Of a DNA stretch of 64,000 nucleotides, positions 1-64,000 are shown one piece after another (within the stretch, counting starts at the first letter, position 1; the number at the start of each line of letters is the position of its first letter). The notes beneath the pieces are model-generated. The model was not told the DNA's origin and made no database searches. It was given only the letters and a program-made list of their open reading frames with translations. The stretch comes from Mesohalobacter halotolerans (GTDB lineage: Bacteria; Bacteroidota; Bacteroidia; Flavobacteriales; Flavobacteriaceae), in assembly GCF_006120725.1 (NCBI RefSeq), contig NZ_SWMU01000002.1, forward strand, positions 1 through 64,000, in the 5' to 3' direction. Both the position numbers and the translations under genes were made by a program.

Positions 1-120
1 GCGCGAAACCCACCACAAGATGAGATTTCTTTTAAGGATCCCTAAAGACGATAGGGTAGATAGGCTACAGGTGTAAAGGCAGTAATGTCATAGCCGAGTA
101 GTACTAATCATCCGTTTAAC
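1..120 (+). rRNA. 23S ribosomal RNA, 3' end (partial)
   Basis: The window opens inside the 3' end of a 23S rRNA gene. The stretch with GGTAGATAGGCTACAGGTGTAAAGG and ending in GCCGAGTAGTACTAATCATC matches the usual tail of bacterial 23S rRNA by memory. The exact 3' end near 118-122 is an estimate. A 5S gene follows on the same strand after about 130 nt with no tRNA between, so this is the end of a standard rRNA operon. Confidence 0.9.
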
Positions 121-248
121 TTTTTTTTACCCGTATGACTCTTTTTATTATTACAGTATGTTAACTTATTAAATTCCTGATCCCAAAGGATTAGGAAACC
201 TATAGCCTTCAAAATCTATAGGGCATCCATCACCTGGATGTTAAGACT

Positions 249-357
<109 letters not shown>

Positions 358-365
358 TTATTATA

Positions 366-399
366 AACCCTGACTATTTATAGTTGGGGTTTTTGTTTT
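366..399 (+). terminator. Intrinsic terminator of the rRNA operon
   Basis: AACCCTGACT at 366-375 pairs with AGTTGGGGTT at 382-391 (10 pairs including two G-T wobbles) around a 6-nt loop, and is followed by two runs of T. It sits directly downstream of 5S. Confidence 0.8.
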
Positions 400-404
400 T
401 AGAA

Positions 405-540
405 TGTTTGGTAGGAGAGCCCCGAGGCACTCCGTTTTCGGGATTAACCAGCCTGTCCGGACTGCCAGGTTCCTGCTTCTGTTCATACTGCGTTACACTT
501 CTATTCACAGGCAGTCATTGAATAGGTCGTCGCCTCCTTT
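405..540 (+). other. GC-richer insert ending in a second copy of the 5S tail
   Basis: This stretch holds no gene. Positions 405-520 are clearly richer in G+C than the flanks and contain inverted arms (GACTGCC near 459 against GGCAGTC near 510; GCCTGT against ACAGGC). Positions 522-540 (ATAGGTCGTCGCCTCCTTT) repeat the last 19 bases of the 5S gene region at 341-359 with two mismatches and are again followed by a terminator. This could be a scar of recombination between rRNA operons or an inserted repeat unit. No function can be read from the sequence. Confidence 0.5.
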
Positions 541-547
541 AAGAATT

Positions 548-577
548 AAGCCACTTTAAACGAAGTGGCTTTTTTTA
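548..577 (+). terminator. Second intrinsic terminator after the duplicated 5S tail
   Basis: AAGCCACTT at 548-556 and AAGTGGCTT at 563-571 form a perfect 9-bp stem around a 6-nt loop, followed by seven T. It looks like a normal rRNA-operon terminator and accompanies the duplicated 5S 3' fragment. Confidence 0.82.
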
Positions 578-605
578 TAAATAATGTTTTGTGATAATAA
601 AACTT

Positions 606-1115
606 CTACAAGTACAACTTTCTAATGACATTAAGATGATGAAGTTCATGACCACAAAATATAAATGGTATTAAACCAACTCTAAATTTATAATCACCAA
701 AATCAACAGATTTTTTAAGTTCTGTTCTATCAAAAGTCTGAAATAGGCTTATGCTAGCTTTTCTGTTGCTTACGTAATCTTTTAAAAGTTTGGATTTATC
801 TTGAGGCTTACAATTTTGAGCATAGGCTTCATGATCGTAAGATTCAATTTTAGCTCTGTTTTCTCTGACAATCTTTAGAGCTCTGTAACAAAAAATACGT
901 TCAGTATCTATGATATGCTGTAATATTTGAGCTATGGTCCACTTATTCGGAGCATAAGCAAAACTCATTTTATCTTCACTCAATTGATTAAAGAAATTAT
1001 AAACAATATTTAAATTTTCGTTGAGCCTACTAAACATCTCGTCTGTTGTCTCAATGTTGTTAAGGTACAAATCATAGTAAGGATCATAGCCTTCGTTAAA
1101 ATCTTGAAGTTTCAT
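606..1115 (-). CDS. DinB family protein (metal-binding four-helix bundle)
   Basis: This 169-residue protein has the DinB/YfiT layout: N-terminal helix with Trp59 and the 'QxLxHxxDTER' stretch, then a C-terminal 'GHELHHLNVIR' segment. His67, His156 and His160 are in the positions used to bind a divalent metal in DinB-like proteins. Members act as thiol-dependent S-transferases or have unknown substrates, so the reaction cannot be named. It lies just downstream of the proline dehydrogenase gene on the same strand (8-nt gap), so the two may be co-transcribed. The ATG start at 1115 is the only reasonable one. Confidence 0.85.
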   Translation of the reverse strand: MKLQDFNEGYDPYYDLYLNNIETTDEMFSRLNENLNIVYNFFNQLSEDKMSFAYAPNKWTIAQILQHIIDTERIFCYRALKIVRENRAKIESYDHEAYAQNCKPQDKSKLLKDYVSNRKASISLFQTFDRTELKKSVDFGDYKFRVGLIPFIFCGHELHHLNVIRKLYL

Positions 1116-1123
1116 AAATTATA

Positions 1124-2317
1124 CTAGTTTACACGCTTAACATATTGACCAGCTCGACGTTTTTTTTCTTCTAACAGTAAAGAGAGTTCACGAGAAGACT
1201 GTCCTTGAACCGAGGAGTTTTCTTGCGCTCTTCTAAATAAGTAGGGCACAGCATCTCTTACAGGACCAAAGGGTAAAAGTTTAATCGCATTTGAGCATTC
1301 ACTTCCTAGGTTGTAACTAATGTGGTCACTCATCCCGTAGAGTTGACCAAACCAAATGCGGTCATCATCCAACTTTAAGCCTTTTTGCTCCATAAGTTGT
1401 AGTGCCATATAACTCGATACTTCGTTATGGGTTCCTATAAATATTGAAATATCATCAATATTGTCAATACAATAACACATCACAGCATTAAAGTTGACAT
1501 CACTTGCTTCTTTATCTTCACATATTGGAGTTGGGTAACCTTTTCTTTTTGCTCTAAAATTTTCTTTTTCCATATATGCACCTCTGACTACTTTGAAGCC
1601 TAGTTTGAAATTTTCTCTTTGAGCTCTAGCATGAATATCCTTAACATAGCGCAATCTATCCCATCTGTAGCATTGTATTGTATTGAAAATTATAGCTTTT
1701 TCTTTATTGAAGATTTTCATCATATCTTCTATCAAATCATCTGCAGCATCTTGCATCCATGATTCTTCTGCATCAAACATGAGTTTTGTATCGTAATCAA
1801 CAGCTGTTTGACAAAGGTGTTTTAAACGTTTTTTGATACGCTTCCACTCGTGTTTTTCACTGTCATTTAGAGTAATATTTTGACTTACTTTTTCCCAAAT
1901 TTTAAAACGACCAAGACCGGTAGGTTTTGCGACTGCAAACGGAATTTCCTTCTGCTGTGCAGTAAATTTAATGATATCAACCTTTGCTTGAGTCGCTTTA
2001 TCAAATTCTGCTTCTTCACTTTTTCCTTCTACTGAGTAGTCTAAAACACTGTAAACCTTTTTTGAATACATTAGCTTGATGAGCGGTAAGCACTCTTTTT
2101 GTGTTTCTCCACCACAGAATTGTTCAAAAATGGTTTTTTTAATTAACCATTCTATAGGAAGATGAAGTTTTAGCGCTATTTTTGCTACGAAAATACTAAT
2201 TGGAACGAGAAAAGGAATATTCATCAGCCTGAATATAAAAATAGACCGGTTAAGGTCTTTTTTGGATTTTAAAACAAACGCGCGTTTGGTATTATTAAAA
2301 ATTTTGGTATCTAACAT
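1124..2317 (-). CDS. Proline dehydrogenase
   Basis: A monofunctional PutA-type proline dehydrogenase (FAD enzyme) that oxidises proline to pyrroline-5-carboxylate. The barrel motifs are visible: 'AKPTGLGRF' in the N-terminal half, 'KVVRGAYMEKE' (flavin and substrate loop), 'IGTHNE', and the C-terminal 'PYLFRRAQENSS', whose arginines bind the proline carboxylate. I chose the ATG at 2317 (397 residues, start MLDTKIFNN). The frame is open to a TTG at 2338, but that adds only seven residues without family similarity. It is divergent from aroB with about 90 nt between, a pairing I recall from other Flavobacteriaceae. No P5C dehydrogenase is present in the window. Confidence 0.93.
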   Translation of the reverse strand: MLDTKIFNNTKRAFVLKSKKDLNRSIFIFRLMNIPFLVPISIFVAKIALKLHLPIEWLIKKTIFEQFCGGETQKECLPLIKLMYSKKVYSVLDYSVEGKSEEAEFDKATQAKVDIIKFTAQQKEIPFAVAKPTGLGRFKIWEKVSQNITLNDSEKHEWKRIKKRLKHLCQTAVDYDTKLMFDAEESWMQDAADDLIEDMMKIFNKEKAIIFNTIQCYRWDRLRYVKDIHARAQRENFKLGFKVVRGAYMEKENFRAKRKGYPTPICEDKEASDVNFNAVMCYCIDNIDDISIFIGTHNEVSSYMALQLMEQKGLKLDDDRIWFGQLYGMSDHISYNLGSECSNAIKLLPFGPVRDAVPYLFRRAQENSSVQGQSSRELSLLLEEKKRRAGQYVKRVN

Positions 2318-2406
2318 TGTGAGCTTTACTTTGCTCAAAGATAATTATTAGTTGTTGCATTTTATTAAATTTACAAGAGTAATATCCCTATCTTAACACA
2401 ATATTT

Positions 2407-3471
2407 ATGACATTTTATAAAGACATTTGCCCAGTAGTTTTAGATAAAAAAGCTTTTAGTGCTCTAAATGATTATCTTAATAAAATTAGACCGTCATCTA
2501 TTTTTGTATTAGTAGACGAAAACACAAAGAAATATTGTCTTGAAATATTAAATCATCGTTTGTCTTGGGATTTGAAAATTATCTGTATTGAATCTGGAGA
2601 ACAAAATAAAACTCTTGATACATGCATTTATATATGGGACACTCTATCTAAAAAAGGAGCCGATCGCAAGTCTGTAATGATAAATCTTGGTGGAGGTGTA
2701 ATTACTGACATCGGAGGGTTTGTGTCTTCTTGTTTTAAAAGAGGAATTTCATTTATCCATATTCCAACGTCATTATTGGGCATGGTAGATGCTGCTATTG
2801 GTGGAAAAAATGGAGTCGATTTTAACAACCTAAAAAATCAGATTGGGGTTATTCGTAATCCTGAAATGGTAGTGGTAGAAAAAGATTTTTTAAAAACCTT
2901 ACCCTATGAACATTTGGTGAGTGGCTTCGCTGAAATGTTAAAACACGGCTTAATCAATCCAGAAAACCAAAGCTACTTCAATGATTGTCTTTCTGTAGAG
3001 CGTTTGGTACATCATCAAATTCGTCATTTGATAAATGAATCTATTGCTATAAAGCAAAACATTGTCAGCAATGATATTGAAGAAAAAGGCATGCGAAAAG
3101 TCCTAAATTATGGGCACACTTTAGGACATGCCATAGAATCTTTCAGAATGTCGCTAGATGATTCTAATCATTTGTTTCACGGTGAAGCCATAGCTATTGG
3201 CTTGATATTAGAAACCTATATTTCAGCCAAAATGTTTGGTTTTCCTTTTGATAAATTAAATCATCTCAAGAAATTTATTCACCAATTTTATAAATTTCAA
3301 AAATTTAATAAAGAAGAAATCAGTCATATTATAAAGCTCATGAAATACGATAAAAAAAACGTGGGCAATCAAGTCAATTTTGTATTGCTGAAGTCCCTTG
3401 GTGAACCAGTTTTAGATTGTAAAGTTGAGCATCAGTTAATTTACAAAGCTTTTGAATATTATCAGAGTTAA
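2407..3471 (+). CDS. aroB: 3-dehydroquinate synthase
   Basis: Second step of the shikimate pathway: NAD-dependent conversion of DAHP to 3-dehydroquinate. The 354 residues cover the normal family length. Visible motifs are the NAD-binding 'GEQNKT' and 'NLGGGVITDIGGF', the 'HIPTSLLGMVDAAIGGKNGVD' core with the active-site Lys and Asn, 'AEMLKHGL', and the zinc-ligand histidines in 'NYGHTLGHAIE' and 'HGEAIAIG'. It stands alone, divergent from proline dehydrogenase. Its product feeds the chorismate synthase (about 50 kb) and the phenylalanine/tyrosine operon (42-46 kb) in the same window. Confidence 0.96.
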   Translation: MTFYKDICPVVLDKKAFSALNDYLNKIRPSSIFVLVDENTKKYCLEILNHRLSWDLKIICIESGEQNKTLDTCIYIWDTLSKKGADRKSVMINLGGGVITDIGGFVSSCFKRGISFIHIPTSLLGMVDAAIGGKNGVDFNNLKNQIGVIRNPEMVVVEKDFLKTLPYEHLVSGFAEMLKHGLINPENQSYFNDCLSVERLVHHQIRHLINESIAIKQNIVSNDIEEKGMRKVLNYGHTLGHAIESFRMSLDDSNHLFHGEAIAIGLILETYISAKMFGFPFDKLNHLKKFIHQFYKFQKFNKEEISHIIKLMKYDKKNVGNQVNFVLLKSLGEPVLDCKVEHQLIYKAFEYYQS

Positions 3472-3474
3472 AAA

Positions 3475-4056
3475 TTAACCATGTATACTTTCATGCTGAC
3501 TTAATCTTTTCATGATTTTAGCTTCAAACTCTAATAAGTCTTGCCACTTTTTGTTGACTTTTGATTCATTGCCGAACTGTCTGGCTAGTTTTAAAAACAT
3601 GGTATAGTGATTGGCTTCAGAAATCATTAATTTTCGATAGAATTTTTTTAAACTTTTATCCTTTAGCTGATCTGACAAAAGCCTAAATCTCTCGCAACTT
3701 CTGGCTTCAATTAATGCTGCATACAGTAAACGATGAATAAGCTGATCGGTTCGGCTTCCTCCCTTAGGAAAAAATGTCATTAGCTCAACAACATATAAAT
3801 CTTTTCTATCTCTACCCATCTTTATTCCACGTGATCGCATGAGGTCGTGTACCATTTTAAAATGACTCATTTCTTCTTGAGCTAAGTCTGTCATTTTGAT
3901 GACCAGTTCTTCATATTCTGGAAAGCTTACGATTAAAGATATTGCAGTCGATGCAGCTTTTTGTTCACAATAAGCGTGATCGATTAATATTTCCTCGATA
4001 TTTTTTTCAGCAATGTTGACCCATCTAGGGTCTGTTGGCAGTTTTAATCCTAGCAT
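3475..4056 (-). CDS. miaE: tRNA-(ms2io6A)-hydroxylase
   Basis: A non-haem di-iron monooxygenase that hydroxylates the isopentenyl group of ms2i6A at position 37 of tRNAs reading U-initial codons. The 193-residue protein is an all-helical ferritin-like fold. Two carboxylate-histidine clusters are visible, 'EEMSHFKMVHDLM' and 'SEANHYTMFLKLA', plus acidic helices with 'DHAYCEQKAAS' and 'EARSCERF'. Length and motifs fit MiaE. It is immediately downstream of dnaX (2-nt gap) on the same strand. Its start ATG at 4056 follows the dnaX stop, so translational coupling is likely. Confidence 0.9.
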   Translation of the reverse strand: MLGLKLPTDPRWVNIAEKNIEEILIDHAYCEQKAASTAISLIVSFPEYEELVIKMTDLAQEEMSHFKMVHDLMRSRGIKMGRDRKDLYVVELMTFFPKGGSRTDQLIHRLLYAALIEARSCERFRLLSDQLKDKSLKKFYRKLMISEANHYTMFLKLARQFGNESKVNKKWQDLLEFEAKIMKRLSQHESIHG

Positions 4057-4058
4057 AT

Positions 4059-5780
4059 TTAAAAATCTAAATCTAATTTTTGTTTGAGCAATTCTATTTT
4101 AGGGTTAATTTCTTTTAGCCTTTCATATTTTTCTTCTTTAGTGTGTACATACTTTTTTTTCTGGGTTGCATTGACATGTACTTTAAGGTCTATTTGTGTA
4201 TTTTGTAGCGTGTTTTGAATGTATTTCAAAATTCGATCTTTATTTTGAATAATCTCAATTTTCATGGTTTCATTGGGCATCTGTATTTCAATACAATTTT
4301 CCTTTAATTTTGGTATATCAGAAAGTAAGGTTGAGGCTAAAAGTTTTTCTCCTTTTTTATCTACAATTTCAGCAAAATTTATCCATGCAGATTTTATGTC
4401 TTCTTGGGTGTAGTTTTCATCTAAAATCTTTTCTGAGATTTGATTTGGGCTCGTTTGTTTTTGATGTTCTTTTTTATATTGAATTGCTTTCAAAGAAAGC
4501 GCATTTTTCTTTGTCTTACTAGAACTTACGGTTTGACTTATTTTAGATGATTGTTTATTGTCATTAGCAGGCTCTGATTCAGAAACTTGAGTTGTGTTAT
4601 CTTCCTTTTGCTTTTGATGAGTTTTGTTCGATTTTTGGAGATTGTCTTTTGGTTGAGGAGAATCAGACTCACGATGCGCTAGATTTTGTGGAGAACTTAT
4701 CTTATTTGACTTTTTTTTTTGGCGATTTTTTTCTTCTAAAGAAGCTAATTTCATCAAGCATAATTCAACATGAAGACGTTTGTTTTGACTTAGTTTGTAA
4801 TTAAAGTCACATGTATTAGCCAGGTCTATAAAGTTTAGCAATTGTTTCATGCTCAGACTATCAGCTTGTTTTTTATAAGCGTCTTTTGTGGACGAGCCGA
4901 CGTCAAGGAGCTCTATAGTTGAAGTGTTTTTACAAACCAAAAGATCTCTAAAGTGCGAGGCCAGTCCAGAGATAAAATGCTGACCGTCGTAACCTTTTGA
5001 TATTACATCGTTAAAATACATTAAAACACCAGGAATATCATTTTTCAAAACTAAATTAGTAGTATCTAAAAAGGTTTGAAAATCTAAAACATTAAGATTT
5101 TCTGCAACTGCAGGTCTTGTTAATTTTTTTCCGCAATAGCTGACTACTCTATCGTAAGTAGAAAGTGCGTCACGCATTGCACCATCAGACTTTTGAGCAA
5201 TGATTTGCAAAGCTTCATCTTTTGCCTCAACACCTTCTTTTTTAGCGATAGTTTTTAAATGATCCTTAATATCTTGGACTGTAATCCGTTTAAAATCAAA
5301 TACCTGACATCGCGATAAAATTGTTGGTATGATCTTATGTTTTTCGGTTGTGGCTAAAATAAATATCGCATGTTTAGGAGGTTCCTCAAGTGTTTTTAAA
5401 AAAGCATTGAAGGCTTGCTGAGAAAGCATATGCACTTCATCAATAATATAGACTTTAAATTTTCCGGATTGAGGCGGTATGCGTACTTGATCATTTAAAT
5501 TTCTGATATCATCAACAGAATTATTAGATGCAGCATCCAGCTCGAATATATTAAATGCAAAATCTGAGTCTTGTTCAACCTCAGATTGATTAATGGTTTT
5601 AGCAAGTATACGAGCACAAGACGTTTTTCCTACTCCTCGTGGACCCGTAAATAATAGCCCTTGAGCTAAGTGATTATTTTCAATAGCATTTTTTAGTGTG
5701 CTGGTTACTGCCTTTTGACCGACAACCTCATCAAAGGTTTCGGGTCTATATTTTCTTGCCGATACAACAAAATGATTCAT
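4059..5780 (-). CDS. dnaX: DNA polymerase III subunit gamma/tau
   Basis: The clamp-loader ATPase of the replicative polymerase. Walker A is 'GPRGVGKT' (residues 46-53), Walker B is 'IIDEVHML', sensor 1 is 'ILATTEKHKIIPTILSRC', and the 'GAMRDAL' sensor 2 helix is present. The C-terminal third (about 360-573) is a Lys/Ser/Gln-rich linker followed by a domain V-like end. The Cys4 zinc module found after Walker A in most bacterial gamma/tau subunits is absent: Walker A is followed by 'CARILAKTINQ' and then directly by 'FELDAASNNSVDDIR'. By memory other Flavobacteriaceae show the same. No slippery frameshift heptamer for a separate gamma form was searched for in detail. Confidence 0.95.
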   Translation of the reverse strand: MNHFVVSARKYRPETFDEVVGQKAVTSTLKNAIENNHLAQGLLFTGPRGVGKTSCARILAKTINQSEVEQDSDFAFNIFELDAASNNSVDDIRNLNDQVRIPPQSGKFKVYIIDEVHMLSQQAFNAFLKTLEEPPKHAIFILATTEKHKIIPTILSRCQVFDFKRITVQDIKDHLKTIAKKEGVEAKDEALQIIAQKSDGAMRDALSTYDRVVSYCGKKLTRPAVAENLNVLDFQTFLDTTNLVLKNDIPGVLMYFNDVISKGYDGQHFISGLASHFRDLLVCKNTSTIELLDVGSSTKDAYKKQADSLSMKQLLNFIDLANTCDFNYKLSQNKRLHVELCLMKLASLEEKNRQKKKSNKISSPQNLAHRESDSPQPKDNLQKSNKTHQKQKEDNTTQVSESEPANDNKQSSKISQTVSSSKTKKNALSLKAIQYKKEHQKQTSPNQISEKILDENYTQEDIKSAWINFAEIVDKKGEKLLASTLLSDIPKLKENCIEIQMPNETMKIEIIQNKDRILKYIQNTLQNTQIDLKVHVNATQKKKYVHTKEEKYERLKEINPKIELLKQKLDLDF

Positions 5781-5831
5781 AACACAAATATAATTAAAGC
5801 CAGCTGTAAGTTATAAGAATACTTCATTAAA

Positions 5832-5852
5832 ATCATTTTTATTAAAAATGAT
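5832..5852. repeat. AT-rich perfect hairpin between the PaiB-like gene and dnaX
   Basis: ATCATTTTT at 5832-5840 is the exact inverse of AAAAATGAT at 5844-5852 with a 3-nt loop. It lies in the 106-nt gap upstream of dnaX and downstream of the PaiB-like gene on the minus strand. It could be a weak terminator or an operator; nothing else is visible in the gap. Confidence 0.4.
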
Positions 5853-5886
5853 ACTTAGTAATTTTTACTTATTGTATTGCACTAAA

Positions 5887-6501
5887 TTACTTTCTAAGCG
5901 ACGTCATATAATCTATGACAGTTTTAGATGGAAAGTCTTTGCGCTTTTTAAGATTGGCTATTATGGTATTGAAATCTTTAGCATTTTTATCTTGTGATAA
6001 CTTGTAAGTCGATTCGATTTTATTGATTTCAATATAAAACCCTAATATCCCACGAATTTGACCTAATGTTTCCTTTGACATTTCTTGTACAGAAATTGGT
6101 TCTTCAGATGGCCTTTCGTATTTGTCAACCAGTTTTTCTAAGCATAACACTAAGGTATTATCATCAATTAGACGTATTTTTCCGTAGATGTGAACAGCAA
6201 TATAATTCCATGTTGGTGCATCTTCTTTTTCATACCAAGAGGAAGAAACATAGGCATGTGGACCATTGAATATAGCTAAGACTTCACTATCATTTTTTAA
6301 TGTATTACATTGTGGGTTTGCTTTTGAGATATGACCAAATAGGATGTCATTTCCAAATTCATCTTTATCAATTTCTAATGGTATGTGGGTTCCAACTATT
6401 TTATTTCCAGTTTGATTGAGTAATATTCCAAAACCGTGATCACTAATGAATTGTTTAATATCCTCAATATTGTCATGTTTATAAACTTTTGGAGTATACA
6501 T
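5887..6501 (-). CDS. PaiB-family FMN-binding protein
   Basis: A 204-residue protein with the split-barrel flavin-binding fold of Bacillus PaiB and related proteins. Family features are the start 'MYTPKVYKHDN', 'FGILLNQTGNKIVGTHIPLEID', 'GHISKANPQ', 'AIFNGPHAYVSSSWY' and 'APTWNYIAVHIYG', the last two being the most conserved segments. PaiB is described as a negative regulator, but many members are likely haem- or flavin-related oxidoreductases, so a regulatory role is only inherited annotation here. It appears to be a single-gene unit; a -7 box was not clear. Confidence 0.87.
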   Translation of the reverse strand: MYTPKVYKHDNIEDIKQFISDHGFGILLNQTGNKIVGTHIPLEIDKDEFGNDILFGHISKANPQCNTLKNDSEVLAIFNGPHAYVSSSWYEKEDAPTWNYIAVHIYGKIRLIDDNTLVLCLEKLVDKYERPSEEPISVQEMSKETLGQIRGILGFYIEINKIESTYKLSQDKNAKDFNTIIANLKKRKDFPSKTVIDYMTSLRK

Positions 6502-6628
6502 AAGCTTTTAGTCTTTATAATAAGGTCTTTAGAACATTTGAAACTCTGACCAAATATAATTTTTTAAAATAAGATCTATGATTTAATATTACATAAAACC
6601 ATTGCAATATATCAATGTTTTGGGGGTA

Positions 6629-7105
6629 TTATAAATTCAAACAATCTTCGCTTGGTATATTTATGCCGGCAGCCTGCTCATAAACCAAAGATGCTCCAAG
6701 ATGACCAACGTAAATCAAACCTGCAAGCCCAGCAAAATTTAAAATTAAAATTAAAACCATAAAGGCTTTTTTAATTTTTATTACAGATGTAAACAGTTTA
6801 ATCGACCACAAAACAGTACATCCCAAAAAAGCATAAACCGTGTAGTAAGCATAGTTTTCATGGTCTTTTAAAATCGTAGGGTCGCAAAGTGTTCTTGATA
6901 CTTTACCGTCTTCAATATCACCGGTATAAAGTGAAACTATTGCACAAATTACACCTAAAAACAGTATACTCAAATTAAATTGAGCTAATGTTTTCTTATA
7001 TTTAAATACAAGATAAAAACTTAGCAATGTAGATAGACTTAAAAACGCAATCGGAAAATGAACCGTCAGCGGATGCCAAGTTTGAATGTCAAAAAAAATT
7101 TGCAA
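6629..7105 (-). CDS. DUF2231-type membrane protein
   Basis: A 158-residue integral membrane protein with four predicted helices and the typical opening 'WHPLTVHFPIAFL', where the two histidines are conserved in DUF2231 proteins. A second conserved histidine is in 'VGHLGASLVYE'. Such proteins are often haem- or redox-associated, consistent with its place at the end of a group containing a lipoprotein and the cytochrome c synthase CcsBA. It follows the lipoprotein gene with a 2-nt gap, so it is in an operon. The biochemical role is unknown. Confidence 0.82.
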   Translation of the reverse strand: MQIFFDIQTWHPLTVHFPIAFLSLSTLLSFYLVFKYKKTLAQFNLSILFLGVICAIVSLYTGDIEDGKVSRTLCDPTILKDHENYAYYTVYAFLGCTVLWSIKLFTSVIKIKKAFMVLILILNFAGLAGLIYVGHLGASLVYEQAAGINIPSEDCLNL

Positions 7106-7107
7106 AT

Positions 7108-7419
7108 TTATTGTATCTTAACACTGAGAGGGTCTAAACGCTTACCAACTTTTTCAACTTTGACTTCAACATTTTGGCCTTCTTTTAAAGTTGAAAAAGG
7201 TACATTTTGCCCGTCTTGTGTTAATTTAGTTTCATCTACAAAGTAAAGTTCAAGTGTTTTACCTTCTTCTGTTTTGACGTATATTTCAGATTTATCTGCT
7301 TCAACTTCTATGATTTTTCCTGTGTAAGTTCCAGATTCAACTACATCTGTAGATTGACCACATGACATGAATAAAATTAAACTTAAAACAGTAAAACTTT
7401 TAATAATGAATGATTTCAT
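7108..7419 (-). CDS. Small lipoprotein, unknown function
   Basis: A 103-residue protein with a lipoprotein signal: hydrophobic segment followed by 'LFMSCGQ', where Cys20 would be lipidated. The mature part 'GTYTGKIIEVEADKSEIYVKTEEGKTLELYF' resembles a small beta-barrel (OB-like) domain. I recognise no named family. It sits between ccsBA (6-nt gap) and the DUF2231 gene, so it probably acts in the envelope with the cytochrome c maturation machinery; that is inference from position only. Confidence 0.8.
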   Translation of the reverse strand: MKSFIIKSFTVLSLILFMSCGQSTDVVESGTYTGKIIEVEADKSEIYVKTEEGKTLELYFVDETKLTQDGQNVPFSTLKEGQNVEVKVEKVGKRLDPLSVKIQ

Positions 7420-7425
7420 AATGAT

Positions 7426-10400
7426 TTATTTTTTATAGTGTTTAAGGTATTGTCGTCTGGCAAAATAACCTAAAATCAATAAGGCTACAAGCGTTATAAT
7501 GATAAATTGATAACTGATGATTTGGTCTCCGCTGGCATAAGAATGTAAACCTGTTAAATAAAAATTTACGCCAAAATAGGTCATTAAAATTGAACCAAAA
7601 GCAATGACAGAAGCCCAATTAAAAGCAAATCTGCCACGTAAACCAGGCACAAATCGCATGTGAATCACAAAGGCGTAAATAATAATACTAATCAAAGCCC
7701 AAGTTTCTTTTGGATCCCAACCCCAGTAGCGTCCCCAACTTTCGTTTGCCCATTGTCCACCAAGAAAGTTTCCAATCGTTAACATTACCAAACCTACTGT
7801 TAGGGAGATTTCGTTAATAACAGTGAGTTCTTTAATATTCAAGTCCAACTTTTTCTTATTCTTTTTTGTGGTAATAATCAATAGGATTAAGGCAACCAAA
7901 CCAATAATCATACTCAGGGTAAATGGGCCATAACTCGCCACAATAACTGCCACGTGAATCATTAACCAATAAGAATCTAAAACTGGTTGGAGATTAGCAA
8001 TAGAAGGATCTACCCAATTCATATGCGCAACCCACAAAATGATAGACGTAACAAAAGCGGTTGACGCCATAGTCAAATCGCTTTTACGTCCAAAAGCTAA
8101 ACCAAAAAACATCGATGCCCAAGCCACGTAAATCATACTTTCGTAAGCATTACTCCAAGGCGCATGACCTGAAATATACCAACGTGCAACTAGGCCTAAA
8201 GTATGTGCTATCCAGAGCAATACTAAGGTTATTTTAAACACATTGAGTAACCCGAGATTAAGTTTATTTTGTTTAAAGATTCGATACAGGACCACAAAAA
8301 TCATCAAGACTCCTGCTAGTAAGTAATATTTATAGAGCCGGTTAAAAATATCAACCTCATTGTATAGGACTTCAACATCGACCTTTTGGTCAGATAGCAT
8401 CACCTTTGAGCCAAATCTTTTTTGAAAATTTTTCATTCCAACCAAGATTTCATCGGCTTTAGTATAATCATTGCTCTGTCTAGCTGTTTGAAGACGCTGC
8501 ATGTAAATCGGTAAAATTTGTCTTGTGTAAACCGAATCCATCCCTGAGAAGTAATTTTCTTCAATAGCTTCATTTCGAGACACCCATTTATTGTTGGGAT
8601 GCTCAGGGATTGGAAATATTTTCAAGAGTTTACCCTGTAAAGCGTCATAAAATAAGTTCACGCGTTGATCTGCTTTAACAAAATCTTTTTCAAACTGATT
8701 TCTGACTTTAGCACGGTAGGCTTCATCTAAAAAAGGACTTAATTTGTAACTCCCATCCGGATTAAAAAAATCAGTTAAAGTTGCATATTTTTTCCCTTCT
8801 TCGATGCCTAAAACATGGTGTAAACTATCATTTCTTGATTTTAAATAAATTAAAGGCGTGGTGTACCAAATTACCGGATTTTCTATCATAGATAGCATGA
8901 CCTGGTCTGAGTTGAGCGATTTGTAGGTATCCTTGTGACTTAATTTTCTCAACAATTCAGAAGAAAAAGTATTCATTGGCTTCATTCGGCCACCTTCATC
9001 TTGTACCACGAGTTTTCCAAATTTAGCAGCGTGTTTAGCATCTACTGCATTAGCCAAAATGAGTGAATCAAATTTTTCAGCATTGAACGCCATTGGCGAG
9101 CTGTTTTGTGATTTATGAACTTCATGAGTATTTTGATTTGAATTGGATTCTGTGTTTTGTGCCAACCCTGATAGACTGAAGAGTATCAAAAATACACTGA
9201 TAAGTTTAGCCTTTTTAGCTTTAATTTTCTCGAGTTGTTGTCTTAATTTTCCAAACCTTGAACCTTTATCTATCAAAATCAGCATCAAACCGAGATACAA
9301 TAAAAAATAGCCGATATAGGTAATCCAAGTTCCCCAGAAATCATGATTAACAGATAAAACAGTCCCGAGTTCATCTGGGTCGAAAGAGGATTGAAAAAAA
9401 CGATAACCCTTATGGTCTAAAACGTGATTCATATAAATCTCATAAGGATAAGATTGACTACCGTCTACAACTTGTACTTTACTTTTAAAGGATTTGTAAC
9501 TGGGATTGGCTCTGTCTTCTGTGCCCGGGTGTTTTTCTGCAATAAAATCATTGAGCTTTATGGCAAAAGGCAATTCTAAGATTTTGCTGCCATAACGCAC
9601 ACTGATGTCAAAGTCACCAACCGATGTGGAAGTCATAGGCTCTAACATGCCTCGACCTCCTATCAAGTTTAAAGTATCGGCTTCACCTTGGGTAGACACT
9701 TTTAAAATTACACCATCGGGTTGATCTTTATTTTGAATGTCTGATTTTACGATGCCTTCCTCACCTTTTATAGGCATTTCAGGTATGACAAATTGCATTT
9801 GGCCAATGCTGTATAATGATCTAAATTTTAAGGCTTGTAAAGAATCTTTTTTAAAAACAGATAGATTTTGGTCAGCCATTCGCATCACTTGACCTTCAAA
9901 TGGACTTTTTATATTAAATTCTCCGGAGGCATTTTCAGTAATGTTGATAGCGCCTTCAGTTTGCTTGTTGTAAGCAAAAAGTGTATTGTGAATATTAGCA
10001 ACTTCGCCTTTTTTCAAATAGTGCTCATGCCGTTGTCCATCACCAGATTCAACGATTTTAAGATGCTTTGTGCCTTGTGGGTTCTCAACAATGCCCATTT
10101 TAGCATCTGGAATAAACTTTAAAACTTCAAATGTTACGGGTATACCGTTATAATTGGTTTCAATAATTTTATTGTTGTCTAAACCATCAGATAAAACTAA
10201 TGGGAAATGCTGACTACGTCGGCGAGCTTGTCCGTTGATTTCGCCATCAATATAAGTCGTTAAATGGACATCTCTAGATAACATTGTATTTTCAACTTCA
10301 CCTTCTCTTATAGGCATAATGCCCTCAAAACCAATATATCGAGTTACAAAAGCCCCAACGAGTATCAAAATGAATGAAAGGTGAAATAGTAAAGTTGTCC

Positions 10401-10665
10401 ATTTTTCTCTACGCCATAACTTGAACCTGGCGATATTGCCTAAAAAATTGATGACAAAAAATGCCATTATCACTTCAAACCACCAAGCGTTATAAATCCA
10501 TTCTCTAGCTGTGAGTGTTGTGTAAGAGTTTTCAACAAATGTCCCAATTGCCATGGCTAGAGCAAAAATAATGAATAACATAGCCATGAGTTTTGTAGAA
10601 AACAAAACAGATTTAATTAGACTTACAATTTGTAGGATTGGAGGCTGACTTTCTGTTTTTGACAT
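7426..10665 (-). CDS. Fused cytochrome c synthase CcsBA (System II)
   Basis: A 1079-residue fusion of the two System II cytochrome c haem lyase subunits. The N-terminal part (about 1-470) is ResB/CcsB-like: membrane helices at about 20-40, 60-80 and 90-110, a large periplasmic domain, then a helix near 450. A linker with a helix near 490 follows. The C-terminal part (about 750-1079) is CcsA/CcmC-like, with 'GHAPWSNAYESMIYVAW' and the haem-handling WWD-type motif 'NESWGRYWGWDPKETWAL'. Conserved external histidines 'WLMIHVAV' and 'GLHSYA' are present. It attaches haem to apocytochrome CXXCH sites outside the cytoplasmic membrane. A TAnnTTTG-type box (minus strand, 10685-10692) lies just upstream. 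Confidence 0.93.
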   Translation of the reverse strand: MSKTESQPPILQIVSLIKSVLFSTKLMAMLFIIFALAMAIGTFVENSYTTLTAREWIYNAWWFEVIMAFFVINFLGNIARFKLWRREKWTTLLFHLSFILILVGAFVTRYIGFEGIMPIREGEVENTMLSRDVHLTTYIDGEINGQARRRSQHFPLVLSDGLDNNKIIETNYNGIPVTFEVLKFIPDAKMGIVENPQGTKHLKIVESGDGQRHEHYLKKGEVANIHNTLFAYNKQTEGAINITENASGEFNIKSPFEGQVMRMADQNLSVFKKDSLQALKFRSLYSIGQMQFVIPEMPIKGEEGIVKSDIQNKDQPDGVILKVSTQGEADTLNLIGGRGMLEPMTSTSVGDFDISVRYGSKILELPFAIKLNDFIAEKHPGTEDRANPSYKSFKSKVQVVDGSQSYPYEIYMNHVLDHKGYRFFQSSFDPDELGTVLSVNHDFWGTWITYIGYFLLYLGLMLILIDKGSRFGKLRQQLEKIKAKKAKLISVFLILFSLSGLAQNTESNSNQNTHEVHKSQNSSPMAFNAEKFDSLILANAVDAKHAAKFGKLVVQDEGGRMKPMNTFSSELLRKLSHKDTYKSLNSDQVMLSMIENPVIWYTTPLIYLKSRNDSLHHVLGIEEGKKYATLTDFFNPDGSYKLSPFLDEAYRAKVRNQFEKDFVKADQRVNLFYDALQGKLLKIFPIPEHPNNKWVSRNEAIEENYFSGMDSVYTRQILPIYMQRLQTARQSNDYTKADEILVGMKNFQKRFGSKVMLSDQKVDVEVLYNEVDIFNRLYKYYLLAGVLMIFVVLYRIFKQNKLNLGLLNVFKITLVLLWIAHTLGLVARWYISGHAPWSNAYESMIYVAWASMFFGLAFGRKSDLTMASTAFVTSIILWVAHMNWVDPSIANLQPVLDSYWLMIHVAVIVASYGPFTLSMIIGLVALILLIITTKKNKKKLDLNIKELTVINEISLTVGLVMLTIGNFLGGQWANESWGRYWGWDPKETWALISIIIYAFVIHMRFVPGLRGRFAFNWASVIAFGSILMTYFGVNFYLTGLHSYASGDQIISYQFIIITLVALLILGYFARRQYLKHYKK

Positions 10666-10851
10666 GTTTAACCAATTCAGTCTGCAAAGATAGTCAATAT
10701 GTCCTGATGTCTATAATAAAATAGCCTAAACAGGTTTCAAAGTTTGTTAAAATTACGAGATCATATTTTCGGAAAATAATTCATCAAAATACCAATTATA
10801 TTTACAAAATCACTTTGTTTTGTAACTTTGCGATTAATTTAGAACCAAACT

Positions 10852-13224
10852 ATGGCCAAATCTAAAACTACCAAATCAAAATCTAAATCAAAGTCTTCAC
10901 TTTTTGGTTTAAACCAAAGACAAAAAATTGTTTTGGGGAGTTTCTTCTTTTTTGTGGGTTTGGCATTATTTATATCATTTCTGTCTTTTATTTGGACATG
11001 GCAAGCCGACCATAGTACAATTAATGAAGTTTTTAACCGGGATATTCCATCAAAAAACCTGTTGAGCAAATTTGGAGCCTATCTTGGTCATTTTTTTATT
11101 TATAAAGGAATCGGGATAGCAGCCTTCAATTTTTCAATTCTTGTAATGATGAGTGGCTTGTATTTGTTTTTAAATTTAAAGCAGATCTCACTTGCCAAAC
11201 GTTGGTTTTGGGGATTGTATCTTATGTTGATTATTAGTATTGGTTTAGGTTTTTTTGCCAGTTCTCATCCGGTATTAGGTGGTATGATTGGTTATGAGCT
11301 TAACGACATCGCTGCAGATTTTATTGGTAAAACCGGGACGATTCTTGTCATTTGCTTTTTGTTTATCATATATCTTGTCGTAAGGCTTAAAATTACCCCA
11401 AAACATATCACAAATCTCTTTAGATCTAAGGCTGTTGCTGAAGACTTACAAGATTTAAAAACTGAACCAGAGCAGAAAGATGCTGAAGAGCTTAAAGTCG
11501 AGACCAATTTTACTGAAAAAGACAAAACACCTGCTGATCAAGCTAATGATGCCGAAATTGAAAACGCTTTTGTTTTAAATAATGAAGATAAAAGTTTTGA
11601 TAAACAGGAAAATAATAACATCTCAAATTCTGAAAGTGACGAGGTAAAAATGGAAGTCGAAACGACCAATGAAGATGAGGAGGTTGATGAAAAGTCTCAA
11701 AAAATCGTTGAAAATTTTGGTGAATTTGACCCAACACTAGAGTTAAAAAATTTCAAATTTCCAAGTTTAGATTTATTAAAAGATTATACAAAAGGTACAG
11801 GGATAACAATCAATGAAAAAGAACTTGAGCAAAATAAAAATAAAATTGTCGAAACGCTCAATAATTACAAAATTGGAATTGCTCAGATTAAAGCCACAGT
11901 AGGGCCAACCGTGACTTTATATGAAATTATTCCCGATGCAGGAATACGCATTTCAAAAATTAAAAACCTTGAGGATGATATTGCACTATCACTTTCAGCT
12001 TTAGGCATTCGAATCATAGCGCCAATTCCAGGAAAAGGTACAATTGGTATAGAAGTACCAAGTCAAAAACCCTCTATTGTATCGATGAAATCTGTTGCAT
12101 CCTCTAGTAAATTTCAAAATGCAGAGATGGCACTGCCAATAGCTTTTGGTAAGAACATCTCAAACGAAACTTTTGTTGTTGATTTGGCTAAAATGCCACA
12201 TTTACTCATGGCAGGAGCTACAGGTCAAGGTAAATCTGTAGGTTTAAATGTAATCTTAACGTCATTGTTGTATCAAAAGCATCCCGCAGAAGTTAAGTTT
12301 GTACTTGTTGATCCCAAAAAAGTAGAGCTGACTTTATTTAATAAAATTGAGCGCCATTACTTAGCTAAACTTCCAGATACAGAAGAAGCTATTATTACAG
12401 ACAATACAAAGGTTATCAATACTTTAAATTCGTTGTGTATTGAAATGGATGCGCGATATGAGCTTTTGAAAAAGGCAATGGTCAGAAACATAAGAGAGTA
12501 CAATGTCAAATTTAAAGCCCGTAAACTCAATCCAGAAAATGGACACCGTTTTTTACCTTATATAGTTTTAGTCGTCGATGAATTTGCAGACCTGATTATG
12601 ACCGCTGGTAAAGAAGTAGAAACCCCAATTGCAAGGTTGGCACAGCTAGCCAGAGCTATTGGAATTCACTTGATCATTGCAACACAACGTCCATCTGTTA
12701 ATGTCATAACCGGGATGATAAAGGCCAATTTCCCCGCCCGAATAGCATTTAGAGTGACTTCAAAAATTGATTCTCGTACTATTTTGGATGCTGGAGGAGC
12801 CGACCAACTGATAGGGCGAGGTGATATGTTGTTTACACAGGGCAACGAAGTGATACGCTTACAATGTGCTTTTGTCGACACGCCTGAAGTTGAAAAAATA
12901 ACAGACTTTATTGGCTCTCAAAAGGCCTATCCGGAAGCCTACCAATTGCCAGAATATGTCGGTGAAGAGTCCAAATCTCCACTTGATAATAGTATTGAAG
13001 ATCGTGACAAATTATTTAATGATGCGGCAGAAGTCATCGTGACCGCTCAACAGGGATCAGCGTCTTTATTGCAACGTAAACTTAAACTCGGTTACAATCG
13101 AGCTGGACGAATTATAGACCAACTCGAAGCTGCTGGAATTGTTGGGCCTTTTGAAGGAAGCAAAGCGCGCCAAGTTTTAGTGCCTGACATGAATGCCCTC
13201 AACGAATTATTAAAAAATGAATAA
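10852..13224 (+). CDS. ftsK: DNA translocase FtsK
   Basis: A septal DNA pump for chromosome dimer resolution and terminus segregation. The 790 residues show four membrane helices (about 25-180), an acidic low-complexity linker (about 200-295), an alpha/beta motor with Walker A 'GATGQGKS' at 455-462 and Walker B 'VLVVDEFADL' around 572-580, and a winged-helix gamma domain at the C-terminus ('ASLLQRKLKLGYNRAGRIIDQLE'), which reads KOPS-like sites. The linker is short compared with E. coli FtsK, as is usual in Bacteroidota. A TAACTTTG -7 type box is at 10823-10830. LolA and LptF/G genes follow on the same strand. Confidence 0.95.
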   Translation: MAKSKTTKSKSKSKSSLFGLNQRQKIVLGSFFFFVGLALFISFLSFIWTWQADHSTINEVFNRDIPSKNLLSKFGAYLGHFFIYKGIGIAAFNFSILVMMSGLYLFLNLKQISLAKRWFWGLYLMLIISIGLGFFASSHPVLGGMIGYELNDIAADFIGKTGTILVICFLFIIYLVVRLKITPKHITNLFRSKAVAEDLQDLKTEPEQKDAEELKVETNFTEKDKTPADQANDAEIENAFVLNNEDKSFDKQENNNISNSESDEVKMEVETTNEDEEVDEKSQKIVENFGEFDPTLELKNFKFPSLDLLKDYTKGTGITINEKELEQNKNKIVETLNNYKIGIAQIKATVGPTVTLYEIIPDAGIRISKIKNLEDDIALSLSALGIRIIAPIPGKGTIGIEVPSQKPSIVSMKSVASSSKFQNAEMALPIAFGKNISNETFVVDLAKMPHLLMAGATGQGKSVGLNVILTSLLYQKHPAEVKFVLVDPKKVELTLFNKIERHYLAKLPDTEEAIITDNTKVINTLNSLCIEMDARYELLKKAMVRNIREYNVKFKARKLNPENGHRFLPYIVLVVDEFADLIMTAGKEVETPIARLAQLARAIGIHLIIATQRPSVNVITGMIKANFPARIAFRVTSKIDSRTILDAGGADQLIGRGDMLFTQGNEVIRLQCAFVDTPEVEKITDFIGSQKAYPEAYQLPEYVGEESKSPLDNSIEDRDKLFNDAAEVIVTAQQGSASLLQRKLKLGYNRAGRIIDQLEAAGIVGPFEGSKARQVLVPDMNALNELLKNE

Positions 13225-13231
13225 AAAAAAT

Positions 13232-13260
13232 GGTATCAAATTTGATACCCTTACTTTTGA
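13232..13260 (+). terminator. 18-bp perfect palindrome after ftsK, probable terminator
   Basis: GGTATCAAATTTGATACC (13232-13249) is its own reverse complement, preceded by an A-tract and followed by a T-rich stretch. It could form a stem of seven pairs or more eight nucleotides after the ftsK stop. A two-fold operator for the downstream lolA gene is an alternative. Confidence 0.5.
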
Positions 13261-13284
13261 AAAATAATTTACAAGTCAAGTTAA

Positions 13285-13932
13285 ATGAAAAATAAATTTT
13301 TAATATTTTTTTTGGTAGGTGTATATTCTATTTCTGTCCTAGCTCAAAATGATCCTAAAGCTGAAAATTTAGCAAATGATGTTTTAGAAAAAGTGCGTAG
13401 TTATGACAATATCAGCATAAATTTCTCCTATACTTTAGAAAATATTGCTGAACAGCTCAAAGAAGAAACCCGAGGCGAGGTTTATGTAGAAGGTAACAAA
13501 TACCGTCTTAATTTGATGGGCACTACACAGATTTTTGATGGCTCAAAACTATACACCATAATTCCTGCCGACGAAGAAATTAATATTTCGTCTGTTAATT
13601 CTCAAGACGACAATACCATAACACCATCAAAAATGTTGACTTTTTTTGAGGATGGATATGTGTATAAATGGGATATAGAGCAAAATCAGAGTGGTCGTAA
13701 AATACAATATATTAAATTGATACCTATCGACTCCAATGCTGATTACAAAAATATTTTACTCGGTGTAGATAAGCATACAAAGAATATATCTAATTTGATT
13801 TACACGATGAATAATGGGACGCGAACAGAAATAAAAATTTCAAGCTTTAAACCTAACGAACCTTTGTCTGAAAATACTTTTAAATTTGATAAAAGCAAAT
13901 ATCCTGACTATTACATCAATGAATTAGATTAG
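13285..13932 (+). CDS. LolA-like outer membrane lipoprotein carrier
   Basis: A 215-residue periplasmic protein with a signal peptide (first about 20 residues, ending 'SVLAQ'). The mature half-barrel has the LolA-type pattern 'GEVYVEGNKYRLNLMGTTQIFDGSKLYTIIP' and 'LLGVDKHTKNISNLIYTMNNGTRTEIKISSF'. LolA ferries lipoproteins from the LolCDE exporter to the outer membrane. Placement next to an LptF/G permease gene supports a role in envelope biogenesis. It starts 60 nt after ftsK, with a hairpin between. Confidence 0.85.
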   Translation: MKNKFLIFFLVGVYSISVLAQNDPKAENLANDVLEKVRSYDNISINFSYTLENIAEQLKEETRGEVYVEGNKYRLNLMGTTQIFDGSKLYTIIPADEEINISSVNSQDDNTITPSKMLTFFEDGYVYKWDIEQNQSGRKIQYIKLIPIDSNADYKNILLGVDKHTKNISNLIYTMNNGTRTEIKISSFKPNEPLSENTFKFDKSKYPDYYINELD

Positions 13933-13937
13933 TTGAT

Positions 13938-15485
13938 TTGAAAACACTCGATAGATATATTCTATTTTCATTTTTAAAAACCTTTTTATCGGTATTTATG
14001 ATATTGATTCTCATATTTACCTTGTATATCGTATGGGCATTTATTAAAGATTTGGCTGGAAAAGAACTGGATGTTGTAATCATTGCAAAATTTATTTTTT
14101 ACATGCTTCCCAGTTTAGTACCCTTAATATTACCACTCACTATTTTGGTCACTTCAATCATGATTTTTGGAAACTTTTCTGAAAATTACGAGTTTGCTGC
14201 TATGAAATCAGCAGGCATTTCATTGCAACGTGCTATGGGAAGCTTGATTATATTCATTGTAATATTAGGTTATGTTACTTTTCAATTTTCAAATACCGTA
14301 ATTCCTTGGGCAGAATTCAAATCGCTAAACTTGAGAAAAAACCTGGCACAAGTAAAACCCGCGATGGCCATCAATGAAAATAGATTTAGCGATATCGCCT
14401 CTTATGTCATTAAGGTTGATAAAAAAACAGGTGAAAATCAAGAAATTTTAAACGATGTCATTATACATGAAAAAAACCAAAAGCGAAGTGGTAATCATAC
14501 TGTAATAAAATCAAAGACTGGCGAATTTAAGTCTGGTGGTAATCCGAATTTAATTTCACTGGTTTTAAAAAACGGTAATTACTACAACGAAATTCCACCT
14601 AAAAACTATAAAGAAAGACAAAAGCGCCCCTTTGTAAAAACGTCATTTGACGAATATGTTTTAAATATAGACATCTCTGAGCTTAACAAAACTGATTTAA
14701 CTGATGAAAGCGCGACACACCCTTATAAAGCGCTCAATACGGCAGAATTGAGAACAAACTTAGATTCGTTTTCAAATAATTATACCAAAAATATTGGAAT
14801 TTATAACCGTTTTATGAATCAGAGAAATGGGTATACTAATTTGTTTAAGAAAACAGGGCAGAAAACTAAAGACAATAAACAATCTAAACGTCAAATACCT
14901 CAAAACGATCCCCAAAAAACCACTTCTGTTCCGGATAGCATGAGATCAAAAATTCTCCATCCAGATGAATACTATATTTTAGACAGTTTGATTTTAAAAC
15001 AATCTAAACATATACAAAAACAAATCTTTAGTTTGGCAGAAAGCTCTGTTGGCAGAATTTCAACTCAAATCATGGCCAAGGAAAAAGTGTTTGCAAATAA
15101 AGCTCGAATATTAAACCGTGTAGAACTTGAACTTCATGAAAAGTATGCTATTGGTATCAGTTGTATAGTTTTATTCTTTGTCGGCGCACCTTTAGGAGCT
15201 ATTATCAGAAAAGGCGGTTTAGGTTTACCACTTGTGGTTTCTATTTTATTATTTCTAGCCTATCATTTCTTTGGTATATTTGCGGGAAATAGTGCAGAGT
15301 CAGGTAAGTTAAGCCCATTTTTAGGCGCTTGGATTTCTACTTTAATTATGTTGCCTTTAGGCATTTACTTAACTTATAGAGCTACAACAGATCAAGGCTT
15401 TATCAATACTGATATCATTACTGAGCCTGTTAAAAAAATATTGAGACAATTAAAATTGATTAAACCTCATGACGAAAACGATTAG
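13938..15485 (+). CDS. LptF/LptG-family lipopolysaccharide export permease
   Basis: A 515-residue inner-membrane permease of the YjgP/YjgQ family that, with LptB and LptC, extracts lipopolysaccharide from the inner membrane. Three membrane helices lie in the first about 115 residues, a periplasmic jellyroll domain in the middle (with a non-conserved Lys/Gln-rich insertion near 290-340), and three helices at the end. I accept the TTG start at 13938 because the encoded 'KTLDRYILFSFLKTF' is the canonical family N-terminus and no ATG precedes it. It begins 5 nt after the lolA-like stop, so translational coupling is likely. Its last 17 bases overlap the start of ribB. Confidence 0.93.
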   Translation: MKTLDRYILFSFLKTFLSVFMILILIFTLYIVWAFIKDLAGKELDVVIIAKFIFYMLPSLVPLILPLTILVTSIMIFGNFSENYEFAAMKSAGISLQRAMGSLIIFIVILGYVTFQFSNTVIPWAEFKSLNLRKNLAQVKPAMAINENRFSDIASYVIKVDKKTGENQEILNDVIIHEKNQKRSGNHTVIKSKTGEFKSGGNPNLISLVLKNGNYYNEIPPKNYKERQKRPFVKTSFDEYVLNIDISELNKTDLTDESATHPYKALNTAELRTNLDSFSNNYTKNIGIYNRFMNQRNGYTNLFKKTGQKTKDNKQSKRQIPQNDPQKTTSVPDSMRSKILHPDEYYILDSLILKQSKHIQKQIFSLAESSVGRISTQIMAKEKVFANKARILNRVELELHEKYAIGISCIVLFFVGAPLGAIIRKGGLGLPLVVSILLFLAYHFFGIFAGNSAESGKLSPFLGAWISTLIMLPLGIYLTYRATTDQGFINTDIITEPVKKILRQLKLIKPHDEND

Positions 15486-16614
15486 TCAACAAGACATTAA
15501 ACTAGACACTATAGAAGAAGCCATAGCCGATATAAGAGCAGGAAAAGTCATTATAGTTGTCGATGATGAAAATCGAGAGAATGAAGGTGATTTTGTAGCC
15601 GCTGCAGAAAACGCCACGCCTGAAATGATTAATTTTATGGCCAAGCACGGACGTGGACTCATATGTTGCCCATTAACAGAAAAGCGTTGCGAACGTCTAA
15701 AGTTGGATATGATGGTAGGCAACAATACAGATCCTATGGAAACTGCCTTTACCATCTCTGTTGATCTCAACGGAGAAGGTGTGACCACAGGTATTTCTGC
15801 TGCAGATCGCGCTAAAACAATCAAAGCTTTATGCCATGACAATACTAAACCACATCAACTTAACCGACCGGGACATATTTTTCCATTAAAAGCTAAAGAA
15901 GGCGGTGTTCTACGGCGAACTGGCCATACTGAAGCGGCAATAGATTTTGCGAGATTGGCCGGGCTTAAACCGGCAGGTGTTATTGTCGAAATCATGAATG
16001 AAGACGGTAGTATGGCAAGGTTACCACAATTGGTAGAGGTTGCAAAAAAACACCATCTTAAAATTGTCTCTATTGAAGATTTAGTAGCCTACAGAATGTC
16101 TCATGATTCTCTCATTGAGAATAAGGAAGATTTTGACTTGCAAACGCGTTTTGGACATTTTAGATTAAGAGCTTATCAACAAACCACAAACAATCATATT
16201 CATTTAGCATTGACTAGAGGTGAGTGGAAAGCCGACGAACCTGTTTTGGTTCGTGTGAATTCAACTTTAGTCAATAATGATATCCTAGGCACATTGACCA
16301 ATAATGCTGACAAAAAACTTGATGATATGTTTAAATTGGTCAACAAAGAGGGCAAAGGCGCAATTGTCTTCATTAATCAAAATGTACAAAGTCTAAATAT
16401 TTTATCCAGGTTAAAAATATTAAAAGACCAACAAGGTGATGGAATTGTAAAGGCACCTCAATTAAAAATGGACAATAAAGATTTTGGAATTGGTGCTCAA
16501 ATCCTACATGACATCAATGTGCATAAAATTAAACTGATGTCCAATACCAAACAAACTAAACGCGTTGGGATGATTGGTTATGGGTTGGAGATTATTGACT
16601 ATGTTAACTATTAA
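15469..16614 (+). CDS. ribB: 3,4-dihydroxy-2-butanone 4-phosphate synthase with degenerate GTP cyclohydrolase II domain
   Basis: Riboflavin pathway enzyme of 381 residues. Residues 1-205 form a complete RibB domain with 'VVDDENRENEGDFV' (metal-binding glutamate), 'GRGLICCPLT', 'TGISAADRAKTI', 'RPGHIFPLKAKEGGVLRRTGHTEAAIDF' and 'GVIVEIMNEDG'. Residues about 220-381 are RibA-like in fold ('VRVNSTLVNNDILGTL' at 262-277, 'LRLK..GIGAQIL'), but the three zinc cysteines of GTP cyclohydrolase II are absent and the catalytic loops are not recognisable. I therefore call only the RibB activity. The ATG at 15469 overlaps the permease gene by 17 nt. Confidence 0.92.
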   Translation: MTKTISQQDIKLDTIEEAIADIRAGKVIIVVDDENRENEGDFVAAAENATPEMINFMAKHGRGLICCPLTEKRCERLKLDMMVGNNTDPMETAFTISVDLNGEGVTTGISAADRAKTIKALCHDNTKPHQLNRPGHIFPLKAKEGGVLRRTGHTEAAIDFARLAGLKPAGVIVEIMNEDGSMARLPQLVEVAKKHHLKIVSIEDLVAYRMSHDSLIENKEDFDLQTRFGHFRLRAYQQTTNNHIHLALTRGEWKADEPVLVRVNSTLVNNDILGTLTNNADKKLDDMFKLVNKEGKGAIVFINQNVQSLNILSRLKILKDQQGDGIVKAPQLKMDNKDFGIGAQILHDINVHKIKLMSNTKQTKRVGMIGYGLEIIDYVNY

Positions 16615-17239
16615 TTTCAATAACAACTTCTTCTAAAGGACGACGCACCTTTTCAAATTTTGAAAACTCGTCATTTTGATCTCGATATCCTACAGGCATA
16701 ATGAGAACAGGCTCAATATTTGAATGGTTTAAGTTTAATATAGAGGCATATTCTTTTGCATCAAAACCTTCCATGGGGCAGGCGTCAATTTTTTCGACAG
16801 CACAAACGGTAAGCATATTACCAATAGCCAAATAAGCTTGATTTATGGCCCAAGCTCTAAGTTGAGTATTACTTTTTTTGGAAAAGTCATCAATTAAAAA
16901 ATCTCTAAATGGCCTTAGAATTTTATCTGGCGTTTGACGAACCTGTTTAACCAATTTAAAATGCTTTTCTATAAAATTTTTATCGATAATTTTATCAATG
17001 CACAACACAAAAACATGTGAAGCTGTTTTAACTTGTTTCTGTTTGTAGCTAGCCTCATATAATTGTTTTTGAATATGGGTATCACTTGTAACAACGAGTT
17101 TAAGTGGCTGCAAACCGTAAGACGTCGGGGTCAAATTAAAAGCTCTTTTAATACCATGTATTGTTGATTCAGGCAACTTTTTGTCAGGATCAAAAGATTT
17201 TGTCGCATATCGCCAGTTTAAAGCTTTTAAAATTTCCAT
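16604..17239 (-). CDS. Nitroreductase-family NAD(P)H oxidoreductase
   Basis: A 211-residue FMN-dependent oxidoreductase like NfsB/NfnB. The N-terminus 'LKALNWRYATKSFDPDKKLPE' carries the 'RYATKxF' FMN-phosphate motif. 'TPTSYGLQPLKLVV' is the typical second FMN segment, and 'IDACPMEGFDAKEY' and 'MPVGYRDQND' are further family motifs. Substrates may be quinones, nitroaromatics or flavins and cannot be fixed from sequence. The gene is convergent with ribB and their 3' ends overlap by 11 bp, leaving no room for a separate terminator. Confidence 0.92.
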   Translation of the reverse strand: MEILKALNWRYATKSFDPDKKLPESTIHGIKRAFNLTPTSYGLQPLKLVVTSDTHIQKQLYEASYKQKQVKTASHVFVLCIDKIIDKNFIEKHFKLVKQVRQTPDKILRPFRDFLIDDFSKKSNTQLRAWAINQAYLAIGNMLTVCAVEKIDACPMEGFDAKEYASILNLNHSNIEPVLIMPVGYRDQNDEFSKFEKVRRPLEEVVIEINS

Positions 17240-17376
17240 ATTTTTTGGTGCAAATGTAAAGGGATAGCGCTTAGAAGATTATCAAATAAATCATAAAATT
17301 AAAACATTGGATTAATCATTATTTCAAAGAGTAACATTAATTTTTTTTAAATTAGCAACTATTAAAACGATTTAGC

Positions 17377-18333
17377 ATGTCTATGACCAACATACCAAGT
17401 GTTGATTTAAAAAAATTTTTATCTCATGACACACAACAAAAACAAGATTTTGTCAACGATATTGGCTCAGCTTATGAAGAAATTGGTTTTGTTTCTTTAA
17501 AAAACCACTTCCTCGACGATGAATTAATGTCAGATTTATATCGTGAAGTCAAAGCGTTTTTTGATTTGCCGGAAGATGTTAAAGTAAAATATGAACGCGA
17601 AGAGCTGGCTGGTCAAAGAGGCTATGTGTCATTTGGAAAAGAACATGCCAAAGGACGCTCTCAAGGGGATTTAAAGGAGTTTTGGCATTTTGGGCAAGAA
17701 CCAGACGCTGATGCTAATTTATCTGAAACTTATCCTGAAAATTTAAAAGTTGAAGAATTACCAGCGTTTTATCCTACAGGGATGAAAGCCTACAAGGCTC
17801 TTGAAAAAACCGGAATTTATGTATTAAGAGCTCTTGCCATTTACATTGGCCTAGAAGAAACTTATTTTGACCATTGGGCCAAAAATGGCAATTCTATTTT
17901 AAGGCCCATTCATTATCCGCCAATTACCGAAGAACCAAAAGGCGCTGTGAGAGCCAGTGCACACGGAGATATTAACCTTATTACTTTACTTATGGGAGCT
18001 TCGACCGGTGGTCTACAAGTTAAACGTAAAGATGGAAAATGGATAGATGCTAAGCCTGATGAAGGTGATTTGGTTATTAATGTTGGAGACATGCTAGAAC
18101 GCCATACCAATAATAAATTGCGTTCAACTATTCACCGTGTTATCAATCCACCGCGAGAAGAATGGGATAAACCAAGGTATTCTATTCCTTTTTTTATGCA
18201 TCCTAGAAGTGATATGAAACTAAATTGTTTACCAGAATGTATAGATGAAAACAATCCAAAACAATACGATGATATTACTGCTGGCGAGTTTTTAAATCAG
18301 CGTCTCGCTGAGATTGGCCTGACTAAATCATAA
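17377..18333 (+). CDS. 2-oxoglutarate/Fe(II) dioxygenase, isopenicillin N synthase-like
   Basis: A 318-residue member of the IPNS/ACC oxidase/gibberellin oxidase superfamily. The iron triad is complete: His196-x-Asp198 in 'SAHGDINLITLL' and His253 in 'STIHRVINP'. The 2-oxoglutarate pair is Arg267-x-Ser269 in 'RYSIPFF'. The DIOX_N region is residues 5-120. The substrate is unknown. An operon with the SUI1-like gene (3-nt gap) and a nucleoside phosphorylase is likely. The start MSMTNIPSVDL at 17377 is a clean ATG; a second ATG two codons later is equally possible. Confidence 0.9.
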   Translation: MSMTNIPSVDLKKFLSHDTQQKQDFVNDIGSAYEEIGFVSLKNHFLDDELMSDLYREVKAFFDLPEDVKVKYEREELAGQRGYVSFGKEHAKGRSQGDLKEFWHFGQEPDADANLSETYPENLKVEELPAFYPTGMKAYKALEKTGIYVLRALAIYIGLEETYFDHWAKNGNSILRPIHYPPITEEPKGAVRASAHGDINLITLLMGASTGGLQVKRKDGKWIDAKPDEGDLVINVGDMLERHTNNKLRSTIHRVINPPREEWDKPRYSIPFFMHPRSDMKLNCLPECIDENNPKQYDDITAGEFLNQRLAEIGLTKS

Positions 18334-18336
18334 ATT

Positions 18337-18669
18337 ATGGACTTAAAAGATCAATTACAAAACTTATTTCCAGATCATAAACCAGAAGAAGAGCAGGACA
18401 AAGAACCTGAACCCGAAATTGATATTTGGTTACAAGATGCGCCTTTGATTTGTAAATATGAAAAGAGACAGGGCAAACCAAATACAATTATAGAAAATTA
18501 TAATGGCGCTAAATCAGATTTTAAAAAATTAACACAATACTTCAAAAGAACCTTAGGTGTTGGTGGAAGTCATAAAAATGAAAAAATCATTATTCAAGGA
18601 GACTACAGAGATGAAATTATGGATATACTCAAAAATTTAGGATTTACCGTAAAACGTGTTGGAGGATAA
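18337..18669 (+). CDS. SUI1/YciH-type translation factor
   Basis: A 110-residue protein with an acidic N-terminal tail (residues 1-30) and a C-terminal eIF1/SUI1 domain: 'RQGKPNTIIENYNG', 'LTQYFKRTLGVGGSHKNEKIIIQGDYRDEIMDILKNLGF'. Bacterial SUI1 proteins (YciH) have been linked to initiation fidelity and stress. It is 3 nt behind the dioxygenase gene. Its final codons (GTT GGA GGA TAA) lie about 10 nt before the next gene's ATG. Confidence 0.9.
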   Translation: MDLKDQLQNLFPDHKPEEEQDKEPEPEIDIWLQDAPLICKYEKRQGKPNTIIENYNGAKSDFKKLTQYFKRTLGVGGSHKNEKIIIQGDYRDEIMDILKNLGFTVKRVGG

Positions 18670-18679
18670 TAAATACATT

Positions 18680-19555
18680 ATGAAACAAATTAAAGAGTCT
18701 GAACTTATTTTAAACCCTGATGGCAGCGTTTATCACCTTAACCTTAAACCCGAAGATATTGCAGAGACAATTATAACTGTTGGTGACCAGGATCGTGTGG
18801 AAAAAGTTTCTCAACACTTCGATAGTATTTTGTTTGAGGCTCAAAAAAGAGAATTTAAAACCCATACCGGCTTTTATAAAGGCAAGAAATTGACTGTGAT
18901 TTCTACGGGAATAGGTATCGACAATATTGATATTGTGATGAATGAACTCGATGCATTAGTTAATATTGATCTCAAAACTCGTCTTGTAAGAGATAAGCTC
19001 AAATCACTTGATATTATTAGGATAGGTACTTCTGGTGGGATTCAAGATTATGTGGAGCTTGATAAGTTTGTTATGGGTAAAGCGGGATTGGGTTTTGACG
19101 GTTTGATTCATTACTATCAAAACGAGATTACACATTCCAAAGCTACACAAGGCTTAGTAAAACATATAGACTTATTCAAATCAAAAGCTCAACCTTACAT
19201 TGTTGAATGTAGCGATAGATTGGCAGAAATGTTTGAAGAGGAAATTCAAGTGACTTCTGGCATTACCGCTACAAATATTGGATTTTACGGACCACAAGGA
19301 AGAACACTCAGGTTATCACTTCAGGATAAAGACTTTTTAGATAAGTTAACTACCTTTGAATACAACGGATTTAAAGTTACAAATATGGAAATGGAAACCA
19401 GCGCCATATATGCTTTAGCCAAAATGTTGGGTCATCACGCTTTATCAATGAATGCAATTATTGCCAATAGGAGCACAGGTGAATTTAGTAAAAATCCAAA
19501 AACCGTTATTGACGATTTAATTAAATTTACTCTTGATAAACTTTCTAAAATTTAA
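18680..19555 (+). CDS. Nucleoside phosphorylase (uridine/purine phosphorylase family)
   Basis: A 291-residue phosphorylase that cleaves a nucleoside with phosphate. Family features are 'TVGDQDRVEKVSQHF' (phosphate arginine), 'VISTGIGIDNIDIVMNEL', 'IRIGTSGGIQ', and the signature 'NMEMETSAIYALAK', where the glutamate binds the ribose. The frame extends up to a GTG at 18656, but that overlaps the SUI1 gene and adds no family sequence, so I prefer ATG 18680 (MKQIKESELI). Uridine phosphorylase is the most likely activity; purine substrates are not excluded. Confidence 0.92.
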   Translation: MKQIKESELILNPDGSVYHLNLKPEDIAETIITVGDQDRVEKVSQHFDSILFEAQKREFKTHTGFYKGKKLTVISTGIGIDNIDIVMNELDALVNIDLKTRLVRDKLKSLDIIRIGTSGGIQDYVELDKFVMGKAGLGFDGLIHYYQNEITHSKATQGLVKHIDLFKSKAQPYIVECSDRLAEMFEEEIQVTSGITATNIGFYGPQGRTLRLSLQDKDFLDKLTTFEYNGFKVTNMEMETSAIYALAKMLGHHALSMNAIIANRSTGEFSKNPKTVIDDLIKFTLDKLSKI

Positions 19556-20046
19556 AACTCAACCTGCGTTTCAATTGTTGAAACACTCATATTTCTATCA
19601 GGGGTGTATTTAAATTTGATGTAATAATGGTCTTTTTGCTTTTTGATATCAAGATGCCCCTGTTCAATAAGCGCATACCCAGCATCTGGACAAAAACACG
19701 ATTTTTGTACTAAAGCCTTTACGTTCTTTAGTTCTTTGCCTGACAACGAAATTTTATTAGATTTTTGAGGAATTTGAAAATAAAAGGTTTCAATATAAGA
19801 ATCATCTGCAATATTAGGCTCACCTGAATATTTATAGATGTATTTTATCACGTTGTGTGATTCATCTTGATTTATTTTGATATAAGTTTTGCCAATACCG
19901 TCTTTAAGAATTGAGATCGATCGATCTTTTAATACTTCACCATAACATTCATAGCCTTCAGGACAATCTGGTTGTTTTTCAATATTTTTTACGCTCTTAC
20001 AAGATGTCAAAACAACTGAAATAACAAATAAAGTGATTTTTAGCAT
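19552..20046 (-). CDS. Lipoprotein, unknown function
   Basis: A 164-residue protein with a lipoprotein signal ending 'VVLTSCKSVKN' (Cys16). The mature part carries two cysteine pairs ('DCPEGYECYG' and 'SCFCPDAGYA') and ends in beta-rich sequence. I do not recognise the family; similar short lipoproteins are common in Flavobacteriaceae. It is convergent with the nucleoside phosphorylase gene, overlapping it by 4 bp. Confidence 0.75.
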   Translation of the reverse strand: MLKITLFVISVVLTSCKSVKNIEKQPDCPEGYECYGEVLKDRSISILKDGIGKTYIKINQDESHNVIKYIYKYSGEPNIADDSYIETFYFQIPQKSNKISLSGKELKNVKALVQKSCFCPDAGYALIEQGHLDIKKQKDHYYIKFKYTPDRNMSVSTIETQVEF

Positions 20047-20096
20047 CTGTTTTTTTAGTAAAATTAAAGATTAAATACATTATGCGAATTACAAGT

Positions 20097-20142
20097 TTAA
20101 ACAATAACAATTGTTTAACTATATAAATTTTAAGTTAAACAA
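20097..20142. promoter_or_regulatory. Three TTAAACAA-type boxes upstream of the photolyase operon
   Basis: TTAAACAAT (20097-20105) and ATTGTTTAA (20110-20118) are exact inverse copies 4 nt apart. The second, read as TTGTTTAAC (20111-20119), is again the inverse of GTTAAACAA (20134-20142). Three related half-sites therefore lie within 46 bp directly before the SRPBCC-SDR-photolyase operon. This looks like an operator. A light-responsive MerR-type (CarH/LitR) repressor is the natural candidate for such operons, but no regulator gene is in the window. Confidence 0.5.
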
Positions 20143-20163
20143 AATAGATAATATTTTTGAAAA

Positions 20164-20631
20164 ATGAAATTGTATACGATTAAAAAACACAACATACTAC
20201 CCATTGACTTAGAACAAGCTTGGATTTTTTTTTCTAACCCGAGAAATCTCCAAAAACTTATGCCGGAGGATATGAAGTTTGAGGTCAAGTCTGAATTACC
20301 TCATGAAATTTACACCGGACAATTGATCGAGTATAAAGTTTCTCCTTTTAAGGGTTTTAATACCAAATGGGTCACCGAAATTTCACATGTAGAACGTTTG
20401 AAATATTTTGTTGACATCCAACTTTATGGACCTTATAAATTATGGCACCATAAACATTTTTTTAAAGAGGTAGAAGACGGTGTTTTAGTAGAAGATTTAG
20501 TTCATTACAGAGTGCCATTTGGTTTGATTGGCGAATTTTTACATCCCAGTATTATTCAGCCCAAACTAGATAGTATTTTTAAAGCAAGAGAAAAGAATTT
20601 AGAAACAATTTTTGGAATTATTAAAAAATAA
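20164..20631 (+). CDS. SRPBCC-family ligand-binding protein
   Basis: A 155-residue START/SRPBCC helix-grip protein ('IDLEQAWIFFSNPRNLQKLMPEDMKFEV', 'GQLIEYKVSPFKGFNTKWVTEI', 'VEDLVHYRVPFGLIGEFLHPSII'). Such proteins bind lipophilic ligands; homologues in Bacteroidota are sometimes mislabelled as cell division inhibitors. It is the first gene of an operon with an SDR enzyme (5-nt gap) and a photolyase (3-nt gap after that). The ligand is unknown. Confidence 0.88.
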   Translation: MKLYTIKKHNILPIDLEQAWIFFSNPRNLQKLMPEDMKFEVKSELPHEIYTGQLIEYKVSPFKGFNTKWVTEISHVERLKYFVDIQLYGPYKLWHHKHFFKEVEDGVLVEDLVHYRVPFGLIGEFLHPSIIQPKLDSIFKAREKNLETIFGIIKK

Positions 20632-20636
20632 ATCAT

Positions 20637-21338
20637 ATGATGAAAAAGAATATTTTAATTATTGGAGGCAGTAAAGGAATAGGTTTAGAAACTGTAAATT
20701 TACTAGAAGATGGCCACAACCTTTTTGTTACCTCCAGGAGTAAAGACAATTTAGAAGGAAAAGACATCACACATTACACATTTGATGTGCTGAAAGATGA
20801 TATTTCAGACCTTGATTTACCTGATCGTATTGATGGTTTAGTGTTTTGTCCGGGAAGTATCAATTTAAAGCCCTTTAAGATGCTTAAACTTTCAGCTTTC
20901 GAGGACGATATCAATTTAAATTTTATGTCACTCGTGAAAGTTACGCATCAAATTTTAGACAAGTTAAAAGCTTCACAACAGGCTAGTGTAGTGTATTTCA
21001 GTACAGTAGCAGTACAAACAGGAATGCCATTTCATACTAGCGTAGCAGCAGCAAAAGGAGCAATCGAAGGATTTGCGCGCTCATTAGCTGCTGAATATGC
21101 ACCTAATTTTAGGGTTAATGTTATCGCGCCTTCTTTAACAGATACGCCATTAGCTTCAAGACTTTTAGGCAATGATAAGAAGAAAGAAAAAATGGACGAA
21201 CGCCATCCTCTCAAACGCGTAGGAACTCCACATGACATAGCTTCTATGGTAGCTTTTTTAATGAGTGAAGATAGCACTTGGATAACAGGACAAGTTCTAG
21301 GAATTGATGGTGGTATGTCAAGCTTAAATGTGAGCTAA
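20637..21338 (+). CDS. Short-chain dehydrogenase/reductase
   Basis: A 233-residue classical SDR. The cofactor motif is 'IIGGSKGIGLETV' near the N-terminus. The catalytic Ser is in 'VVYFSTVAVQTGMPFHTSVAAAKGAIEG'. The usual YxxxK appears as 'HTSVAAAKGA', so the catalytic tyrosine position seems to be replaced (the Lys is kept), which questions the normal oxidoreductase activity. 'RVNVIAPSLTDTPLA' and 'GIDGGMSS' complete the fold. It lies between the SRPBCC and photolyase genes in a tight operon. Confidence 0.9.
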   Translation: MMKKNILIIGGSKGIGLETVNLLEDGHNLFVTSRSKDNLEGKDITHYTFDVLKDDISDLDLPDRIDGLVFCPGSINLKPFKMLKLSAFEDDINLNFMSLVKVTHQILDKLKASQQASVVYFSTVAVQTGMPFHTSVAAAKGAIEGFARSLAAEYAPNFRVNVIAPSLTDTPLASRLLGNDKKKEKMDERHPLKRVGTPHDIASMVAFLMSEDSTWITGQVLGIDGGMSSLNVS

Positions 21339-21341
21339 ATT

Positions 21342-22643
21342 ATGACAAAACTTAATGTTTTTTGGTTTAGACGGGATTTTAGATTGGAGGATAATGTTGG
21401 ATTGTACAAGGCTTTAAAATCTGAAAATCCCGTCTTACCTATATTTATTTACGATACCGATATCATTGATAAATTACCTAAAAATGATGCGAGGTTGACC
21501 TTTATTTATGAATCTCTTCAAAATTTAAATGACACTTTAAAAGAAAAGTACAACTCATCTATCGCATTTTATCATGGAAAACCAATAGATATTTTTAAAC
21601 GTATATTAAAAAACTATGATGTCAAAAAAGTTTTTACCAATAAAGATTACGAGCCCTACGCCATACAACGAGATCATTCGGTTAAAGAATTATTAAATCA
21701 ACACAGCATTGAGTTTATCGCTTGTAAAGACCAAGTTATATTTGAAGAAAGTGAAGTCGTTAAAGATGACGGTGAACCCTATTTGGTTTTTACGCCTTAC
21801 ATGAAAAAATGGAAAAAGGTATTTAAAGATACAAAATTGCAGGAATATCCATCAGAAAATCATCTCGACAATTTTTTAGATAAAACAGATTTGCCCAATT
21901 TACATTTACCAGATATGGGTTTTGAAAAATCTTCAATAAAGGTCAAAGACTACCATCTTGAAAAAGAATTCCTTGAAAATTACGATAATACGAGAGATAA
22001 CCCCTCAATAAATGGTACTTCTAGGCTAAGCCCTTATTTAAGATTTGGTTTAGTAGGTTACAGGAAAATAGTCAAAAAGGCTTTATCTGTAAAAGATCAT
22101 ACGTTTTTAAATGAGTTAATTTGGCGTGAGTTTTACAAGGTTATTTTGTTTCACTTTCCTAAATCTATAGATCAGTCATTTAAGAAAAAATACGACCGTA
22201 TTGAATGGAGAAATAATGAAGAAGATTTTAAAAAATGGAAAAATGGACAAACCGGTTATCCTATTGTCGATGCAGGTATGCGTCAGTTAAACCAGACTGG
22301 TTGGATGCATAACCGAATTAGAATGGTGGTCGGTAGCTTTTTATGCAAGCACTTATTAATAGATTGGCGTTGGGGTGAAGCTTATTTTGCAGAAAAATTG
22401 CTCGATTACGAGATGTCCTCAAATGTAGGTGGTTGGCAATGGGTTGCTGGATCTGGCGTAGACGCCGCTCCATATTTTAGAATTTTTAATCCATACAGCC
22501 AAACAGATAAATTTGATAAAGACAAAAAATACATTAAAAAATGGGTGCCGGAGTTTGAAACTGAAAAATATCCTGAACCCATGGTCGAACATAAATTTGC
22601 ACGGGAAAGATGTTTGAGCACCTATAAAGAAGCCTTAAATTAA
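21342..22643 (+). CDS. Deoxyribodipyrimidine photolyase / cryptochrome family
   Basis: A 433-residue flavoprotein that repairs UV-induced cyclobutane pyrimidine dimers using blue light. The N-terminal alpha/beta antenna domain starts 'NVFWFRRDFRLEDN'. The FAD domain carries 'GTSRLSPYLRFGLV', 'LIWREFYKVILFHFP', 'TGYPIVDAGMRQLNQTGWMHNRIRMVVGSFL', 'DWRWGEAYFAEKLLDYEMSSNVGGWQWVAGSG' and 'PYFRIFNPYSQ', which are the two photolyase signatures. It reads as class I CPD photolyase rather than DASH, because it lacks a C-terminal extension. It is last in the SRPBCC-SDR-photolyase operon and has a strong terminator. Confidence 0.95.
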   Translation: MTKLNVFWFRRDFRLEDNVGLYKALKSENPVLPIFIYDTDIIDKLPKNDARLTFIYESLQNLNDTLKEKYNSSIAFYHGKPIDIFKRILKNYDVKKVFTNKDYEPYAIQRDHSVKELLNQHSIEFIACKDQVIFEESEVVKDDGEPYLVFTPYMKKWKKVFKDTKLQEYPSENHLDNFLDKTDLPNLHLPDMGFEKSSIKVKDYHLEKEFLENYDNTRDNPSINGTSRLSPYLRFGLVGYRKIVKKALSVKDHTFLNELIWREFYKVILFHFPKSIDQSFKKKYDRIEWRNNEEDFKKWKNGQTGYPIVDAGMRQLNQTGWMHNRIRMVVGSFLCKHLLIDWRWGEAYFAEKLLDYEMSSNVGGWQWVAGSGVDAAPYFRIFNPYSQTDKFDKDKKYIKKWVPEFETEKYPEPMVEHKFARERCLSTYKEALN

Positions 22644-22683
22644 AAGACCTTCAGAGGAAATCTAATTCTTCTGAAGGTCTTTC
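22643..22683. terminator. Terminator after the photolyase gene
   Basis: AAAGACCTTCAGA (22643-22655) pairs perfectly with TCTGAAGGTCTTT (22670-22682) around a 14-nt loop. It starts at the photolyase stop and lies between convergent genes, so it may serve both strands. Confidence 0.85.
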
Positions 22684-22706
22684 TTGCAACAAAAACTAAA
22701 TTGCAA

Positions 22707-23243
22707 CTATTTATTTTTATCCTCCTTTTGAGGCGGAAATTCTTCTAATATTTCCTTTACAATTTCTTTAATTTTTTCTTCTTTGCGTTCCATATCCTGA
22801 GATAAAACATCGGTGCCTAGACCTTGCCACACCAATTCGTTTCTTTCTTCATCAATCAAGTCAATAAACAAAGTCCCTTCAACATTTGTGTAGGAACTAA
22901 CTCCACCTGCACCACCCCAAAAATATGGATTCCAGCCCCATCCATATCCAAAATTATTTTGAACAACATTTACCTGTTCTTTGGTTTGCGTAAAAATACT
23001 AATTAATAAATCTGGACTATCAGACTTGGTCATCCCTTTTTGGGACAGCTCAAAATCTATTGCTCTTAAAATACGTTTTTTGTCAAGGTCAGAAATTTTA
23101 GCTTGATCTATTCCTGGTTTGTAAAAAGCATAAGTTTTATACTGATCAAAATTGACTTCTTTGTCGTAATCTGTCGCGACATCAATTGTTGCACATGACC
23201 CAAAAATTAAAACTGTTAAACTTAAAATTAAAATCTTTTTCAT
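22707..23243 (-). CDS. DUF4136-type lipoprotein
   Basis: A 178-residue lipoprotein ('LIFGSCATIDVATDYDKEVNF', Cys at the lipobox) with the DUF4136 pattern: 'YKTYAFYKPG', 'AIDFELSQKGMTKSDSPDLLISIF', 'GTLFIDLIDEERNELVWQGLGT'. A Gly/Trp/Tyr-rich loop ('GYGWGWNPYFWGG') is typical. I use ATG 23243 (MKKILIL); the frame is open to 23261, but this would add six residues and overlap the hutU end more. It follows hutU by about 0-3 nt on the same strand. Function unknown. Confidence 0.87.
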   Translation of the reverse strand: MKKILILSLTVLIFGSCATIDVATDYDKEVNFDQYKTYAFYKPGIDQAKISDLDKKRILRAIDFELSQKGMTKSDSPDLLISIFTQTKEQVNVVQNNFGYGWGWNPYFWGGAGGVSSYTNVEGTLFIDLIDEERNELVWQGLGTDVLSQDMERKEEKIKEIVKEILEEFPPQKEDKNK

Positions 23244-25279
23244 AGCAATTTGTTTATACAATTATCTTTAACGCTTTGAGCTATTGTGACCTTTAATAAG
23301 GGTTCATTTTCCATTGCACGCTTAATGGCAAAAACTGCTCCATCGTTTTTGGCCCAAGCACGTCTTGAAATGCCGTTATTTACATCCCAGTGCAACATTT
23401 TAAGTAGTCGACGTTCTGCATTTATACTACCGTCAAGTACCATGCCAAAACCACCATTAATGACCTCGCCCCAACCAACACCACCACCATTGTGTATACT
23501 GACCCAGGTTGCTCCTCTAAAGCTATCTCCGATAACGTTTTGGATAGCCATATCTGCAGTAAATTGGCTACCATCATAAATATTAGAGGTTTCTCGATAA
23601 GGTGAATCTGTACCAGAAACATCATGATGATCACGTCCTAAAATAACAGGACCAATCTGTCCGGCTTTAATCGCGTCATTAAAGGCTTTAGCAATTTTCA
23701 TTCGGCCTTCGGCATCGGCATACAAAATTCTAGCTTTTGATCCTACAACCAATTTGTTGCGTTTTGCTCCCTTTATCCAATCAATATTATCTCGCATCTG
23801 CTGACTTATCTCCGATGGTGCATTTTCAGATTGCTCACTTAATACATTACAAGCTAAATCATCAGTGATGTCTAAATCTTCATCTTTTCCACTTGCGCAA
23901 ACCCATCTAAATGGTCCAAACCCATAATCAAAACACATGGGTCCCATAATGTCTTGCACGTAGCTTGGATAGGCAAAATTGTCTACATTGTCACATTTCG
24001 ATTTATCTACAAATTTCCCCTTATCATTTCTGTAAATTTTAGCATTAGCTCTTGAGGCTTCTAAGAGAAAGGCATTTCCATAATCAAAAAAATAGGTTCC
24101 AACTGCTGTATGACGATTGATGAACTCGACATGTTGTTTCAAACTCGCTTGAACTGCTTTTTTAAATTCGTCAGGCTTGTTTGACATTAATTCGTTTGAC
24201 TTTTCATAAGAATATCCCACAGGATAATAGCCACCTGCCCAAGGATTATGCAAAGATGTCTGATCACTACCAATATCTACTTTGATTTGTTCTTTGTCAA
24301 ATTTTTGCCATAGGTCAACAATATTTCCGGCATAAGCTATTGAGATTGCTTCCTTTTCAGCTTTAGCTGCTTTAACTCGACGACAAAGTTTGTCTAAGTT
24401 ATCATAAACTTCATCAACCCAACCTTGTTCATGTCTTACCTTTATAGCCTTTGGATTGATTTCTGCACAAACGGTCACACAACCTGCAATATTGCCAGCC
24501 TTGGGTTGAGCGCCACTCATACCGCCAAGCCCTGCAGTTACAAATAAACCGCCTTTAGGCGATTTGTTTATTTTTCTGAATGCATTTAAGACCGTAATCG
24601 TAGTTCCATGAACAATGCCTTGTGGACCGATATACATATAGCTACCAGCTGTCATTTGTCCATACTGAGTTACCCCAAGCGCGTTATATTTTTCCCAGTC
24701 ATCTGGTTTGGAGTAATTAGGAATCATCATACCGTTACTCACAACAACTCTCGGTGATTCAGGATGAGAAGGGAACAACCCCATGGGATGACCAGAGTAC
24801 ATGACTAAGGTTTGTTCATCTGTCATTTCAGAAAGATATTGCATCGTTAATAGATACTGCGCCCAATTTTGAAAAACGGCACCATTGCCACCATAGGTAA
24901 TCAATTCATGAGGATGTTGCGCAACTTTTGGATCAAGGTTGTTTTGTATCATGAGCATGATGGCTTTAGCTTGCTCAGATTGTCCTGGATATTCTTCTAT
25001 GGATCTGGCATACATCTCGTAGTCTGGTCTAAAACGATACATGTATATTCGGCCATAAGTATTAAGTTCGTCAAGAAATTCTTTGGCTAAAACCTCGTGA
25101 TGCTCCGGGTCAAAATAGCGTAAGGCATTTTGAAGCGCCAGTTTCTTCTCTGCTGTGCTTAGAACATCCTTTCGTTTTGGAGCATGATTTACACTTGCAT
25201 CATAAGTTTTTTTGTCTGGTAAATCATGAGGAATACCTCTCTTAATACTTTCCTGAAAACTGATTTTAGTTTCAATCAT
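23240..25279 (-). CDS. hutU: Urocanate hydratase
   Basis: Second step of histidine degradation: urocanate to imidazolone propionate, using tightly bound NAD+ as an electrophile. At 679 residues it is the longer urocanase form seen in Bacteroidota, with extra segments relative to the about 557-residue proteobacterial enzyme. Visible motifs are 'ITYGGNGAVFQNWAQY', 'YSGHPMGLFPSHP', 'GPQGIVHGTTITVLNA', 'TAGLGGMSGAQPKA', 'DQTSLHNPWAGGYYPVGY', 'FRWVCASG' with the conserved Cys, and 'SIHNGGGVGWGEVINGGFG'. No hutH, hutI or hutG is in the window. It starts 2 nt after a 50-codon DUF5522 gene. Confidence 0.96.
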   Translation of the reverse strand: MIETKISFQESIKRGIPHDLPDKKTYDASVNHAPKRKDVLSTAEKKLALQNALRYFDPEHHEVLAKEFLDELNTYGRIYMYRFRPDYEMYARSIEEYPGQSEQAKAIMLMIQNNLDPKVAQHPHELITYGGNGAVFQNWAQYLLTMQYLSEMTDEQTLVMYSGHPMGLFPSHPESPRVVVSNGMMIPNYSKPDDWEKYNALGVTQYGQMTAGSYMYIGPQGIVHGTTITVLNAFRKINKSPKGGLFVTAGLGGMSGAQPKAGNIAGCVTVCAEINPKAIKVRHEQGWVDEVYDNLDKLCRRVKAAKAEKEAISIAYAGNIVDLWQKFDKEQIKVDIGSDQTSLHNPWAGGYYPVGYSYEKSNELMSNKPDEFKKAVQASLKQHVEFINRHTAVGTYFFDYGNAFLLEASRANAKIYRNDKGKFVDKSKCDNVDNFAYPSYVQDIMGPMCFDYGFGPFRWVCASGKDEDLDITDDLACNVLSEQSENAPSEISQQMRDNIDWIKGAKRNKLVVGSKARILYADAEGRMKIAKAFNDAIKAGQIGPVILGRDHHDVSGTDSPYRETSNIYDGSQFTADMAIQNVIGDSFRGATWVSIHNGGGVGWGEVINGGFGMVLDGSINAERRLLKMLHWDVNNGISRRAWAKNDGAVFAIKRAMENEPLLKVTIAQSVKDNCINKLL

Positions 25280-25281
25280 TA

Positions 25282-25434
25282 CTATTCAATATTTTTGTTA
25301 TAACCATAAGGACAATGACGGCATCCACTTTTACAACAATAACCACGTTTTAGATGATATTGTTCAGTAAAACAACGGTAACCTTCTTCTGTAATATAAT
25401 AATCGCCTTCTTCTAATGGAATTATTTTTTTCAT
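25282..25434 (-). CDS. DUF5522 small cysteine-rich protein
   Basis: A 50-residue protein starting MKKIIPLEEGDYY. The core 'FTEQYHLKRGYCCKSGCRHCPYG' matches the DUF5522 pattern (YHLxRGxCCxxGCRHCPY), with four conserved cysteines and two histidines that look like a metal-binding knuckle. The ATG at 25434 gives the whole motif, and the TAG at 25282-25284 is 2 nt before the hutU start, so it is probably the first gene of the hutU transcript. Function unknown; it was below the size usually reported by ORF callers. Confidence 0.85.
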   Translation of the reverse strand: MKKIIPLEEGDYYITEEGYRCFTEQYHLKRGYCCKSGCRHCPYGYNKNIE

Positions 25435-25512
25435 ATAAAGACAAAAATACATATTTGCCAGCTTTATACCATTTGATTAATCTTAATTTTGTGAGAGTTT
25501 TAAAAATCTAAT

Positions 25513-26442
25513 ATGTCTTTGTTTGATGCTATATACCGCAGTGATATACAAAATGTTTATCGAGACAAATCGCAGTGTATTTCAATTGATATAAAACGTG
25601 AAGATCAGATTCACCCTGTAGTTTCCGGAAATAAGTTTAGAAAACTGAAATATAATATCCAGCAGGCCTTATCAGAAAATCATCAGGTTGTATTAACTTA
25701 TGGTGGAGCATATTCAAATCATATTGCTGCCACTGCTGCCGCGGCTAAGATGTGTGGATTACAAAGCATTGGTATAATAAGAGGTCAAGAAATTGAGGAT
25801 AAACTGAAGGCCAACCCTAGGCACAATCCTACTTTGGCTTTTGCAAAAGAACAAGGGATGTACTTAAATTTTATAAGTCGAGCATCCTATAAAAAAAAGC
25901 AAACAACAGATGAAATCAAAAAACTGCAACAAAAGTTTGGCTCATTCTATCACATACCCGAAGGTGGAACTAATGCACTCGCTGTCAGGGGTTGTCAAGA
26001 AATTTTATCAGATAATGACAAAAAATACGATATTATTGCTTGCTGTGTTGGCACTGGCGGAACACTTGCAGGTATTATAAACTCTACCCATAAACATCAA
26101 AAAGTGTATGGATTTTCTGCCTTAAAAGGTCATAATCACGATGAAATTAAACAATGGACAAAAAAGGGCAATTGGCAAATAATTCAGGACAATAACTTTG
26201 GCGGCTATGCTAAATCTAGTCCTAGATTAATAAATTTTATCAATAGTTTTTATCGTTGTACATCTATAAAATTAGATCCGATTTATACAGGTAAAATGTT
26301 TTACCAACTTTTTAAAATGGTTGAACAACACCAATTTAAAAATAACACTAAAATTTTAGCCATTCACACTGGTGGTTTACAAGCTATAAAAGGATTTAAC
26401 CAGAAACAATCTGATAAAAACAAACCATGTCTTGAATTTTGA
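25513..26442 (+). CDS. 1-aminocyclopropane-1-carboxylate deaminase / D-cysteine desulfhydrase family
   Basis: A 309-residue PLP enzyme of fold type II. The Schiff-base lysine is Lys41 in 'SGNKFRKLKYNIQQA'. The phosphate/substrate loop is 'YGGAYSNHIAATAAAAK'. 'PEGGTNALAVRGCQEIL' and 'CCVGTGGTLAGII' form the PLP phosphate cradle. It may deaminate ACC or desulfhydrate D-cysteine; sequence alone does not decide. A TAATTTTG box (25484-25491) lies about 20 nt before the ATG. A lysM-glucosaminidase gene and hemL follow on the same strand. Confidence 0.9.
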   Translation: MSLFDAIYRSDIQNVYRDKSQCISIDIKREDQIHPVVSGNKFRKLKYNIQQALSENHQVVLTYGGAYSNHIAATAAAAKMCGLQSIGIIRGQEIEDKLKANPRHNPTLAFAKEQGMYLNFISRASYKKKQTTDEIKKLQQKFGSFYHIPEGGTNALAVRGCQEILSDNDKKYDIIACCVGTGGTLAGIINSTHKHQKVYGFSALKGHNHDEIKQWTKKGNWQIIQDNNFGGYAKSSPRLINFINSFYRCTSIKLDPIYTGKMFYQLFKMVEQHQFKNNTKILAIHTGGLQAIKGFNQKQSDKNKPCLEF

Positions 26443-26494
26443 ATTGTTATTTAGAGCTTGAGTAAGTATATTTACATTTCTAAAAATAATTGCT

Positions 26495-27307
26495 TTGAAA
26501 CATCTAAAATATTCTACCACTTTTTTTATAACTGCTCTTATTTTGACTTCATGTGGATCAAAGAAAAAAAGTATACAAACCACCCAGCCCTATCAAACCA
26601 AAACAAATGTAGCCGTGACTGAAAAGTCAAAAGTATATGATGCTGTTGGGCAGGTTAAGAAACCACCTAAAAACCTTTCTCAGACAGAGTCTTATATTTA
26701 CCAATACGCTGAAATTGCAAAACAGGAAATGAAGCTTTTTGGTATCCCAGCAAGTATAACACTAGCCCAAGGCATTTTAGAATCAGGGAATGGTCAGGGA
26801 CAATTGACAAGTCGTTCCAATAATCATTTTGGCATTAAATGTAATGGATGGAAAGGTGCCAAAGTATATCATGATGATGATAAAGATCAAGAGTGCTTTA
26901 GAAAATATACTCATGCAGAATATTCTTATCGCGACCACTCATTGTTTTTATTTAATCGAAGTCGATACGCATTTTTGTTTGATTATGATACAAGAGATTA
27001 CAAAGCCTGGGCAAAAGGTTTAAAAAAAGCAGGTTACGCGACTGACCCAAAATATCCAAAAAAACTTATAAACCTTATAGAGCGCTATGATCTCAACAAA
27101 TACGACGATGAGGTTTTTAAGTCTAAAAAAAACAAGCATAAAAAGAAAAGAAGAAATTTACCAAAAGAAAATTATCACCATGTGAAAAAAGGTGATACAC
27201 TTTACAGTATCTCTAACCGCTATGGGATTAGCGTTGAAGATTTGAAAAAACTCAATAAACTCAGAGGAAACGATATACAGATTGGACAACAATTAAAATT
27301 AAAATAG
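26495..27307 (+). CDS. LysM-containing glucosaminidase lipoprotein
   Basis: A 270-residue peptidoglycan hydrolase. The TTG start at 26495 is chosen because the N-terminus it opens ('KHLKYSTTFFITALILTSCGSK') is a complete lipoprotein signal with Cys20. Residues about 65-205 are a glucosaminidase domain of the FlgJ/LytG type ('ITLAQGILESGNGQGQLTSRSNNHFGIKCNGW', with the catalytic Glu in 'LESGNG'). Residues about 225-270 are one LysM repeat ('HHVKKGDTLYSISNRYGISVEDLKKLN'). A basic linker joins them. It probably remodels the wall from the outer membrane or periplasm. Confidence 0.92.
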   Translation: MKHLKYSTTFFITALILTSCGSKKKSIQTTQPYQTKTNVAVTEKSKVYDAVGQVKKPPKNLSQTESYIYQYAEIAKQEMKLFGIPASITLAQGILESGNGQGQLTSRSNNHFGIKCNGWKGAKVYHDDDKDQECFRKYTHAEYSYRDHSLFLFNRSRYAFLFDYDTRDYKAWAKGLKKAGYATDPKYPKKLINLIERYDLNKYDDEVFKSKKNKHKKKRRNLPKENYHHVKKGDTLYSISNRYGISVEDLKKLNKLRGNDIQIGQQLKLK

Positions 27308-27333
27308 AAAACACTGTAAATAAAGTGCTTTTC
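27308..27333 (+). terminator. Possible terminator after the glucosaminidase gene
   Basis: AAAACACT (27308-27315) pairs with AGTGCTTTT (27324-27332) with one bulged C. It lies directly after the stop codon. Followed by a T-containing stretch but no long T-run. Confidence 0.5.
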
Positions 27334-27369
27334 TTAGATATCTCCTAAATTTGCAAATAAAAATATTTT

Positions 27370-28656
27370 ATGATTTATAAACGCAGTAGTGCACTTTTTA
27401 AAGAAGCTAAACAATATATCGTTGGTGGTGTAAACTCTCCTGTGAGAGCATTTTCTGCCGTAGGAGGTGAGCCTATTTTTGTTAAGCGTGCCAAAGGCGC
27501 CTATCTTTATGATGAGGATAATCGAAAATTGATAGACTACATCTCTTCATGGGGACCAATGATTCTCGGTCATGCTTTTGAACCTGTGGTTAAGGCACTA
27601 GTTGAGGCGACTAAAAAAGGAACATCTTATGGGATACCAACAGAACTTGAAACCAAAATCGCCAAACTAGCTGTAGAGATGGTGCCTCATATTGATAAAA
27701 TCCGTTTTGTCAATTCAGGGACTGAAGCTTGTATGAGTGCTGTAAGACTAGCGAGAGGTTATACAGGAAAAGATAAAATTATCAAATTTGCTGGGTGTTA
27801 CCATGGCCATAGTGATGCATTTTTAATCCAAGCCGGCAGTGGAGCTGTAACGTTTGGAACACCTAACAGCCCTGGTGTTACTCCTGGAACAGTAAAAGAT
27901 ACATTACTGGCAGGCTACAATAATTTAGATGAAGTAAAGTCGATAATAAAAGCTAATAAAGATGAAATTGCAGCTATAATCCTTGAACCTGTAGCTGGAA
28001 ATATGGGATGTATTATACCCGAAGAGTCGTTTATAAAAGGTCTAAGAGAACTCTGTGATGAGCACGATATTGTTTTGATTTTTGACGAAGTCATGACCGG
28101 TTTTAGACTAGCCAAAGGTGGTGCTCAAGAAACTTTAGGCATAAAAGCAGACTTAGTATGCTTCGGAAAAGTCATCGGTGGTGGCTTGCCGGTTGGCGCA
28201 TTTGCAGGACCACAGCACATCATGTCTCATCTTGCTCCTGAAGGGCCAGTTTATCAAGCTGGGACTTTAAGTGGAAATCCACTTGCGATGACGGCTGGTT
28301 ATGAAACTTTAAAATATTTAATTGAGCATCCTGAAATATACCATAGCTTAGAAGAAAAGACTAAATATCTGCATACTGGAATAGAAAAGGTTTTAAATAA
28401 ACACGGCGTTGAGCATCAAATAAACCGATACGGTTCGATGCTGTCAGTTCACTTTACAGACGAACCTGTAAGCGATTTTGAAAGTGCTGCCAAAGGCAAT
28501 AACCAAAAGTTTAAAGACTATTTTCATGGCATGTTAAAACAAAGTGTCTATTTACCACCTAGTGCTTTTGAAAGCTATTTTCTCAACGATGCATTAACTT
28601 ATGAGGACCTTGACTATACAATTAAAGCATTAGATGAAATCGCGATATCACTTTAA
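27370..28656 (+). CDS. hemL: Glutamate-1-semialdehyde 2,1-aminomutase
   Basis: PLP enzyme that makes 5-aminolevulinate, the C5-route precursor of haem and other tetrapyrroles. 428 residues, the normal length. Motifs: '[11 protein letters not shown]', 'SWGPMILGH', '[27 protein letters not shown]', 'YHGHSDAFL', 'DEVMTGFR', and the PLP lysine Lys267 in '[17 protein letters not shown]'. A TAAATTTG box lies at 27346-27353, 16 nt before the ATG, so it can have its own promoter. Its end overlaps the convergent lipoprotein gene by 9 bp. Confidence 0.97.
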
Positions 28657-29172
28657 TTGTCGATCAAAATAATATCTATTTTCAACGGTTTTTTCTTTAA
28701 AACCATTGATAAAATTTTGAGTATGAAGATACTCATATTCGGTTATAATAATATTATCATCATTACCTAGAGCGATATGATGAACTTTTAAATTATAGGC
28801 GAATAGAAAAAATGGGATTCCAATAGGTAAATTTTTATAGTCATATCTAAATGCACCATTTTTCATTTTACCTTCGATAACTTTTGAAAATTTTCGCAAA
28901 CCATCGGTATAATTGATTTGTAAATGTTTATTGTCTAAAAAAATGAAATCAACTTTTTCAACATTTTCAGTTTCTTTTAAATCAAAAATCTCAGTAAGAA
29001 GTTTAAACTCACCGTTTGTTCTATAGGGATCTATAAAATAGGTTCCATTCATTAAGTGAGCTTGATCCTTGTAGAGATATACTTCTGGATCCCCAATGGT
29101 TTTACTTACACTTTTACAAGATATAAGTTGGATAGCAAAAAGTAAAACTATGACTGTTTTCAAAAATCGCAT
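28648..29172 (-). CDS. Lipoprotein, unknown function
   Basis: A 174-residue protein with a lipoprotein signal ending '[11 protein letters not shown]' (Cys19). The mature part is beta-rich ('[22 protein letters not shown]', '[35 protein letters not shown]'), reminiscent of lipocalin-like envelope proteins, but I do not recognise a family. It follows the GH3-like gene by 1 nt on the same strand, so the two are probably co-expressed. Confidence 0.75.
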
Positions 29173-29173
29173 T

Positions 29174-30697
29174 CTAACCCATTTTTTGCTGTAAAGTTAA
29201 AAGCTCTTCAATGTATTTTCTTTCGTTAGATAGTCTTGGTATTTTATGTTGACCACCCAATTTTTCATTATTTTTCAACCAAGAGTAAAACAATCCTGCT
29301 TTGGCTTTATTTAATTTTAGCATTTTTAGTGTGGTGTCCCTGTCACGTTTAGCATCATAATCCGAATTAACAGCTCTCAGATTATCATCTAAACTTTGTT
29401 TAAATTGTACTAAAGACTCTGGCGCTTTTTTAAATTCAATAATCCATTCGTGTGCGCCTTTATCTTTACCCTCCATAAAAATAGGCCCAACAGTATAATC
29501 AATAATTTCTACGTCGTGTTTTAAGGCAGCTTTTTTAAGCGCAGCTTCAGCATTTTCAATGATCAATTCCTCTCCAAATACATTGATGTGGTGTTTTGTA
29601 CGTCCTGTGACTTTAATACGATAAGGTTTTTTTGATGTAAACCTTACAGTATCACCGATTTTATAACGCCATAAACCTGAGTTTGTTGTGATAACCATAG
29701 CGTAGTTTTTACCGACTTGAACATCTTCTAACGCAATCGCCTTTTCCTGTTCATGACCGTAAATGTCCATAGGTATAAATTCATAGAAAATACCATAATT
29801 GAGCATTAACATCAAATCTTTACTGTTGTTCTGGTCTTGTGCCGCAAAAAAGCCTTCAGAAGCATTATAAATTTCATAATAATTAAAATTTTTGTCAGGA
29901 ATGATGTTTTGGTATTGATTCATATAGGGCTCAAAACTCACACCGCCATGAAAATACACTTCCAAATCAGGCCAAATCTCTTTGATATGCTTTTTCCCGG
30001 TTTTATCTAAAATTTCATGAAGTAGTACCAGCATCCAAGAGGGCACACCAGCTAGGCTTGTAACGTTTTGCTTAATGGTTTCATCTATAATAGCAGGCAT
30101 TTTTTGCTCCCAATCTCCCATTAAGGATACGGCATTACTCGGTGTGCTTGAAAAACTAGCCCAAAGCGGCATATTGTCTATAAGTAAAGCTGACAAGTCA
30201 CCAAATGAAGTCCCATTATTTTGGTAAATTTCTTTACTTCCACCAAGTCGTAAACCTTTACCTGTAAACAATTTAGAGTTTTCGTTGTTATTTAAATACA
30301 TACATAACAAGTCTTTGCTTGCAGCATAATGATTATCTTCAAGAGCCTCTTCACTCAAAGGGATAAATTTACTTTTAGCATTGGTCGTTCCGCTGGATTT
30401 GGCAAACATCTTGATTGGACTTGGCCAAAAAATATTTGAAACACCTTGACGGCTTTGTTCAATTTTGTCATAAATATCTTCATAACTCACAATGGGCAAG
30501 CGTTCATTAAAATCCCGGTAAGTTTTAATCGATTTGAAATCGTGTTCTTTACCGTATTCTGTATCTTTGGCTTTGCTTAAAAGTTTAAATAAAAGTTCAT
30601 TTTGAACCTCATGCGGATATTTTAAAAACAACTCCATTTGATGGATGCGTTTTTTTAAAAACCAAGAAGCTACATTGTGAATGATTTGGATGGGCAT
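29174..30697 (-). CDS. GH3-family acyl-adenylate protein
   Basis: A 507-residue member of the GH3 auxin-responsive-promoter family, which in plants conjugates amino acids to auxin or jasmonate through an acyl-adenylate. The ATP motif 'KSSGTTNAKSKFIPLS', 'YNASEGFFAAQ' and 'TTNSGLWRYKIGDTVRFTSKKPYRIKVTGRTKHHINVFGEELI' are visible and match adenylate-binding loops of the family. Bacterial substrates are not known. It is divergent from the DUF2797 gene (35 nt between starts). Confidence 0.9.
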   Translation of the reverse strand: MPIQIIHNVASWFLKKRIHQMELFLKYPHEVQNELLFKLLSKAKDTEYGKEHDFKSIKTYRDFNERLPIVSYEDIYDKIEQSRQGVSNIFWPSPIKMFAKSSGTTNAKSKFIPLSEEALEDNHYAASKDLLCMYLNNNENSKLFTGKGLRLGGSKEIYQNNGTSFGDLSALLIDNMPLWASFSSTPSNAVSLMGDWEQKMPAIIDETIKQNVTSLAGVPSWMLVLLHEILDKTGKKHIKEIWPDLEVYFHGGVSFEPYMNQYQNIIPDKNFNYYEIYNASEGFFAAQDQNNSKDLMLMLNYGIFYEFIPMDIYGHEQEKAIALEDVQVGKNYAMVITTNSGLWRYKIGDTVRFTSKKPYRIKVTGRTKHHINVFGEELIIENAEAALKKAALKHDVEIIDYTVGPIFMEGKDKGAHEWIIEFKKAPESLVQFKQSLDDNLRAVNSDYDAKRDRDTTLKMLKLNKAKAGLFYSWLKNNEKLGGQHKIPRLSNERKYIEELLTLQQKMG

Positions 30698-30732
30698 TAA
30701 CTCAAATATTTAAAAGTAAAAATATTAAAAAT

Positions 30733-31527
30733 ATGCAATATACAGGTGTTTTAAAGAAAATGAAAAGCGAAAATTACAAGCCTGTTCAATATTATTTGAA
30801 TTTTAAAGACAGCTTTATAGTTCTAAATCAATTGATTGATAAAACTATAAGTATAACTTTTAAAACTTATGAGTGCCTTAACTGCCATAAGGATAAAAAA
30901 ATATTTAGACAAGGCTATTGCTATGACTGTTTTTATCAAGCACCTGAAGTAGGAGATTGGGTCATGAAACCGGAGTTGAGTCAAGCCCATCTAGATAAAG
31001 AAGATCGCAATCTAGAATTTGAAAAAAAAGTACAGCTACAACCTCATATTGTGTATTTATCTAATACCGGTAGCGTAAAAGTTGGCGTTACCCGAAAAAC
31101 ACAAGTCCCTTACCGCTGGATAGACCAAGGTGCGCACGAAGCCATTGTTGTTTTGGAAACGCCAAATCGTTATTTGGCCGGTGTTGCTGAGGTAGCACTT
31201 AAAAATCACGTATCAGACAAAACTAAGTGGAGAAGCATGCTCAAAAACGATATTGAAGATCTAAACCTAAAAGATATTAAAAACAGACTAAGAGAGTTTT
31301 TACCAGATGAAACTCAAAAATATTTTGAAGAAAATGCAGATGAATTTAATATAGAATTTCCAGTCAAACAATATCCGCAAAAAGTAAAAAGCTTGAATTT
31401 GACTAAGAGTAAAGATTACAAAGGAAAATTAAAAGGGATTAAAGGTCAATATCTCATTTTTGAAGACCAAACTGTATTTAATGTGAGAAGCCACAGTGGC
31501 TTTGTTGTAGATTTTAATCTATCATAA
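30733..31527 (+). CDS. DUF2797 domain protein
   Basis: A 264-residue protein with a central 'YECLNCHKDKKIFRQGYCYDCFYQAP' CxxC...CxxC element, probably a zinc ribbon, followed by 'HIVYLSNTGSVKVGVTRKTQVPYRWIDQGAHEAIVVLETPNRYLAGVAEVALK', a stretch resembling GIY-YIG-type folds. Family matches by pattern to DUF2797. The role is unknown. It ends at a bidirectional terminator shared with rpsU. Confidence 0.85.
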   Translation: MQYTGVLKKMKSENYKPVQYYLNFKDSFIVLNQLIDKTISITFKTYECLNCHKDKKIFRQGYCYDCFYQAPEVGDWVMKPELSQAHLDKEDRNLEFEKKVQLQPHIVYLSNTGSVKVGVTRKTQVPYRWIDQGAHEAIVVLETPNRYLAGVAEVALKNHVSDKTKWRSMLKNDIEDLNLKDIKNRLREFLPDETQKYFEENADEFNIEFPVKQYPQKVKSLNLTKSKDYKGKLKGIKGQYLIFEDQTVFNVRSHSGFVVDFNLS

Positions 31528-31534
31528 AAACAAA

Positions 31535-31560
31535 AAGCCAATCAAAAATTGGCTTGTTTT
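31535..31560. terminator. Bidirectional terminator between the DUF2797 gene and rpsU
   Basis: AAGCCAAT (31535-31542) and ATTGGCTT (31548-31555) form a perfect 8-bp stem with a 5-nt loop, flanked by A-rich and T-rich sequence on either side. It lies between convergent genes. Confidence 0.85.
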
Positions 31561-31587
31561 GTATAAAATATAATCAAGAATTAGAGA

Positions 31588-31782
31588 TTAAAAATCTTCT
31601 TTTTCCTTGATAGACTGAATATATTGCGCTTTTTTAATTTGTTGTCTGCGCTCGACAGAAGGTTTTGTAAATTCTTTTTTGTCTCTCAAAGTTTGTAAAA
31701 CCTGAGTATCTCTAAATTTACGCTTTAAGCGTTTTAAAGCTCTGTCAATTTTTTCGCCGTCTTTTACTTTTACTATTAACAT
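31588..31782 (-). CDS. rpsU: 30S ribosomal protein S21
   Basis: A 64-residue basic protein matching S21: 'MLIVKVKDGEKIDRALKRLKRKFRDTQVLQTLRDKKEFTKPSVERRQQIKKAQYIQ'. S21 binds near the 3' end of 16S rRNA on the 30S platform. It is monocistronic, with a TATATTTG box on the minus strand (31808-31815) 26 nt upstream and a shared terminator downstream. Confidence 0.97.
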   Translation of the reverse strand: MLIVKVKDGEKIDRALKRLKRKFRDTQVLQTLRDKKEFTKPSVERRQQIKKAQYIQSIKEKEDF

Positions 31783-31970
31783 AGGTTTACTCTAAAATTT
31801 TGAGTTGCAAATATAAGATTTTATTTTGTTTTAAAAAGATTTTGAAATTTTATTTTAAGCTAGTTTTTGAATCAAAGCTTTGCATAAATTATACATCATT
31901 GTGAGCTTTACTCAATTTTATAGTTTGTATTAAATGTAAATTTCGTTTAATATCAAATCAAATGAAAGAT

Positions 31971-32068
31971 TTAGTTAGGTGTTAATCAAGGAAGCAAATT
32001 CAAAATTATAACCTTAGTTAATTTTAATCAAAACTATTTGACTAATTAACTAACAATTGTTAGTTTTG
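31971..32068 (+). promoter_or_regulatory. paa operon promoter with palindromic operator
   Basis: A -33 TTTG (32037-32040) and a -7 TAGTTTTG (32061-32068, matching TAnnTTTG) are separated by 20 bp. Between them lies AACTAACAATTGTTAGTT (32048-32065), an 18-bp perfect palindrome that overlaps the -7 box. Two more TTAGTTA boxes lie at 31971-31977 and 32014-32020, the latter forming a 10-bp inverse match (TTAGTTAATT) with 32044-32053. This is the layout of a repressor-controlled promoter. A TetR-type PaaR is my best guess. The rest of the about 300-nt gap (31783-32085) shows nothing else. Confidence 0.68.
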
Positions 32069-32085
32069 AAATTATTATAAAAATT

Positions 32086-33159
32086 ATGGCCGAGTTTTAT
32101 CCATTAGCAGTAAAATCTATAGATAAAGCAACTGAAGACTGTACAGTTGTGACCTTTAACGTTGACCATGAGCTTGAATCAAAATTTAATTTTCAGCCAG
32201 GGCAACATTTGACTTTAAAAAAACAACTTAATAATGAGGATGTGCGTCGATCTTATTCACTTTGTAGCAGTCCTTTAGATCGTGAATGGAAGGTTGCCGT
32301 AAAACAGATCCCCGATGGTAAGTTTTCCACTTATATTAATCAAAATCTAAAAGTTGGTGATCAATTAGAAGTCATGCCGCCAAGTGGATTATTTGGGGTA
32401 AAGCCCGAAAAAAAAGCTTCAAAAAACTATGTCTTTTTTGCGGCAGGTAGTGGCATAACGCCAATATTATCAATGATAAAAACCCATCTCGCTGTTGAAC
32501 CCCACTCAAATTGCCAGTTGTTTTATTTGAATAAGAATGCAAAATCTATTATATTTAAAGAAGAGTTAGAACAATTGAGAAATAAGTTCTTTGGCAGATT
32601 TGAATTATTTTATTTTTTGACCCGTGAAAATCGTGACATTGAATTATTTAATGGAAGATTTTCTCCTGAAAAAATAAATCAACTATCGGAGACTTTACTA
32701 AATGTAGAAAATATAGATGAATGTTTTATTTGCGGTCCTGAGCAAATGATATTTATGATTCGTGATGAGCTTTCAAAAAGAGGCTTATCTGAAGATCATA
32801 TTCACTACGAGCTTTTTGTTTCAGGTCTTTCAGAAGCAGATAAACAACGTGTAGATAAAGCAAGACAACGTCAAAAGGGAGATACTCAAATTACAATTTT
32901 AGACGGTGGAAAAGAATTTCATTTTGATATGTCAAAAGAAGACGACAACATTCTAGATGCTGCTTTAGATGCCGGTGCAGATTTGCCGTATGCTTGTAAA
33001 GGCGGTGTTTGCAGCACTTGCAAGTGCCAATTAAAAGAAGGTCAAGTCGAAATGAAAGTCAATTATGCTTTAGAAAAAGAAGAAGTTAAAAATAATTTTA
33101 TATTAAGTTGCCAAGCCATACCTACAACATCCAAAGTGGTTGTTGATTATGATGTATAA
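32086..33159 (+). CDS. paaE: Phenylacetyl-CoA 1,2-epoxidase reductase subunit
   Basis: The electron-transfer subunit that takes NADPH electrons to the PaaAC di-iron centre. Residues 1-240 are a ferredoxin-reductase-type FAD/NAD module ('[10 protein letters not shown]' FAD motif, '[15 protein letters not shown]', 'FICGPEQM'). The C-terminal about 90 residues are a plant-type 2Fe-2S domain with Cys304, Cys309, Cys312 and a fourth near 342 ('[11 protein letters not shown]', 'LSCQAIP'). 357 residues, full length. First gene of the operon, 10-20 nt behind the mapped promoter boxes. Confidence 0.95.
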
Positions 33160-33172
33160 AAAAACCCAAATT

Positions 33173-34129
33173 ATGAGTACAAACGAAATTAAAAATTTAG
33201 AAGAAATCTTTGAGGCCAAAATAGCCAGAGATGAAAAGATTGAGCCTAAAGACTGGATGCCTGAAAAATATAGAAAAACTCATATCAGACAGATATCACA
33301 GCATGCGCATTCTGAGATTGTCGGTATGCTACCTGAGGGCAATTGGATAACTCGTGCACCTTCCTTGAGGCGTAAAGTTGCCCTTTTAGCAAAAGTTCAA
33401 GATGAAGCCGGTCACGGGTTGTATTTATATTCTGCTTGTGAAACACTAGGTATTTCTCGAGAAGAGCTTTATGAACAATTGCATTCAGGAAAAGCTAAAT
33501 ATTCGAGTATTTTTAATTATCCAACTTTAACTTGGGCAGATATTGGTGCCATAGGTTGGTTAGTTGACGGTGCTGCAATAATCAATCAAGTGCCATTGTG
33601 TAATACCTCTTTTGGTCCTTATGCTCGAGCTATGGTCAGAGTATGCAAAGAAGAAAGTTTTCACCAAAGACAAGGTTATGAGATTATGATGACATTGTGC
33701 AACGGTACACAAGAGCAAAAAGATATGGCGCAAGACGCACTTAATAGATGGTGGTGGCCTTCATTAATGATGTTTGGCCCAACAGATGAAGAATCTACCC
33801 ACACTGCTCAGTCTATGAAATGGAAGTTAAAACGAAAAACTAATGACGAACTTCGTCAACAATTTATAGACCAAACTGTACCACAGGCCGATATTCTTGG
33901 TTTAAAGATTCCAGATGACAATTTGAAATACAACAACGATACCGGTCATTATGATTTTGGTGAAATAGATTGGAGTGAGTTTTGGCAAGTAGTTAAAGGT
34001 CATGGCAAGTGTAATAAAGAACGACTCAATGCCCGAAAAAATGCTTGGGAAAATGGCAAGTGGGTGAGAGAAGCGGCAATGGCTTACGCAGACAAACAAC
34101 ATCAACGTAAAACAAAACAAACAGGATAA
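33173..34129 (+). CDS. paaA: Phenylacetyl-CoA 1,2-epoxidase catalytic subunit A
   Basis: The di-iron oxygenase subunit that epoxidises the aromatic ring of phenylacetyl-CoA. Iron ligands lie in the ferritin-like helices '[16 protein letters not shown]' and '[12 protein letters not shown]' (ExxH pairs). '[40 protein letters not shown]' is the conserved N-terminal block. I start at ATG 33173 (MSTNEIKN). The frame is open to 33140 and would overlap paaE by 20 bp, but the added residues are not family-like. 318 residues. Confidence 0.96.
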
Positions 34130-34145
34130 TTAAAATTGAAAAGTT

Positions 34146-34246
34146 GCAAGTTGTAAAGTTGAATGTTCAATTAAAAATTTTTGGTTTAACCCTAGCCTTT
34201 ACTCCTTTTAAGGTTGATAATTAAAACTTGCTACTTTAAACTTTAA
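34146..34246. repeat. Imperfect inverted arms in the paaA-paaB gap
   Basis: The 129-nt gap between paaA and paaB is unusually long for this tight operon. GCAAGTT (34146-34152) is the inverse of AACTTGC (34225-34231), and neighbouring TAAAGTT/AACTTTA segments also oppose each other. It may be an RNA structure that adjusts relative expression or a remnant of a dispersed AT-rich repeat. Weak evidence. Confidence 0.3.
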
Positions 34247-34258
34247 AACTTATTAAAC

Positions 34259-34543
34259 ATGAAAAAAAATTGGCCGCTTTGGGAAGTATTTGTAAGAAGT
34301 AAAAATGGTCTCGAACACCGCCATTTCGGGAGTCTTCATGCACCTGACGCAGAAATGGCTATAAAAAACGCTCGTGATGTTTATACACGCCGTAAAGAAG
34401 GTGTGAGTATATGGGTTGTGGAGTCCAAATATATCAAAGCGTCAAATCCTGATAATAACGCTGAGATGTTTGACCCTGCAGATGATAAAGCCTATAGACA
34501 TCCCACGTTTTACGACCTCCCGGACGATGTTGAACACATGTAA
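34259..34543 (+). CDS. paaB: Phenylacetyl-CoA 1,2-epoxidase subunit B
   Basis: A 94-residue small structural subunit of the PaaABCE monooxygenase: 'WPLWEVFVRSKNGLEHRHFGSLHAPDAEMAIKNARDVYTRRKEGVSIWVV' is nearly the whole conserved family. It bridges PaaAC heterodimers. It lies between paaA and paaC (11-nt gap to paaC). Confidence 0.96.
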   Translation: MKKNWPLWEVFVRSKNGLEHRHFGSLHAPDAEMAIKNARDVYTRRKEGVSIWVVESKYIKASNPDNNAEMFDPADDKAYRHPTFYDLPDDVEHM

Positions 34544-34554
34544 TTTAAATCACC

Positions 34555-35310
34555 ATGACAAAACAAAATTTAATTCACTACATTTATGGGATTGCTGATA
34601 ATGCTTTGATTTTAGGGCAACGTTTATCTGAATTGTGTGGTCACGGACCAACTCTTGAAACGGATATTGCATTAACCAACATAGCTTTAGATTTACTTGG
34701 ACAAACACGCTCTTACTATCAATATATTTCTAATTTGACCACAGATGGTTCCACAGAAGACGATGTAGCTTTTTTAAGGAAAGAACGACAATACAGAAAT
34801 GTATTATTAGTTGAACAACCCAATACAGATTTTGCTTACATTATTGTTAGGCAGTACTTTTATGATGTATTTCATTATATGTTATTACAAGAGCTTCAGC
34901 TAAGTAAAGATGTCAACCTTACTGCTATAGCTGATAAAAGTATTAAAGAAGTCGGTTACCACCAACAGTTTTCAGGAGATTGGGTTAAACGTCTCGGTGA
35001 TGGAACTTCGGAAAGTCATGACAAAACCCAACAAGCCGTAAATGATTTATGGGTGTTTACAGAGGAGCTTTTCCATTTATCAAATGAAGATAAAATTGTA
35101 GTTGATTCAGGGCATGGTATCAATCCTAAATCATTCAAAGATCAATATTTTAATAAGATTTCAACACTTCTCGAAGATGCCACAATCAAAGTTCCTGAAT
35201 CTAAATATTTTCAAAAAGGCGGCAAAGATGGTATACATAGTGAACATATGGGTTATATTTTAGCAGAAATGCAATATATGCAGCGCACTTATCCTGATAT
35301 GAAATGGTAA
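34555..35310 (+). CDS. paaC: Phenylacetyl-CoA 1,2-epoxidase subunit C
   Basis: A 251-residue structural, ferritin-like partner of PaaA with 'LGQRLSELCGHGPTLETDIALTNIALDLLGQTRSYYQYI', 'FAYIIVRQYFYDVFHYMLLQEL' and 'KEVGYHQQFSGDWVKRLGDGT'. It resembles PaaA in fold but is non-catalytic in known complexes. Last part 'SEHMGYILAEMQYMQRTYPDMKW' is the usual family end. Confidence 0.95.
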   Translation: MTKQNLIHYIYGIADNALILGQRLSELCGHGPTLETDIALTNIALDLLGQTRSYYQYISNLTTDGSTEDDVAFLRKERQYRNVLLVEQPNTDFAYIIVRQYFYDVFHYMLLQELQLSKDVNLTAIADKSIKEVGYHQQFSGDWVKRLGDGTSESHDKTQQAVNDLWVFTEELFHLSNEDKIVVDSGHGINPKSFKDQYFNKISTLLEDATIKVPESKYFQKGGKDGIHSEHMGYILAEMQYMQRTYPDMKW

Positions 35311-35322
35311 AATATTCAAATC

Positions 35323-35820
35323 ATGCCTAACATACCGCAAATACATCCTGACTTATTTCCCATCTTAAAATCAATTCCCGATCCAGAGATTCCTGTGTTA
35401 TCAGTAATTGATTTAGGCGTTGTAAGACATGCTGAACTTGATGGCTCTAAAGCTATTGTTAATATTACACCAACTTATAGTGGTTGTCCGGCAATGGATG
35501 TAATCGGGGATGATATTAAGAAGGCTTTGAGCGAAAAAGGCTATAACCCTAAAGTAAATCTTGTTTTAGCACCAGCTTGGACAACAGATTGGATGACTGT
35601 AGAAGGTAAACAGGCTTTAAAAAAATACGGTATCGCTCCACCTATGGATGCCACTTCAGACAAAAAAGCTTTACTAGGGGAAGAGCAAGTTGTTCCCTGC
35701 CCAAAATGTGAATCTACACACACCAAATTGGTGAGTCAGTTTGCCTCTACAGCCTGCAAAGCCATGTTTAAATGTGAAGATTGTGAAGAAACCTTTGATT
35801 ACTTCAAATGTCTAATATAG
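35323..35820 (+). CDS. paaD: PaaD, iron-sulfur maturation factor for phenylacetyl-CoA epoxidase
   Basis: A 165-residue MIP18/DUF59 protein: 'LKSIPDPEIPVLSVIDLGVVR', 'ITPTYSGCPAMDVIGDDIKKAL' (the conserved Cys). The C-terminus has a zinc-ribbon-like set of cysteines ('CPKCESTHTKL', 'CKAMFKCEDC'). PaaD is needed for assembly of the epoxidase Fe-S or di-iron centres. Last gene of the operon; no paaF/G/Z/J/K genes follow here, so the later steps of the pathway lie elsewhere. Confidence 0.94.
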   Translation: MPNIPQIHPDLFPILKSIPDPEIPVLSVIDLGVVRHAELDGSKAIVNITPTYSGCPAMDVIGDDIKKALSEKGYNPKVNLVLAPAWTTDWMTVEGKQALKKYGIAPPMDATSDKKALLGEEQVVPCPKCESTHTKLVSQFASTACKAMFKCEDCEETFDYFKCLI

Positions 35821-35849
35821 GGACAAAAAAAGCTAAGCTTACTGTAAAT

Positions 35850-36164
35850 TTACGAGGTTGATACTGCAGTTCCTGAAGCCACGACCATAAGCATACCTTT
35901 GCCAATGGTTTCATAGTCTAAATCGACTCCAATTACTGCATTGGCTCCCATCATTTGGGCTTTCTCTTGCATTTCTTGTATCGCTGTATCTTTAGCTTCA
36001 CGAAGAACTTGCTCATATGACGAAGATCGCCCGCCAACAATATCGGTAATACTTGCAAAAAAGTCTCTAAACACGTTGGCACCTATGATGGTTTCTCCTG
36101 AAACTACCCCATGGTAGGATTTGATATCATAGCCATCTAGTGTGTTTGTCGTTGATGTTATAAT
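35850..36164 (-). CDS. YbjQ-type (UPF0145) protein lacking an ATG/GTG/TTG start
   Basis: The reading frame encodes the complete UPF0145/YbjQ family: '[27 protein letters not shown]', then '[38 protein letters not shown]', '[16 protein letters not shown]' and '[12 protein letters not shown]'. The family's usual N-terminus (MI-TTT-IEG) aligns with an ATT codon at 36164-36162; no ATG, GTG or TTG is found in frame between there and the guaB stop. The GTG at 36074 would lose the first 30 conserved residues. I annotate from ATT with caution (104 residues). It is 13 nt behind guaB on the same strand, so it may be translationally coupled. Confidence 0.65.
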
Positions 36165-36177
36165 TTTTAAAAATATT

Positions 36178-37650
36178 TTATCTACTGTAATTTGGAGATT
36201 CTTTAGTGATTGTTACATTGTGCGGATGGCTTTCATTAACACCTGAAGCTGTGATTTTTACAAATCGTCCTTTTTCTTTAAGTTCTGTAATTGAAGCAGC
36301 ACCACTATAACCCATACCAGCTCTTAGGCCACCTATAAATTGGTTCATACTTTCATACAATTCACCTTTATAAGGCACACGGCCAACAATTCCTTCCGGG
36401 ACTAATTTTTTGATGTCATCTTCCACATCTTGAAAATACCGATCTTTAGAGCCTTTACTCATAGCCTCAATAGAACCCATACCGCGATAAGACTTATATT
36501 TTCTTCCATCGTAAATTATTGTTTCTCCGGGAGACTCTTTAGTCCCTGCAAGAAGTGAACCTAACATGACACAATCGGCACCAGCAGCTATCGCTTTGGG
36601 AATGTCTCCGGTATAGCGTATACCACCATCGGCAATGATGGGAATACTTGTGTCTTTTAAAGCATCATAAACTTCCATCACTGCTGATAACTGCGGAAAA
36701 CCGACGCCTGCAACAACCCGTGTGGTACAGATTGACCCAGGACCAATACCTACTTTTACGGCATCTGCTCCGGCTTTTACAAGATATTTGGCAGCTTCAC
36801 CAGTAGCAATATTACCTACGATGACGTCAACATCTGGAAATTGTGATTTAAAATCTTTTAAAACACCGGTTACACCTTTGGTATGACCATGGGCTGTATC
36901 TATAATTATAGCATCAACACCAGCGTCAATTAAAGCTTTAGCACGTTGAGTTGCATCAGGTGTTACACCTATTGCTGCAGCAACTCTCAATCTCCCGTAT
37001 TTGTCTTTATTTGCTAATGGTTTTTGGGTAAGTTTTGTAATATCTCTAAAGGTAATTAAGCCTACCAATTCATTATTACCTTTAACGACAGGTAATTTTT
37101 CAATTTTGTATTTTTGAAGTATCACTTCAGCTTCTTTCAAAGATGTGCCTTCATTAGTTGTAATCAGGTTTTCTTTGGTCATGACTTCAGCTACATTTTT
37201 CTCATCGTCATTTACAAAGCGTAAGTCTCTATTGGTAACTATCCCAACAAGGGTGTTGTTTTTATCAACTACAGGAATACCACCAATGCTGTGTTCTTTC
37301 ATTGACAATTTAGCATCCTTGACTTTAGCATTGGCGTGAAGTGTTACAGGGTCTATAATCATTCCGCTCTCAGCACGTTTGACTTTTCTAACCTTAAGGG
37401 CTTGAGCTTTAATACTCATATTTTTGTGTAAAACGCCTATACCGCCTTCTCTAGCGATAGCAATAGCCATACGAGATTCAGTAACCGTATCCATAGCAGC
37501 AGACACTATGGGTACATTTAAAGTAATATTTTTACTCAGTCGGGTTTTTATGCTTACGTGACGCGGTAAGATTTCAGAATAATTTGGAACTAAAAGGACG
37601 TCATCGTAAGTATAACCGTCAAATTGGATTTTTTGAGAAGCTGTATTCAT
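36178..37650 (-). CDS. guaB: IMP dehydrogenase
   Basis: Rate-limiting step of GMP synthesis: IMP to XMP with NAD+. 490 residues. Two CBS domains (about 95-215) are inserted in the barrel. The catalytic Cys308 is in '[17 protein letters not shown]'. '[15 protein letters not shown]', '[13 protein letters not shown]', '[11 protein letters not shown]' and the flap '[10 protein letters not shown]' are present. A TAATTTTG box on the minus strand (37667-37674) lies 17 nt upstream of the ATG. It is likely co-transcribed with the YbjQ-type gene downstream. Confidence 0.97.
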
Positions 37651-37857
37651 TTTATAGCTTTCTTTGCAAAATTAAATCATTCGCAACACAATAGAGCTTA
37701 AAATTTATTTTTTATTATTTTTTTGATTATTAAATACCATTAAACTGTTTAATTTATTCAGTTTAAAGGTTTCAAACACTACAAATATCAATATAAAAGT
37801 ACGAATATCAGAAAATAGATAAATACACTAATATTTCAGAGAATTTTTAAAATTTAT

Positions 37858-39612
37858 CTATTGTTTAACAATTTTAAAGCTTTCACTTTCAAATTCGTTG
37901 GTTTTTACATTTACAAAATAAATACCATTATTGAGATCTCCTAAATAAAGACCTTCAGTTTTGTCGTAAGATTTGGTTTCAAATACCTTTTTACCGTTGA
38001 TGTCAAAAACACTGACCTCATTAATGTCGTTTATATTGATATAAACATAAGACGATGTGGGATTGGGATAAATTTTGATTTGTGTTTTGGAGGGATCGTT
38101 TACAGATACATTAGGATCACAACTATCTTCTACAAGGGTTAAATTTACTGGATTAAAAGACAATGTATTTTTTGTTGAAGTTATAGTGAGTGATGAAATA
38201 TTTGTAGAAATAGGTGTAACACTATTGATCGCGTTTGTTGTATAGTCAATAGTCATATTATCACAAACATTTGTTTTTTGACTTTCAATTTTAAAAAACT
38301 CAATATTTGCAAAACCTCCAGTCGCAGGGTCTCCGTTTCTATAACCAACGGTGTATTGAGCTGTGGTTGCGGCATCAAAATCATTAATAGCCATATCGGG
38401 GTAATAGACTTCAGGCATTTGTGGAAACATCGGGCTGTTCCAAAAGCTGAACTCATCGCCGGGTGTTTCTTGAAATGGTAATAAATATTGATAACTTGAT
38501 CCTACTTGATTACCGTTATTTTTTTCAAATTCATGAACAATCACATTTGATTGGTCATTTGATGTACCATTAAAATAATTTCTCCTGTATCCATAAACCA
38601 ATAAATTATCAGTATTGGATAGTGATTCTAAGATTGAAAACCCATAAAAGTCTAGTTCAAAATTGACTTCATTGACATACCATGTTTTGGTAAAATCGAT
38701 AGCTCCAGTTGTGTTGTTTAATACAGTGACACCAAAATGATGAAAATTTGAATAATTAGTTAATAAATAAATTTCATTTGAAGCTGTATCATAATAACCA
38801 TCTACACTTAAGTCTCTAGAATTTCCAAAAAAGTAACTATTATCCCAAACAAAATTTCCTTCAAAATCCAGTTTGTGAGCCAAAACTGCTGCTTTATTTG
38901 TTCCATTGTCTAAGTGATTTGCACTACCGGTTAATAAAAAACCATCGCTTGTTTCTACTGCACCGTTAACAAAATCAAAATCGTTATTGCCTGTGACCGG
39001 GCTGTCAACTTCTGCTGACCATAAGAAATTGAGAGTGAGATCTGTTCTTAAGGCAAAACCTATATTAAGATTACAAGTATTATCAAAGTTGTAACAACTG
39101 CTGAAAAAACCCGTTACCAATACGCCTGCATTAGGATTTCCGTCGCCAGTTGCATCGCTTTCTGTTGTCAAAATTTTAAAACCACGGGAGTTGAAATTTG
39201 CGTTGACAACATCATAATATTCAGCAGCCAAGAGATTTCCGTTGAGAGCTTCAATTCTTGCAATAAACACTTTTTTTACACCGTTGACATCGATAGAACC
39301 TGTTGCAAATATCAAGTCAAAATAATTAGTGATGTCAAAAAATCTAGCATTGGCTAAAGTTGTATTGTTATAAGTTTTGGACCAAACTAAGCTTCAATCA
39401 GAAGTTACTCGCTTTAAAACAGGCTCGGAAACCGGTGCTGCTGGTGTGAATTGATTACTTGCAATAACTAAGTCGTCGCTGCCATCATTGACATTTGTGA
39501 TGTTTGCGTTAATTAAATGTCTTTGTGAGGCTTCATAATTCTTCTGAGCTTGTTGGGTGTACCCTGAATAAGTAAGCAATAGAAATGATAAAATTGTAAA
39601 ATAAGACTTCAT
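37858..39612 (-). pseudogene. T9SS-secreted protein with one in-frame stop
   Basis: One continuous frame from ATG 39612 to the stop at 37858 is interrupted only by a TGA at 39394-39396 (codon 73). Codons 1-72 encode a signal peptide ('SYFTILSFLLLTYSGYTQQ') and the start of the mature protein. After the TGA the same frame reads 'SLVWSKTYNN' and runs for 511 codons through a beta-rich repeat-like region to a type A T9SS sorting domain ('KIYPNPTSSYVYINI', 'EGLYLGDLNNGIYFVNVKT'). A Trp codon (TGG to TGA) is an easy explanation. Intact it would be a cell-surface or secreted protein of about 584 residues; its role is unknown. Internal TTG 39315 could give only a signal-less protein. Confidence 0.8.
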
Positions 39613-39734
39613 AATAAATTGGTTTTAGTGCTAAAATACTAAAAAAAAAGGACTTTTTTTAAAATACCCTTAATTGAAACCTTTAAAATGAGGTTTTAAA
39701 TTTTAAAAAATGTAATTATTGTGGGTTTCAAAAT

Positions 39735-40274
39735 TTAAACATCAGCTTGAATTAATTTTGAAAGTTTGCGTTTTGCTCTGAAGAATTTGACCTTTATAAG
39801 ATTTACAGATTCACTCATTTCGTTTGCAATTTCTGAGTAAGGTGTGTCTTCAAAAAGTCGTTTTTTGAGAATCTCCTGATCATTTGGTTTAAGTTTTTTT
39901 ATAGCAGACTCAATAGTCTCAATATATTGGTCTTGTATCAACTGATCTTCAATATTGACTTCATTACTTTTTATAGCCGATACCTTATTATTAATATCTG
40001 TAGTCTTAATTTCTTTTTTGCGTTGCATATCTATCCAAAGCCGTTTACAGATAGTGATTAACCAGGTCCTAAAACTGTATTTGTCATCGTATTGATCAAT
40101 TTTATCAAACGCTCTAGCAAAGGTCTGAATGCATAATTCTTCCGAGGTATAAGTGTTATCTGTTTTACTCTGAATATAATTGTAAACATAGGTCCAGTGT
40201 TGCTCTAATAGGTTGTTAAAAGCTTTTTGGTGCCCTTGCTTTGCTAAGTTAATATCTTGTTCGGTTTTACTCAA
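39735..40274 (-). CDS. RNA polymerase ECF-type sigma factor
   Basis: A 179-residue sigma-70 family factor of ECF type. Region 2 ('HQKAFNNLLEQHWTYVYNYI', 'EELCIQTFARAFDKIDQYDDKYSFRTWLITICKRLWIDMQRKK') and region 4 ('LKPNDQEILKKRLFEDTPYSEIANEMSESVNLIKVKFFRAKRKLSKLI') are present; region 3 is missing. The start is TTG 40274, directly abutting the TAA of the glycosyltransferase remnant, and no nearby ATG exists. No anti-sigma gene is adjacent. It lies between two disrupted genes on the same strand. Confidence 0.9.
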   Translation of the reverse strand: MSKTEQDINLAKQGHQKAFNNLLEQHWTYVYNYIQSKTDNTYTSEELCIQTFARAFDKIDQYDDKYSFRTWLITICKRLWIDMQRKKEIKTTDINNKVSAIKSNEVNIEDQLIQDQYIETIESAIKKLKPNDQEILKKRLFEDTPYSEIANEMSESVNLIKVKFFRAKRKLSKLIQADV

Positions 40275-41360
40275 TTACCAATTTGATTTTGTTGAAAATA
40301 AGTTTCTTGTAAAGATATAAAACTGTAAACATATCAGATTCAATTCCCAAAAGTAGCTCCAAACCCATAAATCCCAACTTGCAAACTTCTTGTAAATCTT
40401 ATAGTTAAAAGCAAATTTTATTAATAATAGCAATAACACAAACCCTAAGAAATTGAATTTATAATTATTTTGAATTTCTAAATAAAGCGTAAGCGGTATC
40501 ACTAAAAACCAAAATAAAACTTTTGACAAATATTGTAAACCAAGCCAGAATTGATGTTTTAGCTTATAATATGTCGCTGTTGTGATGTGTCGTATTTTTT
40601 GACTTATCCAGGACTTAATATTTGTCTTTGGTTGGCTTTCTACAAAACTATCAGGGTGAAGACACAAGGCAATATGACTTGTTTTTGTAGCTTGATTGAC
40701 TAATAAATCATCATCACCGGATAACAAGTTGTTGTGTGAAGTAAAGCCTTTGAGTTTTTTATATAAAGATTTGGTATATGCTAAATTACGACCAACACCC
40801 ATATAGGTCATTCCTAATTGAGAAAACCCGAAATAGTTTATAGCCGTTTGTAAAGTCTCAAACCGAATAATTGAATTGATATAACTTACTTGCTTTTGGT
40901 ATGGCGAAAACCCTATAACCAATTGATGATGAGTAGAAAAGCTGTTTTGTAAGTGGTTTAACCACATTACAGACTGAGGCTTACAGTCAGCATCTGTAAA
41001 TACTAAATGTTCGTATTTTGCCTGTTGTATACCAAAATCTAAAGCTTTTTTTTTGATGATTTTAAATCCTTATCTACATTAAAGTATTTTAAAAATGGAT
41101 TATGCTTTTAAACCCATCTAAAACCTTTACGGTTTCATCTTGTGATTAATCATTTACTACAATCACCTCAAATTGAGGATAGTTTTGATTTAAAATAAAA
41201 GGAAGGTTAGCTGTTAAGTTTTGAGCTTCATTTTTGGCAGCAATAATGACTGATAAAGGTCTATGGAATACATTTTTATTGTCCCTAGAATCAATATTAT
41301 CAATTGCAAAAAACAATACAATATCAAAAAAAAAAATACAATAAAAGAAATAATAACCAT
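40275..41360 (-). pseudogene. Decayed membrane glycosyltransferase, family 2
   Basis: Read across frames, this is a complete GT2 gene. ATG 41360 opens an N-terminal membrane helix ('FFFLILYCFLQLIILIL'). Then come 'HRPLSVIIAAKNEAQNL', 'EVIVVND*SQDET' with a TAA at 41146-41148, 'KKKALDFGIQQAKYEHLVFTDADCKP' (DxD motif), 'GDDDLLVNQAT', and C-terminal helices ending at 40275. Three single-base losses in A-runs break the frame: 41273-41277, 41106-41109 and 41046-41054. Adding one A at each restores the reading. Only the last 230 codons (40275-40967) remain open. It would have been an inner-membrane glycosyltransferase of unknown substrate. Confidence 0.82.
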
Positions 41361-41386
41361 ATTAACTCATAGGGAGAATACATGGT

Positions 41387-41587
41387 TTAAACTTTTGCAC
41401 TATCGCAATCTTTTTGTTCGTCTGGGGTACGACCACAGTAGCTACAAGATTCACCATCTTTGTTTAAAAAAGGACTTTGGCTGGCACATGTTCCGGCAAA
41501 TTTACCATCTTTTTTACCCCATATTTTTATGGCTATTCCTGCAAATGCCAGACCTAGAAGAATAATAGTAATAAATAAAAGTTCCAT
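41387..41587 (-). CDS. Small membrane protein with cysteine-rich tail
   Basis: A 66-residue protein with one N-terminal helix ('ELLFITIILLGLAFAGIAI') and a tail containing 'GTCASQSPFLNKDGESCSYCGRTPDEQKDCD', four cysteines that could bind metal or form disulphides. Similar proteins are annotated as 'membrane or secreted protein' in many Flavobacteriaceae. I choose ATG 41587; the frame is open to 41653 but the added residues overlap the upstream intergenic region. It diverges from the acyltransferase gene. Confidence 0.75.
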   Translation of the reverse strand: MELLFITIILLGLAFAGIAIKIWGKKDGKFAGTCASQSPFLNKDGESCSYCGRTPDEQKDCDSAKV

Positions 41588-41667
41588 ACTACAAAAATAA
41601 TAAATTATAGTGATTTGCTGTCTTATAATGTGTTTTTTAATTAGATTTAACACGTTAATTCCCTGAA

Positions 41668-42204
41668 ATGCTGATAGCTAAATTTATTTTTAAATTCCTC
41701 TTAGGTTGGCAGATCAAAGGCCAATTTTCAGCAGAGGTAAAAAAGACAGTTGTCGTTGTAGCGCCACATACTAGCTGGCACGATTTTTATATTGGTGCAT
41801 TGGCCAGAAAAATTGTACACGTTCCGATACATTATGTAGCTAAAAAAGAATTGTTTGACTCTTGGTTTGGTTGGTATTTTAGATGGATGGGTGGCGCACC
41901 GATAGACCGTTCTTCATCGCAAAACAAAGTCGATCAAATTGTTGATATATTTAATTCTAAAACAGAGTTTCGTTTAGCGATTACACCAGAAGGTACCAGA
42001 AAGAAGGTTAACAATTGGAAATCAGGGTTTTATTATATTGCTAAAAATGCTAAAGTTCCAATAACTTCAGTTGCTTTTGATTATGCAACCAAAACAATTT
42101 CGATATCAAAACCATTTTATATTACAGGAGACTATGAAAAAGATCTGCGTCATATTAAATCCTATTTTAGTGACGCTGTCGGAAAAGTGCCTGAATATAC
42201 ATAA
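41668..42204 (+). CDS. 1-acylglycerol-3-phosphate acyltransferase-like protein
   Basis: A 178-residue PlsC-type acyltransferase. The catalytic HxxxxD motif is 'HTSWHD' in 'VVAPHTSWHDFYIGALA'. 'GGAPIDRSSSQNK' (acceptor-binding block II) and 'AITPEGTRKK' (block III) follow. It is shorter than E. coli PlsC, like other cytoplasmic-face members of the family. It may acylate lysophospholipid or another hydroxyl acceptor. It is followed by the aromatic leader region but not obviously linked to it. Confidence 0.88.
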   Translation: MLIAKFIFKFLLGWQIKGQFSAEVKKTVVVVAPHTSWHDFYIGALARKIVHVPIHYVAKKELFDSWFGWYFRWMGGAPIDRSSSQNKVDQIVDIFNSKTEFRLAITPEGTRKKVNNWKSGFYYIAKNAKVPITSVAFDYATKTISISKPFYITGDYEKDLRHIKSYFSDAVGKVPEYT

Positions 42205-42260
42205 TGACATTTAAGAGTTTTTGAGCACTTTTTATAAGAATATTACAGATTTTCATTAAA

Positions 42261-42268
42261 TATATTTG
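42261..42268 (+). promoter_or_regulatory. Possible -7 promoter box for the phe/tyr leader
   Basis: TATATTTG fits the Bacteroidota -7 consensus TAnnTTTG and lies 38 nt upstream of the leader ORF. A matching -33 TTTG at the usual spacing is not seen, so the assignment is tentative. Confidence 0.4.
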
Positions 42269-42305
42269 CACATTTCATTTTAATCTCTAACTTAGCTAAC
42301 ACATT

Positions 42306-42377
42306 ATGACAAATATCACTTTTTTCTGGAACAGTTTCTATTATGCTTTTTATAAAAGTATAAGGGACTGTTGTTGA
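42306..42377 (+). CDS. Aromatic leader peptide
   Basis: A 23-codon ORF: starts MTNITFFWNS, continues FYYAFYKS, ends IRDCC, TGA stop. Eight of 23 codons are aromatic (four Phe, three Tyr, one Trp), clustered at codons 6-8 and 11-16. It ends 24 nt before a strong terminator that precedes pheA. Its last codons contain GGGACT (42364-42369), which can pair with AGTCCC in the 5' arm of the terminator. Function by inference: ribosome stalling at the aromatic codons during Phe/Tyr shortage lets the antiterminator form. No product role of its own is expected. Confidence 0.85.
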   Translation: MTNITFFWNSFYYAFYKSIRDCC

Positions 42378-42401
42378 AAATATTTAACAATATTTAAAAA
42401 T

Positions 42402-42433
42402 AAAAGTCCCGAACCTGTTTCGGGACTTTTTTT
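42402..42433 (+). terminator. Attenuator terminator of the phe/tyr operon
   Basis: AAAAGTCCCGAA (42402-42413) and TTCGGGACTTTT (42419-42430) form a perfect 12-bp stem with a 5-nt loop, followed by seven T (42427-42433, partly in the stem). It is 15 nt before the pheA ATG. Its 5' arm has AGTCCC complementary to GGGACT inside the leader ORF, which would make the alternative antiterminator. Confidence 0.9.
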
Positions 42434-42448
42434 GATTAATACTTTATT

Positions 42449-43276
42449 ATGACTCAACGCATAGCCATTCAAGGCATAAAAGGCTCAAACCACCATAAAG
42501 TGGTCTGTGATTTTATTTCAACAAAAGCTGAAATCAAAGCCTGCATGAGTTTTAATAATTTGGTAAAAGCCATCATAACAAATCAGGTTGATTATGGTAT
42601 TATGGCAATAGAAAATTCTATTGCAGGTAGTATTCTGCCAAATTATAAGCTAATTAGCGATCATGATTTAAACATTACTGCTGAATATTACTTAGATATC
42701 AAACATAATCTCGCAGCCTTAGAAGGTCAAAAATTAGATGAAATTAAAACAGTAAATTCACATCAAATGGCGTTTTTGCAGTGTGGTGATTTTTTATATC
42801 AACAAAAACACCTCAAGTTGGTTGAAGATGTAGACACCGCCTTACCGGCACAAATTATTGCCGAAAAACAAATTTCACATGTCGCGGCAATAGTGCCAGA
42901 TGGCACAGCTGAGTTATTTGGTTTAGAGGTTTTGAAATCTCATATCCAAGACAACGACCTTAACTCTACACGTTTTGTAAAAGTTGAAAGGAATTCACAA
43001 ATTTTACCAAACCAGTCTGCAGATAAAGCTTCTATCCGATTTGAATTGGCTCACGAACCAGGCAGTTTATTTAAGGTTTTGGCCTTATTGCAAGAATACA
43101 ATGTCAATATGACAAAAATTCAATCGATTCCTACTGCACATTCCAAATGGAATTATGCGTTTTATATCGATTTGATTTTTTTACCTGAAATTGATATAAA
43201 AAAATTAATGAAAACACTAAAATCAATTACCCATCATTTTAAACTTCTCGGAATCTATAAACAAGCTCAAAAATGA
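42449..43276 (+). CDS. pheA: Prephenate dehydratase
   Basis: Phenylalanine branch: prephenate to phenylpyruvate. 275 residues with a PDT domain (about 1-180; 'IAIQGIKGSNHHKVV', 'GIMAIENSIAGSI', 'STRFVKV') and a C-terminal ACT domain (about 195-270; 'FELAHEPGSLFKVLALLQEYNVNMTKIQSIP'), which senses phenylalanine in related enzymes. There is no N-terminal chorismate mutase; that activity is supplied by the DAHP synthase fusion three genes downstream. It is the first structural gene after the attenuator. ATGA overlap with the next gene. Confidence 0.95.
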   Translation: MTQRIAIQGIKGSNHHKVVCDFISTKAEIKACMSFNNLVKAIITNQVDYGIMAIENSIAGSILPNYKLISDHDLNITAEYYLDIKHNLAALEGQKLDEIKTVNSHQMAFLQCGDFLYQQKHLKLVEDVDTALPAQIIAEKQISHVAAIVPDGTAELFGLEVLKSHIQDNDLNSTRFVKVERNSQILPNQSADKASIRFELAHEPGSLFKVLALLQEYNVNMTKIQSIPTAHSKWNYAFYIDLIFLPEIDIKKLMKTLKSITHHFKLLGIYKQAQK

Positions 43277-44430
43277 TAACATCTGCCGACCGTCTAGCTC
43301 AAACCAAAGAATATTACTTCTCTAAAAAATTAAAAGAAGTCAAGCGTCTGATTGACGATGGAAAACCTATCATTAATCTTGGCGTAGGTTCACCCGATAT
43401 CAACCCACCTGAGTCTGTTGTTGAAACCATGATTAAAGCAACATCGCACCATAAAGCTCATCAATATCAACCTTACGCAGGTATTCCCAGTTTACGGGAA
43501 GCCATAAAATCTTTTTATGAGCAAACTTATCAAATTAAACTATCTGCTGTCCAGCAAATTTTAACACTTATAGGAAGTAAAGAAGGCATTATGCATATTT
43601 CAATGGCCTTTTTAAACCCAGGTGATGAAGTTTTGGTGCCAAACCCAGGCTATCCAACCTACGCAGCAGTTTCAAATCTGGTTCAAGCCAAAACTTTATT
43701 ATACAATTTAAATGAAGCTCAGAATTGGCAACCTGACCTAGATGAACTCTCAAAACTGATAAGTCCAAAAACCAAACTCATGTGGGTCAATTACCCACAT
43801 ATGCCTACAGGCGCAAAAGCTGATAATGAAACTATTGATAAACTTGTAAAGTTTGCCAAAGTTCATAATATATTGCTGGTTAATGATAACCCGTATAGCT
43901 TGATTCTCAATGATAATCCTTTTAGCATTTTAAAACACCAGTGGCCAAACGCCCATGTTTTAGAGCTAAATTCACTCAGTAAAACCTTTAACCTTTCGGG
44001 CTGGCGAGTCGGAATGCTTTGTGGTCATCAAAATTTACTACAACAGGTCGTTAAAGTAAAATCTAATATGGACAGTGGTATGTTTTACCCGATTCAAAAA
44101 GGTGGCGAAAAAGCATTAAAACTACCATCAGAATGGTATGAAAAACTAAATTATACTTATAAAAAACGCCGAGAATTAGTTTGGCAAATTTGTGATCAAC
44201 TTCAATTGACTTACCAAAAAAACACTTCAGGTCTTTTTGTTTGGGCCAAAATTCAATCTCAGCATTCTGCCAAAGACTTATCCGATAAGTTACTGCACAA
44301 TTATGATATGTTTGTGACACCAGGCGATGTTTTTGGCTCTCGAGGTCAAGGCTATTTAAGGTTTTCGCTCTGTGTAAATCAAGACGAATTAAGGACATGT
44401 ATAGAACGCACAAAACACTTTAAAGCATGA
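43273..44430 (+). CDS. Class I/II aminotransferase, probably aromatic
   Basis: A 385-residue fold type I PLP enzyme. PLP lysine is Lys237 in 'LNSLSKTFNLSGWRVGMLCG'. 'NLGVGSPDINPPESVVETM', 'VPNPGYPTYAAVSNL' and 'LFVWAKI' are typical. Between pheA and tyrA it most likely transfers the amino group to phenylpyruvate and hydroxyphenylpyruvate. Similarity to LL-diaminopimelate/aspartate aminotransferases is also present, so substrate range is inference from position. It overlaps pheA and tyrA by 4 nt each. Confidence 0.92.
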   Translation: MITSADRLAQTKEYYFSKKLKEVKRLIDDGKPIINLGVGSPDINPPESVVETMIKATSHHKAHQYQPYAGIPSLREAIKSFYEQTYQIKLSAVQQILTLIGSKEGIMHISMAFLNPGDEVLVPNPGYPTYAAVSNLVQAKTLLYNLNEAQNWQPDLDELSKLISPKTKLMWVNYPHMPTGAKADNETIDKLVKFAKVHNILLVNDNPYSLILNDNPFSILKHQWPNAHVLELNSLSKTFNLSGWRVGMLCGHQNLLQQVVKVKSNMDSGMFYPIQKGGEKALKLPSEWYEKLNYTYKKRRELVWQICDQLQLTYQKNTSGLFVWAKIQSQHSAKDLSDKLLHNYDMFVTPGDVFGSRGQGYLRFSLCVNQDELRTCIERTKHFKA

Positions 44431-45281
44431 AAACAATTATTGGTGTAGGTCTCGGTTTAATAGGCGGTTCCATGCTTTTGAGCTTAAAACGCTTTTACCA
44501 GCAAGCTGAATTTTTAGGGGAAGATAACAATGAAGACCATCTTCAACAAGCTAATGACTTAAACATCGTCAGTAGAAAAGCAAAAGACCAAGATTTTAAA
44601 ACTGCAGACCTTGTGATTGTAAGTATTCCCGTAGATACCGCGCCAAAGCTTATTGAAAAATTATTAGATCAAGTTGGCACACAAACTTTAGTCATAGATA
44701 CAGGTTCAACCAAAGCTAAACTTTGTGAGCATTTGGCTAAACATCCTAAACGCGACCAATTTATGGCGACGCATCCTATTGCTGGAACAGAATTTTCTGG
44801 TCCGCAAGCAGCATTTCCATCTTTGTTTGACCATAAAACTATGATCATTTGCGAAATCGAAAAAACCAATTTAAAACTCCAGCAAAGGGCTATTCAGTGC
44901 TTCGAAAACATGCAAATGAATTTGCGATATATGAATCCTGTCGCCCATAATAAACACATGGCTTATGTTTCACATTTATCTCACATCAGCTCTTTTATGC
45001 TTGGTAAAACCGTAATTGATAAAGAAGAAAACGAACGCAATATTTTTGACCTTGCCGGTAGTGGATTTGAATCTACGGTTCGTTTAGCCAAAAGTAACCC
45101 AGCCACATGGACGCCTATTTTTAAACAAAATAAAACATTTGTTTTGGAAGCACTTTCAGAATATATCCATAATTTAAAGAATTTTGAAAAGGTGCTTGAA
45201 CACGATAATTTTGAACAACTCTATAAAGATATGAATAACACAAATATTGTAAAAGACATTCTAAAAGGCATAAAACTTTAA
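44427..45281 (+). CDS. tyrA: Prephenate dehydrogenase
   Basis: Tyrosine branch: NAD(P)+-dependent oxidative decarboxylation of prephenate to 4-hydroxyphenylpyruvate. 284 residues: 'IIGVGLGLIGGSMLL' dinucleotide motif, 'VIVSIPVDTAP', 'VIDTGSTK', 'ATHPIAGTEFSGPQAAFPSLF', and 'MAYVSHLSHISSFML' with the catalytic histidine region, 'FDLAGSGFESTVRLAKSNPATWTPIF'. No ACT domain. Overlaps the aminotransferase by 4 nt and is followed after 12 nt by the DAHP synthase fusion. Confidence 0.95.
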   Translation: MKTIIGVGLGLIGGSMLLSLKRFYQQAEFLGEDNNEDHLQQANDLNIVSRKAKDQDFKTADLVIVSIPVDTAPKLIEKLLDQVGTQTLVIDTGSTKAKLCEHLAKHPKRDQFMATHPIAGTEFSGPQAAFPSLFDHKTMIICEIEKTNLKLQQRAIQCFENMQMNLRYMNPVAHNKHMAYVSHLSHISSFMLGKTVIDKEENERNIFDLAGSGFESTVRLAKSNPATWTPIFKQNKTFVLEALSEYIHNLKNFEKVLEHDNFEQLYKDMNNTNIVKDILKGIKL

Positions 45282-45293
45282 AATAATAGCACT

Positions 45294-46385
45294 ATGACAA
45301 ATCAAAAAAAATTTAAAAATTGGCTTCAAGCTTTTCAGCTTGACCATCCTTTGGTCATTGCTGGCCCTTGTAGCGCAGAGACTGAAAAACAGGTATTGAC
45401 CATAGCTCATCAGCTCAAAGATACCGATACTTCTGTGATGCGAGCGGGTATTTGGAAACCTAGAACCAAACCTGGAAATTTTGAGGGTGTGGGCAAAATT
45501 GGTTTGGACTGGCTCAAAAAAGCAAAAGCAGAAACAGGACTTAAAATCGCCACTGAAGTGGCCAATAAAACCCATGTTGACATGGCACTTGAAGCCGATG
45601 TTGATGTGTTGTGGATTGGTGCGCGAAGCACGGTGAGTCCATTTATCGTTCAAGATATTGCCGATGCGCTGAAAGGAACCGATAAAATTGTGTTGGTCAA
45701 AAATCCCGTTAATCCGGATTTACCACTTTGGCTTGGTGCTATAGAACGTTTGCACAAAGCGGATATTCAAAATCTTGGCGTGATTCATCGAGGATTTTCG
45801 ACTTATGAAAAAACCGGATATAGAAACAATCCCGAATGGCAACTGGCGGTAGATTTGCAAAATGAATTTCCAGATCTGCCTTTAATTCTAGATCCCTCGC
45901 ATATTGCCGGTAAACGCGATATTATTTTTGATATATGCCAAACTGCATTAGATTTAAATTATGACGGCATTATGGTTGAAACCCATCACACTCCAGATGA
46001 AGCCTGGAGCGATGCTGCTCAACAAATTACACCTCAAGCTTTGGCTCAAATGACCGAAGATTTAAAAATCAGAAAAGAACATGGCGATGCCGCTGAATTC
46101 AAAAATAAACTTAATACCTTGAGAGCCAAAATTGATGTGGTTGACCATCAAATCATCAATCAATTGGGAAAACGCATGAAAATTACCGATGACATCGGGG
46201 CTTTAAAAAAGAAAAATAACGTCGCTATTTTACAAACCAAACGGTGGAATGAAGTTTTAGACAAAATGGTAAGTGAAGGCCAAGACAATGGTTTAAGTGA
46301 GGAATTTGTGACTAAATTTTTAAAAGCCATTCACCAAGAGTCGATTGCACATCAACATCAAGTTTTAGTCAATGATAAAAAATGA
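45294..46385 (+). CDS. Bifunctional DAHP synthase / chorismate mutase
   Basis: Two shikimate activities on one chain of 363 residues. Residues about 1-260 are a type I-beta DAHP synthase ('HPLVIAGPCSAETEKQV', 'RAGIWKPRTKPGNFEG', 'LVKNPVNPDLPLWLGAIERL', 'LILDPSHIAGKRD', 'VETHHTPDEAWSDAAQQI'). Residues about 270-355 are an AroQ-type chorismate mutase ('LRAKIDVVDHQIINQLGKRMKITDDIGALKKKNNVAI'). The fusion order (synthase first) is the one known from Bacteroidota. It gives the operon both entry to the pathway and prephenate formation. Confidence 0.94.
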   Translation: MTNQKKFKNWLQAFQLDHPLVIAGPCSAETEKQVLTIAHQLKDTDTSVMRAGIWKPRTKPGNFEGVGKIGLDWLKKAKAETGLKIATEVANKTHVDMALEADVDVLWIGARSTVSPFIVQDIADALKGTDKIVLVKNPVNPDLPLWLGAIERLHKADIQNLGVIHRGFSTYEKTGYRNNPEWQLAVDLQNEFPDLPLILDPSHIAGKRDIIFDICQTALDLNYDGIMVETHHTPDEAWSDAAQQITPQALAQMTEDLKIRKEHGDAAEFKNKLNTLRAKIDVVDHQIINQLGKRMKITDDIGALKKKNNVAILQTKRWNEVLDKMVSEGQDNGLSEEFVTKFLKAIHQESIAHQHQVLVNDKK

Positions 46386-46409
46386 TATTTTTACACTTCA
46401 AAACGGTTT

Positions 46410-47363
46410 ATGAAAGGCATTGTCTATAAATCTACAGGCAGTTGGTATCAGGTCAAAGCACTTGATGGTTTGGATTATAACTGCAAACTCAAAGGTAAAA
46501 TAAGGCTTCAAGGCCTGAAGAGCACTAATCCTGTAGCTGTAGGCGATAAGGTCAATTTTGAAGTCACCAAAGATGGTGATGAAGCCATTGGCATTATCAC
46601 AGATTTTGAAGACCGTAAAAATTACATCATTCGTAAATCGGTTAATTTATCTAAACAAACCCATATTATTGCAGCTAATGTTGATTTGGCGTTTTTGGTG
46701 ATTACGCTCAATAATCCGGAGACGACCACAATCTTTATTGATAGGTTTCTCGTGTCTTCTGAAGCTTATGATGTCACAACGATTTTGTTGTTTAATAAGC
46801 TAGATACGTTAGATACAAATGAATTTGGAGAATTTAAATACCTCGCCGAAATCTATCGTGATATTGGCTATCACTGTATTGGTGTTTCTGCCACAAGCGG
46901 AAAAAATCTCGACCAAGTCAAAGACTTGATGATTGATAAAGTCAGTGTATTTGCCGGTCATAGTGGTGTCGGTAAATCCAGTATTATCAATGCGATGGAT
47001 GACAATATTAACATTAAAACTAAAGCCATATCAGAACAACACGCACAAGGTCAACACACCACAACTTTTGCAGAAATGCATGACACGCATTTTGGGGCTA
47101 AAATTATTGATACACCAGGGATTCGAGGATTTGGAATGATCAACATGGAAAAAGAAGAGCTCGGCGATTATTTTAGAGAGTTTTTTGCCTTAAAATCAGA
47201 GTGTAAATTTCATAACTGCCTACATGTCAACGAGCCTAAATGTGCCATTAAAGCTGCCTTACAGGAAGACATTATCGCTTATTCCAGGTATAAAAGCTAT
47301 TGCCAGATTTTGAACGAGTTGGAAGAACAAGACCAAACGTTTAGAAAAAATCCTTATGCTTAG
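46410..47363 (+). CDS. rsgA: Ribosome biogenesis GTPase RsgA
   Basis: A circularly permuted GTPase that checks maturing 30S subunits. 317 residues: N-terminal OB domain, then G4 'LLFNKLD', G5-like 'VSATSGK', G1 'FAGHSGVGKSSIIN', G3 'IIDTPGIRGFG', and a C-terminal zinc motif 'CKFHNCLHVNEPKCAIK'. It starts 24 nt after the DAHP synthase gene and may be read through from the phe/tyr operon, though function is unrelated. Confidence 0.96.
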   Translation: MKGIVYKSTGSWYQVKALDGLDYNCKLKGKIRLQGLKSTNPVAVGDKVNFEVTKDGDEAIGIITDFEDRKNYIIRKSVNLSKQTHIIAANVDLAFLVITLNNPETTTIFIDRFLVSSEAYDVTTILLFNKLDTLDTNEFGEFKYLAEIYRDIGYHCIGVSATSGKNLDQVKDLMIDKVSVFAGHSGVGKSSIINAMDDNINIKTKAISEQHAQGQHTTTFAEMHDTHFGAKIIDTPGIRGFGMINMEKEELGDYFREFFALKSECKFHNCLHVNEPKCAIKAALQEDIIAYSRYKSYCQILNELEEQDQTFRKNPYA

Positions 47364-47384
47364 ATATGTCTTATTGCAAACCCG

Positions 47385-47655
47385 ATGAAGCCTGTCTGCT
47401 GACAGAGGTAGGCAATCTCATGAAACTCACCTAAAAACCTAAACCGTCATTGCGAGGAGCGACTTTGGAGCGACGAAGTAATCTCAAGAACCTCACTTAA
47501 AAACCTAATACGTCATTGCGAGGAGGAACGACGGCGCAATCCTTAGAACTGAAAACCAATTCGTTTTAATTATCCAATTTAAACTGAAACACACTAAGAT
47601 TGCCGCAATTGTCTCCTGCTTGTCAGTAGAAAACGCCTTCGCAATGACGGTTTAA
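47385..47655. repeat. Dispersed palindromic repeat (TCATTGCGAGG type)
   Basis: The 337-nt gap between rsgA and dtd holds no gene. CGTCATTGCGAGGAG occurs at 47445-47459 and 47511-47525, inside two roughly 65-nt direct copies that also share AATCTCA and CTCACYTAAAAACCTAA. An inverse copy, CCTTCGCAATGACG, lies at 47636-47649, so the region is bounded by opposing ends like a MITE or REP-type element. It encodes nothing. Similar TCATTGCGAGG elements are known to me as dispersed intergenic repeats in many bacteria. Confidence 0.72.
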
Positions 47656-47700
47656 ATAATTACATTTGCAAAGTATTTCTTTATAAAAACAATAAGCAAT

Positions 47701-48153
47701 ATGCGGGTCATCATTCAACGTGTCAAACAAGCTGATGTCAAAGTTAAGCCTGAGTATCAGGCTGAAATACAACAAGGCTTATTGTTATTTTTAGGCATAG
47801 AAGATAAAGATACCCAAGAGGATGTCGATTGGGTGGTTCGGAAGATATCGAGATTGCGTTTGTTTAGTGATGATGCTGGTAAAATGAATCTCAGTCTTTT
47901 AGACACAGGCTTTGAAGCTATGGTAATTAGTCAATTCACGCTTCACGCGTCTATCAAAAAAGGCAATCGCCCCAGTTTTGTGAGGGCTGCTAAGCCTGAT
48001 TTTGCCGAGTCGCTTTATAGTGATTTTATTCAAAAGCTATCAAAGTCATTGGGTCAAAATATAAAAACCGGAATATTTGGAGCTAATATGGAAGTAAGTT
48101 TACTTAATGACGGTCCGGTGACAATTTTTGTGGATTCTAAACATAAAGAATAA
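47701..48153 (+). CDS. dtd: D-aminoacyl-tRNA deacylase
   Basis: A 150-residue proofreading enzyme that removes D-amino acids from tRNA. Both signature motifs are present: 'ISQFTLHA' (SQFTL) and 'NDGPVTIFVDS' (NxGPVT, cross-subunit Gly-cisPro region). Full family length, clean ATG at 47701 right after the repeat element. Confidence 0.96.
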   Translation: MRVIIQRVKQADVKVKPEYQAEIQQGLLLFLGIEDKDTQEDVDWVVRKISRLRLFSDDAGKMNLSLLDTGFEAMVISQFTLHASIKKGNRPSFVRAAKPDFAESLYSDFIQKLSKSLGQNIKTGIFGANMEVSLLNDGPVTIFVDSKHKE

Positions 48154-48157
48154 AAAT

Positions 48158-49486
48158 TTACTCTTTGTTATCTATTACCTTAGAATTTTTAGGATAATCA
48201 TCATCCCAGTTTTTAACTTGAGGATCGTGAAGTTGATTTTGAGATTTTGCAATAAGCATTGAAACGGTAGCATCTCCAGTGACATTTACAGAAGTTCTTA
48301 ACATATCTAAGGGCCTATCCATTGCAAAAATTAGCGCCAGACCTGCTTCAGGAATCCCAGCTTGACCTAAAACGATTACCAACATGACCATACCTGCACC
48401 AGGAACAGCAGCAGAACCAATAGAAGCTAAAGTAGCTGTTGCAATAATTCCCAGTTGTGTCCCAAGTGTTAAGTCCATACCAAAAGCTTGAGCGATGAAA
48501 ACTGCAGCAACAGCTTGATATAGGCTTGTGCCGTCCATATTGATAGTTGCACCAATAGGCAAGACAAAACTAGCAACCTGAGGATGTACGCCAATATGTT
48601 CTTCTACGCGCTCCATGGTTAATGGTAGGGTAGCAGCACTGGAACTTGTGGAGATTGCGAGCAGTTGAGCCGGAGAAATTCCGTTTAAAAAGAATCCTGG
48701 AGACTTTTTCGTAAAGATCCACACGAACATGATGTAAACACCTATCATCAGTGCCAAGCCTGAAACGACAGCAAGCGTGTAGTATAGCAAAGCATAAAAC
48801 AAATCTGCTGAGGGTGCTTCGACGACTAATGCCGCCATGAGTGCTAAAACGCCATAAGGTGCAGCAAGCATTATGATATCAATCATTTTGAGGATAACTT
48901 CATTAAACCCATCAAAAAAATCTTTAACAGGTTTTGACTGTTTGTCGGGAATTAAAATCAAACCGATACCAAAAAAAATAGCGAAAAAAATCACCTGTAA
49001 CATATTACTATTATCAGAAGCTGCACCAAAAATATTGTCCGGCACTAAGTCTTCTAGAGCTTGAAGTGGCCCACTTTCCTTTTGACGTTCAGCATCTTGC
49101 TTTTTAAGTTCTGCGTCACCTGCATAGGCGTCAAGCAATTCTTGTCGGGTATCATCGTCTATTGAAGTTCCCGGTTGTATGAGATTTACCACACCTAAAC
49201 CAATACTTACTGCAATGAGAGTGGTGAAAATATAAGTTACAATTGTTTTAAGCCCCATTTGTGATAAACTAGAGATATCTTTTAAATCTGAAACGCCTTT
49301 GATTAAAGATGCTAGAATTAAAGGGACAGCGATGAGCTTGAGTGAGTTGATGAAAATATTTCCAAAAGGCTTTATCCAATCGGTGATAATTTGACTTCCC
49401 CATGTAAATTGTGTAAAAAGCAATCCAATTAAAATACCGGCTGCCATGCCAATAAGGATTTGCCAATGAAGAGCTATTTTTTTCAT
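48158..49486 (-). CDS. Dicarboxylate/amino acid:cation symporter
   Basis: A 442-residue DAACS/GltP-DctA family secondary transporter with about eight membrane helices and two re-entrant hairpins. 'ISTSSSAATLPLTM' is the serine-rich HP1 motif; 'NMDGTSLYQAVAAVFIAQAFG' is the NMDGT substrate/Na+ site; 'GSAAVPGAGMVML' and 'DRPLDMLRTSVNVTGD' are HP2 and TM8 motifs. The conserved Arg in TM8 ('MLRTSVNVTGD') suggests an acidic substrate such as aspartate, glutamate or C4-dicarboxylate. An insertion of about 30 residues rich in charged amino acids lies near residue 120. Confidence 0.93.
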   Translation of the reverse strand: MKKIALHWQILIGMAAGILIGLLFTQFTWGSQIITDWIKPFGNIFINSLKLIAVPLILASLIKGVSDLKDISSLSQMGLKTIVTYIFTTLIAVSIGLGVVNLIQPGTSIDDDTRQELLDAYAGDAELKKQDAERQKESGPLQALEDLVPDNIFGAASDNSNMLQVIFFAIFFGIGLILIPDKQSKPVKDFFDGFNEVILKMIDIIMLAAPYGVLALMAALVVEAPSADLFYALLYYTLAVVSGLALMIGVYIMFVWIFTKKSPGFFLNGISPAQLLAISTSSSAATLPLTMERVEEHIGVHPQVASFVLPIGATINMDGTSLYQAVAAVFIAQAFGMDLTLGTQLGIIATATLASIGSAAVPGAGMVMLVIVLGQAGIPEAGLALIFAMDRPLDMLRTSVNVTGDATVSMLIAKSQNQLHDPQVKNWDDDYPKNSKVIDNKE

Positions 49487-49496
49487 AAAACTTTAA

Positions 49497-50561
49497 TTAT
49501 AAGTTTGAAGATTTATTCATTAAGTAAAAGTCCGCCATCACTAAAGCTGCCATAGCTTCAACAATAGGAATTGCACGCGGTACAACACAAGGGTCGTGAC
49601 GGCCTTTGCCCTTAACTGTAACTTCATTATGGTCTTTATCAATGCTGTTTTGGTCTCGAATTAAGGTTGCCACAGGTTTAAAAGCAACATTAAAATAAAT
49701 ATCCATACCATTTGAAATTCCACCTTGGATGCCACCACTGTAATTTGTTGAGGTTTTTCCATCTTTGGTAAAACTGTCATTATGATCGCTACCTTTCATA
49801 GTTGTGCCTTTAAAACCACTTCCATATTCAAAGCCTTTTACTGCATTAATCGATAACATGGCTTTACCGAGTTGAGCATGAAGCTTATCAAAAACAGGTT
49901 CACCAAGACCCACAGGTACGTTTTGAATCACACAAGCTACTATACCACCAATGGTATCGCCTTGCTTTCTAATTGACTTGATGTGAGTAATCATTTTATT
50001 GGCTAAATCTTGATCTGGACACCTGACCGAATTTTTTTCGATGTGTTTGAAATCAAGTTCTTGATATGTTTTACTGAGTTTAATCTCACCTATAGAACTT
50101 GTAAAGGCAGTTATCTTTATCGGATCAATAAGTTGTTTGGCAATTGCTCCGGCAACTACTCGACATGCCGTTTCTCGAGCACTAGAACGTCCACCTCCAC
50201 GGTAATCGCGATTGCCATATTTTTTAGTATAGGTAAAATCGGCATGGCTTGGCCGGTATACATCTTTGATATGGTCGTAATCTTTTGACTTTTGATCGGC
50301 ATTTGGAATTTGAAATCCAATAGGAGCCCCTGTAGTTTTACCCTCAAATAGTCCGGACAAAAACTCAACTTTATCCGATTCTTTACGTTGAGTTACAATG
50401 GCTGATTGCCCAGGTTTTCTTCGATCCAAATCCAACTGAACTTTTTCTAAATCCAGTTTGAGATTTGCCGGACAACCGTCTATGATACCACCAATGGCTT
50501 TACCGTGTGACTCTCCATAGGTCATTAATTTAAAAACATGTCCAAAATTATTTCCTCCCAT
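49497..50561 (-). CDS. aroC: Chorismate synthase
   Basis: Last shikimate step: EPSP to chorismate with reduced FMN. 354 residues: '[28 protein letters not shown]', '[14 protein letters not shown]', '[44 protein letters not shown]', '[23 protein letters not shown]', '[24 protein letters not shown]'. All family signatures are present. It is separate from aroB and from the pheA operon but supplies the latter with chorismate. A gene for a symporter follows on the same strand. Confidence 0.97.
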
Positions 50562-50583
50562 TGTTATTGCTTAAAAATTACAA

Positions 50584-51090
50584 TTAAATCCAATTGTGTT
50601 GTACTTTCATAACTTGTTCTATGATATCTCTTACACAAGCATCACCACCATTGCGATGAGAAACATATTGAGAGATAACTTTTATTTCAGGGACAGCATT
50701 TTGCGGGCAAGCAGCCAAAGCAACTTCTTGCATAACTTCCATATCAGGTATATCATCTCCCATATAACACATATTTTTAAAAGAAACATTGTAGATATCA
50801 GAAAATTCATCAAGCTTTTCCATTTTATCATCTACACCTAAATAAATATTGGTAATACCTAATGTTTTTAAACGCGATTTAACTGCAGGATTGTTTCCTC
50901 CGGAAATGATACAAATTTCGTAGCCTTTTTTAATAGCTTGTTTCATGGCATATCCATCTTTGACATTCATCTGTCTGAGCAGTTCTCCAGACTCTGAAAT
51001 ATGTAATTTACCATCTGTAAGCACACCATCTACATCAAACACAAAGGCTTTGATATCGTTAAGAATTTGTTTATAATTTTTATCACTCAT
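50584..51090 (-). CDS. KdsC-like HAD phosphatase
   Basis: A 168-residue C0-type HAD phosphatase similar to 3-deoxy-D-manno-octulosonate 8-phosphate phosphatase. Motif I 'VFDVDGVLTDGKLHI', motif II 'IISGG', Lys in 'KMEKLDEFSDI', motif III 'CYMGDDIPDMEVM' are all present. KdsC makes Kdo for lipopolysaccharide. It overlaps the DUF2520 gene by 8 nt, an arrangement common in Bacteroidota. Confidence 0.92.
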   Translation of the reverse strand: MSDKNYKQILNDIKAFVFDVDGVLTDGKLHISESGELLRQMNVKDGYAMKQAIKKGYEICIISGGNNPAVKSRLKTLGITNIYLGVDDKMEKLDEFSDIYNVSFKNMCYMGDDIPDMEVMQEVALAACPQNAVPEIKVISQYVSHRNGGDACVRDIIEQVMKVQHNWI

Positions 51091-51829
51091 AAGTCTTCTG
51101 AATTGAAGATGTCAAATATCGATATATTTCTTGATAATCTGGGTTGTCTAATTGATGGATATGCCGATTTATTGTGGTTTTGTCATTTCGTTTAGCGGGA
51201 CCGGTTTGGGCTTCTCTCGGAATTTTAGAATTTATTTTATCTGCAGTTTCTTGAATGAGAGGTTTTAAAATGTCAAAAGGCAGTTGTTTTTGAGAACAAA
51301 TTTCATGTCCAATATGGTACAAATGATTGACAAAATTACAGACAAAAACAGCAGCTAAGTGCATATCCTGTCTTTGTTCACTATTAACAGCATAGGATTT
51401 GGCTTCAAGTAGATTTGCTAGGGTTTGTAATATTTTAAAATCTGATTTATGCTTGGTTTCTATGCAAATTGGTAAGTCTTTAAAGGTGATATTTTTGTCT
51501 TTTGAAAAGGTTTGCAAAGGATAAAAAACTGCATCTCTGTTAATAGAGTCGAGTAGAGGTAAACTACCGGAAGTATGGGCTACAATGGCTTTGTGTTGAT
51601 TGATTTTATGGATTAAACCCTCAATATAATCATCTTTAATGCAGACTAAATAAACATCAGCAGGTTTTAGGTTTTCTAATTGAGTTGTTGTATCAAAGCT
51701 TGAATAAGTTTTTAAAGTTTCAGCTTTATGATTGAAAATTTGAACAAGTTGAATATCAGAGTTCTTTGAAAACGCATTGATAAAATGTGAAGCGACATTT
51801 CCGGTTCCTAAAACAGTAACTTTTAGCAT
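51083..51829 (-). CDS. Rossmann-fold / DUF2520 protein
   Basis: A 248-residue protein with a dinucleotide-binding N-terminus ('KVTVLGTGNVASHFINAF', 'DVYLVCIKDDYI', 'VAHTSGSLPLLDSI') and a C-terminal DUF2520 domain ('RQDMHLAAVFVCNFVNHLYHIGHEICSQKQLPFDILKPLIQETADKI', 'TGPAKRNDKTTINRHI'). It resembles F420-dependent NADP oxidoreductase and ketopantoate reductase-like dehydrogenases; the substrate is unknown. It is translationally coupled to the KdsC-like gene. Confidence 0.88.
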   Translation of the reverse strand: MLKVTVLGTGNVASHFINAFSKNSDIQLVQIFNHKAETLKTYSSFDTTTQLENLKPADVYLVCIKDDYIEGLIHKINQHKAIVAHTSGSLPLLDSINRDAVFYPLQTFSKDKNITFKDLPICIETKHKSDFKILQTLANLLEAKSYAVNSEQRQDMHLAAVFVCNFVNHLYHIGHEICSQKQLPFDILKPLIQETADKINSKIPREAQTGPAKRNDKTTINRHIHQLDNPDYQEIYRYLTSSIQKTYE

Positions 51830-51916
51830 ACGTCAAAAATATTAAAAATATAGTATTTTTAGATTAAAGTTGTGGTTAAATGGATGGACAATGCGATAAA
51901 ATAAACAAGGAATTAC

Positions 51917-52603
51917 TTAAGATAAATAATCACTTACTGTTTTCAACATGATTTTGAATTGCTCATCTTCAGACAAATTGGTGTTATCAATAACGATGGC
52001 ATTTTCAGCTTTGATCAATGGTGAATGCTTTCGAGTAGTATCGATTTGATCTCGATTTTGGATGTTTTCAAAAACTTCATTAAAGCTAGTGGTTTCCCCT
52101 TTTTGTTGTAACTCTTCAAAGCGCCTTTTGGCCCGTCCTTCAGCAGAAGCTGTCATAAAAAACTTGATATCAGCTTCGGGAAAAACTACACTACCTATAT
52201 CTCTACCATCCATAACAATGTTATGCTTATGTGCCATGTCTCTTTGAAGGGTAACCAATTTTTTGCGTACTTCCGGAATTGTAGCAATTTGGCTTACGCG
52301 TTCAGAAACTGACATACCTCTGATATTGTCTTCTACATTTTTTCCATTGAGAAGAATTCTGCTTTTCTGAGTTTTATTGTTAAATTGAAAGTCTATGTCT
52401 ATGTCATGCAGTTTTTCTAAAAGCGCCGTATTGTTAAGTTTATCATTTTTAAAACAATGGCTTTGTATAGCAAAAAATGTTACAGCTCTATACATAGCTC
52501 CGGAGTCGATATATACAAATTGCAAATATTCAGCTAGACGTTTTGCAACAGTACTTTTGCCTGTCGAAGAATGTCCGTCTATTGCAATGACAATTTTTTT
52601 CAA
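51917..52603 (-). CDS. cmk: Cytidylate kinase
   Basis: Phosphorylates CMP and dCMP with ATP. 228 residues: P-loop 'IAIDGHSSTGKSTVAKRLAE', 'YIDSGAMYRAVTFFA', 'GRDIGSVVFPEADIKFFMTASAEGRAKRRFEE', 'RDQIDTTRKHSPLIKAENAIVIDNTNL'. It starts 5 nt after the parC-type gene on the same strand and probably shares its transcript. Confidence 0.96.
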   Translation of the reverse strand: MKKIVIAIDGHSSTGKSTVAKRLAEYLQFVYIDSGAMYRAVTFFAIQSHCFKNDKLNNTALLEKLHDIDIDFQFNNKTQKSRILLNGKNVEDNIRGMSVSERVSQIATIPEVRKKLVTLQRDMAHKHNIVMDGRDIGSVVFPEADIKFFMTASAEGRAKRRFEELQQKGETTSFNEVFENIQNRDQIDTTRKHSPLIKAENAIVIDNTNLSEDEQFKIMLKTVSDYLS

Positions 52604-52608
52604 TGGTT

Positions 52609-55239
52609 TTAAAATAAAGTCGGCTGATCGTTATCAGACGATTGGATTCTGTCTTGGTCTTCATCCTTATTTGACGATACATTTTCTTCATCTACAACGT
52701 CAATCTCATCAGCTGGTGTAGATTCTTCAGGTTCAAATGGAACAGGGTCAATCAAATCAATCTGATTGACTTTTTCTGCAGTCAGTTGATTCCCCATGGC
52801 TTTGATACCTTTAATACTGATAAATTCTTGTAAGTTAACAATATCGTTAGGTTTTCTATCTTTACCGCGTTCTTTAGTATATTCAATTTCTATTCTTGGA
52901 ATATAATCTGTAGAGACTAATTCTAATTGTGAATCTTGATGTTCAGTAATGATAATTTCCTCTTTTTCTTCGTTTTCAACCAAAAAACGTTTGACGTAAA
53001 AGCGTTCTTTTTCGGCTTCCCAGTAGACTACAGAAATGGGTTTTTTGGGTGTCCATTTTTCGAGGATAATAATATCGTCCTGAAAATGAGTTGTTAACTC
53101 CGGTCTAATTGTTTTTAACTTTCCGGATTGAGTGATGATTAATATGCGATCTTCACCTCTAAATTCGCCAAGGAGTTCGCCTCTTTCGTCTACGTTTAAG
53201 CGTCTTACGGTTTCATCAAACCAAATTTTTCTGGGTTTTAATGTTGAAACACCTTCTTCTTTGAGTTCTACTTTTTTTATAGGCTGTTTAGTAACGAGAT
53301 TACCTTTTACCCCTCGACTTTTGATGGCTAAATCAGAAAAGTCTAAATCAAATTTAAACTTCTTCATGCCTTTTTTCTGTCTTAAATGAACAGTAACAAC
53401 TTCAGCTTCTCCATTGGGATTAGCAGAAAAGTAAAGGACTTTAGATTTTTTATGATCTTGAGCCAGTTTATAGACGCGGTCTCTGGTAATTGAGGTTACC
53501 GCAAACCGCTTCATATAGTTATAGTTATTTTTACCGTTTTTGTAAATATAATTATAAATGGTACGACTGTCTTTTTTCTTAAAAATACCAACGTAAATAA
53601 TGTTTTTACCAATAAACACTTTTTTGTCGACCTTGGTTACCATCATGCTGCCATCTTGCGTAAAACAAATGATATCGTCTATATCACTACAGTCAAACAC
53701 ATATTCATCTTTGCGAAGTGATGTGCCTATAAAGCCTTCTTTTCGATTTACATACAGTTTGGTGTTTCTTATAACAACTTTTGAGGCTTCAATATCTTCA
53801 AAAGGTCTAATTTCGGTTTGTCTTTCTCGACCTTTTCCATAAGTTTTTTTAAGCCGTTCAAAGTATGCGATGGCATAATCTGTTAAATTGTCAAGGTGGT
53901 GTTTAACCTTTTCTATTTCACTCTCAAGGGCTTCAATTTTTTGTTGGGCTTTATCTAAATCAAATTTGGAAATACGTTTAATACGAATTTCTGTTAATCG
54001 TACAATATCATCTGTTGTGACTTGACGTTTAAGGTATTTTGTATGAGGTTTTAATCCTTTATCAATCGCAGAAATGACGCCATCCCACGTGTCTTCTTCT
54101 TCTATATCACGGTAAATACGATTTTCAATAAAAATCCGCTCTAAGGAGGCAAAATGCCATTGTTCTTCCAGTTCACCGAGTTTGATTTCCAATTCTCTTT
54201 TAAGTAATTGTACTGTTTTATTAGTGCTTTGCCTTAACAATTCGCTCACGGGTAAAAACTGCGGCTTATCATCCATAATAACGCAACTCAAAGGCGAAAT
54301 AGACACCTCGCAATTGGTAAATGCATAAAGCGCGTCTATAGTTTTATCTGGTGAAATATTAGCAGGGATATGGACTAAAATTTCTACCTTGGATGAGGTA
54401 TTGTCTTCTATTTTTTTGACTTTTATCTTGCCTTTGTCGTTAGCTTTTAAAATTGAATCAATGAGTGAAGTCGTATGTGTTCCATAAGGGATTTCAGTAA
54501 TTTCTAATGTTTTCTTATCACGAATATTGATTTTAGCTCGTATTCTAACTTTTCCACCCCTTAATCCGTCGTTATAGTCTGTAACATCCATGATTCCAGC
54601 TGAAGGAAAATCCGGATACAGTTTAAATCGACCACCTTTTAAGTGTTTAATCGAAGCATCGATTAATTCATTAAAATTATGTGGTAAAATACGAGTGCTG
54701 AGCCCAACAGCAATACCTTCGACACCTTGTGCTAAAACCATAGGAAACTTAACGGGTAAATGCACAGGTTCATTTTTACGACCGTCATAGGAGATTTGCC
54801 ATTGTGTTGTTTTAGGATTAAATACAACATCTAAAGCAAATTTTGACAATCGCGCTTCAATATATCGTGAGGCTGCGGCACTATCTCCAGTGAGAATATT
54901 GCCCCAATTCCCTTGTGTGTCAATCAATAAATCTTTTTGACCCAATTGTACAATGGCATCACCAATACTGGCATCACCATGTGGGTGGTATTGCATGGTG
55001 TGACCAACGATATTAGCGACTTTGGTGTATCGACCATCGTCGAGGTCTTTCATTGAGTGTAAGATACGTCGTTGTACAGGCTTAAAACCATCTTCAATTG
55101 CCGGTACAGCACGTTCTAAAATGACGTAAGAGGCATAATCTAAAAACCAATCCTCGTACATACCGGTAACTTTAACCAGCTCGTCTTGTTGCGAATTTTC
55201 AGATGGGTCTAAAGGTGTTTCGTTTTCCTCTTCGCTCAT
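52609..55239 (-). CDS. parC: Topoisomerase IV subunit A (ParC-type)
   Basis: Type IIA topoisomerase breakage-reunion subunit, 876 residues. The active-site tyrosine is Tyr126 in 'GDSAAASRYIEARLS'. The quinolone-target helix is 'YHPHGDASIGDAI' (85-94 region). 'RRILHSMKDLDDGRYTKVANIVG' and the coiled-coil arm (about 400-470) follow. The C-terminal beta-pinwheel lacks a clear GyrA box (QRRGGKG), which favours ParC over GyrA; the acidic tail (about 830-876) is unusual for either. A separate gyrA must exist elsewhere. Partner parE is not in the window. Confidence 0.9.
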   Translation of the reverse strand: MSEEENETPLDPSENSQQDELVKVTGMYEDWFLDYASYVILERAVPAIEDGFKPVQRRILHSMKDLDDGRYTKVANIVGHTMQYHPHGDASIGDAIVQLGQKDLLIDTQGNWGNILTGDSAAASRYIEARLSKFALDVVFNPKTTQWQISYDGRKNEPVHLPVKFPMVLAQGVEGIAVGLSTRILPHNFNELIDASIKHLKGGRFKLYPDFPSAGIMDVTDYNDGLRGGKVRIRAKINIRDKKTLEITEIPYGTHTTSLIDSILKANDKGKIKVKKIEDNTSSKVEILVHIPANISPDKTIDALYAFTNCEVSISPLSCVIMDDKPQFLPVSELLRQSTNKTVQLLKRELEIKLGELEEQWHFASLERIFIENRIYRDIEEEDTWDGVISAIDKGLKPHTKYLKRQVTTDDIVRLTEIRIKRISKFDLDKAQQKIEALESEIEKVKHHLDNLTDYAIAYFERLKKTYGKGRERQTEIRPFEDIEASKVVIRNTKLYVNRKEGFIGTSLRKDEYVFDCSDIDDIICFTQDGSMMVTKVDKKVFIGKNIIYVGIFKKKDSRTIYNYIYKNGKNNYNYMKRFAVTSITRDRVYKLAQDHKKSKVLYFSANPNGEAEVVTVHLRQKKGMKKFKFDLDFSDLAIKSRGVKGNLVTKQPIKKVELKEEGVSTLKPRKIWFDETVRRLNVDERGELLGEFRGEDRILIITQSGKLKTIRPELTTHFQDDIIILEKWTPKKPISVVYWEAEKERFYVKRFLVENEEKEEIIITEHQDSQLELVSTDYIPRIEIEYTKERGKDRKPNDIVNLQEFISIKGIKAMGNQLTAEKVNQIDLIDPVPFEPEESTPADEIDVVDEENVSSNKDEDQDRIQSSDNDQPTLF

Positions 55240-55366
55240 GAAGTGATTTGATTTTTGATTTCACAAATGTAATATATATTGTCAAAAAAACCGAAGTTAA
55301 AACAAGAGCTATCTAAAAAAGATTTGACAATAAGTCAATGCATACTAGAAAAATTAAATTCCAATA

Positions 55367-57148
55367 CTAACTTTCAACCTGAGTTTGGATATTGATAAGT
55401 TTATGGTAAAGCCCTTCAGTATCATTTAAAAGGCTTTCGTGATTACCCCTTGAGCTGATTTGACCACCTTGTAGAACTAAAATTTGATCGGCTTTTTTTA
55501 TGGTTGATAATCTATGGGCTATAATAACAGAAGTTCTATTTTTCATCAATTTTTCTAAGGCGTCCTGAACCAAGACTTCAGACTCAGTATCTAAAGAGCT
55601 TGTAGCCTCATCTAATATAAGAATAACCGGGTCTTTGAGAACAGCTCTGGCAATGGCTACTCGTTGTTTTTGGCCGCCGGAGAGTTGAACACCGCGTTCA
55701 CCAACTTGAGTGTTGTATTGCTCCGGAAACGACATGATAAAGTCATGTGCATTGGCTTGTTTTGCAGCTTTTGTAATATCCTCAAAGCTTGCGTTTGGAT
55801 TACCGTAAGCAATATTATCTTTAATGCTTCCACCAAAGAGCAATACTTCCTGAGGCACAATAGCCATTTGTTGTCTTAATTCGTGTAAATCATATGCAGA
55901 CGCGGTTTTTCCATCAAATAATATGTTACCTTCCTGCGGACTGTAAAAGCGTAAGATCAAATTGGCAATTGTAGATTTTCCGGCACCACTCGTTCCTACA
56001 AATGCTGTAGATTGTCCGGGTTTGAGTTCAAAATTTAAATCTTTTAAGACTCTAACATCAGGTCGTGAAGGATAAGCAAAATTGAGTGCTTCAAACTTTA
56101 AATGGCCCTTAATTTTTTGTTTTACAGTTTGGTCTTCTAAGTTTTCGGGAGTTTCATCAATAATATCCAAAACCCGTTCTGTGGCTCCAACAGCTTTTTG
56201 AATTTGTGCATATTGAATAGGTAAACCACCAATTGACGCCCCAACAAAAATGGTGTAAAGTATAAAAGTGATTAACTCTGATTGATCGAGCTCTCCGGCA
56301 TGTTGTAATTTTACAGCATACCAGACCAATAGAACAATCGCGCCAAAAATGCAAAAGATGATAAATGATGAAAAAGCACCTCGTGCTAGACCGCCTTTTA
56401 TCGCTATAGACTTGATGTCTAAAACTGCTAATTTGTATTTTTTGATTTCAAAAAACTCGTTTGTAAAAGCTTTGACGTCGGCTATGGCTTGCAAGGTTTC
56501 TCCAACTATGCTATTGGCATCAGCCACTTTGTCTTGAGCTTGTTTGGATAATTTTTTGATATATCTACCAAAAACAACAGCGACGAGTGCAAACACAGGA
56601 ATAGTCACTAGCATGAGTAAGGAAAGTTTTATCGATGTCAAGAACAAGGCAATAATCCCACCAATAACAATAATCATCTGGCGCAAAAATTCTGCAATAC
56701 CTGTGGTGAAAGTGTCTTGTATTTGACCAATATCTGCAGCAATTCTACTGTTGAGCTCACTGACACGTCTTCCCGAAAAAAATGTCATGGGCATTTTAAT
56801 TAAAGTGTTATAGGCATCTTGACGTATAGCCGATAACATGTTTTCAGTGACATTGACAAACAAAACCACCCTAAAAAAAGAAAACACCGCTTGGGCTGTA
56901 AACAAAATAAGTAACCACATGCCCATCGTGTTAATATCCTCAACTGAAAAATCGGCTGTTTTGATCAAATCGCCCATCAATTTAGGAAATAACAAAGCCG
57001 TGACACCTGTTAAACCCAAGAAAACCATCCCAATAGCGAGTTTCCATTTATGCGGTCCGATATAATTAAACAATCTTAAAGAACGCTTCAAATTGGTTTT
57101 GCTCAGCTTAGTTTTGGGTAAATCAGATTTTGATTTTCGTTTTGACAT
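55367..57148 (-). CDS. ABC exporter, fused permease and ATPase
   Basis: A 593-residue half-transporter of the MsbA/LmrA type. Six membrane helices (about 35-320) are followed by the nucleotide-binding domain: Walker A 'FVGTSGAGKSTIANLIL', Q-loop 'MAIVPQEVLLF', signature 'LSGGQKQRVAIARAVLKDPVILILDEATSSLD' with Walker B, and H-loop 'IAHRLSTI'. 'PSRPDVRVLKDLNFELKPGQ' is the A-loop region. It likely works as a homodimer exporting a lipid or hydrophobic compound; the substrate cannot be told. Stand-alone gene. Confidence 0.93.
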   Translation of the reverse strand: MSKRKSKSDLPKTKLSKTNLKRSLRLFNYIGPHKWKLAIGMVFLGLTGVTALLFPKLMGDLIKTADFSVEDINTMGMWLLILFTAQAVFSFFRVVLFVNVTENMLSAIRQDAYNTLIKMPMTFFSGRRVSELNSRIAADIGQIQDTFTTGIAEFLRQMIIVIGGIIALFLTSIKLSLLMLVTIPVFALVAVVFGRYIKKLSKQAQDKVADANSIVGETLQAIADVKAFTNEFFEIKKYKLAVLDIKSIAIKGGLARGAFSSFIIFCIFGAIVLLVWYAVKLQHAGELDQSELITFILYTIFVGASIGGLPIQYAQIQKAVGATERVLDIIDETPENLEDQTVKQKIKGHLKFEALNFAYPSRPDVRVLKDLNFELKPGQSTAFVGTSGAGKSTIANLILRFYSPQEGNILFDGKTASAYDLHELRQQMAIVPQEVLLFGGSIKDNIAYGNPNASFEDITKAAKQANAHDFIMSFPEQYNTQVGERGVQLSGGQKQRVAIARAVLKDPVILILDEATSSLDTESEVLVQDALEKLMKNRTSVIIAHRLSTIKKADQILVLQGGQISSRGNHESLLNDTEGLYHKLINIQTQVES

Positions 57149-57395
57149 TCAAATTGATTTCGAAATGGGCTCGCAAATTTAATTGAAATAAAGGATTTAT
57201 ACCTTAGAAAGGTATTAAAAGTAATGCAAAGTTTGTCTTGAGACTCAAAAAATCATTTAATGATTTGTCAATTTTTATATTTCAGCCCACTTAGAATGAT
57301 ATAAGTCTTTGAAAGCTCTCAATTTTCACTTAAAATTTTATCAATTACAAAAAACTTCACTGGTTTTTCGTATTTTTGATTTATAAGATTTACTT

Positions 57396-57692
57396 ATGTT
57401 TAAAATTAAAACCTTCAAACTTCGTAAAAACGAACGTTATAATTATACACCTCGATATTATAATGGTAAAGATGAAGGAAATATTTATGATTTTGATTCA
57501 CGTTTTGCAAAGTTTAAAGGTACGCCAAATCAAATTGACTTTGGATCACATTGGGCAGAAGCAAGAAAAGCCAGTAGAACACGTGGCAATCGAAGTTTAA
57601 ATAAACGGGTATTATTAATTGCCGCTATTCTTATTCTTATATTTTTGTGGATTATAGATTTTGACTTGTCTATTTTTACACAACAACAATGA
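57396..57692 (+). CDS. Small membrane protein upstream of mutL
   Basis: A 98-residue protein with a basic, aromatic N-terminal half ('KLRKNERYNYTPRYYNGKDEGNIYDFDSRF', 'FGSHWAEARKASRTRGNRSLNKR') and one C-terminal helix ('VLLIAAILILIFLWIIDFDL'). It is conserved by pattern in Flavobacteriaceae next to mutL and is often misnamed riboflavin synthase beta chain. Role unknown. A TATTTTTG box (57371-57378) lies 18 nt upstream, and the gene overlaps mutL by 4 nt (ATGA). Confidence 0.82.
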   Translation: MFKIKTFKLRKNERYNYTPRYYNGKDEGNIYDFDSRFAKFKGTPNQIDFGSHWAEARKASRTRGNRSLNKRVLLIAAILILIFLWIIDFDLSIFTQQQ

Positions 57693-59533
57693 ACGATAGC
57701 ATAAAATTACTTCCAGATCACGTTGCCAACCAAATTGCAGCAGGTGAAGTTGTTCAACGACCGGCTTCAGTTGTAAAAGAGTTGTTAGAAAATGCTATTG
57801 ATGCAGAATCGACGACAATTACATTAGTTGTAAAAGATTCTGGAAAGACATTAATTCAGGTTACTGATGATGGAAAAGCTATGACGACAACGGACGCCAG
57901 AATGGCTTTTGAGCGCCATGCCACTTCAAAAATTAGCTCGGCTGATGATCTATTTAACTTACATACTAAAGGTTTTCGTGGAGAGGCACTGGCTTCTATA
58001 GCTGCAGTAAGCCATGTCCAACTCAAAACCAAAAGAGAAGAAGACGAAACGGGTACACAAATATTAATTGAAGGGAGTGAGGTCCAGGCTCAAGACCCAT
58101 GTGTTTGTCCTTCTGGCACGTCTATTGCTATTAAAAATTTGTTTTACAATATTCCGGCTAGACGAAATTTTTTAAAATCTGATCAAGTAGAACAACGCCA
58201 TATTAACGATGAATTTCAACGTGTTGCTCTGGCACATCCCGATGTTGCATTTAAACTTGTTCACAATAACAACGAGTTGTTCAGATTACCTAAAAACAAT
58301 TCCCGGCAACGTATTGTTGGGGTTATGGGCAAAAAAATTAATGAAAATCTTGTCCCTATTCAAGAAGAAACTGAATTATTAAAAATTAAAGGTTTTGTCA
58401 CAAAACCTTCATACGCTAAACGCAGCCGTGGCGAGCAATTCTTTTTTGTCAACAATAGGTTTATAAAAAATGCCTACCTACATCATGCCATAACACAAGC
58501 CTTTGATGGACTTTTAAAACCCAAAACTCATCCGTCTTATTTTATTTATTTAGATATTGATCCAAAGCGCATTGACATTAATATTCATCCTACTAAAACT
58601 GAAATAAAGTTTGAAGATGAATACGGGATATATGCCATTTTAAGAAGTGCCGTAAAGCATAGTTTAGGCCAATTTAATGTGGCTCCAGTTTTAGATTTTG
58701 ACCGAGACAAAAGTTTAGATACAGATTACCACACAGAAAAATCCAATGCTAAATTACCCAAAGTTGAAGTAGACAGAAACTTTAATCCATTCCAAGAACA
58801 ACCACAATCTCAACCTAATGCATTCAAGAAAAATTCCCATCGAGGACAAGATACAACTTGGGAAACGCTGTATTCTGGTCTTACCGACGATGTTGATTTT
58901 TCTGAGGATTCTCATTTTGAAAGTAAAATTCAGCCAGATGAGTTATTTGATGACACAGCACATCAATTACAGACTTTCCAACTCATGCGTAAATATATAG
59001 TGTCTTCTTTGTCTTCTGGGCTTATTCTTGTCAATCAACATCTTGCCCATGAAAGAATTTTATATGAACAATTTTTAAGTCAAATTACCCAGGAAGCTGG
59101 ACACTCACAACAGTTAATGTTTCCTTTAAGCTTAGAACTTTCTCCTAAAGAGATAAGTCTGCTAAAATCATTGAAAGAATCTTTAGAATTAACTGGTTTT
59201 ATTTTTGATTTTTCAAAATCTGAGGATGGAATTGTCAATATCAAAGGTATTCCGAGTATGTTGATTGAATCTCAAATTTACGAGGTCATAGATGAGCTTA
59301 TTGCTGATTTTAAAGCTGATATACCCGACTCCGGCTTTGACCGAAACAACCGATTGTCTATGATTATGGCTAAAAATATGGCAATAGCCAACGGTAAACT
59401 GCTTAAAGCTGAAGAGCAGCAAGACATTATTAACACATTATTTTCTTGCAAAGAACCCTCAGTATCACCAACAAACCAACCCATTTTTGTTCATTTAGGT
59501 GAAAATGCCATTGAAAAAATTTTTAATACATGA
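57689..59533 (+). CDS. mutL: DNA mismatch repair protein MutL
   Basis: Matchmaker of mismatch repair, 614 residues. The N-terminal GHKL ATPase is intact: 'IAAGEVVQRPASVVKELLENAIDA', 'VTDDGKAM', 'FERHATSKI', 'TKGFRGEALASIAAVSHV', 'GTSIAIKNLFYNIPARRNFLKS', 'FFVNNRFIKN', 'NIHPTKTEIKF'. In the C-terminal dimerisation domain the endonuclease motif DQHAxxER reads NQHLAHER at 449-456 (Asp replaced by Asn), and the Cys-His-Gly-Arg-Pro region reads 'CKEPSVSPTNQP' (Cys587). The metal site therefore looks eroded. It leads an apparent operon with two rhomboids. Confidence 0.94.
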   Translation: MNDSIKLLPDHVANQIAAGEVVQRPASVVKELLENAIDAESTTITLVVKDSGKTLIQVTDDGKAMTTTDARMAFERHATSKISSADDLFNLHTKGFRGEALASIAAVSHVQLKTKREEDETGTQILIEGSEVQAQDPCVCPSGTSIAIKNLFYNIPARRNFLKSDQVEQRHINDEFQRVALAHPDVAFKLVHNNNELFRLPKNNSRQRIVGVMGKKINENLVPIQEETELLKIKGFVTKPSYAKRSRGEQFFFVNNRFIKNAYLHHAITQAFDGLLKPKTHPSYFIYLDIDPKRIDINIHPTKTEIKFEDEYGIYAILRSAVKHSLGQFNVAPVLDFDRDKSLDTDYHTEKSNAKLPKVEVDRNFNPFQEQPQSQPNAFKKNSHRGQDTTWETLYSGLTDDVDFSEDSHFESKIQPDELFDDTAHQLQTFQLMRKYIVSSLSSGLILVNQHLAHERILYEQFLSQITQEAGHSQQLMFPLSLELSPKEISLLKSLKESLELTGFIFDFSKSEDGIVNIKGIPSMLIESQIYEVIDELIADFKADIPDSGFDRNNRLSMIMAKNMAIANGKLLKAEEQQDIINTLFSCKEPSVSPTNQPIFVHLGENAIEKIFNT

Positions 59534-60279
59534 ATAGACTGACAGATACCGTAAAGACCTTACTCATTGCCAATGTGATGTTTTATTTGGGTTCACAATT
59601 TTTAGGTGATGCAGCATACAAGCTGTTTGCGCTCTGGTATCCAGGAAATCCTAACTTTGAATATTGGCAATTGATTACACACATGTTCATGCACGGTGGA
59701 TTGACACACATTTTATTTAATATGTTTGCCTTATACATTTTTGGAAGTGTGTTAGAAATGTATGTCGGACAGCAAAGGTTTTTATTTTTGTATTTTTCTG
59801 CCGGGTTGGGTGCTGCAGGACTTCAAATCTTATTCAGCTATTTTGGGTTTAAAGAAGCCTATCAATACTATATTGATGCCGGCGTGACACCATCTCAAAT
59901 ACAAGATATTTTAGAGTCAGTCATTGAAACTGGGCAATATCGAGATTATGGGATTTCAAATGAAATAAGTAATCAGCTTATATCCAATTATGTAACGCCT
60001 ATGGTAGGCGCTTCCGGTGCAATATTTGGCGTTTTAGCAGCTTTTGCGGTGATATATCCTAATATGCCGCTTTATATTATTTTTATACCCATACCTATCA
60101 AAGCAAAATATTTAATTGGTGGTTATTTTGCATTAAATGTCATTTCGGCTGTTACCGGAAGTTCGTTGGCTGGACCATCAAATACGGCTTATTGGGCACA
60201 TATCGGAGGTGCGGTGATAGGATTTTTTACCATGTGGGTGTGGAAAAAAAATCAGTTTAATCAAAACCGATGGAATTGA
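59530..60279 (+). CDS. Rhomboid intramembrane serine protease 1
   Basis: A 249-residue six- to seven-helix membrane protease. Catalytic Ser162 is in 'MVGASGAIFGVLAAFA' (GxSG) and His224 in 'YWAHIGGAVIGFF'. The 'HMFMHGGLTHILFNMFALYIFG' helix 2 with conserved His and Asn is present. It cleaves membrane-anchored substrates within the bilayer. It overlaps mutL by 4 nt and is followed after 1 nt by a second rhomboid. Confidence 0.93.
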   Translation: MNRLTDTVKTLLIANVMFYLGSQFLGDAAYKLFALWYPGNPNFEYWQLITHMFMHGGLTHILFNMFALYIFGSVLEMYVGQQRFLFLYFSAGLGAAGLQILFSYFGFKEAYQYYIDAGVTPSQIQDILESVIETGQYRDYGISNEISNQLISNYVTPMVGASGAIFGVLAAFAVIYPNMPLYIIFIPIPIKAKYLIGGYFALNVISAVTGSSLAGPSNTAYWAHIGGAVIGFFTMWVWKKNQFNQNRWN

Positions 60280-60280
60280 T

Positions 60281-61171
60281 ATGACAACTAAAGAACAAAT
60301 CATTTATAAATATAAGACAGCAAATGTCTTAGAAAAGCTTATAGCCCTTAACGTCATTATGTTTGTTTTGACTTATGTGTTTAGGGCATTGTTTTTCTTG
60401 ATGGATATTCAAACCAACTTTTTCATAGACTGGATGGTTTTCCCCAAAGACCTATTGGATTTTATTTTAAAGCCCTGGTCAATTATAACTTATGCCTTTT
60501 TACACTCAGGATTTTTGCATATTTTATTTAATATGATCATTCTGTATTTTGGTGGGCAACAGTTTTTGACGTTTTATTCAGGTAAAAAATTGCTGAATTA
60601 TTACGTTTTAGGTGCAATTTTTGGCGCCTTGATTTATATGTTGAGTTATAATTTGTTTCCGGCTTTTGCTGGTATTGGGAAGTCTTATTTAATTGGCGCC
60701 TCGGCTGCAGTCATGGCTGTATTTATAGGAATAGCGACTAAAGTCCCAAACATGAGTGTCAGGTTATTTCTTTTAGGCAACATTAAGTTGTGGTGGATAG
60801 CGGCGTTTTTTGTGTTGATGGATATTATTCAAATGCCTTTTGACAATCCAGGTGGACACTTAGCTCACCTTGGTGGAGCTTTTATCGGATATTTTTATAC
60901 TAAACAATTAGATAAAGGTAATGATATTGGAAAATGGATAGAGCATTTAATTGCTGGATTTCAACAACTTTTTAGTCAAAAACCAAAGCGTAGTAAATCC
61001 AAAATGAAGACGGTTTACAAAAATAAAAGCTATAAAAAGACCTCAAAAAAGGAAAAAGATGAAAAGCAAAAACGCGTTGACGATATCTTAGATAAGATAA
61101 GTCAAAGTGGGTATGATAGTCTGACTAAAGAAGAGAAAGATTTTCTTTTTAACGCCGGAAAGGATATCTAA
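60281..61171 (+). CDS. Rhomboid-family protein 2
   Basis: A 296-residue rhomboid with a basic C-terminal tail (about 215-296, Lys-rich). The serine motif reads 'IGASAAVMAVF' (Ser141; GASA instead of GASG), and His196 is in 'HLAHLGGAFIGYFY'. 'AFLHSGFLHILFNMIILYFGGQQFL' is the helix 2 element. Both catalytic residues are kept, so activity is possible, although the second glycine of GxSG is lost. Tandem with rhomboid 1. The long charged tail probably faces the cytoplasm. Confidence 0.9.
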   Translation: MTTKEQIIYKYKTANVLEKLIALNVIMFVLTYVFRALFFLMDIQTNFFIDWMVFPKDLLDFILKPWSIITYAFLHSGFLHILFNMIILYFGGQQFLTFYSGKKLLNYYVLGAIFGALIYMLSYNLFPAFAGIGKSYLIGASAAVMAVFIGIATKVPNMSVRLFLLGNIKLWWIAAFFVLMDIIQMPFDNPGGHLAHLGGAFIGYFYTKQLDKGNDIGKWIEHLIAGFQQLFSQKPKRSKSKMKTVYKNKSYKKTSKKEKDEKQKRVDDILDKISQSGYDSLTKEEKDFLFNAGKDI

Positions 61172-61180
61172 AATTTAAGC

Positions 61181-62191
61181 ATGAAAAAGCTGAGTTTGGG
61201 GTATAGGATTTTGTATTTTGTGAATGTCGCATTTGCAATACTACTCGCTTTATCTTATCTTACAAGTTTCGTCTCTCCTCGTACATTTTCTCTCCTAGCT
61301 CTTATTAATTTTAGCATTCCTTTATTATGGGTGTTTAATATTTGTTTTGCATTAATCTGGTTAGTAAAACTTAAAAAATATTTTTTCCTATCATTTATCG
61401 TTATTGCATTAGGATGGTTTCACTTTCAAAAATTATTTGTTCTCAAATCAATAGATAAAGATAATGAACATAGCTTTAAAGTTATGAGCTATAATGTTAT
61501 GCAGTTTTATAGCTTAAAAGACAACCGAAAATCTACCTATAAAGATATTGAAAGCTTCATATATCAGGAAAATCCTGCTATTTTATGTATGCAAGAACTC
61601 AAGTATTTTAAAAAACCAATTTTTAAAAAATTCAAATACAATACTCTAGACACACAAAACTTATCACTGCAGTCTGCAATCTATAGTCATTACCCTATTT
61701 TAGACGTTAAGCGATTTGATTTTGAAGCATCCGGGAACTCTGCAATATATGCTGATATCAAAATGAAAGCGGACACCATAAGAGTGTTTAGTGCTCATTT
61801 TCAGTCCCTTAACCTAAAGCCTGATATTGCAACCATCAATGAAGAACCTAAAGAAAAATTGATAAAGCGATTACAAAAAGTATTCGAAAAACAATTAAAC
61901 CAATTTGACCTTATCAAAGAAGATGTGACCCATTCACCTTATCCGGTATTGTTTTGTGCAGATATGAACAATACTGCATTATCTTATTTGTATCAACAAA
62001 TTACTGATTTAGGTTTAAAAGATTCATTTTTAGAATCTGGAAAATATTATGGTAAGACGTTTAATTTTGGAGTTTTACCTGTTAGAATAGACATGATTTT
62101 ATTAAGCGATTCTCTTGATGCTAATAGTTTTAAAAACTATGATGTAGATTATTCAGACCATTTTCCTGTCATGGCTGAAATAAAACTATGA
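61181..62191 (+). CDS. Endonuclease/exonuclease/phosphatase family membrane protein
   Basis: A 336-residue protein with three N-terminal helices (about 1-85) and an EEP-fold domain: 'FKVMSYNVMQFYSL', 'ILCMQELKYFK' (metal Glu), 'FSAHFQSLNL', 'FCADMNN' and 'DYSDHFPVMAEI' (catalytic Asp-His). The metal and catalytic positions look complete. Likely a phosphodiesterase or nuclease acting outside the cytoplasm; substrate unknown. It follows the rhomboids by 9 nt and overlaps wbqC by 6 bp at the 3' ends. Confidence 0.9.
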   Translation: MKKLSLGYRILYFVNVAFAILLALSYLTSFVSPRTFSLLALINFSIPLLWVFNICFALIWLVKLKKYFFLSFIVIALGWFHFQKLFVLKSIDKDNEHSFKVMSYNVMQFYSLKDNRKSTYKDIESFIYQENPAILCMQELKYFKKPIFKKFKYNTLDTQNLSLQSAIYSHYPILDVKRFDFEASGNSAIYADIKMKADTIRVFSAHFQSLNLKPDIATINEEPKEKLIKRLQKVFEKQLNQFDLIKEDVTHSPYPVLFCADMNNTALSYLYQQITDLGLKDSFLESGKYYGKTFNFGVLPVRIDMILLSDSLDANSFKNYDVDYSDHFPVMAEIKL

Positions 62192-62800
62192 GCCTTTTAG
62201 GTAATTTACACTCTCTGGTCCTAAGTTAAACAACAAATCCAAAATACTGAGATTAGAGATAAAACCAAATTTGTCTTCAAAAACCTGATGGTAAGTTTTT
62301 AATTTAAAATCTTTTTTTGATTTTGCATCAATAAGCTTTCTTTCATCACTTATTTTACTATAGTTTTTAAAATACTCTGAGGTCATTTCTATGTTTACCT
62401 CTATGTCAAGAAGGTTTAAGATTGATTCAAAACACTTTAAATTGAACTCAAATAACGACTCAAAATTTTTATCATAAAGTGGTTGAATGTCATCTTCATA
62501 AAACTCAAAATAAGGTGAAGTTCTATAAGCAGACTCTAAGGATTTAAGATGTAAATCTTGCCATTCAAAATCATTTTCAATCTGACTTTCGCTATACTTT
62601 AAACGTTGTTTTGAGCCACTGTGTTTGACAGGGATATTCAACATTAATTTTCCATTGGCTCCGTAAATATATTGTCGGTTTCTATAGGATTGCTTCTGGT
62701 AGTTTTCAGCAGCTTCAATATAAATTGAGTTGTAGTTTATAAGTGATTTGTAAACACTTATAGGGCCAAAATATGGTAAACAAAATATAGCTTGTGGCAT
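62186..62800 (-). CDS. WbqC-family protein
   Basis: A 204-residue protein of the WbqC family: 'FCLPYFGPISVYKSLINYNSIYIEAAENYQKQSYRNRQYIYGANGKLMLNIPVKH' is the characteristic start. Some members are linked to O-antigen sugar pathways, but the enzymatic role is unresolved. It abuts lepB (stop and start adjacent) on the same strand. Confidence 0.9.
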   Translation of the reverse strand: MPQAIFCLPYFGPISVYKSLINYNSIYIEAAENYQKQSYRNRQYIYGANGKLMLNIPVKHSGSKQRLKYSESQIENDFEWQDLHLKSLESAYRTSPYFEFYEDDIQPLYDKNFESLFEFNLKCFESILNLLDIEVNIEMTSEYFKNYSKISDERKLIDAKSKKDFKLKTYHQVFEDKFGFISNLSILDLLFNLGPESVNYLKGS

Positions 62801-64000
62801 TTATGACTGTCGTTTTTTTCTAAAATATCTAAACCCAACAATTAAAACCAGACCAATCAAAAAATAGGGCAAGTAAGAGACACGTTCACCATTTCCAGAT
62901 ACCGTTGTAAACATTCTATCCCATCTTATATTGTTTGGGAAAGATTGGTTTGGATCTAAACTCAACCATATAAAGACCGGTTTTCCAACCACATGATTTT
63001 GGGGAACATAACCCCAAAAACGACTATCTTCACTATTGTGACGATTATCTCCCATCATCCAGTAATAGTTTTGCTTAAAAGTATAGCTCGATATTGGATC
63101 ATCATTGAGAAGAACTTGATTGTCCTTAATGCTGATTTCTTGTTTCACACCCATTTCACGTCCTTCATACACTTCAATGATACGTCTATAAAAATCTATA
63201 CTGTTTTTGTCAATCTCGACAGTCTTTCCAGCTTCAGGAATATAGATTGGACCAAAATTATCACGATTCCAATCGCGTTTGGCTTGATTTGGGAATACTT
63301 TTTTTGAAGGTTTAGTATCTGTTTTACTCAAAATATCTTTCACAGCCGATTGGACATTGGGCAGTTTCTTAAAACGTTCAATTTTTGAATCCGGAACAGC
63401 TATGGCTTTAAAAATTCCTTGCTCTCTGTTGACAAACCCAAATCCGTCAGTAATGCTGTATCTGTTTTGTAAAGTAATGAGGTTAAAATTGTCGCCTTTA
63501 ATGATATAGGAATATTGTAAATCAGCTCTTTCGGGAAGTTGAAGCGGTTGACCGTTAGTATAAACTTTCCCGTTTATAATCTCAAGAGAATCGCCGGAAA
63601 CTCCAACAGCACGCTTGACATAATTAGATTTTTTATCAATAGGCTTTTTATAGCTTTGAGGTCCGTTATAACCAAAATAGGGTACAGTATCTACCGGCCA
63701 GTTAAACACCACAATATCATTACGACTTACATTTTCAAAGCCAGGTAACCGAAACATCGGCAATTGTGGTTTATTTGTGTAGGACTTGACTTTAACCCCA
63801 GGAATGGTATCGTGTACCATGGGTAACGCAACAGCTGTTCCTGGTGTTCTTGCGCCGTAGTGAAATTTACTCACAAATAAAAAATCACCAATTAATAAAG
63901 ACTTCTCAAGAGAAGAAGTTGGAATGGTAAATGGCTGTATGAAATAAGTATGCACAATAGTTGCAGCCACAACAGCAAAAATGATAGACCCCAAAGTTTC
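62801..64000 (-). CDS. lepB: Signal peptidase I (start outside the window)
   Basis: The frame runs off the right edge; the TTG at 63994 is only internal, because the preceding codons (GAA ACT) are in frame and Bacteroidota LepB proteins have more N-terminal sequence. Visible: a membrane helix ('IIFAVVAATIVHTYFI'), the catalytic Ser region 'PFTIPTSSLEKSLLIGDFLFVSK', the general-base Lys region 'NYVKRAVGVSGDSLEI', 'YWMMGDNRHNSEDSRFWGYVP' (GDNxxxSxDSR box E) and a C-terminal helix. A long insertion between boxes D and E (about 170-290) is usual for the phylum. It removes signal peptides at the inner membrane. Confidence 0.94.
   Translation of the reverse strand, partial: ETLGSIIFAVVAATIVHTYFIQPFTIPTSSLEKSLLIGDFLFVSKFHYGARTPGTAVALPMVHDTIPGVKVKSYTNKPQLPMFRLPGFENVSRNDIVVFNWPVDTVPYFGYNGPQSYKKPIDKKSNYVKRAVGVSGDSLEIINGKVYTNGQPLQLPERADLQYSYIIKGDNFNLITLQNRYSITDGFGFVNREQGIFKAIAVPDSKIERFKKLPNVQSAVKDILSKTDTKPSKKVFPNQAKRDWNRDNFGPIYIPEAGKTVEIDKNSIDFYRRIIEVYEGREMGVKQEISIKDNQVLLNDDPISSYTFKQNYYWMMGDNRHNSEDSRFWGYVPQNHVVGKPVFIWLSLDPNQSFPNNIRWDRMFTTVSGNGERVSYLPYFLIGLVLIVGFRYFRKKRQS

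Follow-up and report, generated by a model that had tools for sequence, protein, structure and literature searches.

A probable Phe/Tyr transcription attenuator upstream of pheA in Mesohalobacter halotolerans and its relatives in Flavobacteriaceae

The stretch of Mesohalobacter halotolerans DNA analysed here (64,000 nt, the window) carries upstream of pheA a leader which, we hold with high confidence, is a classical, ribosome-mediated transcription attenuator that responds to the charging of tRNA-Phe and tRNA-Tyr. A complete Phe/Tyr attenuator had been proposed at this place in an earlier note on the same DNA, and the proposal now finds support in the anatomy of the element, its conservation, the covariation between its RNA strands and their spacing. 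Most known cases of classical attenuation come from Proteobacteria, for example E. coli pheL, where a Phe-rich leader peptide and a terminator before pheA are combined with an alternative pairing. Judged by sequence comparison, the element described here is real and complete, ordinary in kind and unusually well supported by its relatives. What is new is mainly the documented breadth of its occurrence and the very short predicted 5' untranslated region.

Anatomy of the leader and the proposed switch

The elements of the leader and the genes behind it, all on the forward strand, are as follows.

42265..42268, + strand: predicted -33 promoter element TTTG, 19 nt ahead of the -7 element
42288..42295, + strand: predicted -7 promoter element TAACTTAG, of the conserved form TAnnTTnG
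42306..42377, + strand: leader peptide ORF MTNITFFWNSFYYAFYKSIRDCC, stop included
42321..42353, + strand: regulatory codons 6-16 (Phe Phe Trp Asn Ser Phe Tyr Tyr Ala Phe Tyr)
42330..42372, + strand: protector hairpin, strand 1 (42330-42350) paired with 42354-42372 over GGGACT, from the fold and synonymous-codon controls
42364..42369, + strand: strand 2, antiterminator GGGACT in leader codons 20-22, covarying with strand 3 over 126 leaders
42402..42413, + strand: strand 3, 5' arm of the terminator, with AGTCCC at 42405-42410, from sequence and fold
42419..42433, + strand: strand 4, 3' arm of the terminator (42419-42430) and T-run (42427-42433), core pairs kept
42449..43276, + strand: pheA, prephenate dehydratase (NF008865, E 6.6e-56, 189.5 bits, under the cut-off of 219)
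43273..44430, + strand: PLP-dependent aminotransferase, LL-diaminopimelate/aspartate aminotransferase-like (best families under their cut-offs)
44427..45281, + strand: tyrA, prephenate dehydrogenase (NF006307, 343.9 bits, above the cut-off of 295)
45294..46385, + strand: DAHP synthase-chorismate mutase fusion (both domains, E 7.5e-55 and 7.2e-14, under the cut-offs)
46410..47363, + strand: rsgA, ribosome small-subunit GTPase (TIGR00157, above the cut-off), on the same strand after a gap of 24 nt

The leader ORF extends from the ATG at 42306 to the TGA at 42375-42377, which gives 24 codons including the stop and a peptide of 23 residues. Eight of the 23 codons are aromatic (4 Phe, 3 Tyr and 1 Trp), with Phe-Phe-Trp at codons 6-8 and Phe-Tyr-Tyr-Ala-Phe-Tyr at codons 11-16, and the frame given in the earlier note proved exact to the base. 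The terminator consists of a perfect 12-bp stem (42402-42413/42419-42430), a loop of 5 nt and a run of seven T (42427-42433), and the distance from the T-run to the pheA ATG at 42449 is 15 nt; the stem and this distance were verified base by base, as were the positions of GGGACT and of AGTCCC, to which it is complementary. The fold of 42290-42450 has a z of -5.3, and none of 200 shuffles was equally stable. In the fold of the window leader, GGGACT is hidden within the protector hairpin. This hairpin and the promoter are additions to the earlier reading.

The promoter consensus of flavobacteria is TTTG / TAnnTTTG with the final G at -5, according to PMC6847099, and the two elements upstream of the leader agree with it. 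The transcript is consequently predicted to start near 42300, about 6 nt ahead of the leader ATG. The earlier proposal stood or fell with a transcript start upstream of 42306, and promoter-like sequence is indeed a regular companion of these leaders: of 124 leaders, 119 have a TAnnTTnG no more than 60 nt from their ATG (15.1 by mononucleotide shuffling), and 88 have a TTG 18-20 nt ahead of this -7 element (0.8 by shuffling). The -7 element and the start codon are separated by at most 10 nt in 24 of the 119 pheA leaders having TAnnTTnG, where it should be noted that such distances hinge on the chosen start codon and that the transcript starts are predicted ones. In F. johnsoniae, transcripts preceded by a likely promoter have a mean leader of 33 nt, and in 87% of them it exceeds 10 nt (PMC6847099). 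Another candidate for the -7 element in the window, TATATTTG at 42261-42268, was dropped in favour of the conserved TAACTTAG.

The scheme that we infer from these parts, in which the transcript start, the stalling of the ribosome, the switch itself and the response to Phe and Tyr are all predicted from the observed anatomy, conservation, covariation and spacing, would run as follows. RNA polymerase would initiate near 42300, and a ribosome would load almost at the 5' end and read the leader. Under a shortage of Phe or Tyr, the ribosome would wait at codons 6-16 with its edge at or before 42363, blocking strand 1; strand 2 (GGGACT) would then be free to pair with the emerging strand 3 (AGTCCC), no terminator would form, and pheA, tyrA and the DAHP synthase/chorismate mutase gene would be transcribed. 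When both amino acids are plentiful, the ribosome would reach the stop at 42375 and cover strand 2, and strands 3 and 4 would terminate transcription near 42433. Without translation, the 1:2 hairpin would hide strand 2, again with termination as the outcome.

The calculated energies are informative about the nature of such a switch. If a ribosome is taken to be stalled at codon 16, RNA that extends to strand 3 or to the loop folds best as the antiterminator (-15.1 kcal/mol). Once strand 4 has emerged, the terminator fold reaches -23.1 kcal/mol versus -17.6 kcal/mol with the antiterminator enforced. Since the terminator beats the antiterminator at equilibrium, the switch would have to be kinetic, by the order of folding. 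In the ribosome-free case, protector and terminator both form in the complete RNA, while for an RNA ending at strand 3 the minimum-energy fold is the antiterminator and not the full protector hairpin.

The genes behind the leader fit its aromatic codons, as the earlier note had argued: pheA, tyrA and the DAHP synthase/chorismate mutase gene were matched by family models, and their products make Phe and Tyr. A homologue of the DAHP synthase/chorismate mutase lies downstream of pheA in 34 of the 38 named loci having at least 4 kb downstream. The aminotransferase is probably the aromatic transaminase of the pheA operon, and a homologue of it is present in the pheA locus (flanks of 1.5 kb) in 30/30 loci (L034-L063, the window's included). 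It is possible that rsgA is the last gene of the transcription unit. A few genes further downstream, within 48158-50561 on the minus strand, aroC (chorismate synthase) and, by eye, a dicarboxylate-type transporter-like gene are found; aroC is outside the attenuated unit. The PheA protein of the window is 87% identical to that of L164 but only 49% identical to that of a genome of the same genus (G199, locus L229). The latter distance is about that to other genera, which on the sequences could possibly reflect transfer or rapid divergence.

Conservation ahead of pheA

A search with the leader DNA among 149 Flavobacteriaceae genomes matched 62/149 at E 0.01, mostly weakly, and was replaced by reading the sequence upstream of pheA. 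Within the window's own genome, a second stretch (L003) matches the first part of the leader over 27 bases; by eye it is the start of an outer-membrane-type protein gene, and the match was set aside as chance. The pheA gene could be located in 130 of the 149 genomes, the window's own included, and an aromatic leader with a terminator precedes it in 126 of these 130, three of them completed by eye or by a further script. The terminator exceeds the scan threshold in 125/130, and L152, with leader and terminator seen by eye, is the 126th. Directly upstream of pheA, no terminator was found in the other four of the 130 (L088, L091, L129 and L134).

The set used for alignment comprises 126 leaders, that is, the 125 over the terminator threshold and L164. 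An aromatic ORF, the window's among them, is present within the stretch used in 124 of the 126, and the alignment of homologous leaders that the earlier note had called for thus bears out the conservation of the aromatic codons. As for the other two, the leader of L060 (MSKQYFYSGSFFYFFFKREAGLL) lies farther upstream than the aligned stretch, and in L105 the aromatic run is present while the leader start is lost at the contig end. In L060 (genome G080) the whole attenuator is found about 330 nt ahead of pheA, a gap that is below about 110 nt in most relatives.

A strict automatic rule for leader plus terminator gave a similar picture, with 113/123 family loci and 148/182 loci overall passing, versus 2/910 dinucleotide shuffles. 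It should be noted that the leaders share descent, and the counts are not numbers of independent events. This bears on a first alternative, in which the hairpin would be the ordinary terminator of the acyltransferase gene upstream (41668-42204) and the aromatic ORF a chance frame in T-rich DNA. The acyltransferase gene has the same orientation, with its end some 200 nt ahead of the hairpin, and TTT and TAT triplets are common in DNA of such composition. However, of the 61 named loci and L034-L063, a homologue of the acyltransferase was found only in the window and in L164, whereas leader and terminator stay with pheA; moreover, promoter-like sequence separates the acyltransferase gene from the leader, chance rarely produces the combination, as the shuffles indicate, and strand 2 covaries with the terminator (see below). 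We therefore rejected the terminator of an upstream gene, a neighbour that is not conserved while the leader is, and regard this explanation as extremely improbable.

The attenuator reading can be followed beyond the family as well. In a set of 61 contigs, 59 had enough upstream sequence and 35 met the strict rule; loci passing it include 2/4 Rikenellaceae, 2/2 Alistipes, one Chitinophaga and two Marinilabiliales contigs, and none of eight Prevotellaceae contigs passed, one being too short to judge. In a phylum-wide draw, pheA was found in 98 of 118 genomes. For other families of the same class, 10 of 12 genomes were positive by eye, including L247 with a weak T-run, and no leader was seen by eye in L237 and L238. 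Outside the class, two were positive among the seven genomes read, of 75. In L239 and L244, which belong to two different families of the class, two tandem Phe/Tyr leader-terminator units are seen by eye before a single pheA.

Covariation, spacing and known systems

The terminator is kept almost without exception, with the six base pairs at its core (strand 3 with strand 4) intact in 751/756 cells of the 126 aligned leaders. For the pairing of strand 2 with strand 3, the position of strand 2 was taken as the best complementary match within 21 columns of the alignment. In the plain MAFFT alignment, strand 2 is one base off register between the GGGACT and GAGACT clades, and the 2:3 pairs hold in 431/755 cells, or in 614/755 after a one-base slide. 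Because this register shift makes the 2:3 pairs look poor, we turned to a test that is independent of register and compares own with permuted partners. The mean helix score of strand 2 with its own strand 3 is 5.96, versus 4.95 (sd 0.07) for permuted partners, and none of 1000 permutations exceeded 5.17. A score of at least 5 is reached by 121/126 own pairs and by 45% of mismatched pairs; since the versions of strand 3 are alike and mismatched pairs often score 5, the evidence for covariation is the shift of the whole distribution. Matching changes can be seen directly in strands 2/3/4, for example CGGGACT/AGTCCCG/CGGGACT (L036), CGAGAC/GTCTCG/CGAGAC (L064), CCGGGTT/AACCCGG/CCGGGTT (L147) and AAGGCT/AGCCTT/AAGGCT (L146). 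Three leaders of the 126 (L050, L057 and L157) show poor 2:3 pairing.

The spacing between the aromatic codons and strand 2 is also restricted. The last aromatic codon precedes strand 2 by 10, 11 or 12 nt in 23, 68 and 12 of 124 leaders (103 in all). Aromatic residues occupy codons 3-6 upstream of strand 2 in 105-124 of 124 leaders, and then 7/124, 0/122 and 0/121. A ribosome with a codon in its A site covers about 10 nt beyond that codon, which is the footprint assumed here. With Tyr16 in the A site its edge would be at 42363, leaving GGGACT (from 42364) just free, with a margin of nil; the earlier claim that a ribosome stalled at codons 11-16 leaves GGGACT free is upheld under this footprint. 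At the spacing prevailing in the 124 leaders, a ribosome halted on the last aromatic codon would likewise just clear strand 2. The stop codon is 7-17 nt past the start of strand 2 in 106/124 leaders, so a terminating ribosome would cover strand 2. The narrow range of 10-12 nt suggests a ribosome closely trailing RNA polymerase in Flavobacteriaceae.

Upstream pairing of strand 2, as expected of a protector, averages 0.738 versus 0.638 in synonymous-codon controls, being higher in 100/124 leaders and not in 24/124; for the window the values are 0.99 and 0.67. Relative to the leader reading frame, strand 2 is in phase 2, 1 and 0 in 77, 27 and 20 leaders, respectively, and its occurrence in all three frames indicates that it is the RNA which is kept there and not the C-terminal peptide.

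Then, could the product of the ORF itself be active, as a small protein with a function of its own or as a nascent-chain arrest peptide responding to free aromatic amino acids? In favour of this, the neighbours of the aromatic run show partial conservation in one clade (YFWNGFYFYFFFKRGTGLL), although protector pairing may explain part of the Asn-Gly/Ser conservation. Against this, the peptide ends vary in sequence, in length and in their frame over strand 2, the conserved feature is a set of aromatic codons at a fixed distance from an RNA strand, and the trpE and hisG leaders of the family have a like design with other regulatory residues. We consider an active peptide very unlikely, if marginally less so than the upstream terminator, and return to the attenuator that senses charged tRNA. 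For the latter, Phe is found at codons 3, 4 and 5 upstream of strand 2 in 96, 97 and 101 of 124 leaders, and Tyr at codon 6 in 83/124, while the 124 leaders contain 699 Phe, 458 Tyr and 87 Trp in total. Across the family, the main signal as read from these codons is probably Phe and the second Tyr.

Like E. coli pheL (RF01859, Phe_leader), the element has a Phe-rich leader and a terminator ahead of pheA with an alternative pairing. Unlike in pheL, Tyr and Trp codons are mixed into the leader, the operon adds tyrA and the DAHP synthase/chorismate mutase gene, and the promoter is of the Bacteroidota type with a predicted 5' untranslated region of about 6 nt, which leaves no room for a Shine-Dalgarno sequence. 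The window element scores 20.0 bits with the Phe_leader model, far below the gathering score of 55; it would work like pheL, yet is outside this Rfam model. The best match under threshold is Thr_leader (25.7 bits versus 55), mostly on the terminator.

A structured 5' untranslated region with a terminator and without an Rfam family might also suggest another RNA mechanism, namely a riboswitch, a T-box or a protein-bound leader. However, no Rfam model, those of T-boxes and riboswitches included, matched the window element or four loci of homologous leaders at gathering score, by which a known riboswitch or T-box was ruled out, and the conserved spacing is accounted for by a translating ribosome. 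Mechanisms of this kind are, in our view, as improbable as the terminator of the upstream gene. The pheA leaders form a well-defined family of probable ribosome-mediated attenuators, and in the stretches searched none of the Rfam models reaches its gathering score with them.

According to the earlier note, few tested attenuators are known in Bacteroidota, and our literature search agrees, in that no tested Phe attenuator was found for this phylum in the literature covered, most subscription journals being outside its scope. A 2010 work by Lopatovskaya may describe Bacteroidota attenuators. The pheA element, however, had been pointed at before: in the transcriptome of Flavobacterium psychrophilum, a conserved structured 5' element was noted upstream of pheA and in other genera of Flavobacteriaceae, without Rfam hits, together with clues to leader-peptide attenuation upstream of amino-acid operons (PMC9723704). 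It is very probably the same element as that of the window, though the portion of that article covered here gives no leader peptide, strands or covariation for pheA. Within the same phylum, short ORFs in long 5' untranslated regions of Bacteroides thetaiotaomicron have been likened to attenuation leaders; the example given precedes a hypothetical protein, and the available part of the article mentions no Phe attenuator (PMC7366714).

Sister leaders ahead of trpE and hisG

Two further leaders of the same design, each with an antiterminator repeat and a terminator, were found in the same genome.

Locus L226, contig C7, 1334-1459: Trp attenuator before trpE, WWW leader MIFNNKTNWWWSHTFFMS (from 1334), with GTCGTGAG at the leader stop complementary to the terminator's CTCACGAC
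Locus L225, contig C5, 1227-1351: His attenuator before hisG, GTG start, His-Phe-His leader (V)IIQWQHFHNYFRAVKR (from 1227), with TCAAGCGG repeating the 3' arm of the terminator

For ilvD, no match was found in the genome. Among 60 family genomes, trpE was found in 54 and hisG in 49, and the 30 loci listed for each gene were examined, counting those of the own genome. Every trpE leader among them contains two or more Trp within eight codons (three in 28/30), and every hisG leader contains two or more His (three or more in 29/30). By the rule for leader plus terminator, 30/30 trpE and 29/30 hisG loci were positive, versus 0/600 shuffles each. The own His leader has only two His in eight codons, compared with three to six in the other 29 hisG loci, and two His alone are weak evidence, being reached by 151/600 shuffles. 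Consequently, the case for the own-genome His leader is made by the terminator, the repeat and the relatives of this leader.

These trpL- and hisL-type attenuators share the design of the pheA leader and differ in the regulatory residue and in the predicted absence of a 5' untranslated region. In the own genome, the start codon of the trpE leader is 4 nt past its -7 element TATATTTG, and that of the hisG leader is likewise 4 nt past a -7 element, by which both leaders are predicted to be leaderless. Over the family, the start codon is no more than 8 nt past the -7 element in 14/30 trpE leaders, and in 17/30 hisG loci no -7 element was found by the pattern used, which makes the near-leaderless idea weakest at hisG.

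Tentatively, and with more doubt than conviction, we suggest that Flavobacteriaceae, with no Shine-Dalgarno starts, carry matched Phe/Tyr, Trp and His attenuators whose leader peptides start at or near the 5' end of the RNA, where a near-leaderless start would load the ribosome at once and so replace strong recruitment for the pacing of ribosome and polymerase. If true, this would mean tight coupling of transcription and translation in Bacteroidota. The pheA leaders could serve as natural reporters for such coupling and for Shine-Dalgarno-free translation starts.
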